In this document: piece by piece, positions 1-33,221 of the stretch
Numbering within the stretch: the stretch's first letter is position 1
Layout of the letters: every line of letters starts with the position of its first letter
Virus record (IMG/VR): IMGVR_UViG_3300032242_002951
Coordinates: 1 to 33,221 of that record
Origin: a virus
DNA length: 33,221 bases
Strand: one strand, 5' to 3'
Program-made: the position numbers and the translations under genes
The notes under the pieces: model-generated
The model's database searches: none
Told to the model about the DNA's origin: nothing
Seen by the model: the letters and a program-made list of their open reading frames with translations, nothing else

Positions 1-9
1 ATACTACAA

Positions 10-32
10 ACTTGAGGATCCGATCCTCAAGT
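10..32. other. Perfect 11-bp inverted repeat around one central base
   Basis: Bases 10-20 pair with 22-32 around a single C at 21, and the arms contain GGATC. On the minus strand it lies between the 104-aa gene and the 270-aa gene and is followed by TTTGT, so a weak rho-independent terminator or a 5' leader hairpin is possible. A tight hairpin would need to open a few central pairs. A dyad-symmetric protein-binding site is an equally good reading. Confidence 0.6.
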
Positions 33-43
33 GGTGTTACTGG

Positions 44-50
44 TATTTAT
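44..50 (-). promoter_or_regulatory. ATAAATA late-promoter-like motif
   Basis: Minus-strand ATAAATA overlaps the stop of the 104-aa gene and lies about 73 nt (across the circle junction) before the ATG of the 270-aa gene. It matches the heptamer found before many genes here and the T4-type late -10 element. Any transcript from it would start just upstream of the 23-base palindrome. Confidence 0.4.
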
Positions 51-364
51 TAACCGCGAGTCTTTGGCATCTTATACTTGCCGGGCAAGTTGGCGCCATC
101 CGCTGTGGAGTTACGCCGGATGCCTGTGGTCCGGGCACTATTACTTGAAATGTTTTCTAGTGCAGGATTAACATAAGGTTTCATTCCGTCGCCACGCATA
201 CCTAGCGCATTCATTACAAAGTCAGCCAGCTTGCTTTTCTCACTGCCCGAGTCGCTCTTGGCCTTCACAAATGCTTCACGCTTGCCACCAGGGTTTTGAT
301 TGCCGGTGGTTGGTCCACGCTTCTGGTTGATGGGTTTTGATTCTGGGTTTTTGGTAGTTGCCAT
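50..364 (-). CDS. Small basic hypothetical protein with an RGPT-GN motif (104 aa)
   Basis: I do not recognise a family for this protein. It is hydrophilic, rich in Lys, Gly, Asn and Pro, with no membrane segment, and looks largely disordered apart from a short central stretch (about residues 45-75) that could be helical. Near the N-terminus (about residues 13-22) it has INQKRGPTTGN. The same motif occurs twice in the 140-aa protein two genes upstream (INKGRGPTKGN, INSGRGPTKGN), so the two are probably related or bind a shared partner. Its ATG overlaps the stop of the preceding 58-aa gene by one base (TAATG), which supports translation coupling in the leftward small-gene operon. Location just before the packaging and head genes suggests a minor virion or DNA-binding role, but that is inference. 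Confidence 0.75.
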   Translation of the reverse strand: MATTKNPESKPINQKRGPTTGNQNPGGKREAFVKAKSDSGSEKSKLADFVMNALGMRGDGMKPYVNPALENISSNSARTTGIRRNSTADGANLPGKYKMPKTRG

Positions 365-540
365 TATTTTTTAAATCCTCTTAGTGTTTCTGCAAGGCGT
401 GCTCGCTTACCTTCTACGCCTTTTTTCTTGGCTGCCGCTGCCAACTTCTTGGCGGGGATCTTGTCACCCTTCTTTACACCAAGTTCACGCTTTAATGCGC
501 CCGGCTTCGTGATAGCTTTCTGAATCCATTTTTCTGCCAT
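364..540 (-). CDS. Short Lys/Ala-rich basic protein (58 aa)
   Basis: The protein starts MAEKWIQKAI and carries KPGALKRELGVKKG, then an Ala/Lys-rich helix (IPAKKLAAAAKKKG). It ends in a basic tail with more than a quarter Lys/Arg. The start is well supported: TTAAGGAAAACAAAATG gives an AAGGA ribosome-binding site about 8 nt upstream. The stop overlaps the next ATG as TAATG. I recall similar short 'KPGALRK-LGVKKG' proteins in uncultured tailed phages and cyanophages near the terminase genes. No function is established; nucleic-acid binding is plausible from charge alone. It is too short for most ORF filters. Confidence 0.8.
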   Translation of the reverse strand: MAEKWIQKAITKPGALKRELGVKKGDKIPAKKLAAAAKKKGVEGKRARLAETLRGFKK

Positions 541-550
541 TTTGTTTTCC

Positions 551-910
551 TTAACCGACGATTGCCACTGGCGTGATATAGATATTGGCTGTGCCTGTCA
601 CAGTTATACCAGCAATGTATAATTTACTTGCTGGCGCTTGATTGAATCCACTAGCAGTTGCCACAAACACTGTGTCATTGTGTTGAACAATGATACTGTT
701 GCCAACTGAGGTGGCATTGGCAATAGTGGCCGTGGTGGTATTGGCAGTGCCAAAGTTTACAAACGCATCCACATTGGCATTGTTGATATTGTCAATCTTT
801 AGATAGGTAGGTGTTGAGGCACCTGAACTAACAATATTGGCCTGCACACCTGTGGTGTTGGCACTGAGAAATGTAGTAGGACCGAGAGGTCTGAACACAG
901 GACTAAACAT
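551..910 (-). CDS. Putative capsid decoration or minor virion protein (119 aa)
   Basis: The protein opens MFSPVFRPLGPTTFLSANTTG and continues with alternating Thr/Val/Ala/Asn stretches. There are almost no charged residues and no membrane segment, which suggests an all-beta fold such as a small virion decoration protein. Gly and Thr patterns such as YIAGITVTGTANIYI near the C-terminus fit a beta-sandwich edge. The stop of the upstream 140-aa gene overlaps its ATG (TAATG), and AAGGGA lies about 12 nt upstream. Composition resembles the structural proteins at 15-26 kb, not the basic small proteins around it. A virion role is inferred from composition and neighbourhood; I cannot assign a named family. 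Confidence 0.78.
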   Translation of the reverse strand: MFSPVFRPLGPTTFLSANTTGVQANIVSSGASTPTYLKIDNINNANVDAFVNFGTANTTTATIANATSVGNSIIVQHNDTVFVATASGFNQAPASKLYIAGITVTGTANIYITPVAIVG

Positions 911-1332
911 TATTGACTGTTCCCTTTGGTTGGTCCACGACCTGAGTTGATTCGGTCTGGATTACCACGATAGTTTTGAGTAGCACTTGGATCAAATGCT
1001 CGAGTGCCACCTGGTGTGCGAACCTGTGCACCGCCATTGATTGAATCACTTGGGCCCATTGTTTTTTGGAATGCTGGCACTGAACTGTATGGAGGACAAG
1101 CAGGTCCTTCTATACCACAGCCCATATTGCCTTTTGTAGGACCACGACCTTTGTTGATCATATCAGGTGATCCAGCCGGAGCCTTGCTTGGGTTGCCAGA
1201 GAACTTGGTAAGTTTCTTATAACTTGGATGGTTTGAATCATTGTCCATACCTGCAGCCAGAGTCATTGAATCATACTGCCACGACGCTGTGCGTGTCTTT
1301 AGGCCTGCACCGGTGTTTGAGGGTTTCTTCAT
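910..1332 (-). CDS. Hypothetical Gly/Asn/Pro-rich protein with two RGPTKGN motifs (140 aa)
   Basis: This is a low-complexity, Gly/Pro/Asn/Ser-rich and probably disordered protein. Two copies of IN-x-x-RGPTKGN lie near residues 60-70 and at the very C-terminus; a third copy is in the 104-aa protein downstream. A CGIEGPACPP segment in the middle has two Cys that could form a disulphide or bind metal. It begins inside the stop of the preceding 55-aa gene (ATGA overlap) and ends in TAATG with the next gene, so it belongs to the same translationally coupled operon. Family and function are unknown. A flexible linker, a scaffold-like role or an internal virion component are possible. Confidence 0.75.
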   Translation of the reverse strand: MKKPSNTGAGLKTRTASWQYDSMTLAAGMDNDSNHPSYKKLTKFSGNPSKAPAGSPDMINKGRGPTKGNMGCGIEGPACPPYSSVPAFQKTMGPSDSINGGAQVRTPGGTRAFDPSATQNYRGNPDRINSGRGPTKGNSQ

Positions 1333-1496
1333 TTTGTTTTTCCTTTTGTAGGCATCTTACGGCCTTGCTTTTTTGCTACTTCACGACGCTCGGTCAGGGC
1401 AATTGCAATGGCCTGCTTTTGTGGGCGTCCGGCTGCCATCTCTCGTTTGATGTTTTTGCCTACGGCCTTTTTGCTACTCGATTTAATCAATGGCAT
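1329..1496 (-). CDS. Short basic MPLIKS-type phage protein (55 aa)
   Basis: The translation starts MPLIKSSSKKAVGKNIKREM and goes on with AAGRPQKQAIAIALTERR, ending in a Lys-rich tail. I recognise this 'PL(I/V)KS-SKKA...GKPQKQA(I/V)AIAL' pattern as a recurrent short protein of environmental tailed phages, without a proven function. The predicted basic helices suggest nucleic-acid binding. The start is supported by ACAAGGAACCAATATG (AAGGA about 8 nt upstream), and the stop overlaps the next ATG as ATGA. A CTAAATA promoter-like heptamer ends 17 nt before the start. It is below common ORF-length cut-offs, so automated calls may miss it. Confidence 0.83.
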   Translation of the reverse strand: MPLIKSSSKKAVGKNIKREMAAGRPQKQAIAIALTERREVAKKQGRKMPTKGKTK

Positions 1497-1512
1497 ATTG
1501 GTTCCTTGTATA

Positions 1513-1869
1513 TTATTTAGCTTTGTCAGTCAAAGCCGCCAGTTTAGCCAGGGCTTCTTGGAATGCCGCTTGCTTTTGTTCTACCAATTCAGGAGCTTCA
1601 TTTATGTCCATCTGCACACGGTCACTCAAGACCTTGCCCAAGAACATACGCTCATACTCTACACGCAGTTTGGTATTGTTTTCTTCTATGGTGCGGTTGT
1701 AGCCATCGGCCAAGAGTTCTTCAAATGGTCGACCTGAACGGTCTTCTATAGCATCAAGCAGTGTGCGAGCCGTGATCAAGGCAGTGGATCCTTTGGGACG
1801 ACCCGCACCTGCACGAGCACCACCGCGTGAGCTGATTTTCTGTTTTGTTGAAACCTTTTCCGTTGTCAT
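1513..1869 (-). CDS. Probable terminase small subunit (118 aa)
   Basis: The N-terminus carries SSRGGARAGAGRPKGS (about residues 13-28), the Gly/Arg 'GARxGAGRPKG' signature that opens many phage terminase small subunits and contains an AT-hook-like GRP core. After it come helix-forming segments and a long C-terminal amphipathic helix (VEQKQAAFQEALAKLAALT) suited to oligomerisation. Size fits the family (about 100-180 aa). TerS recognises the packaging site and loads DNA onto TerL. It is unusual that TerL lies about 3 kb further along, separated by small genes and the circle junction. The 87-aa protein directly before TerL is the competing TerS candidate. A CATAAATA motif ends 5 nt before the ATG and there is no ribosome-binding site, suggesting a leaderless mRNA. 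Confidence 0.62.
   Translation of the reverse strand: MTTEKVSTKQKISSRGGARAGAGRPKGSTALITARTLLDAIEDRSGRPFEELLADGYNRTIEENNTKLRVEYERMFLGKVLSDRVQMDINEAPELVEQKQAAFQEALAKLAALTDKAK
1514..1520 (-). promoter_or_regulatory. CTAAATA late-promoter-like motif before the 55-aa gene
   Basis: Minus-strand CTAAATA overlaps the TAA stop of the TerS-like gene and ends 17 nt before the ATG of the 55-aa gene, with an AAGGA ribosome-binding site between them. If used like a T4 late -10 element, the mRNA would have a leader of about 12 nt. Confidence 0.45.
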
Positions 1870-1874
1870 ACGGA

Positions 1875-1881
1875 TATTTAT
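1875..1881 (-). promoter_or_regulatory. ATAAATA motif 5 nt before the TerS-like ATG
   Basis: On the minus strand the order is CATAAATA, TCCGT, ATG. For a T4-type late element covering -13 to -6, +1 would be the A of the ATG. No Shine-Dalgarno sequence is visible, which fits leaderless translation. Confidence 0.5.
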
Positions 1882-1882
1882 G

Positions 1883-1993
1883 TTATTTGCCTTGTGCCGG
1901 TGGATAAGGGCTGGGATTTAGGGGACTTGGATTGGGTACAGTGCGACGATTGGGCATACGCACAGGCCCCGGTCCTGATGTGAATTGATTCAT
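1883..1993 (-). CDS. Pro-rich micro-protein (36 aa)
   Basis: The product begins MNQFTSGPGPVRMPNRR and is Pro/Asn/Ser-rich to its end (PSPLNPSPYPPAQGK). It is probably unstructured. The case for translation is its start: TAAGGAGAATGCAATG gives one of the best Shine-Dalgarno sites in the window (AAGGAG), and the ATG overlaps the stop of the 84-aa gene as ATGA. Function is unknown. Its Pro-rich nature recalls the disordered 104- and 140-aa proteins of the same operon. Confidence 0.62.
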   Translation of the reverse strand: MNQFTSGPGPVRMPNRRTVPNPSPLNPSPYPPAQGK

Positions 1994-2244
1994 TGCATTC
2001 TCCTTATGGTATATGCGGTGGTCTTAAACATTCGATTCAGCTTGTCGGCTAGATTCTGTGCGTGTGCGGCTGAATTGAATGTGTTGCGAGGATAACGCCT
2101 GCGGTCCTGTAACCAGTGCTGTTTGATTATGTAGATTGGGCGTTCATAACGAACCACGCACCAGCTTTCAGGTGCTTCAGCTATGGTCCATTCATAATCA
2201 CCTATTTGTAGGCTTTCTAACACATCAGGTGCGGGTCTACTCAT
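1990..2244 (-). CDS. Hypothetical protein (84 aa)
   Basis: I choose the internal ATG, giving MSRPAPDVLESL at the start, because the longer reading frame only opens with a TTG in unlikely sequence. The product has a probable beta-rich N-terminal half (YEWTIAEAPESWCVVRYE) and a C-terminal helix (FNSAAHAQNLADKLNRMF). No membrane segment or catalytic motif is visible and I do not recognise a family. TTAAATA ends 8 nt before the ATG and no ribosome-binding site is present, as with other candidate leaderless genes here. It overlaps the next gene by ATGA. Confidence 0.68.
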   Translation of the reverse strand: MSRPAPDVLESLQIGDYEWTIAEAPESWCVVRYERPIYIIKQHWLQDRRRYPRNTFNSAAHAQNLADKLNRMFKTTAYTIRRMQ

Positions 2245-2252
2245 TGTGTAGC

Positions 2253-2259
2253 TATTTAA
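2253..2259 (-). promoter_or_regulatory. TTAAATA motif before the 84-aa gene
   Basis: The heptamer ends 8 nt before the ATG, slightly further than the 5-6 nt seen elsewhere. A direct repeat of TACACAA (minus strand) flanks it. It is a weaker member of the TAAATA set. Confidence 0.33.
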
Positions 2260-2335
2260 CCAGGTTGTGTAAATACTGGTCAAATGCCTGCCACACGAAT
2301 CCAAACTGTAACCCGACGCCGACAGGTGTACCTAT

Positions 2336-2524
2336 TCAAATCGGGTGGGTGGCACTTGATGGGTGAGCGTGATTACTTGTATCCTGTGACTGCTGTAGAA
2401 TTCGTTCGTGCCTGGCCTGTTCTCTTACAAAAGCGTCTACAATCATCAATTCCGCGTCCATAGTGCCCAGGGTTTCGTACAAGCGTCTCATATGGATCTG
2501 TAGTCTAAGTTGTTCAAAATTCAT
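2336..2524 (-). CDS. Hypothetical helical protein (62 aa)
   Basis: The start is the ATG that overlaps the stop of the upstream exported peptide as ATGA. A longer in-frame extension would run through that gene and is unlikely. The product (MNFEQLRLQIHMRRLYETLG...) is mainly one or two charged helices followed by a His/Ser/Pro-rich tail (NHAHPSSATHPI). No family is recognised. It is probably translated by coupling, since the upstream sequence has only a weak GATGG. Second gene of the leftward operon. Confidence 0.58.
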   Translation of the reverse strand: MNFEQLRLQIHMRRLYETLGTMDAELMIVDAFVREQARHERILQQSQDTSNHAHPSSATHPI

Positions 2525-2658
2525 TGGCACACCATCACAGTGGTTCCACCTGGTTGCACAATGGGAAAACAAAGCGGATATCCTGGTCCGGGCACATAGA
2601 CCTGTGCTTGTGCTAGGGTGCTGGTGACGACAAAGGCTAGGGCGCTGGCTAATTTCAT
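2521..2658 (-). CDS. Exported micro-protein with signal peptide (45 aa)
   Basis: The translation begins MKLASALAFVVTSTLAQAQ: one Lys, a hydrophobic core, then an A-Q-A type signal peptidase I site at about residue 18. The mature part would be only about 27 residues, Pro/Gly/Val-rich (VYVPGPGYPLCFPIV), with two Cys that could form a disulphide in the periplasm. No lipobox Cys follows the cleavage site, so it is not a lipoprotein spanin. The start has AAGGA about 8 nt upstream (TAAGGAATACCAAATG) and the stop overlaps the next ATG. It is the first gene after a near-consensus sigma70 promoter, so it should be among the earliest expressed. A role in superinfection exclusion or envelope modification is conceivable but unproven. 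Confidence 0.72.
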   Translation of the reverse strand: MKLASALAFVVTSTLAQAQVYVPGPGYPLCFPIVQPGGTTVMVCQ

Positions 2659-2687
2659 TTGGTATTCCTTATTTGTTTGTTTAACAA

Positions 2688-2721
2688 GTTATAGTATAAC
2701 AGCCTGGTCTTTTTGTGTCAA
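2688..2721 (-). promoter_or_regulatory. Near-consensus sigma70 promoter with palindrome over the -10
   Basis: On the minus strand TTGACA (2716-2721) is followed by exactly 17 nt and TATACT (2693-2698), giving a start near 2686 and a leader of about 28 nt before the 45-aa gene. A 13-base palindrome, GTTATA-G-TATAAC (2688-2700), covers the -10 box, and TTGTT-T-AACAA (2677-2687) follows, so a repressor could control it. This is the strongest host-type promoter I see for the leftward unit. Confidence 0.75.
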
Positions 2722-2724
2722 GCC

Positions 2725-2731
2725 TTAAATA
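2725..2731 (+). promoter_or_regulatory. TTAAATA motif 5 nt before the 94-aa ATG
   Basis: TTAAATA, CTCGT, ATG on the plus strand has the same 5-nt spacing seen at minus-strand genes. No -35 box and no ribosome-binding site are visible, fitting a T4-late-like element that gives a leaderless mRNA. It sits back-to-back with the leftward sigma70 promoter. Confidence 0.43.
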
Positions 2732-2736
2732 CTCGT

Positions 2737-3021
2737 ATGATTGTGGTTAATTTACAACAGTTGGGTCCGGTTCCGCACCGTTTTTGTAGTGCGGAAGAGC
2801 TGGCCTGTGTGCTTGAGACTGCTGAAGAAATCCTATCAGGTACTGCGACCGACACAATGACCGAAATCTTGACGGAATGGGAAACTGCCCTAACTTGGGA
2901 TTCAATATCGGCAGAACCTGTCACAGAAGAATGGTACTATCGTGCGTTACTGGTAACTTGTATACGCGGATTAAGGGGAGAAATGCGCCCTAACTTTTAT
3001 ACTATTCCGCACAAGGACTAA
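2737..3021 (+). CDS. Hypothetical protein (94 aa)
   Basis: The start is the ATG (MIVVNLQQLGPVPHRF); the longer frame begins with TTG inside the divergent promoter. The product is acidic (CSAEELACVLETAEEIL, DTMTEILTEWETAL), mostly helical and has four Cys spread along it, with no membrane segment. I do not recognise a family. It is the only gene between the divergent promoters and the structured non-coding stretch, and it stands alone on the plus strand. Its stop codon lies inside the next CTAAATA motif. Being isolated in a control region, it could be a regulator, but no DNA-binding motif is visible. Confidence 0.66.
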   Translation: MIVVNLQQLGPVPHRFCSAEELACVLETAEEILSGTATDTMTEILTEWETALTWDSISAEPVTEEWYYRALLVTCIRGLRGEMRPNFYTIPHKD

Positions 3022-3024
3022 ATA
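3018..3024 (+). promoter_or_regulatory. CTAAATA motif at the head of the structured RNA
   Basis: CTAAATA overlaps the stop codon of the 94-aa gene. With T4-late spacing the transcript would begin at about 3030, the second base of a perfect 12-bp stem. No protein-coding start follows for about 700 bases, so its product would be non-coding. Confidence 0.45.
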
Positions 3025-3028
3025 TTTT

Positions 3029-3114
3029 TGTAGGGAACAGCGACATCCTAAACAGTGGATGTTGATTTGTGCGTGGTCATAACGCTATCCTTTTTTTTAA
3101 TTCTGTTCCCTACA
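3029..3114 (+). ncRNA. Candidate structured non-coding RNA (three-way junction)
   Basis: Bases 3029-3040 (TGTAGGGAACAG) pair perfectly with 3103-3114 (CTGTTCCCTACA). Inside, 3041-3048 pairs with 3057-3064 (8 bp, one G-U, 8-nt loop) directly stacked on the closing stem. A smaller 4-bp hairpin with a 7-nt loop follows (3071-3074/3082-3085), then a run of eight T. No ORF of note crosses it on either strand. A CTAAATA motif ends 5 nt upstream and a strong terminator lies about 50 nt downstream, giving an RNA of about 170 nt. It is not a tRNA: the stem is too long and there is no T-loop. The T-run inside the junction could also cause internal termination. Confidence 0.5.
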
Positions 3115-3165
3115 TCCGCCTTTCTGTAAATTTAAGTCTCCAACTTCAAATCAAAAACGGCAAAC

Positions 3166-3203
3166 AAACCCCCTAGTTCTTAAGCCAGCTAGGGGGTTTT
3201 TCT
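3166..3203 (+). terminator. Strong rho-independent terminator
   Basis: An 11-bp stem AAACCCCCTAG / CTAGGGGGTTT (3166-3176 and 3189-3199) closes a 12-nt loop and runs into TTTTTCTTT. It would end transcription coming from the 94-aa gene and the structured RNA. The minus strand also reads into GGTTTGTTTG, so it may work both ways. Confidence 0.88.
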
Positions 3204-3688
3204 TTGGATATTTTAGACTTGTCATATATAATAGTGGAGATTTAGTAGTAAGTTGTATTACAGAAAAGGTTGGCACGCCGAATATCTATTGTGCTGGAGA
3301 ATCTTGTGGAGCATACTGAGGCCTCGCACAGCATCCAAATCGCTTGTATCTGTCAAGCGGCTTTTGCACACTACAATAATGTAGCCTAAAATCGTATCCT
3401 GGTAATGCGGGTGTCGGGTTTGTGCGATCGGAATGGTATGGGATATATCAAAGTCACTATGAGAACAACGAACCGCTGAGAGTTCTCTTAAAAATCGCTG
3501 TAGGTATGGTAAGGGCAGAACCAAAGTGATTATCCAAATAAAACACCTACCGGTATGTTGATACTGCTTGCATAAGCGGTATTGTGGCCATAGGATCTAA
3601 CATCTAAACAACTGCTTGGATATAAAACGAAATGAGCTTGCGAAATTGAAGTTTTATATACGAAGCATATCAAATGAGCAAAGCGAGT
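3204..3688. other. Non-coding stretch rich in inverted repeats
   Basis: No convincing gene is present in about 480 bases. Hairpins or dyads are seen at CGCTTG/CAAGCG (3341-3346/3354-3359, 7-nt loop), GAGAAC/GTTCTC (3461-3466/3482-3487), ATACTGCTT/AAGCGGTAT (3561-3569/3574-3582, one G-U, 4-nt loop), ATATAAAAC/GTTTTATAT (3620-3628/3651-3659) and ATATCAAA/TTTGATAT (3667-3674/3688-3695). ACTGCTTG also occurs twice (3563, 3611). It may be a replication origin, a packaging site or a long regulatory leader. Origin function is attractive because no other candidate region of this size lacks genes, but no iteron array is clear. Confidence 0.5.
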
Positions 3689-3717
3689 TTGATATTTTAT
3701 ATTGATTGCTGTATACT
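3689..3717 (+). promoter_or_regulatory. Near-consensus sigma70 promoter giving a leaderless mRNA
   Basis: TTGATA (3689-3694), 17 nt, then TATACT (3712-3717). The expected start, 6-8 nt downstream, falls at 3724-3725, where the ATG of the 102-aa gene begins. An inverted repeat ATATCAAA/TTTGATAT (3667-3674/3688-3695) overlaps the -35 box and could be an operator. This should drive the rightward operon. Confidence 0.72.
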
Positions 3718-3724
3718 ATCTATT

Positions 3725-4033
3725 ATGAACTTACCTGAATTAATAGAAAACTTGAGTTTAGATCTTGATCAATTAAATCCTGTTGTAATTAATAGAGAAA
3801 TTATATCCAATTATTCTAATAGAGATCTTATTCGTTTAGCAGAAATATTTCTAAGAGGAATTGGCAAACAACATTCTGTAACGGGCCAAGTAATAGAAAC
3901 ACTATGGGGTATTGGTGATTATTATCAAGAACATCGCGAACTTACTCCCAAACAACAAGTATATCTAATACAAAATATCTTACAAAATTGGCATCAAGTT
4001 GGTATCGAAATGCGAGCCTGTTTAGGTTTATAG
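3725..4033 (+). CDS. Hypothetical helical protein, first gene of the rightward operon (102 aa)
   Basis: I choose the ATG at the predicted transcription start (MNLPELIENLSLDLDQL). An in-frame ATG 51 bases earlier lies upstream of the -10 and -35 boxes and would not be transcribed from this promoter. The product looks all-helical, with Leu/Ile heptad-like spacing (YLIQNILQNWHQVGIEM near the C-terminus), and has no membrane segment. The gene is clearly more AT-rich than its neighbours (many AAT, TTA and ATA codons), which suggests separate acquisition. First-gene position and a strong host-type promoter suggest an early host-takeover or regulatory role. No family is recognised. Confidence 0.75.
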   Translation: MNLPELIENLSLDLDQLNPVVINREIISNYSNRDLIRLAEIFLRGIGKQHSVTGQVIETLWGIGDYYQEHRELTPKQQVYLIQNILQNWHQVGIEMRACLGL

Positions 4034-4063
4034 CGATAAATTACACATAATTGAATCATTTAG

Positions 4064-4070
4064 CTAAATA
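4064..4070 (+). promoter_or_regulatory. CTAAATA motif before the 140-aa gene
   Basis: CTAAATA lies in the 62-nt gap after the 102-aa gene and ends 25 nt before the next ATG, with AAGGAAA between them. It overlaps a small dyad (TTTAGCTAAA). It may give the rest of the rightward operon a second promoter. Confidence 0.42.
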
Positions 4071-4095
4071 AAACATAGAACAAGGAAAGCATAGT

Positions 4096-4518
4096 ATGGC
4101 CCGACAATTTCAATATACCAGTAGGAAAGAAATGGAACCTAGACCCGGAGTTCGTTTCGCTACTGTCTACTACAAACAAACACAAACCGAATACAATCGT
4201 TTACGAGCACATATCTATTCAGTGGCCGCTGACATAATGGCACGCTGTGATAGTGACCTGGATACCTATCGTTGGTGGACTACACCTCTTAAAGGCTATA
4301 AAAAAACCACAGGTATGAACTACACACCCAGTGAAATAGTGACCGATATGGTTGAACAGTTTGTAAAACAAAAGGACTTGCCCTCAGGCCTACTGGGTCG
4401 TTGGCAGCGATTGTTTGAGGGCACTGACTGGGATATTGAATTGGTCACAGGTGTTCCTGCAAGGCCTACCCAATATGGACAGTTATTTGAATCAGGAAAC
4501 AATTATGCGCAAGAATAG
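4096..4518 (+). CDS. Hypothetical protein (140 aa)
   Basis: The protein starts MARQFQYTSRKEMEPRPGV; the ATG is preceded by ACAAGGAAAGCATAGT, a good ribosome-binding site. It is soluble and rich in Tyr, Trp and Arg (RWWTTPLKGYKKTTGMNYTP, LLGRWQRLFEGTDWDIEL), composition often seen in nucleic-acid-binding phage proteins. No catalytic signature is visible and I do not recognise a family. It overlaps the next gene by 14 bases. With no replication gene elsewhere, this is one of the few proteins large enough to hide a divergent initiator or transcription factor, but that is speculation. Confidence 0.8.
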   Translation: MARQFQYTSRKEMEPRPGVRFATVYYKQTQTEYNRLRAHIYSVAADIMARCDSDLDTYRWWTTPLKGYKKTTGMNYTPSEIVTDMVEQFVKQKDLPSGLLGRWQRLFEGTDWDIELVTGVPARPTQYGQLFESGNNYAQE

Positions 4519-4933
4519 ATTTGGTCGTACAGGGCCTAGACCCGGCACAGGACGCCCAGGGCCGCGTCCCGAAATGTGGGTCACAGGAACAGATCCTGAA
4601 GAACATCATCGTTACAGAGTATTTGTACAACAGCGAAATCAAGCACAATGGCGCGAAGAAGGATGGTCAATCACATTTGAAGTCTGGAAAGATCTCTGGG
4701 CCAAATCAGGTGTTTGGCTAAATCGCGGGCGTGAGCGTGGTGACTACTGTATGACTAGAATTGATTGGAGCCTGCCTTGGAGCTTGGACAATGTACAGAT
4801 CATTACCCGTCAAGAACACGCTAGACTACAAGGCGCGGCTGTGGCTTTGGGCTGGCGCAGTATAGCACAAAAGCGTCGACGCAGTCAATTGGGATTGCCA
4901 GCCCAACCCAAAACAGCACGAAAGATCAAATGA
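4505..4933 (+). CDS. HNH/homing-endonuclease-related protein, apparently without the nuclease core (142 aa)
   Basis: The start is the ATG preceded by CAGGAAACAATT (MRKNRFGRTGPRPGTGRP); the longer frame opens inside the upstream gene. After a basic Gly/Pro/Arg-rich N-terminus comes a Trp-rich middle (WREEGWSITFEVWKDLW). Then comes YCMTRIDWSLPWSLDNVQI (about residues 80-98) and ITRQEHARLQ. That pattern matches the 'L-RID...GY-x-x-NV...EQ-R' segment that follows the catalytic site in many phage HNH and AP2-type endonucleases. The H-N-H residues themselves are not evident, so it is a diverged, inactive or DNA-binding-only relative. The tail is very basic (QKRRRSQLG...KTARKIK). It overlaps the next gene by ATGA. 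Confidence 0.7.
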   Translation: MRKNRFGRTGPRPGTGRPGPRPEMWVTGTDPEEHHRYRVFVQQRNQAQWREEGWSITFEVWKDLWAKSGVWLNRGRERGDYCMTRIDWSLPWSLDNVQIITRQEHARLQGAAVALGWRSIAQKRRRSQLGLPAQPKTARKIK

Positions 4934-5619
4934 AAACTGCCAAAGATACCAGCTTATCTCAATATGCACACACCGAATCAGATCCTTGGCGTTGGCGTCC
5001 AGCCGCCGGTCCTGACACAGAAGCAATCACAGCAATGGCTCAGAGTCATTTTGGCCTAGAAACAGATGCGATATTTCAAAATGACACAGTGGAATACAGT
5101 AGAAATGTGTTGTTGGCCACTGTGAATCAATTTTATAATCCTCGAAAAGAACTGCTCAGTGTAGCAACGCACACAGAAACAGGGCAGTTGTTGGCCTATA
5201 CCTGGGCTATGCGTGGACAGTATGCTCCGTGGTCAACCGAAGAAATGGTTGCCATTCGCATAGCACACTGCAATATGAAATTGAGTAGTAGAGGTCGTAT
5301 ACACCTGTTGGCGCAGATGATTCGTATGTGGGAAACCTGGGCCCGTGCTTGTGATATTAAGATTATATGCAGTAGCACGGTGCGTGGCGATCAGGCGGCC
5401 TTTATGCACCTACACCAGCGAGCTGGTTACAGTGTGCGTGGATCAATTGCCTACAAACGCTTGAATACCGCAACCTTTGAGGTAGAAGGGTCGGTCAATA
5501 CTAACATTGTGGCTGACAGTAGATATACACCAGGACCTTATCAGGATCCACCCGAAGTGGTCATAGTAGCAACCGGAGCCGCTCCTACAATGGAAATTTA
5601 TCGGGGACGAACTGAATGA
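4930..5619 (+). CDS. GNAT-like acetyltransferase family protein (229 aa)
   Basis: The middle part has the order expected for a GNAT fold. There is a beta strand with LLAYTWAMRG, a long helix preceded by Arg-rich SSRGRIHLLAQMIRMWETWA (about residues 117-136), a strand DIKIICSSTVRGDQ, then AFMHLHQRAGYSVRGSIAYKR (about 156-176), which matches the family's 'F...L...GY...G' end. The classical Q/R-x-x-G-x-G/A pyrophosphate loop is degenerate (SSRGRIH), so acetyl-CoA binding is not certain. The C-terminal 45 residues lie beyond the fold. GNAT relatives in phages may modify host proteins or DNA-linked amines; the substrate here is unknown. It overlaps both neighbours by ATGA. Confidence 0.66.
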   Translation: MKTAKDTSLSQYAHTESDPWRWRPAAGPDTEAITAMAQSHFGLETDAIFQNDTVEYSRNVLLATVNQFYNPRKELLSVATHTETGQLLAYTWAMRGQYAPWSTEEMVAIRIAHCNMKLSSRGRIHLLAQMIRMWETWARACDIKIICSSTVRGDQAAFMHLHQRAGYSVRGSIAYKRLNTATFEVEGSVNTNIVADSRYTPGPYQDPPEVVIVATGAAPTMEIYRGRTE

Positions 5620-5795
5620 TCAGTCTAACCGTAGATCAGTGGATTAATATTTGTGAAGAGTATCTTGATGATTCTGCAGGTGCTGTGGATGTACCAGATT
5701 TTGATGTCACAATAGATGACAGTGTAGTATTAACTTTTAACACACCCAAAGAAGAAACATTTTTTAGATTACGATTTTTAAAGGAAACACAATGA
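5616..5795 (+). CDS. Small acidic hypothetical protein (59 aa)
   Basis: The protein begins MISLTVDQWINICEEYLDDS and is strongly acidic in its centre (VDVPDFDVTIDDSVV), ending EETFFRLRFLKETQ. The open frame is exactly framed by an ATGA overlap with the upstream GNAT-like gene and another with the downstream GroES-like gene, the pattern of this operon, which is strong support that it is real. No family is recognised. Acidic small phage proteins of this kind are often DNA mimics or inhibitors, but nothing specific supports that here. The frame is short and easily missed. Confidence 0.8.
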   Translation: MISLTVDQWINICEEYLDDSAGAVDVPDFDVTIDDSVVLTFNTPKEETFFRLRFLKETQ

Positions 5796-6046
5796 TAGCA
5801 ACACGCAATAGAGTTATAGTTAAAAAAGTCCAACCTGCAATGACCACACAGGGTGGCATTATCCTACGCTCAAGTACAGAATCGCCTAGAGTTGTTGCTG
5901 TTAGTGTTGGCCCTCAAGCCACACAAATTAAACCCGGCGATGAATTGGTTGTGGATTGGTCGCGTGTGGGACGCTTTGAATACTTAGAGCAGGAATATTT
6001 TATTGTAGAAGAAACCAATATTCTTGCTAGAGTTGACCCGACATAA
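5792..6046 (+). CDS. GroES-like co-chaperonin (84 aa)
   Basis: The GroES order is clear: N-terminal strand MIATRNRVIVKKVQP, the mobile-loop segment with GGIIL (about residues 22-26, the GGIVL-type contact to GroEL), VVAVSVGPQ, IKPGDELVVDWSRVG, and the closing EYFIVEETNILARVD. At 84 aa it is shorter than bacterial GroES (about 97). The roof loop between VGPQ and KPGD is cut to a few residues, as in viral homologues that form a wider or domeless cage. It should cap the host GroEL chamber to help fold phage proteins such as the capsid, as T4 gp31 does. AAAGGAAACACA precedes the ATG, and the gene overlaps the upstream one by ATGA. Last gene of the rightward operon. Confidence 0.92.
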   Translation: MIATRNRVIVKKVQPAMTTQGGIILRSSTESPRVVAVSVGPQATQIKPGDELVVDWSRVGRFEYLEQEYFIVEETNILARVDPT

Positions 6047-6142
6047 GCTACGCCTGCCAATTCGTTGATACCCGAGCTAGAAAGCCAGAAAATTACTCGG
6101 TTCTTAATAGGGTCGCACTGGCTTAATTAAATCAGGCGACCC
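6047..6142. terminator. Convergent intergenic region with a weak hairpin
   Basis: The rightward operon and the leftward unit meet here with about 80 bases between stops. GGGTCGC (6110-6116) pairs with GCGACCC (6136-6142, inside the end of the membrane-protein gene). CCGAG/CTCGG (6072-6076/6096-6100) forms a smaller stem followed by TTCTT. Neither has a good U-tract, so termination is inferred from gene arrangement more than from structure. Confidence 0.35.
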
Positions 6143-6429
6143 ACTAGGCCACCCAAAACGCCGGTTAGTACAACAATCGTAAATCCAGCCCATTTCAAAT
6201 AAGTTGTCTGTGTGCTGGATTTTAGGTTTGTTACTGATTCTTTGATTTCATTACACAAGACTGTGACTTGATCAAGTCTATGATCCACTTCATCAAATTT
6301 CAAAATCAATTGATTATAGCGTTGTGCGCAAAGATCTGTGTGCAATTTAAGATTGGTACTTTCACCTTCTATTGATTCAATCACGGTCAATTCTGTCACG
6401 ATTATTCCAAGGTTGATCGGAGCATCCAA
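6127..6429 (-). CDS. XhlA-like single-span membrane protein, candidate lysis accessory protein (100 aa)
   Basis: A charged, probably coiled-coil region (YNQLILKFDEVDHRLDQVTV... to about residue 70) is followed by one C-terminal membrane span (WAGFTIVVLTGVLGGLVG, about residues 80-97) and a short RLI tail. This is the layout of XhlA-type holin or hemolysin accessory proteins of about 85-100 aa. No second membrane protein and no stand-alone endolysin are found, so it is the only visible lysis candidate. The ATG used here overlaps the Dps-like gene by 28 bases. A GTG 30 bases later, with GGAA just upstream, is an equally plausible start (90 aa). Last gene of the leftward unit. Confidence 0.68.
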   Translation of the reverse strand: MDAPINLGIIVTELTVIESIEGESTNLKLHTDLCAQRYNQLILKFDEVDHRLDQVTVLCNEIKESVTNLKSSTQTTYLKWAGFTIVVLTGVLGGLVGRLI

Positions 6430-6836
6430 GCAAACTTCTTGTGCTGGCGTATACGGTCTTGAGCAAAGTTACCAATATCTTCATTGTTTTCTTCATCAGC
6501 AATTTCCTCTAAACGACGATATGATTCAATCATATGTTCTTGACCAGCCAGGACCAGTTCAATTAGGTCGGTCCATTCGGAACCTGCAGCCTGTTCATCC
6601 TCCAGGTCAGCCAGGCTTAAAATTTCACCAATGGTTTCAGGAGCAAAAGCACCCAAAGCACGGATCAATTCACCTAGATCATCTTGAATACTTTCTGAAT
6701 CTTCGTAGATCTTTTGTAGCAATTTGTGTAGGCTATAAAATTGTTTGCCAACAATGTTAAAATGGCAACTGTGTGCTCTGTAGCTGTTAACAAAATTGTC
6801 ACTGTATGTTTCTAGTAATTGATCTAAGGTTGTCAT
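6402..6836 (-). CDS. Dps-like ferritin (144 aa)
   Basis: The first helices carry the Dps ferroxidase pattern with exact spacing. H25 lies in AHSCHFNIVG, H37 in FYSLHKLL (+12), D52 and E56 in QDDLGELI (+15, +4), matching E. coli Dps H51, H63, D78 and E82. Even the residue after the first His (Trp in E. coli) is aromatic (F26). The position equivalent to D67 is Gln. Length (144 aa) and the all-helical pattern fit a four-helix ferritin subunit. Dps dodecamers oxidise and store iron and protect DNA from hydroxyl radicals. There is no extended Lys-rich N-terminal tail, so direct DNA binding is doubtful. The gene sits one base after the 226-aa virion-type gene with no ribosome-binding site (TAATATG), suggesting coupled late expression. 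Confidence 0.85.
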   Translation of the reverse strand: MTTLDQLLETYSDNFVNSYRAHSCHFNIVGKQFYSLHKLLQKIYEDSESIQDDLGELIRALGAFAPETIGEILSLADLEDEQAAGSEWTDLIELVLAGQEHMIESYRRLEEIADEENNEDIGNFAQDRIRQHKKFAWMLRSTLE

Positions 6837-6837
6837 A

Positions 6838-7518
6838 TTATTGTCCGCGGTTCATAATGGCAGCGGCAAAACCTGTATCGCTACCAACATCACCCATCAA
6901 TTGTTGACGCTGTTCTGGTGATAACTTACTTAACAGGTTTGTGGCATAGGCAGTTAATCCTGCACCACCTGCGGCCACAGCGGCCGGGGCAGCCATAGCA
7001 GGAGCGGCAGCCGCTGCTGGAGCAATGACTCTACTTGCGGCAATTTCTTGCATTTTTGGACCCAATGCTCTAACTGTATCCATACCGCGCTGAATAATAC
7101 CTGGTTGAGTTGTTTGAGGTGCCTGTGATAGTGCTCGATCAAACGCAGGATTAGCACCACCGGTAAATGTTGTCGGAGCAGGTGTCGGAGCGGGTGCGGC
7201 ACCGCGATTACCCAATGCACGAAGCAAAGGATCCAATACTAATTTTTTACCAGTATATAATTCAGTACCATATTCTAAAGCCTTTCCTGCAACATACTGT
7301 GCCATAGCTTTGTTTTCTTCGCCGTGACTACCAAATGGACTAACAGGACCTGCAGGCGTGCCACCGCCACCTACTGCAGGAGTACGAAACATACCGGGAC
7401 CTTCTTGTTTGGGTTGATCCTGGCGTTCAACTGATTGAGGATTCAAATAAGCATCAATCTGCTCATCTGTGTAGCCTTGTGCTCGAGCCTCTGCCCGTTT
7501 GGTTTCTAAATCATCCAT
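6838..7518 (-). CDS. Putative internal virion protein (226 aa)
   Basis: The N-terminus has RAEARAQGYTDEQIDAYLN (about residues 8-26), a short helix motif I associate with phage internal or ejection proteins. A Gly/Pro-rich linker follows, then a Pro/Ala/Thr stretch (APAPTPAPTTFTGG), and an Ala-rich hydrophobic run (VIAPAAAAAPAMAAPAAVAAGGAGL, about residues 164-188, in part) that could insert in a membrane. The end is helical (LLSKLSPEQRQQLMG). It starts 1-2 bases after the stop of the 855-aa protein (TAATATG), suggesting coupling. Position after three probable ejection proteins supports a fourth. No family can be named. Confidence 0.72.
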   Translation of the reverse strand: MDDLETKRAEARAQGYTDEQIDAYLNPQSVERQDQPKQEGPGMFRTPAVGGGGTPAGPVSPFGSHGEENKAMAQYVAGKALEYGTELYTGKKLVLDPLLRALGNRGAAPAPTPAPTTFTGGANPAFDRALSQAPQTTQPGIIQRGMDTVRALGPKMQEIAASRVIAPAAAAAPAMAAPAAVAAGGAGLTAYATNLLSKLSPEQRQQLMGDVGSDTGFAAAIMNRGQ

Positions 7519-7519
7519 A

Positions 7520-10087
7520 TTATTTGAATATCTTATCTAAGGGTTTGAGGTACTTCCAATTGCCAGTTTCTACATCATATTGTGGAATTGGAAAGCGTTT
7601 GTATCCTTCACGAATTGCCGCAGGATTGTTGGCACCACCATTTTTGTCAATAAAATCTAAACGAGCTTCAGTAACTTCGCGATAAGCATTGACCAATTTG
7701 GACTGTTCTTTACGGAATTCACGATCAAACACTGTGGCATTTGGTGCGGCAGTGTTGGCCGACAAATCAGATTTATAACGCTGTATGTCACCATTGAACT
7801 GACTACGAGCCATCATATTGTAAGCACCCAACATTGGAGCCTTGGTAATATCAACATTTCGTGCCTTGTTGGCCGCTTGTTCAGCATCACTGACTGAACC
7901 TGGACCAGCTGTTTCACGCAGTGTTTGACCAGCAATTTGAGCATTCAAACTACTGTAATCTTGTAACGCACCTTTGGCTTGTGGACTTAGATTTAATTCA
8001 TATGCTCGTTGAGCGATTTCTTTTTCTGGTCTAACTCCACCCAACAAAATATCACGAACCATAGTCAGCTTTTGATCATTGGGATTTAGGTTGGCCGCTG
8101 TGGCAATACCACTCAAGACTTCGGCCATTCCTTTGCCTGTTACTGGATCTGTGCGATTAAGAATATCAAATTGCTGTTTGCGATTGGTACTGATAACTTC
8201 GCCCTTTTGACCATTTTCACGATATTCGGTATCAATAATTTTGTTAAATGATTCACTGCGCTTGCCAGCAACTTCTAATGCTTGGCGTTGTTGTGCAGGT
8301 CCACCCACAGCACCTGTTGTGGTTGGTGTATTTGGATTGGCAATTGTGGCACCCGATGATGTAGTTGGACGAGGCAATTCAAAATGCCAAGGTTCGTCTG
8401 GTACCGTATTCTTTAATCCTTGAGATTCTAAATAACGGCGATTTTCTGGTGTGCGTTGATCTGCTGGAACATCTATAGCACGATCATTTTCGTGGGCACT
8501 AGTACCAGGTTCTGCTGGACGAGGACCTTTCATACCACCTGCATACCATTGTGCCACTTGATCTGCTTGACCTTGTGTATCACGCACACCGCCTTTGGGA
8601 CTCAAACGAATTCCGCCTGCGGCTGCAATTTGTGTAGCACTTGGAGCATATCCAGTACTAGTAACTTGTCCACCTGGCATACCTGGGGCGGTAACTGTGC
8701 CGCCTGGTACAAATCCTTCGCCAGCAGCTTTGCCTTGTGCGCCACCTTGTGCGCCATAAAAGCGTTTGTTATATTCAAGAGCAACATCGCTACCTGTGGT
8801 AATAGGAACTGTGGCTCCAACTGGAGTTCCAAGTTCACCATTGTTTTTATAAAATACACTACCGCGTGTGGTTGGAACAACAGAAAATTCATTGCCTTGG
8901 CTATCACGAATTCGTGTGGCACCGGCGTGACCAACACCTTTGGCCGCTAAGGCATTGGCACTTAATTGTGCTAGGGTATTTTCATCAACTGAACGGCCTG
9001 AAGCATCAAATGCACGACTAATACCACCATCACCTGTAATTTCAGCTGTATAACGCTGACCGTTTGGTCCCATTAGGCTTTCAAATTTTGTACCAGCACC
9101 TAATTTTTGTTGTTCTTCATCTGCCAATTTATTTAAACCCAAACGAGCAAACAAAATGGCTTTAAGATAACTACCTTCTTCACCACGCTTGGTCATAGCA
9201 CGAGCTAGATCAGTTGGTGTCATTGTTTCTAATTTTTTCTCATCTTGGCGACGGCGTTCATCAGAAGCCAACGCAGTTGAATATTGACTAGCAGCCGCAC
9301 GACGAATATCAGGTGGAGTAGTAGGATCTTCAATAATTTTACTATAATCATCTGCTGTTTTAGCACTGGTTAAACGATCGGCCCAGGCTGGTTGTGGTGC
9401 AGGTTGTGGTGTAGGTGCAGGTTGTAGTGCAGGTGCTGTAGCCGCAGGTGCTGTTGGATTAACTGGACCCTGTGCTACAGGTGCGGCGACAGGAATCATT
9501 TGTGGAGCAACTGGACCTTGTGCTACAGGTGCAGGTTGTGCTACAGGAGCACCAGTTTGAGCACCTGCTACCATTTGAGCAGGTGTTTCGCGACCAAGTG
9601 GTTGACCTTGATCATTAATAATTGGTCTTGCTTCAGCGGCAGGCGGTGCCATAGCCGGCATCATTTGCGGAGCAACTGGTGCTACAGGACCTTGTGCTTG
9701 TGGTGCAGATTGTACAGGAGCAGGTGCTTGTTGTACAGGTGCAGGTTGTGGTGCAGTTGTTGGCGCTGTAGCGACAGGTGCAGGTTGTGCTTGTGGTGCC
9801 TGTTGTTGAACAGGAGCAGGTGGCGGTTCTTGTGTAGTAACTGTGTTTTCTCGGCTGCCGTCAGCATAGGTTTTTACAGTTTGACTAGCAACTTCTGTAT
9901 TGCCACGCTCGGCCGCTTCACGAGCCAAACGCCGACGGCGTTCTTCTTCAGTTTCGCCTGGAGGTGCCATACCTACAGCACCATATAATCTATTCTGCGC
10001 ATAAGTGCCAGGATCAGTAAATGGTTGTGTTGCGTTGTCTACGCGATTACTAGCATACTGTCCTAGCGCATCTAAAAAATCAGCCAT
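7520..10087 (-). CDS. Large virion or ejection protein with an M15-type peptidase domain (855 aa)
   Basis: Residues about 90-235 are a Pro/Ala/Gln-rich, probably disordered linker (repeats of APVAQGPV and QPAP type). A D-Ala-D-Ala carboxypeptidase-like M15 domain follows at about 495-575: SAHENDRAID gives H532 and D539, and DEPWHFE gives E565 and H568. These are the three zinc ligands plus catalytic Glu of the SxHxxGxAxD...ExWHxE pattern, with Asp535 where Gly is usual. Residues 600-855 are helical. The domain would cut peptidoglycan cross-links locally during DNA ejection, and perhaps serves for lysis too, since no separate endolysin is seen. The start has GAGGACCGACAATG; the gene lies directly after the 244-aa ejection-type gene. 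Confidence 0.86.
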   Translation of the reverse strand: MADFLDALGQYASNRVDNATQPFTDPGTYAQNRLYGAVGMAPPGETEEERRRRLAREAAERGNTEVASQTVKTYADGSRENTVTTQEPPPAPVQQQAPQAQPAPVATAPTTAPQPAPVQQAPAPVQSAPQAQGPVAPVAPQMMPAMAPPAAEARPIINDQGQPLGRETPAQMVAGAQTGAPVAQPAPVAQGPVAPQMIPVAAPVAQGPVNPTAPAATAPALQPAPTPQPAPQPAWADRLTSAKTADDYSKIIEDPTTPPDIRRAAASQYSTALASDERRRQDEKKLETMTPTDLARAMTKRGEEGSYLKAILFARLGLNKLADEEQQKLGAGTKFESLMGPNGQRYTAEITGDGGISRAFDASGRSVDENTLAQLSANALAAKGVGHAGATRIRDSQGNEFSVVPTTRGSVFYKNNGELGTPVGATVPITTGSDVALEYNKRFYGAQGGAQGKAAGEGFVPGGTVTAPGMPGGQVTSTGYAPSATQIAAAGGIRLSPKGGVRDTQGQADQVAQWYAGGMKGPRPAEPGTSAHENDRAIDVPADQRTPENRRYLESQGLKNTVPDEPWHFELPRPTTSSGATIANPNTPTTTGAVGGPAQQRQALEVAGKRSESFNKIIDTEYRENGQKGEVISTNRKQQFDILNRTDPVTGKGMAEVLSGIATAANLNPNDQKLTMVRDILLGGVRPEKEIAQRAYELNLSPQAKGALQDYSSLNAQIAGQTLRETAGPGSVSDAEQAANKARNVDITKAPMLGAYNMMARSQFNGDIQRYKSDLSANTAAPNATVFDREFRKEQSKLVNAYREVTEARLDFIDKNGGANNPAAIREGYKRFPIPQYDVETGNWKYLKPLDKIFK

Positions 10088-10096
10088 TGTCGGTCC

Positions 10097-10831
10097 TCAG
10101 ATTTTAATACCAGCATTGAACTGGTTATTAGTTGAAGTAGTTGTGCTACCTTGTGTACCACGGAAATCAGGACTATAACTAGCGGCAGGAGTTCCAAAAA
10201 TTACACTGGCATATTTGTTGTACAAGTCTTGCGGAGTCATAGCGGCTGTAACACCTTGTCCGGCAGCACCAAGTGCTTGTCCGATACCACCTTGTCCAAG
10301 TTGCGCCAAAGTTGTTCCGGCACTGGCTCGTTGTTGAGCAATTTGATTTAACACAGCCGCGGCAGCCTGTTGCTGTTGTGCCTGCGTAGATCCGGCCAGG
10401 CCAGCCTGTGCTAAGGCACTACGAGCCGATCCTAGGTTACCAGCACCACCAAACTGTGCCTGTTGATTGGCCAAGTTTTGTTGATATTGCATCTGTGCTG
10501 GTTGTAAGGCAGCTTGTAATTGTTGTTTTTCGTAGTCAGGACTAAACAAACTTTCCAAGCCTGAAATACCTGTGCGCAAGGCTGATTCGCCTGTGCTACC
10601 TAAACTTTGTTGTGCGGCACCTGACATACCTGCCAAGTTTTGTGCGGCATTGGTAACACCAGGAGCATTTTGATTGTAGATATCAGTAGCGCCAGTAACA
10701 GCTTGTTTGTATGTAGGAGCAATAGTATTTGTAAAAAATTCTGTTTGAGCCTGTATTTGTGCTCGTTGCTCTGGGGTCATTTGAGGAGTTTGAACTACTG
10801 TTCCGCCCCCGCTTGATTTACCTAAACTCAT
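10097..10831 (-). CDS. Putative DNA-ejection / internal virion protein (244 aa)
   Basis: The protein is Gln/Ala/Gly-rich and helical. A central segment AQFGGAGNLGSARSALAQAG (about residues 123-142) matches the 'GGxGxxGSxRxxLAxA' pattern of a small podophage internal protein found near ejection proteins. Gln-rich helices (QYQQNLANQQAQ, AQQQQAAAAVLNQIAQQRA) flank it. No membrane segment is visible. The start is firm: GACAGGAGAATCACAATG gives AGGAG, and a CTAAATA element ends 22 nt upstream. This implies its own late promoter in the 52-base gap after the 1536-aa gene. Role by analogy: part of the complex released with the DNA through the cell envelope. Confidence 0.78.
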   Translation of the reverse strand: MSLGKSSGGGTVVQTPQMTPEQRAQIQAQTEFFTNTIAPTYKQAVTGATDIYNQNAPGVTNAAQNLAGMSGAAQQSLGSTGESALRTGISGLESLFSPDYEKQQLQAALQPAQMQYQQNLANQQAQFGGAGNLGSARSALAQAGLAGSTQAQQQQAAAAVLNQIAQQRASAGTTLAQLGQGGIGQALGAAGQGVTAAMTPQDLYNKYASVIFGTPAASYSPDFRGTQGSTTTSTNNQFNAGIKI

Positions 10832-10853
10832 TGTGATTCTCCTGTCGATTGTA

Positions 10854-10860
10854 TATTTAG
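10854..10860 (-). promoter_or_regulatory. CTAAATA late-promoter-like motif before the 244-aa gene
   Basis: Minus-strand CTAAATA in a short true intergenic gap, 22 nt before the ATG, followed by a strong AGGAG site. It is one of the clearest examples because it overlaps no coding sequence. Confidence 0.52.
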
Positions 10861-10883
10861 TTTATGGGCCATTATGCGTCCTA

Positions 10884-13800
10884 TTAGCGTGGTATTGCTG
10901 GTGGTGTCACCGCAGGAACAGCCGGTGCAACAGGACCAGGGGCTGGTGGTATGTTTTGATTCAAGCTGGCCAAATAAGCATTTAAATCATATTGAGCAGG
11001 TCCTGCTTGCAGACCAAATGGTGTAGTACCAGCGGCTGGCTGAACCTGATTGTAGATATCACGCTGAGCCAATGTAGGCACATACGGATGTTTACCCCAA
11101 TAGAACTGTGCCTGATATGGACTGGTAGTTTCAAAAGCTGGTTTAGGAAATGATCCTGTTAAATAACCTGGATTCATACCTGGATTGACCAAGGTTCCTG
11201 CGTTGCCCCAATTGGTAGGTGGTATTGGACCATAGTTATAATTGGCCTGTTCAGCCTGTTGTTTTGGTGTTAATAAACCAGGCAACAATAAACCTGCGGC
11301 AATTAGGCCAGCAATTTCACCAACACTCAGATTATCCCACCAATTTTTTAACACACTCTTGTCTTGATATGGACCATTGTATGGTTCACTATAATCGTGT
11401 ATATTTACACCATTTGGAGTGGTTGTAGTTGTAGGAGTAGTTGGTGTTGTAGGCGTAGTTGGTGTTGTGGGTTGAACAGGACCTGTGCCACCTGGGCCTG
11501 TTCCTGTGCCACCTGGGCCTGTTCCTGTGCCACCTGGGCCTGTTCCTGTGCCACCTGGGCCTGTTCCTGTGCCACCTGGAGTACCACCTGGAGTACCTGT
11601 TGGACCAGTTCCTGTGCCGCCTGGCGCACCGCCTGTACCAGCGCCTGCTCCACCACCAGTACCAGCGCCTGCTCCACCACCAGCGGCCGCTATTGTTCCT
11701 GCTACAGCACCTGTACCAGCTACAGCGGCAGGAATTACCGAAGTTGTACTAGTACTTGTACCTGTACCTACTGGTGCAGTGCCTGGTGTAGCGCCTGGTT
11801 GAACTGGCGTAATGCCTTGTCCAGGTGCTGATGCAGTAGGATTAATTCCTGTACCACCAGCTGTTGGATTAATGTTGGCTGTTCCTGGTGCTGGTTCAAC
11901 TGGTCCAGTAGTAGTTGGAGTTGTAGTTGGAGTTGTAATTGTAGTTCCAGGCGTAGTTGTTCCGGTTGGCAAAGTAGGTGCAACTGGTTGAGTAGCAGCA
12001 GGTGTAGTTTCGGGTGCTGTTGTAGGTGTTGTTGTAGGTTCTGGTGCAACTGGTTGTGTTGCGCCGCCGCCGCCGCCACCGGCTCCTGCGGCTATGGCAC
12101 CACCTACAGCCACAGTACCTGCGGCTATTTGGCCAGGAGTTAATGATATACCAGAAGTTCCTGGAGTTTGACTAATAATTGCGCCAGTATCTGCATTTGT
12201 AGTTAAAGTAGATCCATCTGCCATTGTTTCAGTAATGGTACCGTTGGCATTTTTAATAGTATCTACAATAGTTTCATTTGGTGGTATAGTTGTGCTGGTG
12301 GTGCCTGTACCACCTGTGCCACCTGGAGCAACAGGCTCAATAGGCTCTGGTGGTTGTACTGTAACTGTAACACCAGTGGTTATCTGTCCATCAACACTGA
12401 TTGGTTGACCACTGTTTACAGCATTTATATAATCATTATAAGCTACAGTTTTACCCGAATCAGTTGCTACTACTTCGGCTGCATTACTAAGATCATTGGT
12501 TGGTAAACCAGTGCTATCTAATATTGTACCTTTGGCATATTCACTTACTGGGTTGCCAGTTGAATTAATATTGTATGGTTGTTGTGGTTGTGTAGGAACC
12601 TGTGGGCCTTGACTTGTAGGTGTTGTAGCTTCGCCCGGTTGTACAGGACCTGTGGGTTCTGTAGCAGGTGCAGTAGGTTCTACCGGATTTGTAGTTGTAG
12701 GTGCTGTGGGTTCTACTGTTGTTGGTGTTGTAGGTGCTGTGGGTTCTACTGGTGTGGTAGTAATAGGTTCTGTTGTAACAGAACCTGTGGGATCAACTGT
12801 TGTAACCGTACTGGTTCCTGGATCAACTGTGGTTATCGAACCACCTGGATCTACAACAGTGGCTGGTTGACCAGTGGATAAATCTTTAACTCCTGAGGTA
12901 ACTTGATCACCAATAGTAGAATCAATTTGACCTGTTTGAACACCTGTTTTAACAGCATCACCAACAGCCGTTGTTAAGGCCTCTGTACCGTAGGCCAATA
13001 CATAACTAGTTAGACCTGCTTTGAGAATATCACCAAAATTACCACCCTTGGCCTGTGTAGCAATAGCCGAGCCCATTGCCGCACCCAAAGGTCCAGCAAC
13101 CATACCACCAATAATGGTTAATAAGGTATTGGCTCCAATTGTTTTATCAATAAAATTGGTTACATTTGATACCAAATGATCTTGATTGGCATTGTCTCGT
13201 GCTGTTGCCGCTGCCTGCCATTGTGCTTCTTGTGTTGCATAACTTTGTTTTTGTGTTTGATCTGACCATTGCCAGTTGGTATCAACCGCTTGTTTAAGAT
13301 AAGGTTGTATGGCCTTGGTATAATCAGCAGGAGCAACAGTGGGATTATTAACTGGCACATATTGTTTTGTATTAAAATCAGCTTTGGAATTAGAAGTTGA
13401 TTTGGTCCAATAACCTTCAGTTCCTGCAACTATATTAGGAGGAATAAACACATAATCGGTTCCGTCGGGTCCAGTCCTAACAGGATATGATACCTGCAAT
13501 AGTTTGCCATTGGGATCGTGATAGGTAATTTCTCCTATGCTGGCTTTATAATAATTTGTTTGAAAATCTTGTGGATTACTACCGGTGGTAGGATGTTGTT
13601 GCAACCAAGACACAGGAATTCCACTTGGAAGACTAGCTTCAAATGTTTTGGCATCACCAGTCAATTTTGCCGCAGCATTGGCCGCTTCTTGTTGACCACG
13701 ATAAGATAAAACATTGCTTTCAACTGTATGACTTAATTTGTCAAATGCATCTGGAGCAATACCACCAGTTTCAGATACTTCACCAGTTTTTGTATCTACA

Positions 13801-15494
13801 GGATGATATTGACCTTGAGCCATAACATACCATCCGCCCTTGGTACCAGTTTTTGGATCATCTGGAATACCAATGTATTGACCATATTGACCTGCTCGTG
13901 TTCCTCCTCCACCTGGAGTAATATCTGGAGCTGCCAAAGATTTTAATTCATTAGAACGGTTAGTAATTGCTGTGGTTTGTTGGTCAGCATATTTTTGTAA
14001 ATCTGTTAAATTATCTGTAGGTAATCCAGCCGCTTTGGCTTGACTTAATACAGTATTAATTTGATTTTTTGTATAGGCACCAAGCAGTTGATCTCTAAAA
14101 CCAGTAGATTGAATTTGAGCTATTTGCTGTTGAAGTTGTGGAATATTGTATCGTGTAGATAAATCTACACCATCTGCCTTGGCATCGCTTAACAATTTAT
14201 TAAGATCAGCTACTGTTTTTGGACCATTAGCATCGGGCAACGATGATCCAATAGAATTTATTTGATTGGTATATTTGTTTTCAAGAGTCTGTTGTTTGAC
14301 CGCGGCTTGATGAGTGGCTTCATTGGTAATTGCTTGTTTTGCTGTATTAATTAATTGAGCATCTGGTGTACCACCAGCCTCAGTTATAGCTTTAGTATAA
14401 GCATCTATTTGAGCCTGTGTTGGAACAGCACTACCTATTTTATTAATAACATTATTGACAAAATCGCCTCTGATAGCCGCTTGTTGAAGAGCTGTTTGAT
14501 GACTAGTGTCGGCTGTGATTGCTTGTTTTGCTTGATTAATTAATTGAGCATCTGGTGTACCACCAGCCTCAGTTATAGCTTTAGTATAAGCATCTATTTG
14601 ATCTTGTGTTGGCGTTTGACTACCAATTTTGTTAATAACATTGTTGACAAAATCACCTCTAATGGCTGCCTGTTTAAGAGCTGTTTGATGACTGGCATTA
14701 TCAGTAATTCTTTGCTGTGCTCCTTGAATAATTTGAGCGTCTGGCGTGCCACCCAAGTTGGTTACCGCAGTTTTGTAAGCATCAATTTGAGCCTGTGTTG
14801 GTATAACATCACTTTTGTTAGTAATATTATTAACAAAATCATTGCGTAATTGATTGATTTGTAAAGCATTGGAATTAGACTGTGCGGTGGCTTTGTCAGC
14901 GGCAGCTTTGGCATCAGCGGCAGCTTTGGCATCAGCGGCAGCTTTGGCGGCAGCGGCTTCAGTTCTAGCTCTAGCTTCTTCAATGGCCTGTGTGTCAGCA
15001 ACCTGTTTGGCTTTATTTTCAGCTGAATTTTGATAATCTGTTACAGCCTTGGCTGTGGGTGTTGGATTGGCAGTGTAATATTTGGTGCGATCCGCAGTTA
15101 ATGTGTTTAATGTTACACCTTGGGCTGATCCTGCAACAGTAGGATTAGTAGTTGGGTTAAGAACAGGACTGGCTAGATTTGATCCTTTGGGCACCACATA
15201 CCATTCAGCGGCACCATTGGCACTGGGATACAGGTAATATGTTTCACCTGTAGCAGAATTTGTTTGTGTGTCTGATCCACCCTTGCCAGCTATGATGTTT
15301 TTTAATGTGACCGCAGGATCTGGCAATGTAAATTTGGGTGCCACTGGCGCAGGAGCAGTTGTTTTAGACGGAGTCGGCGCAGGACTAAGTTTACCTACTA
15401 CAGGTTTGGCTGCCTGAGCAGCCGCAACAGCCTTGGCTGCAAAAGCGGCAAGACTTGCCGCACTGTTTGGGGTAGTTGGTTGTTTTGTAGCCAT
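10884..15494 (-). CDS. Giant repeat-rich virion or ejection protein (1536 aa)
   Basis: By far the largest gene. Order of regions: Ala/Pro-rich N-terminus; an Ala/Lys helix with AAADAKAAADAKAAADK (about 190-206); three tandem copies of about 63 aa (about 216-403, motif RGDFVNNVINKIG...PTQ.QIDAY.KAI); a mixed region to about 790; a Gly-zipper membrane-like segment (LLTIIGGMVAGPLGAAMGSA, about 810-829); Thr/Pro/Glu-rich repeats (VEPTAPTTPTT); a Gly-rich and a GPGGTGT collagen-like repeat (about 1305-1338); Pro-Thr repeats; a second hydrophobic segment (GEIAGLIAAGLLLPGLL); and a Tyr/Pro-rich C-terminus. Size, membrane-insertion segments and position before other ejection proteins suggest a T7 gp16-like functional counterpart. 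There is no sequence evidence of homology and no transglycosylase motif was seen. TATAAATA ends 5 nt before the ATG; no ribosome-binding site. Confidence 0.82.
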   Translation of the reverse strand: MATKQPTTPNSAASLAAFAAKAVAAAQAAKPVVGKLSPAPTPSKTTAPAPVAPKFTLPDPAVTLKNIIAGKGGSDTQTNSATGETYYLYPSANGAAEWYVVPKGSNLASPVLNPTTNPTVAGSAQGVTLNTLTADRTKYYTANPTPTAKAVTDYQNSAENKAKQVADTQAIEEARARTEAAAAKAAADAKAAADAKAAADKATAQSNSNALQINQLRNDFVNNITNKSDVIPTQAQIDAYKTAVTNLGGTPDAQIIQGAQQRITDNASHQTALKQAAIRGDFVNNVINKIGSQTPTQDQIDAYTKAITEAGGTPDAQLINQAKQAITADTSHQTALQQAAIRGDFVNNVINKIGSAVPTQAQIDAYTKAITEAGGTPDAQLINTAKQAITNEATHQAAVKQQTLENKYTNQINSIGSSLPDANGPKTVADLNKLLSDAKADGVDLSTRYNIPQLQQQIAQIQSTGFRDQLLGAYTKNQINTVLSQAKAAGLPTDNLTDLQKYADQQTTAITNRSNELKSLAAPDITPGGGGTRAGQYGQYIGIPDDPKTGTKGGWYVMAQGQYHPVDTKTGEVSETGGIAPDAFDKLSHTVESNVLSYRGQQEAANAAAKLTGDAKTFEASLPSGIPVSWLQQHPTTGSNPQDFQTNYYKASIGEITYHDPNGKLLQVSYPVRTGPDGTDYVFIPPNIVAGTEGYWTKSTSNSKADFNTKQYVPVNNPTVAPADYTKAIQPYLKQAVDTNWQWSDQTQKQSYATQEAQWQAAATARDNANQDHLVSNVTNFIDKTIGANTLLTIIGGMVAGPLGAAMGSAIATQAKGGNFGDILKAGLTSYVLAYGTEALTTAVGDAVKTGVQTGQIDSTIGDQVTSGVKDLSTGQPATVVDPGGSITTVDPGTSTVTTVDPTGSVTTEPITTTPVEPTAPTTPTTVEPTAPTTTNPVEPTAPATEPTGPVQPGEATTPTSQGPQVPTQPQQPYNINSTGNPVSEYAKGTILDSTGLPTNDLSNAAEVVATDSGKTVAYNDYINAVNSGQPISVDGQITTGVTVTVQPPEPIEPVAPGGTGGTGTTSTTIPPNETIVDTIKNANGTITETMADGSTLTTNADTGAIISQTPGTSGISLTPGQIAAGTVAVGGAIAAGAGGGGGGATQPVAPEPTTTPTTAPETTPAATQPVAPTLPTGTTTPGTTITTPTTTPTTTGPVEPAPGTANINPTAGGTGINPTASAPGQGITPVQPGATPGTAPVGTGTSTSTTSVIPAAVAGTGAVAGTIAAAGGGAGAGTGGGAGAGTGGAPGGTGTGPTGTPGGTPGGTGTGPGGTGTGPGGTGTGPGGTGTGPGGTGPVQPTTPTTPTTPTTPTTTTTPNGVNIHDYSEPYNGPYQDKSVLKNWWDNLSVGEIAGLIAAGLLLPGLLTPKQQAEQANYNYGPIPPTNWGNAGTLVNPGMNPGYLTGSFPKPAFETTSPYQAQFYWGKHPYVPTLAQRDIYNQVQPAAGTTPFGLQAGPAQYDLNAYLASLNQNIPPAPGPVAPAVPAVTPPAIPR
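11482..11580. repeat. 21-bp minisatellite inside the 1536-aa gene
   Basis: Four identical consecutive 21-base units (CCTGTGCCACCTGGGCCTG plus TT) and a partial fifth encode GTGPGGT-type repeats. Identity at every codon position points to recent slippage, so copy number probably varies between related phages. Confidence 0.93.
14286..14849. repeat. Three tandem 186-189 bp repeats inside the 1536-aa gene
   Basis: Copies begin (minus strand) at 14849, 14663 and 14474. The last two are nearly identical over much of the unit, including PTQ-QIDAYTKAITEAGGTPDAQ. The first is diverged, so the array grew by a late duplication of one unit. Confidence 0.9.
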
Positions 15495-15499
15495 AGTAT

Positions 15500-15507
15500 T
15501 ATTTATA
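15500..15507 (-). promoter_or_regulatory. TATAAATA, exact T4-late consensus, 5 nt before the 1536-aa ATG
   Basis: Minus strand reads TATAAATA, ATACT, ATG. This is the canonical T4 late octamer, and the spacing puts +1 at the A of the start codon. There is no Shine-Dalgarno sequence. Confidence 0.55.
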
Positions 15508-15513
15508 GGTTCC

Positions 15514-15945
15514 TTATAACCAAGCGGGTTTAGCAGGCCATTCTACATCGGTAGGAAAGCCAGCCTGTTGAGGTACATCTAATAAGTGTTGTCTATATGC
15601 TACAAGTTCTGCTTGTTGATCGGCGGTAAGGCTACTATACCAAACAGGATTGACACGATCTATTTGTACCAATAAATCATTACGCTGTTGTCTATAAACA
15701 ACACTGGAATGATCTGTATCTATAATCCAAGATTTACTAGTCCAATCAAATTGGTATTGATGATTGGTTGCAGGTCTATCAGGCAATGTTACTGGTTGAC
15801 CATCTTCAATATAGTATTGATCACTACTATATTGTCCTTCGATATAGGTATGTCCAGCCAGATTTAAATTAATCAATGATTCGTGACTAAGATTAATGTT
15901 GTAAATAATTTGACCAGTAGCAGGATTGTAGGCAGTATAATTCAT
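15514..15945 (-). CDS. Tail-fibre assembly chaperone-like protein (143 aa)
   Basis: The C-terminus RNDLLVQIDRV...LTADQQAEL, AYRQHLLDVPQQAGFP and VEWPAKP (about residues 90-143) matches the phage tail assembly chaperone domain (Phage_tail_APC type: 'R..LL..tDw...eW..YRq.LRDiP.q.gfP..v.WP..P'). The N-terminus is the usual beta-rich part (GQIIYNINLS, YIEGQYSSDQYYIEDGQ). Such proteins help fibres trimerise. It directly follows the 669-aa fibre-type gene with an ATGA overlap, which suggests that fibre is its client. Confidence 0.82.
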   Translation of the reverse strand: MNYTAYNPATGQIIYNINLSHESLINLNLAGHTYIEGQYSSDQYYIEDGQPVTLPDRPATNHQYQFDWTSKSWIIDTDHSSVVYRQQRNDLLVQIDRVNPVWYSSLTADQQAELVAYRQHLLDVPQQAGFPTDVEWPAKPAWL

Positions 15946-17951
15946 CGTTTTAAGTTTTGCGCAATAATAGTAGAAAAATCATTGTAAATTTGAACAAATG
16001 TTGGTGCACCTGTACCTGCTGTTACAGCAACTTGAACTTGATATCTATAAGTAGAACCAGGTCCATAGTTTGTAGTAGCAGTATCTAAATAGTTAAATCC
16101 AGCCGGAGTTCTAACAACAAACGGATTAAATGGTCCTAATTGAACAGATTGCAGAGTTGTAAAAGCGCCACCACCAACACTTCTTAATAACCTGTATGTA
16201 AGATATATTGTGCCACTACCTTGCCAAATTACATAGTTACTACTACTCCAATTGACAGTAATTACAGCATTAGGAGTAGGTACATCAACAGATACCAACC
16301 CGGTCACATTATAATATGTGCCCAAGGTAGCATTACTTCCAATTTGAGATGATCCTTGTTGAATGCCTGCACTTGAACTAATATTTCCAGGCAATACAGT
16401 AAGTGTGGATACTGTGTTGGCATTTAAATTACCACCATTGATCAATCCTGTAACTGTTAAATTGCCACCAATTGAGGCATTATTACCAATTGATAAATTA
16501 TTTCCAATACTGATATTGCCACCAAAGCGGGCATTACCAGTAGTAGAATCTAACCAATAACCTGGACTGGTGTTGCTGCCAAATACAGCATTGTTACTTT
16601 GTATACTATTGGCTGCAATAATAGTATTGGCTACAAGAGCATTGGCACTTAGGGTGCCGGCTTGAATAATATTACCATTGATGGTGTTGGCTGTAAATTT
16701 GTTAGTAGTTATACTACCATTCACAATTTGTGTAGAACCTACTGTGTTTGCAGTTAATGTGCCACCACTGATTACTGTACCGATTGTGACACTGGTACCG
16801 ATACTAAGATTATTACCAAAACGAGCATTACCTGTGGTACCATCCAACCAAAAACCTACACTGGCATCATTTCCTAGCACAGCACCTGAACTTACTACAG
16901 TGTTGGCAGTAATGGCATTGGCTGCCAGCTGTTCTGCTGTAATGGTACCAGCGGCAATGATGTTGCCTTGTATGGTATTGGCTGTAAAATTGTTTGTGGT
17001 AATGGTGCCAGCGGCTATGTTGTTGCCAGTTATGGTGTTGGCTGCAATCTGCGTGGCAGTAATTGTGCCTGTAGCAATATTATTGGCTGTGACAGTGTTG
17101 ACAGCAATTTTATCGCCGGTGATTGTGTCAGCCGCAATTTGTGTAGCTGTAATGGTATTGGCAATCATTGCATTGCCGGCTATGGTACCACGCACTATGA
17201 CATTGCCTGATATTACTTGTCCTGTAACAGGAACCCAAATACTACCATTGTAGTTATAACTGGCTTGTGGTTGACCTGCTCCGGCCGCATAGGTAAAACT
17301 GGCTGTGTCACCTGTAACTGGTGTTAAGCCTGTTCCTATTGGAGGCGTGGTAGCATCTCTTGCGGCGCTAAACCAACTAGTTAATTGACTACTTGTAGCT
17401 GTTGTTGGATCTGCTGTGGTAACAACATCGGCCATAACTACTGGGCCGCGCGAACCCGGTGTGCCATTGGCTGTGGTTACAATATCCAGGTTAATGGCCA
17501 CATTGGCTACAGATTGTACATACGCACTACTGGGTGCTGTGTTGGCTGCCGCCCATTGAACCTGTCGACCACCTATGGCACTATAAAACAAATAATTGCT
17601 GGTACCAAATCCGCCAGCAACTTCATACCATTGATAATCAGTTGGGTTAGTACTAGGAGCACTGGATACACTGTTGAATACACCATAGTAATTGGCATTG
17701 GTAGGCACAGTGCTAAAACTGCCACCACCTCCGGTTGAATTGTTGCTGTAACGCAGATTGACCCATTGATATATGTAACCAAATACTCGAGCATTGCCAT
17801 ATTGACTAACTACACCTGTGGTGGTATTAGCCACCAACACATTGCCTGGTATGGTTGTATTGCCTGTGACATTGCCTGTGCCTAAATTACTCAAGGCATA
17901 GTTGATGGCTGCAATAGTGTGTGCAGGATCAGTTACAGCAAAGGTGGTCAT
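15942..17951 (-). CDS. Repeat-rich tail fibre or appendage protein (669 aa)
   Basis: The start is the ATG of the TAATG overlap with the 550-aa gene, with GAGGA upstream (MTTFAVTDPAHTIAAINYAL). A longer frame starting 11 codons earlier would overlap by 34 bases. The N-terminal third is a probable attachment region. The middle (about residues 240-510) is a long series of ANTIT-x-x-QIAAGTIT-type repeats typical of phage fibre shafts, with two copies of GYWLD/GFWLD-x-TTGNARFG. The C-terminus (about 570-669) resembles a fibronectin-like or beta-sandwich module (VPTPNAVITVNWSSSNYVIW...YRYQVQVAV). It is followed by its likely chaperone. Receptor binding is inferred from architecture. Confidence 0.83.
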   Translation of the reverse strand: MTTFAVTDPAHTIAAINYALSNLGTGNVTGNTTIPGNVLVANTTTGVVSQYGNARVFGYIYQWVNLRYSNNSTGGGGSFSTVPTNANYYGVFNSVSSAPSTNPTDYQWYEVAGGFGTSNYLFYSAIGGRQVQWAAANTAPSSAYVQSVANVAINLDIVTTANGTPGSRGPVVMADVVTTADPTTATSSQLTSWFSAARDATTPPIGTGLTPVTGDTASFTYAAGAGQPQASYNYNGSIWVPVTGQVISGNVIVRGTIAGNAMIANTITATQIAADTITGDKIAVNTVTANNIATGTITATQIAANTITGNNIAAGTITTNNFTANTIQGNIIAAGTITAEQLAANAITANTVVSSGAVLGNDASVGFWLDGTTGNARFGNNLSIGTSVTIGTVISGGTLTANTVGSTQIVNGSITTNKFTANTINGNIIQAGTLSANALVANTIIAANSIQSNNAVFGSNTSPGYWLDSTTGNARFGGNISIGNNLSIGNNASIGGNLTVTGLINGGNLNANTVSTLTVLPGNISSSAGIQQGSSQIGSNATLGTYYNVTGLVSVDVPTPNAVITVNWSSSNYVIWQGSGTIYLTYRLLRSVGGGAFTTLQSVQLGPFNPFVVRTPAGFNYLDTATTNYGPGSTYRYQVQVAVTAGTGAPTFVQIYNDFSTIIAQNLKR

Positions 17952-19603
17952 TAACGGCTGTCCTCGGTTGGAGTAAATTGCCAATTAACAGCTGTACATT
18001 GCCAGGTATGAGTACTACTAGTATCACCTAGTTCAATACTGTTGACACGAAATGCATTTTGATTTATCTGTGTCCAAGGATTATTGGTTGCAATAGCCAT
18101 AGTCACCGGAGGTCGATCAACCGGTTGTTGTCCAACTGAATTTGAACCACCAATGGTAACTGTAATGTTGCCTGTGGCTGCATTGGTTTTGACTGGTAAA
18201 CCTGCTATATCTAAATTAACCACTTCGGGCAAGATACGATGCAACAGGGCCTGTTGACTGTATTTTAATCCAAGACTAATATTGTCTCTGCGGAATCGAC
18301 TGGTAATAGGTGTGGGTCCCAAGAATGTGGTAGTACGATCCTTTTGAACAATTTTACTGTCAGCAACACCGCGTGTATAAACTACAGTTCTACTACTGGC
18401 ATTAAACGCACCTGACTCAAAGATAGGACCCTCGGCAGCGTGACTACCACTACTTACATCGCGTGGTGCGTTGAATATGTCTAGGTCATAACGATAACTC
18501 AACATCCGGTTGCACCAACCTGTTGAATCCAAGTCGGGATAATAAATTTCAATTTGATTCTTTTGTGTGTTGTTAACCACATAAGTTCGCTGACTATATT
18601 CAGGATTTAGATTTTCGTAAAAATATTTCTTAACACGCTGATTACCCAAGCTCTTAAAATTTGAACCATCAAATGCCCAGATATCTCTAGCATCCAGGCC
18701 ATAAACCAAGGTATCAGCATTGGCCCAACAATTTTCATTTAGGAGTCCACGACCCTGTGTTAGCAAACGGATACCCAGCACAGGAGCATTGGTATTTTGA
18801 TAGTTGATTGGTGAGAATATTACAGTGTCCCAATAACTACACACATAAAAGTTACCGCCCATTGGAAATCCATCTACTACAGGACCACGCACAGGAACTT
18901 CTACTTCGTTGGCAATGTTGGTAATGGTGGGTTGCCAGGTATCCGGTCCTGAGTTGAGACCAAATGCACGACTCCAACGCACTGTGGTTGGATATTTTTC
19001 AATTACACTTGATACAGCATTGGTAGCTTCTAAACCACCTGCAATAAGTATTGACCCCACATTGGGAGTTGAATACAGGTGCATAAAATTGGCACGAAGA
19101 CTTGACCAATCAGGATTGTAATTCCAAATATAACCTGGTCCTAAAGGATTATCACTATAAGGAATAAATTCCATAGCATCACCTGTTAGATACATTGGCG
19201 GATGTTTGCTGTCGTTTATAAACAACACAGTGCCATTCCAGCTATCTGTAATAGGCATATCAAATGAGTAATTGGTCAAATAACTGCCAGTACCACCTGG
19301 AGTTACTTCAGTAATACCAGCTGAATCCAAGGCATACCAACGACCGTGTCCAAGATCATCTACTGTGGCAACTATGTACCAAAATATATCATTGGCACGA
19401 TACCCTGATGATATAAAAATTGGTGTGCCTGTCAATTGACTTAGGATTTCTTCATCACCTAATACAGCTCTAATACCACGAGTATCTGTTTCTACATTTT
19501 CACCTGAATTAAATTCGTTTGGTCCCAGGGCCGCCGAAGGTACATCTGGAGTAAAACTCATATTGGCAAATGGTGTTTCTACTTCTGTAAATGTTTGTGG
19601 CAT
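17951..19603 (-). CDS. Tail nozzle / hub protein, beta-propeller-like (550 aa)
   Basis: The protein has repeated beta-rich segments with aromatic blades (GRWYALDSAGITEVTPGG, TVLFINDSKHPPMYLTG, LVYGLDARDIWAFDGSNF), and these suggest a propeller such as those in T7 gp12 and P22 gp10 tail-closure proteins. The opening (TEVETPFANMSFTPDVPSAALGPNEF, first part) is like other short-tail nozzle proteins that begin with strand-rich interface loops. There is no membrane segment. It lies among fibre genes, downstream of the adaptor, as expected for the distal tail tube. Homology is inferred from pattern and order, not from a unique signature. The stop overlaps the next ATG (TAATG). Confidence 0.65.
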   Translation of the reverse strand: MPQTFTEVETPFANMSFTPDVPSAALGPNEFNSGENVETDTRGIRAVLGDEEILSQLTGTPIFISSGYRANDIFWYIVATVDDLGHGRWYALDSAGITEVTPGGTGSYLTNYSFDMPITDSWNGTVLFINDSKHPPMYLTGDAMEFIPYSDNPLGPGYIWNYNPDWSSLRANFMHLYSTPNVGSILIAGGLEATNAVSSVIEKYPTTVRWSRAFGLNSGPDTWQPTITNIANEVEVPVRGPVVDGFPMGGNFYVCSYWDTVIFSPINYQNTNAPVLGIRLLTQGRGLLNENCWANADTLVYGLDARDIWAFDGSNFKSLGNQRVKKYFYENLNPEYSQRTYVVNNTQKNQIEIYYPDLDSTGWCNRMLSYRYDLDIFNAPRDVSSGSHAAEGPIFESGAFNASSRTVVYTRGVADSKIVQKDRTTTFLGPTPITSRFRRDNISLGLKYSQQALLHRILPEVVNLDIAGLPVKTNAATGNITVTIGGSNSVGQQPVDRPPVTMAIATNNPWTQINQNAFRVNSIELGDTSSTHTWQCTAVNWQFTPTEDSR

Positions 19604-19619
19604 TTTGTTTATTCTTTAA

Positions 19620-21173
19620 TTAAAATGATGATAATGCTACACGCTTCCATACATTATTTGCTGTGCAAACATAGATATAATTGGCATCCCAACAAATGGT
19701 TCCTGGTATACCTGCGCTAGTTCCTGTCTTGGTTGCTTGAGGTTGTTGATATGGGGCACTAGCACTAATAGCTCCAGCTGTTGCAAATCCACCTGTTCCT
19801 CCATTAATAGTTTGAACTGTTAAAGATCCGTTAATAGTTACTTTAGCAGGACCATATGGAGATGCACCACCATCACCGCCTACAACAACCACATTGGCAT
19901 TGCCATTAGCGCCAAATAAAATATTACCACTAGCAGTTGGTATTGTTACATTGCTGGTTCCATTGCTAATACTGTTACCTCCGCTGCCGCCATTACCTGT
20001 AGCAGTAACAGTGACAACACCAGTTGAGGCATTAACGCTAATACCTGTGCCAGCAACAATGCTGGTCACTATGCCTGACATTGCGCTACCATTGCCTTGA
20101 ACAGTTGAACCAATTATGGTTCCTGTGGCACTGACACTACCTGCGGTGCGTAAATTGCCACCATCAATATTGCCTGCAACATTTAAATTAGTCAAGGTGC
20201 CTACACTGGTAATTGTGGGTTGTGCCGCTACAGTTACAGTACCTGCTGTGCTAGCACTACCTGCTGTGGTAGCTGAGGTTGCTGTTGTAGCTGTGGTAGC
20301 CGATGTTGCTGTAACCGCTGTGGTGGCAGTAACGGCTGTGTTGGCAGTGGCCGCACTGGCCACTGTGCCTGTGACATTGGCACCTGTGATATTGGTCAAT
20401 TGACTGCCATTACCAATAAAATTACCTGCTGTGATATTACCTGTGGTCACAATTGTGTTTGAACCAAATGCAGATAATAGTGAGACAACATTGCTATTGT
20501 TATAACTTGTGGTCACTGTAATACCAGTTAATTGACTGCCATTACCAACAAAATATCCACCTGAGATATTGCCTGTAGTTGATACAGTATTGCTTCCAAA
20601 TGTGGCCAACAATGTTGTAACATTGCTATTGCCATAATTGGCAGGTAACCCAGTTATTTGGCTACCATTGCCAAATAGATAAGCTCCTGAGACATTGCCA
20701 GTGGTGCTGATATTGGCTGTAGATCCCAGTGGTCCAGTAACAGCCACGCTATTACCTACACTTAGTGTGCCTGAAATAATCAACCCAGTTAAAGTACCTA
20801 CACTAGTAATGTTGCCTTGTGCATTGCTGGTAACTGTGCCTGCTGTTGTTGCCGAATTAGCTGTGTTGGCAGATCCTGCTGTCGTTGCCGAATTAGCTGT
20901 GTTGGCTGTGCCAGCTGAGGTAGCATAGACAGCTGTGGCCACATTACCCAAAACATTGGCTCCAGGCAAGTTGGTCAATTGACTACCATTGCCAATCACA
21001 AGACCAGTGGCCGTAATATTTCCAGCAACAATGTTACCAGTGGTTGAATTTGTATAGGCCTGTATTTCAGCGGCTGTTACAGTATAGTTTACATTGCTAT
21101 CTACCACTGGTACAATTGTACTGGGAGTGATAGCGGGTAAATTGGGTAATTGACTAAATTTAATATTGCTCAT
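19620..21173 (-). CDS. Repeat-rich tail fibre or appendage protein (517 aa)
   Basis: The protein begins MSNIKFSQLPNLPAITPST, a start seen in many phage fibre proteins that anchor to the tail. The shaft holds at least four GNGSQ(L/I)T-x-(I/L/P) motifs (for example VIGNGSQLTNL, YLFGNGSQITGL, YFVGNGSQLTGI). These alternate with Ala/Thr runs (TAVTATTAVTATSATTATT) and VGTLT units. The C-terminal end (AGIPGTICWDANYIYVCTANNVWKRVAL) is a compact module common at the ends of such fibres. It shares its repeat type with the 857-aa gene next door, so the two are paralogous in their shafts. GAGGAAC precedes the ATG, inside the end of the small Gly-rich gene. Confidence 0.82.
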   Translation of the reverse strand: MSNIKFSQLPNLPAITPSTIVPVVDSNVNYTVTAAEIQAYTNSTTGNIVAGNITATGLVIGNGSQLTNLPGANVLGNVATAVYATSAGTANTANSATTAGSANTANSATTAGTVTSNAQGNITSVGTLTGLIISGTLSVGNSVAVTGPLGSTANISTTGNVSGAYLFGNGSQITGLPANYGNSNVTTLLATFGSNTVSTTGNISGGYFVGNGSQLTGITVTTSYNNSNVVSLLSAFGSNTIVTTGNITAGNFIGNGSQLTNITGANVTGTVASAATANTAVTATTAVTATSATTATTATSATTAGSASTAGTVTVAAQPTITSVGTLTNLNVAGNIDGGNLRTAGSVSATGTIIGSTVQGNGSAMSGIVTSIVAGTGISVNASTGVVTVTATGNGGSGGNSISNGTSNVTIPTASGNILFGANGNANVVVVGGDGGASPYGPAKVTINGSLTVQTINGGTGGFATAGAISASAPYQQPQATKTGTSAGIPGTICWDANYIYVCTANNVWKRVALSSF

Positions 21174-21313
21174 TATTGTTCCTCAACAAAATTTTGATTT
21201 GTTTGCGACACCAAAAAGTTGTCGTCTTCGGTAACGAAATATTTTATATAGATAGGTACAGGACCAATTATGATCTGTCCACCTATGGTAATGCCGCCAC
21301 CTATTTCAATCAT
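21173..21313 (-). CDS. Gly/Ile-rich micro-protein between fibre genes (46 aa)
   Basis: The protein starts MIEIGGGITIGGQIIIGPVP, continues IYIKYFVTEDDNFLV and ends in QNFVEEQ. The alternating Gly/Ile strand pattern resembles short Gly-rich tail proteins that often sit near phage fibre genes. A small beta-structural or tip role is possible. The frame fills the whole gap: it starts 1-2 bases after the stop of the 857-aa gene and ends in a TAATG overlap with the 517-aa gene, and its end supplies that gene's ribosome-binding site. It was not on any long-ORF list, yet the fit is too exact to be chance. Confidence 0.77.
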   Translation of the reverse strand: MIEIGGGITIGGQIIIGPVPIYIKYFVTEDDNFLVSQTNQNFVEEQ

Positions 21314-21314
21314 A

Positions 21315-23888
21315 TCAGACAAATCCTGATGTTACAGTGATCAAATATTCTTGTGGTAAAATGGCATTGGCACCTTGTGGATAAGCTGTAACAGTTATTT
21401 GTGATACGCTGTTGGCAACTGTCGTAGATAAGGTTCTTACATTACCAGCATATTTGACATTGGCTGTACTGGGCAGGGTTACTGTGTATCCACCGGTTGT
21501 GCCTTGATTTAACAACACAGTAACTGTGTCGGTTGAATATACATTGCCTACCGCACTGGTAGGACTAGCGGTGTTGGTTACAAAGTTGCTGAAACCTGTA
21601 ATAGTAACATTGCCAGTTAAAACCCATTGTTGAGATTGACCATTGTTTTTATTAACAACCATATTGCCTGAGACAGCAAGATTACCATACATATAATTAT
21701 GGAATCTATCTAAACAGCCCAAGCGCGATCGTGCCAAGTTGTCATCATTGCGGAAGGCCCAGTATTGCGGTTGAGCGGCTGTGTTTCCTGCACCGCGGGC
21801 TATGGAACCCATTAGACCGGCATTGGGATAAACTGAAGTTGTGCCAGGATGGTAATAACCTATGTACAAATTAGTACCTGATATATTGGCAGTATTGCTT
21901 AAATTACTGTTCATATATTCATAATAACCATACACATTGACAGCATTGCCATAACCAGCAGTGCCACCGGTATCAGTGGCTGCTAATTGAGTCACATAAC
22001 CACCTATTGTATTGGCAAGACTTCCTGCATTGACTTGAGCTCCAGAAAATACGCCTACTATACCACTGTTGATAGTGATATTGCCCACAGAACTCAATGC
22101 ATTGGCTGTGGTACTGCCTGCGGCACCAATATACAATTGTCCACTTAATGCTATTGCTCCAGTCTGTTGACTAGTAGTAAAAGTACTATTGTTGGTTCCG
22201 CCGCCCATTGTCAAAACATTACGGCTAGTTGTAATACGAGTAGTGCCATTGTTAAGATTGGCGCTGACATTGGCCCATTGCAGATTGGTTTGTATAGTGT
22301 TACGCACACCAGGTTGGATGACCATATAATCACCGGCTAGTATTCGTGGATAAGCATCGTACGGTGAAACATAGTTATATTGGGGACTAAACGAACCTTG
22401 ATAACCATTGCCAATGGTAATACGCCAAGGTACACTATTGCCGTTGGCAATGGTACCTGTAGCTTGACTCATATCCAAGGCCACATTGGTCTGTATGTTG
22501 TTGGTGTTTATGACCAAATTGCCCAGGTTGATATTACCAGTAGTTTGATTAAAGGTCATTAGACCATTGCCAGCAAATGCGTTGGCATTGTTGTATTGGA
22601 TTTGTGTGTTTGAACCACCTGCTGTGGCAGTAATACCAGTTAACTGACTTCCGTTACCTAAAATATAAGCACCTGTTACATTGCCCGAAGCACTGACATT
22701 GCCATTTAAGGCTTGAATATTACCAAAGTCTGTTGAAATACCTGTGTGTGCAGATAACGCACCATTTTGTGCGGTAATGTTTCCAAAGAAAGCATTAACT
22801 CCGCCAAAGTCTGTGGTAATACCTGCGTGAGCAGTGACCCAACCGCTTGTGGCAATATTACCATAAGCACTTACTTGGCCACCGGTTAAGATATTAGCGC
22901 CGGTTATGTTACCCGTGGCACTTACCTGCCCACCTGTGTTGATATTTGCACCAGTTATGTTACCTTCTGCACTTACCTGTCCATCATTGCCAAAAAATAC
23001 TGTTTTTACTGTGCCAGTAGTGTTTGATTCAAATGCGGCGCCAGCTGAATCTAAATAAAACCAAGATCCTGTGCCTATGTCTGTTTGACTGTGTGGTACA
23101 CCATCTGGATTGTATTGTAACTGTGCCCAGTCGCTACCTTGAATGGCCACATTGTTGCCAAACACCGTAGTGGCTGCAACATTGCCACCATATGTGGGCA
23201 AGAAAGCAGCCACATTGGCATTGCCATATCCTGTGCCTGCTACATTGGTCAACAAATGACCATCACCCACAAAGTAATTGGCACTGACATAATCAGCACC
23301 CACAATATTGCCTTGTGCGCCCAGAGTCCTTAGATTGGCATAAGTGCTGACATCGCCTTGTGCTGTAAGACCTCCTGTGATGACTATGTTACTGCCCGTG
23401 ATATCTCCTGTGACAGCAAGATTACCACCGGCCAGGTTACCTGTGTAAGTAGGTAAAAAAGCAGCCACATTGGCATTGCCATAGCTGGCGGCAATACCAG
23501 TTAGTTGACTACCATTACCAAAAAAGTATCCACTGGTAGTAATGTTGCCTGTTACAGCAGCCGCACCTTGCAAGGCCAGGTTGTTGCCGGCCAGATTGCC
23601 TGTGTAAGTAGGTAAAAAAGCAGTCACATTGGCATTGCCGTAGCTACTGGCTATGTTTGATAATAAACCACCATCACCAATAAAATAACCTGCTGTTGTA
23701 ATATTACCTGTAACACTGACCTGTCCACCTACCGTAACATTGTTTGAAACATTGACATTGTTGGCATTAATATTGCCATTGATAGGAATAGCATTGCCAC
23801 CACCAGGATTGTAAAGACTGGTGTTGTTGTTGCTGGGTATGGTTGCATTACCAACGGCGCTGTAGTTGTATAAACTTGAATTAGACAT
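21315..23888 (-). CDS. Repeat-rich tail fibre or appendage protein (857 aa)
   Basis: The protein begins MSNSSLYNYSAVGNATIPSN and is built of GNIT...GYF(I/F/V)G(N/D)G-x-LL/QLT-x-I units followed by YGNANV(A/T)AFLPTYTGN. Two full 53-aa units lie at about residues 70-180 and more degenerate ones follow to about 420. The C-terminal half (about 430-857) is not repetitive and is probably the receptor-binding or capping part (GYYHPGTTSVYPNAGLMGS, AQPQYWAFRNDDNLARSRLG). Composition is very poor in charged residues, as in fibrous beta-structures. The start has TAAGGAACCAATCAATG. It follows the adaptor gene directly. Function as a fibre is inferred from architecture. Confidence 0.83.
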   Translation of the reverse strand: MSNSSLYNYSAVGNATIPSNNNTSLYNPGGGNAIPINGNINANNVNVSNNVTVGGQVSVTGNITTAGYFIGDGGLLSNIASSYGNANVTAFLPTYTGNLAGNNLALQGAAAVTGNITTSGYFFGNGSQLTGIAASYGNANVAAFLPTYTGNLAGGNLAVTGDITGSNIVITGGLTAQGDVSTYANLRTLGAQGNIVGADYVSANYFVGDGHLLTNVAGTGYGNANVAAFLPTYGGNVAATTVFGNNVAIQGSDWAQLQYNPDGVPHSQTDIGTGSWFYLDSAGAAFESNTTGTVKTVFFGNDGQVSAEGNITGANINTGGQVSATGNITGANILTGGQVSAYGNIATSGWVTAHAGITTDFGGVNAFFGNITAQNGALSAHTGISTDFGNIQALNGNVSASGNVTGAYILGNGSQLTGITATAGGSNTQIQYNNANAFAGNGLMTFNQTTGNINLGNLVINTNNIQTNVALDMSQATGTIANGNSVPWRITIGNGYQGSFSPQYNYVSPYDAYPRILAGDYMVIQPGVRNTIQTNLQWANVSANLNNGTTRITTSRNVLTMGGGTNNSTFTTSQQTGAIALSGQLYIGAAGSTTANALSSVGNITINSGIVGVFSGAQVNAGSLANTIGGYVTQLAATDTGGTAGYGNAVNVYGYYEYMNSNLSNTANISGTNLYIGYYHPGTTSVYPNAGLMGSIARGAGNTAAQPQYWAFRNDDNLARSRLGCLDRFHNYMYGNLAVSGNMVVNKNNGQSQQWVLTGNVTITGFSNFVTNTASPTSAVGNVYSTDTVTVLLNQGTTGGYTVTLPSTANVKYAGNVRTLSTTVANSVSQITVTAYPQGANAILPQEYLITVTSGFV
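23430..23646. repeat. Direct repeat, 159-bp period, in the 857-aa fibre gene
   Basis: A block of about 57 bases starting near 23431 recurs at 23590 with only a few changes (both read GGTAAAAAAGCAG...CACATTGGCATTGCC). Period 159 bases equals the 53-aa shaft unit. Such near-identity allows slippage or recombination that changes fibre length. Confidence 0.85.
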
Positions 23889-23899
23889 TGATTGGTTCC

Positions 23900-24631
23900 T
23901 TACTTGACCGCATACTGGCGGTCTCTGCGTGGCTGGAATATACTAGTCATTCTAGTATGTCCACCCGACCATTTGCCCAGGCTATTTTGGTATTCAACTG
24001 TGCGCCAAGCTTCATCAAACTTGGCCTTGTACATAGCGGCATCTTCTGGACTGTGTCGTTTTACATAGTATTCAACTAGACTGCCATAGATATAACCTTC
24101 AGGCCAAGTTTGTAACACCGGATTGGTCTGTATGGTTTGTCCAGGTTCACCACCAGAAACAGGAGTAAACAGGAGATCCCAAGCACGATAGTAATAAAGA
24201 TTCAACACAGCACCTTCACCCAGATACGGCAGGAACTGATAGTTTTGTCCTACTTCACTAAACTTGCCACGGATAACCTGTGGCACATTGACTGGCTGTA
24301 AATATAGTTGGGCAATCAAGCCCATAGTAATAATATCACGATCACCCACACGATCATACACAATCCAAGGACCTGTGTTGTTTTGTTGTCCTGTATTGCC
24401 TTGATTAAAGAACAAGATTGGCTTGTTCATATCTGTGGGAATTGGCATACATTGGTTTTGACCAACTGTGCCAAAGGTAGTGTAAGGGTCTGTTCTCAGG
24501 GCTGGTAACTCAATGTTACGCATATTAAGTTCAGCTTGAAAAATACACTGACGGATTTCTGTTTCATTACTTGATCCTGTAAAATCTAGTAGATAGCTTA
24601 CAAGACTGTCGGCTGTTGGGATTACAAACAT
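23900..24631 (-). CDS. SU10-type head-to-tail adaptor protein (243 aa)
   Basis: The protein opens with a helical part (MFVIPTADSLVSYLLDFTGSSN, then TEIRQCIFQAELNMRN). Later comes the sequence order I know from the short-tailed phage adaptor family (Phage SU10 adaptor / gp6-like): LNLYYYRAWDLL, TNPVLQTWPEGYIYGSLVEY (about 168-187) and EDAAMYKAKFDEAWRTVE, a beta segment then two helices with the TN-L-x-x-P-LYGAL pattern. These proteins form a dodecameric ring under the portal and bind the nozzle. The gene lies between the head genes and the fibre genes as expected. It starts 2 bases after the 196-aa gene with no clear ribosome-binding site. Confidence 0.8.
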   Translation of the reverse strand: MFVIPTADSLVSYLLDFTGSSNETEIRQCIFQAELNMRNIELPALRTDPYTTFGTVGQNQCMPIPTDMNKPILFFNQGNTGQQNNTGPWIVYDRVGDRDIITMGLIAQLYLQPVNVPQVIRGKFSEVGQNYQFLPYLGEGAVLNLYYYRAWDLLFTPVSGGEPGQTIQTNPVLQTWPEGYIYGSLVEYYVKRHSPEDAAMYKAKFDEAWRTVEYQNSLGKWSGGHTRMTSIFQPRRDRQYAVK

Positions 24632-24633
24632 AA

Positions 24634-25224
24634 TTAAATGCCCTTAAAGAATTTTGTTTCGCCAGATTTAGCTGGATATGGAACATCAATAGGAATAGGT
24701 AGCTTGCCACCTGGATAGCAAATGTATTCTGCGTATTCCCGTTGCACTACACGATAAAATTGTGCTTTGAGTGTCCGGTCGTTTTTTAACACAGCCCAGG
24801 GCAAGCCATCAAAATATTGATCACTAATTCTAATAGCAATAACATCGGGCAAGTCCATCCATTTGTAGCCAATGCTACCATCTGGCATCAAGGGTGCCAA
24901 GGGATCAAGCATTCCTGCTTCTGCGCCAGCGCGATATTCAGCGCAACGCCGTTTGATCAATTCGGTATTCATCTGTTCGCGTGTGATGTAAAACTTACCA
25001 TCTTGTCGCCCAGTTGTTACTTTGATATTCTTGTTGCCATTCCAACCTGTGCGGGTCCAATTACCCTTCATTTCATTATATAACTTGTCGTTTTTGCTGA
25101 GTAAGCGATCTGCTACCCCGTTGTGCGTGGTTATAATACCGCCAGCATCTTGTCGCAAATAGTCATAGTCATAATCTACTTGGCTTGCATCAATAATTTC
25201 AGGTTTATTTTGGTCTTGGCTCAT
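24634..25224 (-). CDS. Hypothetical protein between capsid and adaptor genes (196 aa)
   Basis: No family is recognised. The protein is soluble, mixed charge, with an acidic Tyr-rich start (DASQVDYDYDYLRQDAGG), a central helix (EQMNTELIKRRCAEYRAGAEAG) and a Pro/Gly-rich tail (YICYPGGKLPIPIDVPYPAK). It lies after the capsid gene and before the adaptor, a place where podophages often encode a head-completion or connector-associated protein. It stands apart transcriptionally: a strong terminator lies upstream, then a CTAAATA ending 6 nt before the ATG with no ribosome-binding site. This suggests it is the first, leaderless gene of a neck and tail transcript. Confidence 0.78.
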   Translation of the reverse strand: MSQDQNKPEIIDASQVDYDYDYLRQDAGGIITTHNGVADRLLSKNDKLYNEMKGNWTRTGWNGNKNIKVTTGRQDGKFYITREQMNTELIKRRCAEYRAGAEAGMLDPLAPLMPDGSIGYKWMDLPDVIAIRISDQYFDGLPWAVLKNDRTLKAQFYRVVQREYAEYICYPGGKLPIPIDVPYPAKSGETKFFKGI

Positions 25225-25230
25225 AATGTA

Positions 25231-25237
25231 TATTTAG
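25231..25237 (-). promoter_or_regulatory. CTAAATA motif 6 nt before the 196-aa ATG
   Basis: Minus strand reads CTAAATA, TACATT, ATG, about 30 nt after the capsid terminator in a true intergenic gap. The terminator-then-promoter order strengthens the case that this heptamer starts transcription. Confidence 0.57.
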
Positions 25238-25269
25238 TCGAGTCCTGTAATAGCGGTGTTATACAAACA

Positions 25270-25293
25270 ACAAAAGGCCCGAAGGCCTTTTGT
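25270..25293 (-). terminator. Strong terminator after the capsid gene (UUCG loop)
   Basis: ACAAAAGGCC (25270-25279) pairs perfectly with GGCCTTTTGT (25284-25293). On the minus strand the loop is TTCG closed by C-G, an exceptionally stable tetraloop, and the stem ends in TTTTGTTGTTTG. The A- and T-ends let it act in both directions. It would limit read-through from the highly expressed capsid gene. Confidence 0.9.
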
Positions 25294-25315
25294 CTTAACT
25301 TAACAATCCCGAGGA

Positions 25316-26479
25316 TTAGTAAGTGTTTGTTGCTCTTTGAACCAATGCGCTTGGACGAGCTGTTGTTACGCTTGCACCACTTGTAGAAATGTTATTCAAC
25401 ATACCTACGCCTGCTGGGTTACGAACAATCAATGTGCCTTCCATAATGAACTGGTCTAAACTAGCGTCAGCATTACTGAACACTTCGTTGTTAGGACCAA
25501 GGTCACGCAGGGAGCCCCATTGTAACACTTCTTCATTCAAGAAGTAGATACTGTTGCTTACACCAGCTTGATCCATAATCCAGCTATCAAAAATCTCGTA
25601 TGTGTAATTGAAGTCGCCTTCGTAAGTCTGGATTGTGTCGCCACGCTCAGAGTTTACACGGTTGATGGTTCTTGATGTTGGGAATGTATCACTCAGCAAT
25701 GTACGCAGGCTTGTAGGCGCCACGATAGTGCGAATCTTAGCATTGTAACGCTCTTCAGCAGTTGTAACCAACTGTTTGTACAGGATTGGTGAGAACAACT
25801 GGTTTGTAAATGTACCTGTGTAGAATGTGGTACCGTTACTGTTCATTGTGAATGTGTTGGCTGTAGCAGTTGAGCTGTCAGTTGACGCATTGTTCACATT
25901 GGTTGTAATACCTGTTGTGCCACTTGATGCTGTTGTGTTGAAACTTTGTGTTCCTGCAAAACTACTCAAACTTCCCATACGACGACCAGTGTACTGTGCT
26001 GTGTTACCATAGGCACTGGTTGCTGTACCAGCTTGACCACCGTACTGTGTACCGATTTGGTCATTACGAACCAACTGTTGTTCTACATCGAACATCAATT
26101 CGATCAGCTGTTTAACTTCTTGGTAAGCCTGTGGATCACCACCGGACTGCATTACAGCACGAGCTGTACCACTTGCCGCTACTGTTGTAGCAAAAATCTG
26201 TGTGTAGTTTGCTAAGTTGTAACGACTGTTGCTTTCTGCATTTGAAGTAGACACAGGAGCGCCTTCTTGCCAAGCCTGAACATCAGGCAAGCGATAGATG
26301 TCGTCTGTCCATAGCGGCAAAGTACTGTTTACTTTACGCTTTTTAGTCATACACATATTCAATACAGGGGTATCGTCTTTTACACGATTTGAAACATCTA
26401 AGTCTAAGTCTTTGACAACGATATCAGCGCCGTACGCTGTTGTGCCGTTACCAATTTGACTTGTTGTAATTTCTGCCAT
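25316..26479 (-). CDS. Major capsid protein, SU10/DUF5309-like (387 aa)
   Basis: Early motifs match the family: DDTPVLNMCMTKKRKVNSTLP (in part) then a Trp-Thr-Asp (LWTDDIYRLP). Later come AWQEGAPVS, NYTQIFATTVAASGTARAVM (about residues 91-110) and a long acidic helix (EVKQLIELMFDVEQQLVRND), the spine helix of an HK97 fold. The second half has a Thr/Ser/Asn-rich insertion (about 165-220), LYKQLVTTAEERYNAKIRTIVA (in part), and a beta domain with NYTYEIFDSWIMDQ. It should assemble the icosahedral shell. The start is firm: CTAGGAGAATAAAATG. It lies between the scaffold gene and its own strong terminator, as expected for a very abundant product. Confidence 0.9.
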   Translation of the reverse strand: MAEITTSQIGNGTTAYGADIVVKDLDLDVSNRVKDDTPVLNMCMTKKRKVNSTLPLWTDDIYRLPDVQAWQEGAPVSTSNAESNSRYNLANYTQIFATTVAASGTARAVMQSGGDPQAYQEVKQLIELMFDVEQQLVRNDQIGTQYGGQAGTATSAYGNTAQYTGRRMGSLSSFAGTQSFNTTASSGTTGITTNVNNASTDSSTATANTFTMNSNGTTFYTGTFTNQLFSPILYKQLVTTAEERYNAKIRTIVAPTSLRTLLSDTFPTSRTINRVNSERGDTIQTYEGDFNYTYEIFDSWIMDQAGVSNSIYFLNEEVLQWGSLRDLGPNNEVFSNADASLDQFIMEGTLIVRNPAGVGMLNNISTSGASVTTARPSALVQRATNTY

Positions 26480-26509
26480 TTTATTCTCCTAGAATTTTAA
26501 GCATTTATA

Positions 26510-27685
26510 TCAACGACCGCCTCTGGCAGCTCGCAATTTTGAGAGCTGTTGCATTAGCAGGTTGTCCGCGGCTTTTTTATCACCGCCCTTGGCTCGTTCA
26601 CGAAGTTGATTCAAGTTTTCTTCTTGACTGCGATTGTTAGGAGTTGATTGTTTACGACCAGTCAAGGCAGCGGCTGAGTTGCCGGCCTGTCGGGTAGTTG
26701 AACGATCACGGAACTTGAGCCCATCACGCACCAGAGCCAATAGGCGCTCGTCGCTTGAGATCAGGTCCAGATTCTTTATTCCTGGCATAATTTCACCTTG
26801 TGCTTCTGGCCAAACTTTTGTGAGTTTGTCACGCAATTCATTAAACACATATTCGTTTTTCAACTCTTTATCTGTAAACGCCTTACGGTTACGATCCAGA
26901 ACTTCTGCTACTTGCTGACGACGGATATCCTTAAACTGATCTACAGCAGGCTTTAATTGCTGTATCACTTGACTCTGTTGCTGGATGTATCGCTCGTTCT
27001 GAGCCATACTAGCTTGGATACGGGCCTGTTGACCTGGATCCTGTGTTTGAGCCAACTGTTGTTGGAATGTGGTCTGATAGCCTTGTGTACGAATAATTTC
27101 GTCATAGGCCGTTTGTAGCTTGGGTTGCACAGTAAATTCCATTGCCAAGAGTAAACCTTCTTGACGATCACGAGTTCCTTTTGAGTATTCCTCAAATTCA
27201 CTCTTATCAATTTTTAACTGTCTTGCTTCTTCGTGTATTGCTCCACCTTGACCTAGGATACTGGCAGCTTTCTTAGCATCGATGATGACTTCTTTACCGT
27301 TGCGCATAAACTTGAACTTGGCGTTCGGATTAGTTTCTGCGAATTCAATAAAATCAATCAAGTCATCTTGCGTGGAGTTTGCGTCATCAGAGTTTACCTC
27401 AGCGTCATCACTGTCAGGGACTTCTGGTTCTTCAATGCTGTCCAAATCATCTGTTTCCGATATTGCAACTTCTGGCTCGGCATCGCTGCCTTCTGGTGCC
27501 ACAGGGGACTCAGCCATTGCCTCAGCTTCATCACCTGTCACGGGCTCGTTAGAGTCACGAATTTGGTTACGCAATGTCATTGCTTTCATAGCGTCCATTT
27601 TCGCGGCTATTTGATCTAATCCAAGCACCGCAGTGTTTTCAGTGGCCGCGACTGGAGTGTCGTTAGGCGTGATATTGTCTATCAT
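26510..27685 (-). CDS. Scaffolding protein (391 aa)
   Basis: The N-terminal part (about residues 45-120) is very acidic (DAEPEVAISETDDLDSIEEP and on). The middle is Gln-rich coiled coil (TTFQQQLAQTQDPGQQARIQ, YIQQQSQVIQQLKPAVDQF), and the C-terminus is basic helical (LRERAKGGDKKAADNLLMQQ, KLRAARGGR). An acidic-to-basic helical rod directly before the capsid gene is typical of phage scaffolding proteins, whose basic C-terminus binds the inside of the shell. The segment FKFMRNGKEVIIDAKKAASI (about 132-151) is a short conserved-looking domain seen in some scaffold relatives. It overlaps the 121-aa gene by ATGA. Confidence 0.85.
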   Translation of the reverse strand: MIDNITPNDTPVAATENTAVLGLDQIAAKMDAMKAMTLRNQIRDSNEPVTGDEAEAMAESPVAPEGSDAEPEVAISETDDLDSIEEPEVPDSDDAEVNSDDANSTQDDLIDFIEFAETNPNAKFKFMRNGKEVIIDAKKAASILGQGGAIHEEARQLKIDKSEFEEYSKGTRDRQEGLLLAMEFTVQPKLQTAYDEIIRTQGYQTTFQQQLAQTQDPGQQARIQASMAQNERYIQQQSQVIQQLKPAVDQFKDIRRQQVAEVLDRNRKAFTDKELKNEYVFNELRDKLTKVWPEAQGEIMPGIKNLDLISSDERLLALVRDGLKFRDRSTTRQAGNSAAALTGRKQSTPNNRSQEENLNQLRERAKGGDKKAADNLLMQQLSKLRAARGGR

Positions 27686-28047
27686 AAGACTTCATTTCCT
27701 TTAGAGTTAGGCGCGGGTTCTGATTGCAGAGTTACCACGCGATTTTTCATATACACCGCTCGTTGGAGCGATGCTACAAAACCGTCAATGCCGGTCAATT
27801 GGTTGGAAATCCCAATGCGGCGATTATTATCTTCTTCAGTGTGTCCAGTAATAGCTGTCAGGCTATCTAGACATTCAAATTTGTACTGGTGTATGAACAG
27901 GGCCAAGTCACGATTTTTCAACAGGGATTCTGCTACACTGCCTTGGCTTTTGACCTGATCCAGTTGTGCTGGTTTCATCGCCTTGATTGTGTTTAGGTTC
28001 ACAGTCAAGCGTGTGTTAAAAGCATCAATGGTTTCTGGTGTCAGCAT
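27682..28047 (-). CDS. Hypothetical protein between portal and scaffold (121 aa)
   Basis: A helical, soluble protein (MLTPETIDAFNTRLTVNL, KPAQLDQVKSQGSVAESLL, FECLDSLTAITGHTEEDNNR) with a charge balance near neutral. No family is recognised. Location, with TGATG and ATGA overlaps to portal and scaffold, ties it to head assembly. Small genes here in related podophages are sometimes portal-assembly or head-size factors, which is only an analogy. No Zn or catalytic motif is visible. Confidence 0.8.
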   Translation of the reverse strand: MLTPETIDAFNTRLTVNLNTIKAMKPAQLDQVKSQGSVAESLLKNRDLALFIHQYKFECLDSLTAITGHTEEDNNRRIGISNQLTGIDGFVASLQRAVYMKNRVVTLQSEPAPNSKGNEVL

Positions 28048-30323
28048 CAGTTATAAACTTTCGGGTTACCTTGTGCCATAGCCATAAAGTCCAATTGACT
28101 TTCGGCATCGCTACCAGCAACTTCGGCTGCCACTTGTTGTGCTCTAGCATCATTGAGTTTGGCCTGTGACAGGTCTTTCTTGTCAGCTGGTGTAGGTTCT
28201 TTGGCTGCCATTGCTTTGGATCCTTGATCAATCATTTTTACAATTTCATCATCTGTGGGCAAGTATGTATCGCAGTCCTTGACACCCAACACATAAAGAG
28301 TATCAGCAAATGGCTTTTTGATCTTCTTGTACATTTCAGGTGTAAGTGTGCCTTGAGCAACCAGTCCCGAAACTTGTGTGTACAACTGTGTTTGTGTTTG
28401 GTTAATGATCTGTTGACGCTGTAATTGGTTTTCTTCACTCATCATTCCCAAGGCCAATTCAATGTGCATCAGTTTGCGATCGCAAAAGTTCATATCATCC
28501 CAAGATTCATAGTCCAAGAATATGGGTTTGCTATCTGGATGATACATAGCCGCCAGCTTTTTGACACTGTAATCATCACCATACTGTATCAAGGTACGCC
28601 AGACCAACCAGATGGCTTCTTTAAGGCCATCAGCACTGTTACGCACAGCATTGTCTTGAATGATTTGATTTGGTCCAAGTGCCATTTGTAACTTGGCACC
28701 TGAATTGCCTGCGCTCATTACTTCGGGGTTAAACACATCTTGAGGAGTAGTCATACCAATAATGGCCTGCGTATCGCTTTGCATACGGGTCATTGCGTTG
28801 TCAATAAAGCCCAGATTACCTGCTGGAGGTGGTAGCGGATACACATCGGTTGCAGGATCAAATTTGGGATCCAAGATAAAGATAGCGGCTTCACCATCCT
28901 GTAGCATTTCAAAGTCGACCTTGTCGGGTTTGACACCCAAGCGCGGAGTAGCTGTCAACAAGCCCAATAAGATTTCACTGCGATGTCCAGCAGTCATATA
29001 CTCTTGCATTGGCACTACTGATTCAGCGATACTCATTCCATAAAAGTTGCCAGGCAAGGGTTTTGGACACATATTGGCCACTGGAATAAATTCTACTTCT
29101 TTGGCGCTGAGAATGTAGCTACCACTGAATACTATTTCGATCAATTCAAGTTCGCCATCGCCGTCTATGTCATAGCGGTCCCAAACTGTAAGGATTGTGA
29201 TCTGACGGCTGTCGGGATCTGCTCCTACTCCGGATTCTACTGGAATACCCATAACAGGAACACTGTCACGGGCGTGGATAGCCAAATTATTGAGAACACT
29301 GCCTGCTTGGTAAGCACCGTTTTGATTGTATTCAGCGTGTTCACGGAACTCCTCCATATGGTCTTGCAACTGTGGATACAGCTGAACAGCTTCTTGAATG
29401 CTCATTGGATCATAGAATCCGCAGAAGCTTTGGTCTTTCATTTCTTGAACAGTCGGGTCACATATCCAATAGTGCTGAGCAATATTGCGGAATTTGATAT
29501 GCAAACTCCAACCGGTCAGTTTGTACTTAGCTGTGTAAACGGTATTGCGGTTAATGGCTTCTGTAATGGCATCTTCACCGGCTTCTAATTCTGTACTGAC
29601 TTCTTCGGGTGCAAATTCTTCTGCAGAACCTTCGCCTACAGCACGAGCCGCATCAATGTGGCTTTGTACAGTGGCAGCACGATCTGTTTCAGGCACACCG
29701 GCCATAAATTGTTCTATTTCTTTCAAGACCTGTGCCATATCTACGCTTTGTTTACGACGGCTTTGGCGTAGCACAGTTAAGCCAGAATCTTCGGCCTGTG
29801 CTTCAAATGCTTTGAGTTGATCTGCTGTGCCAGTTGATTCTACATAACGAACAACTTGTTCACGCCGTGGCAGAATCATAAGCATACCATTCTTGTGCAT
29901 ACAAGCGTCCATAATCCAACGCTGTAGGATAAAGTGCGGGTCATTTTCTTCATTTAGTACACGGCTGACCATATTGGTAGCTTGACGAGCCGCTTCGTCA
30001 TCATATTCATTGTCGGGAACAAAGTCAAAGTTGATTTCGCCATTAGGTGCCAGGCCCTTACTTATAACAGCAGTAACATAGTCCACGCAGGGTTTGACCA
30101 CTGGGTGTATGTAATCGATACCATTGACTGGTGCTGTAGATTCATTTACAGCTAGACAAAGATAATGATAATCACTGGCACGATTGACAGCGTTCTTTGT
30201 TCCTAAATAGCGTAAGTAAGCGGCACATTTTGTATCCAGTTGACTCTTGAGTTTTACAAAGCGACTAAGCGTAGCATTGTTTTGATTCAACTGACTGATA
30301 ACTCGGTTTTTTATATCTAACAT
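28047..30323 (-). CDS. Portal protein (758 aa)
   Basis: The size and order fit the large P22/SU10-type portals (about 700-800 aa). There is a helical N-terminus (MLDIKNRVISQLNQNNATLS), then DYIHPVVKPCVDYVTAVISK (about residues 83-102), VPDNEYDDEAARQATNMVSR, the pattern 'FVP...DE..A...T..vn' before a clip region with WIMDACMHKNGMLMIL. An acidic helix (TELEAGEDAITEAINRN) precedes a beta part with ITILTVWDRYDIDGDGELEL, and helical crown-like C-terminal sequence follows (QAIIGMTTPQDVFNPEVMSA...). It forms the twelve-fold ring through which TerL pumps DNA. A CTAAATA motif inside a 10-bp hairpin lies in the gap after TerL, implying its own promoter. Confidence 0.9.
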   Translation of the reverse strand: MLDIKNRVISQLNQNNATLSRFVKLKSQLDTKCAAYLRYLGTKNAVNRASDYHYLCLAVNESTAPVNGIDYIHPVVKPCVDYVTAVISKGLAPNGEINFDFVPDNEYDDEAARQATNMVSRVLNEENDPHFILQRWIMDACMHKNGMLMILPRREQVVRYVESTGTADQLKAFEAQAEDSGLTVLRQSRRKQSVDMAQVLKEIEQFMAGVPETDRAATVQSHIDAARAVGEGSAEEFAPEEVSTELEAGEDAITEAINRNTVYTAKYKLTGWSLHIKFRNIAQHYWICDPTVQEMKDQSFCGFYDPMSIQEAVQLYPQLQDHMEEFREHAEYNQNGAYQAGSVLNNLAIHARDSVPVMGIPVESGVGADPDSRQITILTVWDRYDIDGDGELELIEIVFSGSYILSAKEVEFIPVANMCPKPLPGNFYGMSIAESVVPMQEYMTAGHRSEILLGLLTATPRLGVKPDKVDFEMLQDGEAAIFILDPKFDPATDVYPLPPPAGNLGFIDNAMTRMQSDTQAIIGMTTPQDVFNPEVMSAGNSGAKLQMALGPNQIIQDNAVRNSADGLKEAIWLVWRTLIQYGDDYSVKKLAAMYHPDSKPIFLDYESWDDMNFCDRKLMHIELALGMMSEENQLQRQQIINQTQTQLYTQVSGLVAQGTLTPEMYKKIKKPFADTLYVLGVKDCDTYLPTDDEIVKMIDQGSKAMAAKEPTPADKKDLSQAKLNDARAQQVAAEVAGSDAESQLDFMAMAQGNPKVYN

Positions 30324-30331
30324 TGTGGGTA

Positions 30332-30369
30332 GGATCCTGTATCAGTTATTTAGTAAGACTACAGGATCC
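30332..30369 (-). promoter_or_regulatory. CTAAATA motif held in the loop of a 10-bp inverted repeat
   Basis: GGATCCTGTA (30332-30341) pairs perfectly with TACAGGATCC (30360-30369). The 18-nt loop contains minus-strand CTAAATA (30347-30353), 23 nt before the portal ATG. In read-through RNA the stem would fold; in DNA the dyad flanks the promoter and could bind a regulator. The arms share GGATCC with the palindrome at 10-32. Confidence 0.6.
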
Positions 30370-30383
30370 AGGCCTAGTTAGCG

Positions 30384-31991
30384 TTAGTTGTTGGGATCAA
30401 AGGTGCGCTTCCATTCTGCATTGGGTTGGGGTTTTTGTATATAACGATCGCGTTGTGCGGCCATACGCTCGCGCGGTGTGCGGTTGTCCCAAGGTTCTGC
30501 TATGTCGTTAAGGCATCCTAGCAGGGCATAGCGAGCTGAGTCTATACAGTCATCTGGATCACTAAAGCGGCCCTGTGGATCCACATAGTAATTTTGTGCT
30601 TCGCGTAAGAAATCCACGCAATTTTCATTGACCTGAAAGGTGCCTGCTTCTAGCATTTGACGCATCATATTGATACCATAGGCCTTATGGTTGGTTGTGC
30701 GCCCTTGATCGTCGGGCGGATTCATAATGGGTTTAGGCCATACATTCAGTTCATACTGTTCAAACAGTTCGCGGATACTGAGTGCGCTCATAGTGTAGCG
30801 GCCCTGTGTGCCCGCATCAGGCGGTAGCACTATGGGTGTGCCAAACACTTCTGGTCGCATCAAGTGATTGATGTAGTTGGTAGGATTGGCTTCTTCTATG
30901 CCTGACACACAGATCTGGCGGTGTAACCAAGCTGTGCGTTCCAAAGGATTCCAATACATTAAACTGATCACAGTACGGTCATTGACCAAGCCCAGGTCAA
31001 GTGCTATGATCCTATGCACATTGTTCATTTCGCGGAAATTGTAGTCTCCGGTCCGGTAAGTAGGCCAACTGCGTATTTGAAACACAGCACCTTGCCCCAT
31101 CACAGGTTTACCAGCAATACGGGCTTCTCGTTCGTGCGGCAAGTAATCGCGTTCTAACTGCGCTCGAGTTTCGGCCAACAAGAATGGTTCGCCCCAAGGA
31201 TCATATTCGGGCACATCTGACCAAGCGACTCTTATGAAATCATAGCCCTCTTCACGATTCCAAAATTTTGATACCAAGCCGTTCAATCCTTTTAGGGGCG
31301 TAAACGAGCATAGGATCTTGCCCTGTGTTGTGGCTGTACGAGTTACTATTTCACTAAAGAAATCATCTGGAGGTTGTTCATCAAACACAGCTAGGTTCAG
31401 TTTGAAACCCTGCATTTGACGCACTTCCTGTGTGTAGTTGGCAAACAGCAGGTAGCTCTTGCCCCGAGGGTGGCGTATTTCTACACCCATACAGTTGGCA
31501 CCATCTGATCGCATTGTTTCTGTTATAATGGCTGATCTGGGTATTGCACCTGTGCCCAGGGCATCCCGGATCTTGATGTCCTGTGTGCCTAGTAGTTCAT
31601 TTTGTAGAACCATTGCGACTTGGCTCCAACCTTCACCACTAACCATTGCGACGATTGGATGGTCAAACCTATGACCACTCCACCAATCAGGATACTGACC
31701 ACAAAGGTGCATAGCTGTTTCATAGCAAGTGGATACCGTTTTGCCAATCCGGTTCGCCGCAAGTATTCCTCTGCGATCTGAATTAAATGTTTCAAAAAAT
31801 TTCCTTTGATGTTCAAATGGCCTAAAATATTTCAGCTGATTGTACAGCATATCATCTGCTACAGCAATAGCCAACTGTTCAAAATGATCTCGAGTGGTGT
31901 GGTCCATTAGGCCAAGACTTTCAGGCTTGAGGTCATTGCTTTCCATAGTCCAGCGCACAGCCCTACGCATAAGCACAGCTGAATCGATCAC
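30384..31991 (-). CDS. Terminase large subunit (535 aa)
   Basis: The ATPase has a deviant Walker A, LAANRIGKT (about residues 77-85), Walker B LAVFDEQPPDD with D204 and E205, and a coupling motif ILCSFTPLKG (about 226-235). The RNase H-like nuclease begins at RIIALDLGLVNDRT (D332), with a second acid in VLPPDAGTQG (D392) and a third in DDCIDSARYALLG near the end. It is therefore the complete two-domain packaging motor that translocates and cuts DNA. The start codon is GTG (GTGATCGATTC), chosen because TTAAGGACTAAGC places AAGGA about 7 nt upstream. The next Met is seven codons later. Confidence 0.95.
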   Translation of the reverse strand: MIDSAVLMRRAVRWTMESNDLKPESLGLMDHTTRDHFEQLAIAVADDMLYNQLKYFRPFEHQRKFFETFNSDRRGILAANRIGKTVSTCYETAMHLCGQYPDWWSGHRFDHPIVAMVSGEGWSQVAMVLQNELLGTQDIKIRDALGTGAIPRSAIITETMRSDGANCMGVEIRHPRGKSYLLFANYTQEVRQMQGFKLNLAVFDEQPPDDFFSEIVTRTATTQGKILCSFTPLKGLNGLVSKFWNREEGYDFIRVAWSDVPEYDPWGEPFLLAETRAQLERDYLPHEREARIAGKPVMGQGAVFQIRSWPTYRTGDYNFREMNNVHRIIALDLGLVNDRTVISLMYWNPLERTAWLHRQICVSGIEEANPTNYINHLMRPEVFGTPIVLPPDAGTQGRYTMSALSIRELFEQYELNVWPKPIMNPPDDQGRTTNHKAYGINMMRQMLEAGTFQVNENCVDFLREAQNYYVDPQGRFSDPDDCIDSARYALLGCLNDIAEPWDNRTPRERMAAQRDRYIQKPQPNAEWKRTFDPNN

Positions 31992-31993
31992 GC

Positions 31994-32257
31994 TTAGTCC
32001 TTAAGGTCTTGGTGTATGGTCCAAAGGTTAAGCAAGGCCCTGCTGAGATCTTTGGCTGAGCCATCACTTAGTTGCATATCACTATCCTTGCGGAGTCCAG
32101 TCTGTAGCCTTTCAGCTACCAGGCGCATACAGTGTTCTATCTGTCCAGGAAACTTCAGATGGAAAGCTTCGCGGTGCGCGGCATTGATCTTTTGTTCGAT
32201 CCGGGTATCCTGCGCACGACGAGCTTCTAAGGCCTGATGGATTTCGTTATCGCGCAT
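31994..32257 (-). CDS. Small helical protein directly before TerL (87 aa)
   Basis: The protein is all-helical and charged (MRDNEIHQALEARRAQDTR, IEQKINAAHREAFHLKFPGQ, LSDGSAKDLSRALLNLWTIH). Its place immediately upstream of TerL is the usual site of the terminase small subunit, so it is a competitor for that role. It lacks an obvious helix-turn-helix or the GAGRPKG signature found in the 118-aa protein. A TerL accessory or packaging regulator is another option. Its ATG overlaps the stop of the 270-aa gene (TAATG), and its 3' end supplies the ribosome-binding site of TerL. Confidence 0.78.
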   Translation of the reverse strand: MRDNEIHQALEARRAQDTRIEQKINAAHREAFHLKFPGQIEHCMRLVAERLQTGLRKDSDMQLSDGSAKDLSRALLNLWTIHQDLKD

Positions 32258-33069
32258 TACTCATCGCCTGTGTCCCAAGGGTTACGCAGTTCGCCACCTT
32301 CCATATTGACAAAATCACGGTTGACCCACATTTCCCAATGGTTGGTATTGTTCACACGCATCTTCTGCATCAAGGCACGCAGGTTACGACCTTGTGGAGT
32401 CATTGTGCCATCTCTACGCACCACCACTTGCTCGCCTGTGCGTGGATCAACCCACGACATCAGTTCAGGACGGATCTTGCCAAACTTGTCCATCTTTTCA
32501 CCAATGGCTTTAGGTTCAATAGGACCAATAACTTCATAGCTAATCATACCGTTCTTGTATTTCTTAAACACAGTGTGAACCTTTTTGTTACGGGCACGAT
32601 ATTCAGGATCTGGATGCGGAATGAATGGACTGTAGAATTGGTTTTGTAGTTCACTTTCAGCGGGTAAGGTAGGATCACGCGGAGCAGGATCCTTTAGGTC
32701 TTCCACTGGCACCAGTTCAGCACGATCAATGTAGGGGTTTTCACCGCTGGTGAATTTGGCATCTACTGTTTCGCCATTGAGTACATCCATAGCCACTTGA
32801 TACTTGAGCTTCTGCGCACGACCTTTGAGGTTAAGCGTAAAGCCGGTTTGGTCATACACAAAGCGTTCCAGTTCAGTGGCTGTAGGAAAGTCATTCATAA
32901 GACCTTCCAAGTCATATTCTGTTTCTGTTTTGTGCCGGACAATTGTTTCTTTGACCTGTTCTGCAATAGGCTTGAGTTCAGTGGGGATCACTGATACTTC
33001 AGCGTCTTGCCAAGGATTTTCCTCAGCAGCCGAGATAGGTTCTTTAGGGGTGGTAGGCTTTTTGGCCAT
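32257..33069 (-). CDS. Hypothetical protein at the head of the packaging block (270 aa)
   Basis: No named family is recognised. The N-terminus is Pro/Lys-rich (MAKKPTTPKEPISAAEENPW), followed by an acidic helical part (EQVKETIVRHKTETEYDLEG), a basic helix (FTLNLKGRAQKLKYQVAMDV) and later beta-like YEVIGPIEPKAIGEKMDKFG. The C-terminal region has VDPRTGEQVVVRRDGTMTPQ and NHWEMWVNRDFVN (about 247-259). The start is supported by GCAAAGGAAAAATCTATT before the ATG. It is the first gene after the circle junction, before the 87-aa protein and TerL. Packaging or head-vertex roles are possible by position only. Confidence 0.82.
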   Translation of the reverse strand: MAKKPTTPKEPISAAEENPWQDAEVSVIPTELKPIAEQVKETIVRHKTETEYDLEGLMNDFPTATELERFVYDQTGFTLNLKGRAQKLKYQVAMDVLNGETVDAKFTSGENPYIDRAELVPVEDLKDPAPRDPTLPAESELQNQFYSPFIPHPDPEYRARNKKVHTVFKKYKNGMISYEVIGPIEPKAIGEKMDKFGKIRPELMSWVDPRTGEQVVVRRDGTMTPQGRNLRALMQKMRVNNTNHWEMWVNRDFVNMEGGELRNPWDTGDE

Positions 33070-33098
33070 AATAGATTTTTCCTTTGCTTTTCTTATCT

Positions 33099-33221
33099 AT
33101 ACTACAAACTTGAGGATCCGATCCTCAAGTGGTGTTACTGGTATTTATTAACCGCGAGTCTTTGGCATCTTATACTTGCCGGGCAAGTTGGCGCCATCCG
33201 CTGTGGAGTTACGCCGGATGC
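33099..33221. repeat. Direct terminal repeat, right copy (with partial 104-aa gene)
   Basis: Identical to the first 123 bases. It includes the palindrome (33108-33130), the ATAAATA motif (33142-33148) and the last 24 codons of the 104-aa gene on the minus strand, cut by the contig end. It should not be counted as a second gene. Confidence 0.97.

Follow-up and report, generated by a model that had tools for sequence, protein, structure and literature searches.

Two adjacent phage RNA genes are predicted to pair as a two-piece RNA complex

Two adjacent RNA genes of a freshwater bacterial virus, here called RNA-1 and RNA-2, probably act together as an RNA complex in two pieces that is expressed late in infection. 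As judged from sequence comparison, they look like a real two-RNA system rather than a product of chance, because the tail of RNA-1 matches the start of RNA-2 and because relatives of RNA-2 occur in many uncultured phages.

Results

Phage and gene setting

The window, meaning the whole stretch of DNA that was analysed, is an IMG/VR virus record of 33,221 bases. Profile matches of the portal (7.8e-52) and capsid (8.4e-32) identified the phage as SU10/phiEco32-like, and its large terminase matched Terminase_6N (5.7e-16). Nearly all window genes are transcribed leftward. A short block (2737-6046) runs rightward, with a 94-aa gene, both RNAs, several unknown genes, and acetyltransferase-like and GroES-like genes. 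The last of these is a co-chaperonin gene at 5792-6046 (+; Pfam Cpn10, 8.2e-08), and a Ferritin/Dps-like phage gene was seen at 6402-6836 (-; Pfam Ferritin, 1e-18). ARAGORN detected neither tRNA nor tmRNA in the window. In relatives, some 6 kb separate the 94-aa gene from the portal, so the ends of the window probably adjoin in a circular or circularly permuted genome; the stretches concerned are 1-60 and 33160-33221, and the record is classed linear.

RNA-1 is a structured non-coding RNA

Judged by its conservation, RNA-1 is a real non-coding RNA gene of the phage, with the following features.

3018-3024, + strand: promoter-like motif CTAAATA, 4 nt before the stem; exact TAAATA in 9/9 genomes
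About 3029-3203, + strand: RNA-1 as a whole, ~175 nt, comprising head, tail and terminator
3029-3114, + strand: folded head, with a stem, two hairpins and single-stranded UAUCCUUUUUU
3029-3040/3103-3114, + strand: 12-bp closing stem of the predicted fold
3041-3048/3057-3064, + strand: 8-bp inner hairpin stacked on the closing stem, loop UAAACAGU
3071-3074/3082-3085, + strand: small 4-bp hairpin of the predicted fold, 7-nt loop GGUCAUA
3118-3142, + strand: tail (linker), complementary to the RNA-2 5' leader by cofold, swap test and genome-wide rank
3166-3203, + strand: rho-independent terminator, 13-bp stem 3166-3178/3187-3199, then TTCTTT

A preliminary description of this DNA had proposed a non-coding phage RNA equipped with a promoter motif and terminator of its own, and the proposal is borne out by the motif, fold and terminator being kept in relatives. 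The individual elements that it had named, namely the CTAAATA motif, the 12-bp stem with the stacked 8-bp hairpin and the 4-bp hairpin with its 7-nt loop, and a strong rho-independent terminator, were all located at the positions listed above; the terminator has a 13-bp stem and a U-rich tail. It was also correct that no reading frame explains RNA-1: the + strand ORF at 2737-3021 ends upstream of it, and no ORF of at least 50 aa covers 3029-3203 in the window. The suggested comparison of folding energy with dinucleotide shuffles gave -60.0 kcal/mol for 3025-3205 versus -33.7 +/- 3.7 for the shuffles (z -7.05, 0/200 as low), and the 94-nt fold without the terminator was likewise lower than all shuffles (z -5.37, 0/200). 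The preliminary description had further argued that a perfect 12-bp pair at this distance, together with well-placed start and stop signals, was unlikely to arise by chance. As regards the repeat this was overstated, since the window contains two perfect 12-bp inverted repeats with a span of at most 130 (shuffles: mean 0.49, max 4); the repeat is not remarkable alone, and relatives were therefore needed to decide.

An RNA-1-type locus was found in nine genomes: the window, L084 (G003), L111 (G018), L113 (G016), L123, L085 (G004), L112 (G005) and the more distantly related phages L010 and L042. L036 has another candidate at its end. Both TAAATA and the terminator are kept in 9/9 of these genomes. 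The full fold is kept in only five, window included, which are metagenomic contigs related to each other. These five were compared by hand, RNAalifold having been unusable on seven RNA-1 sequences, whose stem is misaligned by MAFFT. All three helices showed changes on both sides with pairing retained, at pairs 4, 6, 8, 9, 11 and 12 of the outer stem, pairs 1-4 and 6 of the inner hairpin and pairs 3-4 of the small hairpin, while the loops UAAACAGU and GGUCAUA are nearly constant; folded singly, the five members gave z values of -2.7 to -5.4. The covariation check is thus positive, and because the fold is conserved with compensatory changes in relatives, chance is ruled out for RNA-1.

The other loci differ in instructive ways. 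The stems of L010 and L042 are unrelated in sequence to window RNA-1, yet both show the same design of TAAATA, a long closing stem (14 bp in L010, 9 bp in L042), two inner hairpins, a pyrimidine-rich single strand and a terminator. In L085 and L112 the three-way junction is gone, and only a short remnant stem is left, together with the tail and terminator. At the terminator position, all relatives have a hairpin followed by a T-run, with differing stem sequences. An exact 11-bp stem pattern matched no further contig, which shows that the sequence of the stem is not what is conserved, and DNA similarity searches with RNA-1 in deposited phages returned chance matches only, mostly terminator-like. 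The Rfam search that the preliminary description had suggested yielded no family for RNA-1: cmscan against Rfam 15 (4227 families) gave no gathering-level match in the window, and the best matches in a permissive scan of 2650-4100 had E values of 0.9 or worse. Two weak ones, Phe_leader (E 0.9) and ncr1175 (E 1.4), were driven by the terminator and rejected.

A TAAATA-type motif precedes both RNAs and virion genes

TAAATA occurs at most 45 nt upstream of 8 of the 35 window genes versus 0.52 expected from motif density, and is for this reason probably a phage promoter. It lies just upstream of the (-) gene starts at 1496, 1869, 10831, 15494, 25224 and 30323 (portal) and of the (+) gene starts at 2737 and 4096; from its position, we infer that it belongs to a late promoter class. 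Like T4-type late promoters (TATAAATA), it has TAAATA as its core, a short way ahead of the start site; unlike the phages that carry those, the window phage is SU10/phiEco32-like, and no sigma factor that would read TAAATA was recognised among the window proteins tested. Among the nine genomes, the near variants of the motif before RNA-2 are TAAGTA, TATATA and TATAATA, and GTGGAGA or an equivalent then follows. A sigma-70-like TGGATA-16-TATAAT at 3205-3232 also precedes RNA-2.

RNA-2 is a large pseudoknotted RNA supported by covariation

The 500 bases downstream of the RNA-1 terminator are strongly conserved and contain no rightward reading frame. They encode the second candidate RNA.

3222-3232, + strand: ATATATAATAG, promoter-like motif before RNA-2; 9/9 genomes have TAAATA or a near variant here
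3233-3610 (3' end approximate), + strand: RNA-2, a large pseudoknotted non-coding RNA of ~375 nt, identified by covariation
3235-3270, + strand: RNA-2 5' leader pairing with the RNA-1 tail (GUGGAGAUUUAG...UUACAGAAAAGGUU), by duplex, rank and cofold
3272-3276/3291-3295 (3272-3295), + strand: helix P1, 98% of cells paired, two-sided changes at 5/5 pairs
3364-3370/3421-3427 (3364-3427), + strand: long-range helix P4, 99.3% of cells paired, two-sided changes at 6/7 pairs
3452-3554, + strand: pseudoknotted core with helices A, P6, B and C and invariant CTTAAAA-TC and AGGT
3452-3458/3525-3531, + strand: helix A of the core
3461-3466/3482-3487, + strand: helix P6 of the core
3500-3505/3545-3550, + strand: helix B of the core (GUAGGU/ACCUAC)
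3472-3475/3551-3554, + strand: helix C of the core

Across 20 sequences, two-sided changes were present at 35 of the 47 pairs in 9 helices, which were picked after inspection of the data. For these pairs, 85.2% of cells were paired versus 67.0% in shuffled and 27-45% in slid controls, and the covariation score was 0.532 versus 0.191 +/- 0.013 shuffled (0/500) and 0.05-0.15 slid. Helices A, C and P8 pair less (62%, 48% and 67%), mostly through alignment register. Unsupervised column covariation in 31 sequences recovered the same helices, with P4 as the top signal. Because of two crossings, of A by helix B and of P6 by helix C, the predicted core is pseudoknotted. Folding energy gave no significant signal for RNA-2 by itself (z +1.06), and the proposed structure is based on covariation, not energy. 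Model R1 scored window RNA-2 at 5.2e-16, the window having been in its training set. The RNA-2 variants of L010 and L042 share the family 5' domain and have a different 3' half, and RNA-2 thus seems modular. Directly after RNA-2, tandem perfect hairpins were observed (window 3620-3720, L085 3870-3925, L111 1140-1190), often ATTGAGC..GCTCAAT then AGATCTC..GAGATCT, kept in position and changing in sequence; they could be the 3' end of RNA-2, a processing site or a DNA element.

RNA-2 is widespread among viral contigs

RNA-2 has the conserved blocks CTTAAAA-TC, AGGT and GAGCC. A pattern taken from its most conserved block was found in 42 stretches of IMG/VR viral contigs (L122-L164; contigs up to 372 kb), essentially all of which are the same RNA as judged by the surrounding conserved blocks. 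The pattern also matched at four places in bacterial genomes; the remaining conserved blocks were missing there, and we dismissed these matches as chance. In L132 (2967-3366), L135 (13250-13649) and L150 (4127-4526), a permuted tmRNA gene is found a few hundred bases away from RNA-2, and seven more stretches (L136, L138, L144, L149, L153, L160, L164) have one at a distance of up to about 2 kb; where both occur, they are separate neighbours. Seven tRNA genes lie near RNA-2 in L131. The tmRNA adjacency may mean that RNA-2 is functionally tied to translation or to the rescue of ribosomes.

Database comparisons gave no counterpart. Rfam 15 (cmscan) produced no gathering-level match at the RNA-2 position in 14 RNA-2 loci, three different members used as queries for DNA similarity had no match in 50,697 deposited phage records, and model R1 had none in MW202484, the closest deposited phage (portal 43%). 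In phages of other lineages, RNA-2 occurs without a visible RNA-1, and so does not universally need it.

The RNA-1 tail is complementary to the RNA-2 leader

The RNA-1 tail (about 3118-3142) is complementary to the leader that makes up roughly the first 40 nt of RNA-2 (about 3235-3270). Several lines of evidence support this pairing. First, tail-leader duplexes between partners from the same genome sum to -178.4 kcal/mol over seven genomes, a value reached by 9/5040 permutations, and with whole RNA-1 sequences from nine genomes the own-pair sum was reached by 0.5% of 200,000 permutations; because the genomes are related, these swap tests are non-independent samples. Second, when 60-base stretches of both strands were ranked in the available genome pieces of seven genomes (1433-4415 sites each), the RNA-2 leader ranked 3 of 4415 in the window and 1, 5, 2, 1, 1 and 1 in the others. 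Third, unguided cofolding of full RNA-1 with full RNA-2 gave the tail-leader duplex in 4/4 genomes, with 14-23 pairs (23 intermolecular pairs in the window), and left the RNA-1 head and terminator intact in all four; the energy gain ranged from -2.7 to -13.7 kcal/mol, smallest in L111 (-2.7). Lastly, the two strands change together, with CUGU/ACAG in the window, CUAC/GUAG in L112 and UCUAUCG/CGAUAGA in L123, and the pairing persists in L085 and L112 despite the lost three-way junction. Separately, a short and invariant match between an RNA-1 loop and RNA-2 was seen (e.g., UCAUA with UAUGA).

Alternative explanations

The two RNAs could instead be one long RNA, of which RNA-1 is the 5' domain, with the terminator either mostly read through or serving as a structural hairpin inside the tail-leader helix. 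When 3029-3300 is folded in one piece, this helix forms around the terminator hairpin equally well, and covariation is the same for pairing in cis and in trans, so that a read-through transcript would be served equally. We consider this reading unlikely but credible. It is disfavoured only because all relatives have a U-run after the hairpin, including those with an unrelated stem sequence, and because a TAAATA-like motif stands between terminator and leader in 9/9 genomes; a purely structural hairpin would need neither.

The preliminary description had offered a regulator, a packaging RNA or a decoy as roles for RNA-1. The first survives only in the sense that RNA-1 would be a base-pairing partner of the adjacent RNA-2, which that description had missed. 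As an antisense-type regulator, RNA-1 would pair with the leader to block RNA-2 folding or mark it for cleavage, setting the amount of active RNA-2. The tail-leader pairing itself is what such a regulator would show, and in L085 it extends into the GGTTGGC with which RNA-2's first helix begins; in the window and most relatives, however, it stops before P1 and the RNA-2 fold is predicted to survive, and the two RNAs share motif type, direction and probably timing. We regard regulation of this kind as somewhat less probable still than a single long RNA.

An element acting at the DNA level, either a cruciform or a mobile element with 12-bp terminal inverted repeats, would account for the perfect 12-bp repeat and for the head missing as a unit in L085 and L112, but is very improbable given that the inner helices co-vary around constant loops and that directional signals (promoter motif, U-run) are conserved. 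For the decoy role, we found no supporting evidence. In phi29, packaging RNAs are joined into a ring by a complementary loop pair; RNA-1 resembles them in length (~175 nt) and in its three-way junction, but a packaging role is scarcely credible, as RNA-1 has no Rfam match of any kind, its loops UAAACAGU and GGUCAUA are by direct reading not complementary, the phage has a Terminase_6N large terminase with an SU10-type portal and capsid rather than a phi29-type motor, and some relatives have kept the tail but not the head.

Discussion

The favoured two-RNA reading can be laid out as a series of steps. RNA-1 would be made from a phage TAAATA-type promoter, whose motif is shared with the portal and other virion genes, and would end at its own terminator; its 5' part would fold as a rigid three-way junction, while the 3' tail before the terminator would stay free. 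RNA-2 would be made from a second such promoter and fold into a large pseudoknotted RNA. The RNA-1 tail would then hybridise with the single-stranded RNA-2 leader over 14-23 bp, reaching as far as RNA-2's first helix, and the joined RNAs would form one bipartite particle late in infection, with RNA-1 as a capping or docking subunit of RNA-2. Both folds, the kept motif and terminator and the co-varying pairing are seen in the sequences; we infer separate transcripts, pairing in trans within the cell and late timing. A fuller version, in which a widespread RNA-2 and, in one lineage, a separately transcribed RNA-1 dedicated to it constitute a phage machine, docked by a co-evolving 14-23 bp duplex and made late with the virion genes, is offered more tentatively.

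Some likenesses to known systems bear on function. Two-piece (permuted) tmRNA consists of two RNA pieces held by base pairing, as proposed here for RNA-1 and RNA-2, and several phages have a permuted tmRNA gene close to RNA-2; unlike tmRNA, no tRNA-like domain or tag reading frame was found in the window by ARAGORN. GOLLD is a large phage RNA of unknown function, often encoded near tRNA genes, whose level rises during lysis (PMC12286853). RNA-2 is similar to GOLLD (RF02032) in anatomy and setting, being large, elaborate, phage-coded and metagenomic, but is about half the length, and the GOLLD model gave no match at RNA-2 loci in nine phages. A true GOLLD is present in one of the nine, L169 (G052, a 300-kb contig), at 292345-292808 (1.1e-55), with RNA-2 elsewhere in the same genome. 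ROOL, a large phage or prophage RNA near tRNA islands, has several pseudoknots and no known function (PMC12286853). RNA-2 is likewise large, phage-borne and pseudoknotted, but no Rfam match was obtained at its loci, permissive filters included; the two are set apart here by Rfam models. ROOL, OLE, HEARO and all other Rfam 15 families had no covariance-model match at RNA-2. Given the tmRNA and tRNA gene neighbours and the parallel with GOLLD and ROOL, our most likely guess is that RNA-2 has its role at the ribosome or serves as a scaffold RNA.

RNA-2 is large and phage-borne, with pseudoknots and a covariation-supported structure, as in large ornate phage RNAs. It thus appears to be a further family of these RNAs, although a published description in subscription journals or preprints may have been missed. 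GOLLD and ROOL are among the biggest folded RNAs without a known job, and RNA-2 would join them. Its RNA-1 partner provides a handle that the other families lack, a specific predicted pairing between two molecules, which mutation can break and then restore, and the role of such RNAs would therefore be directly testable.
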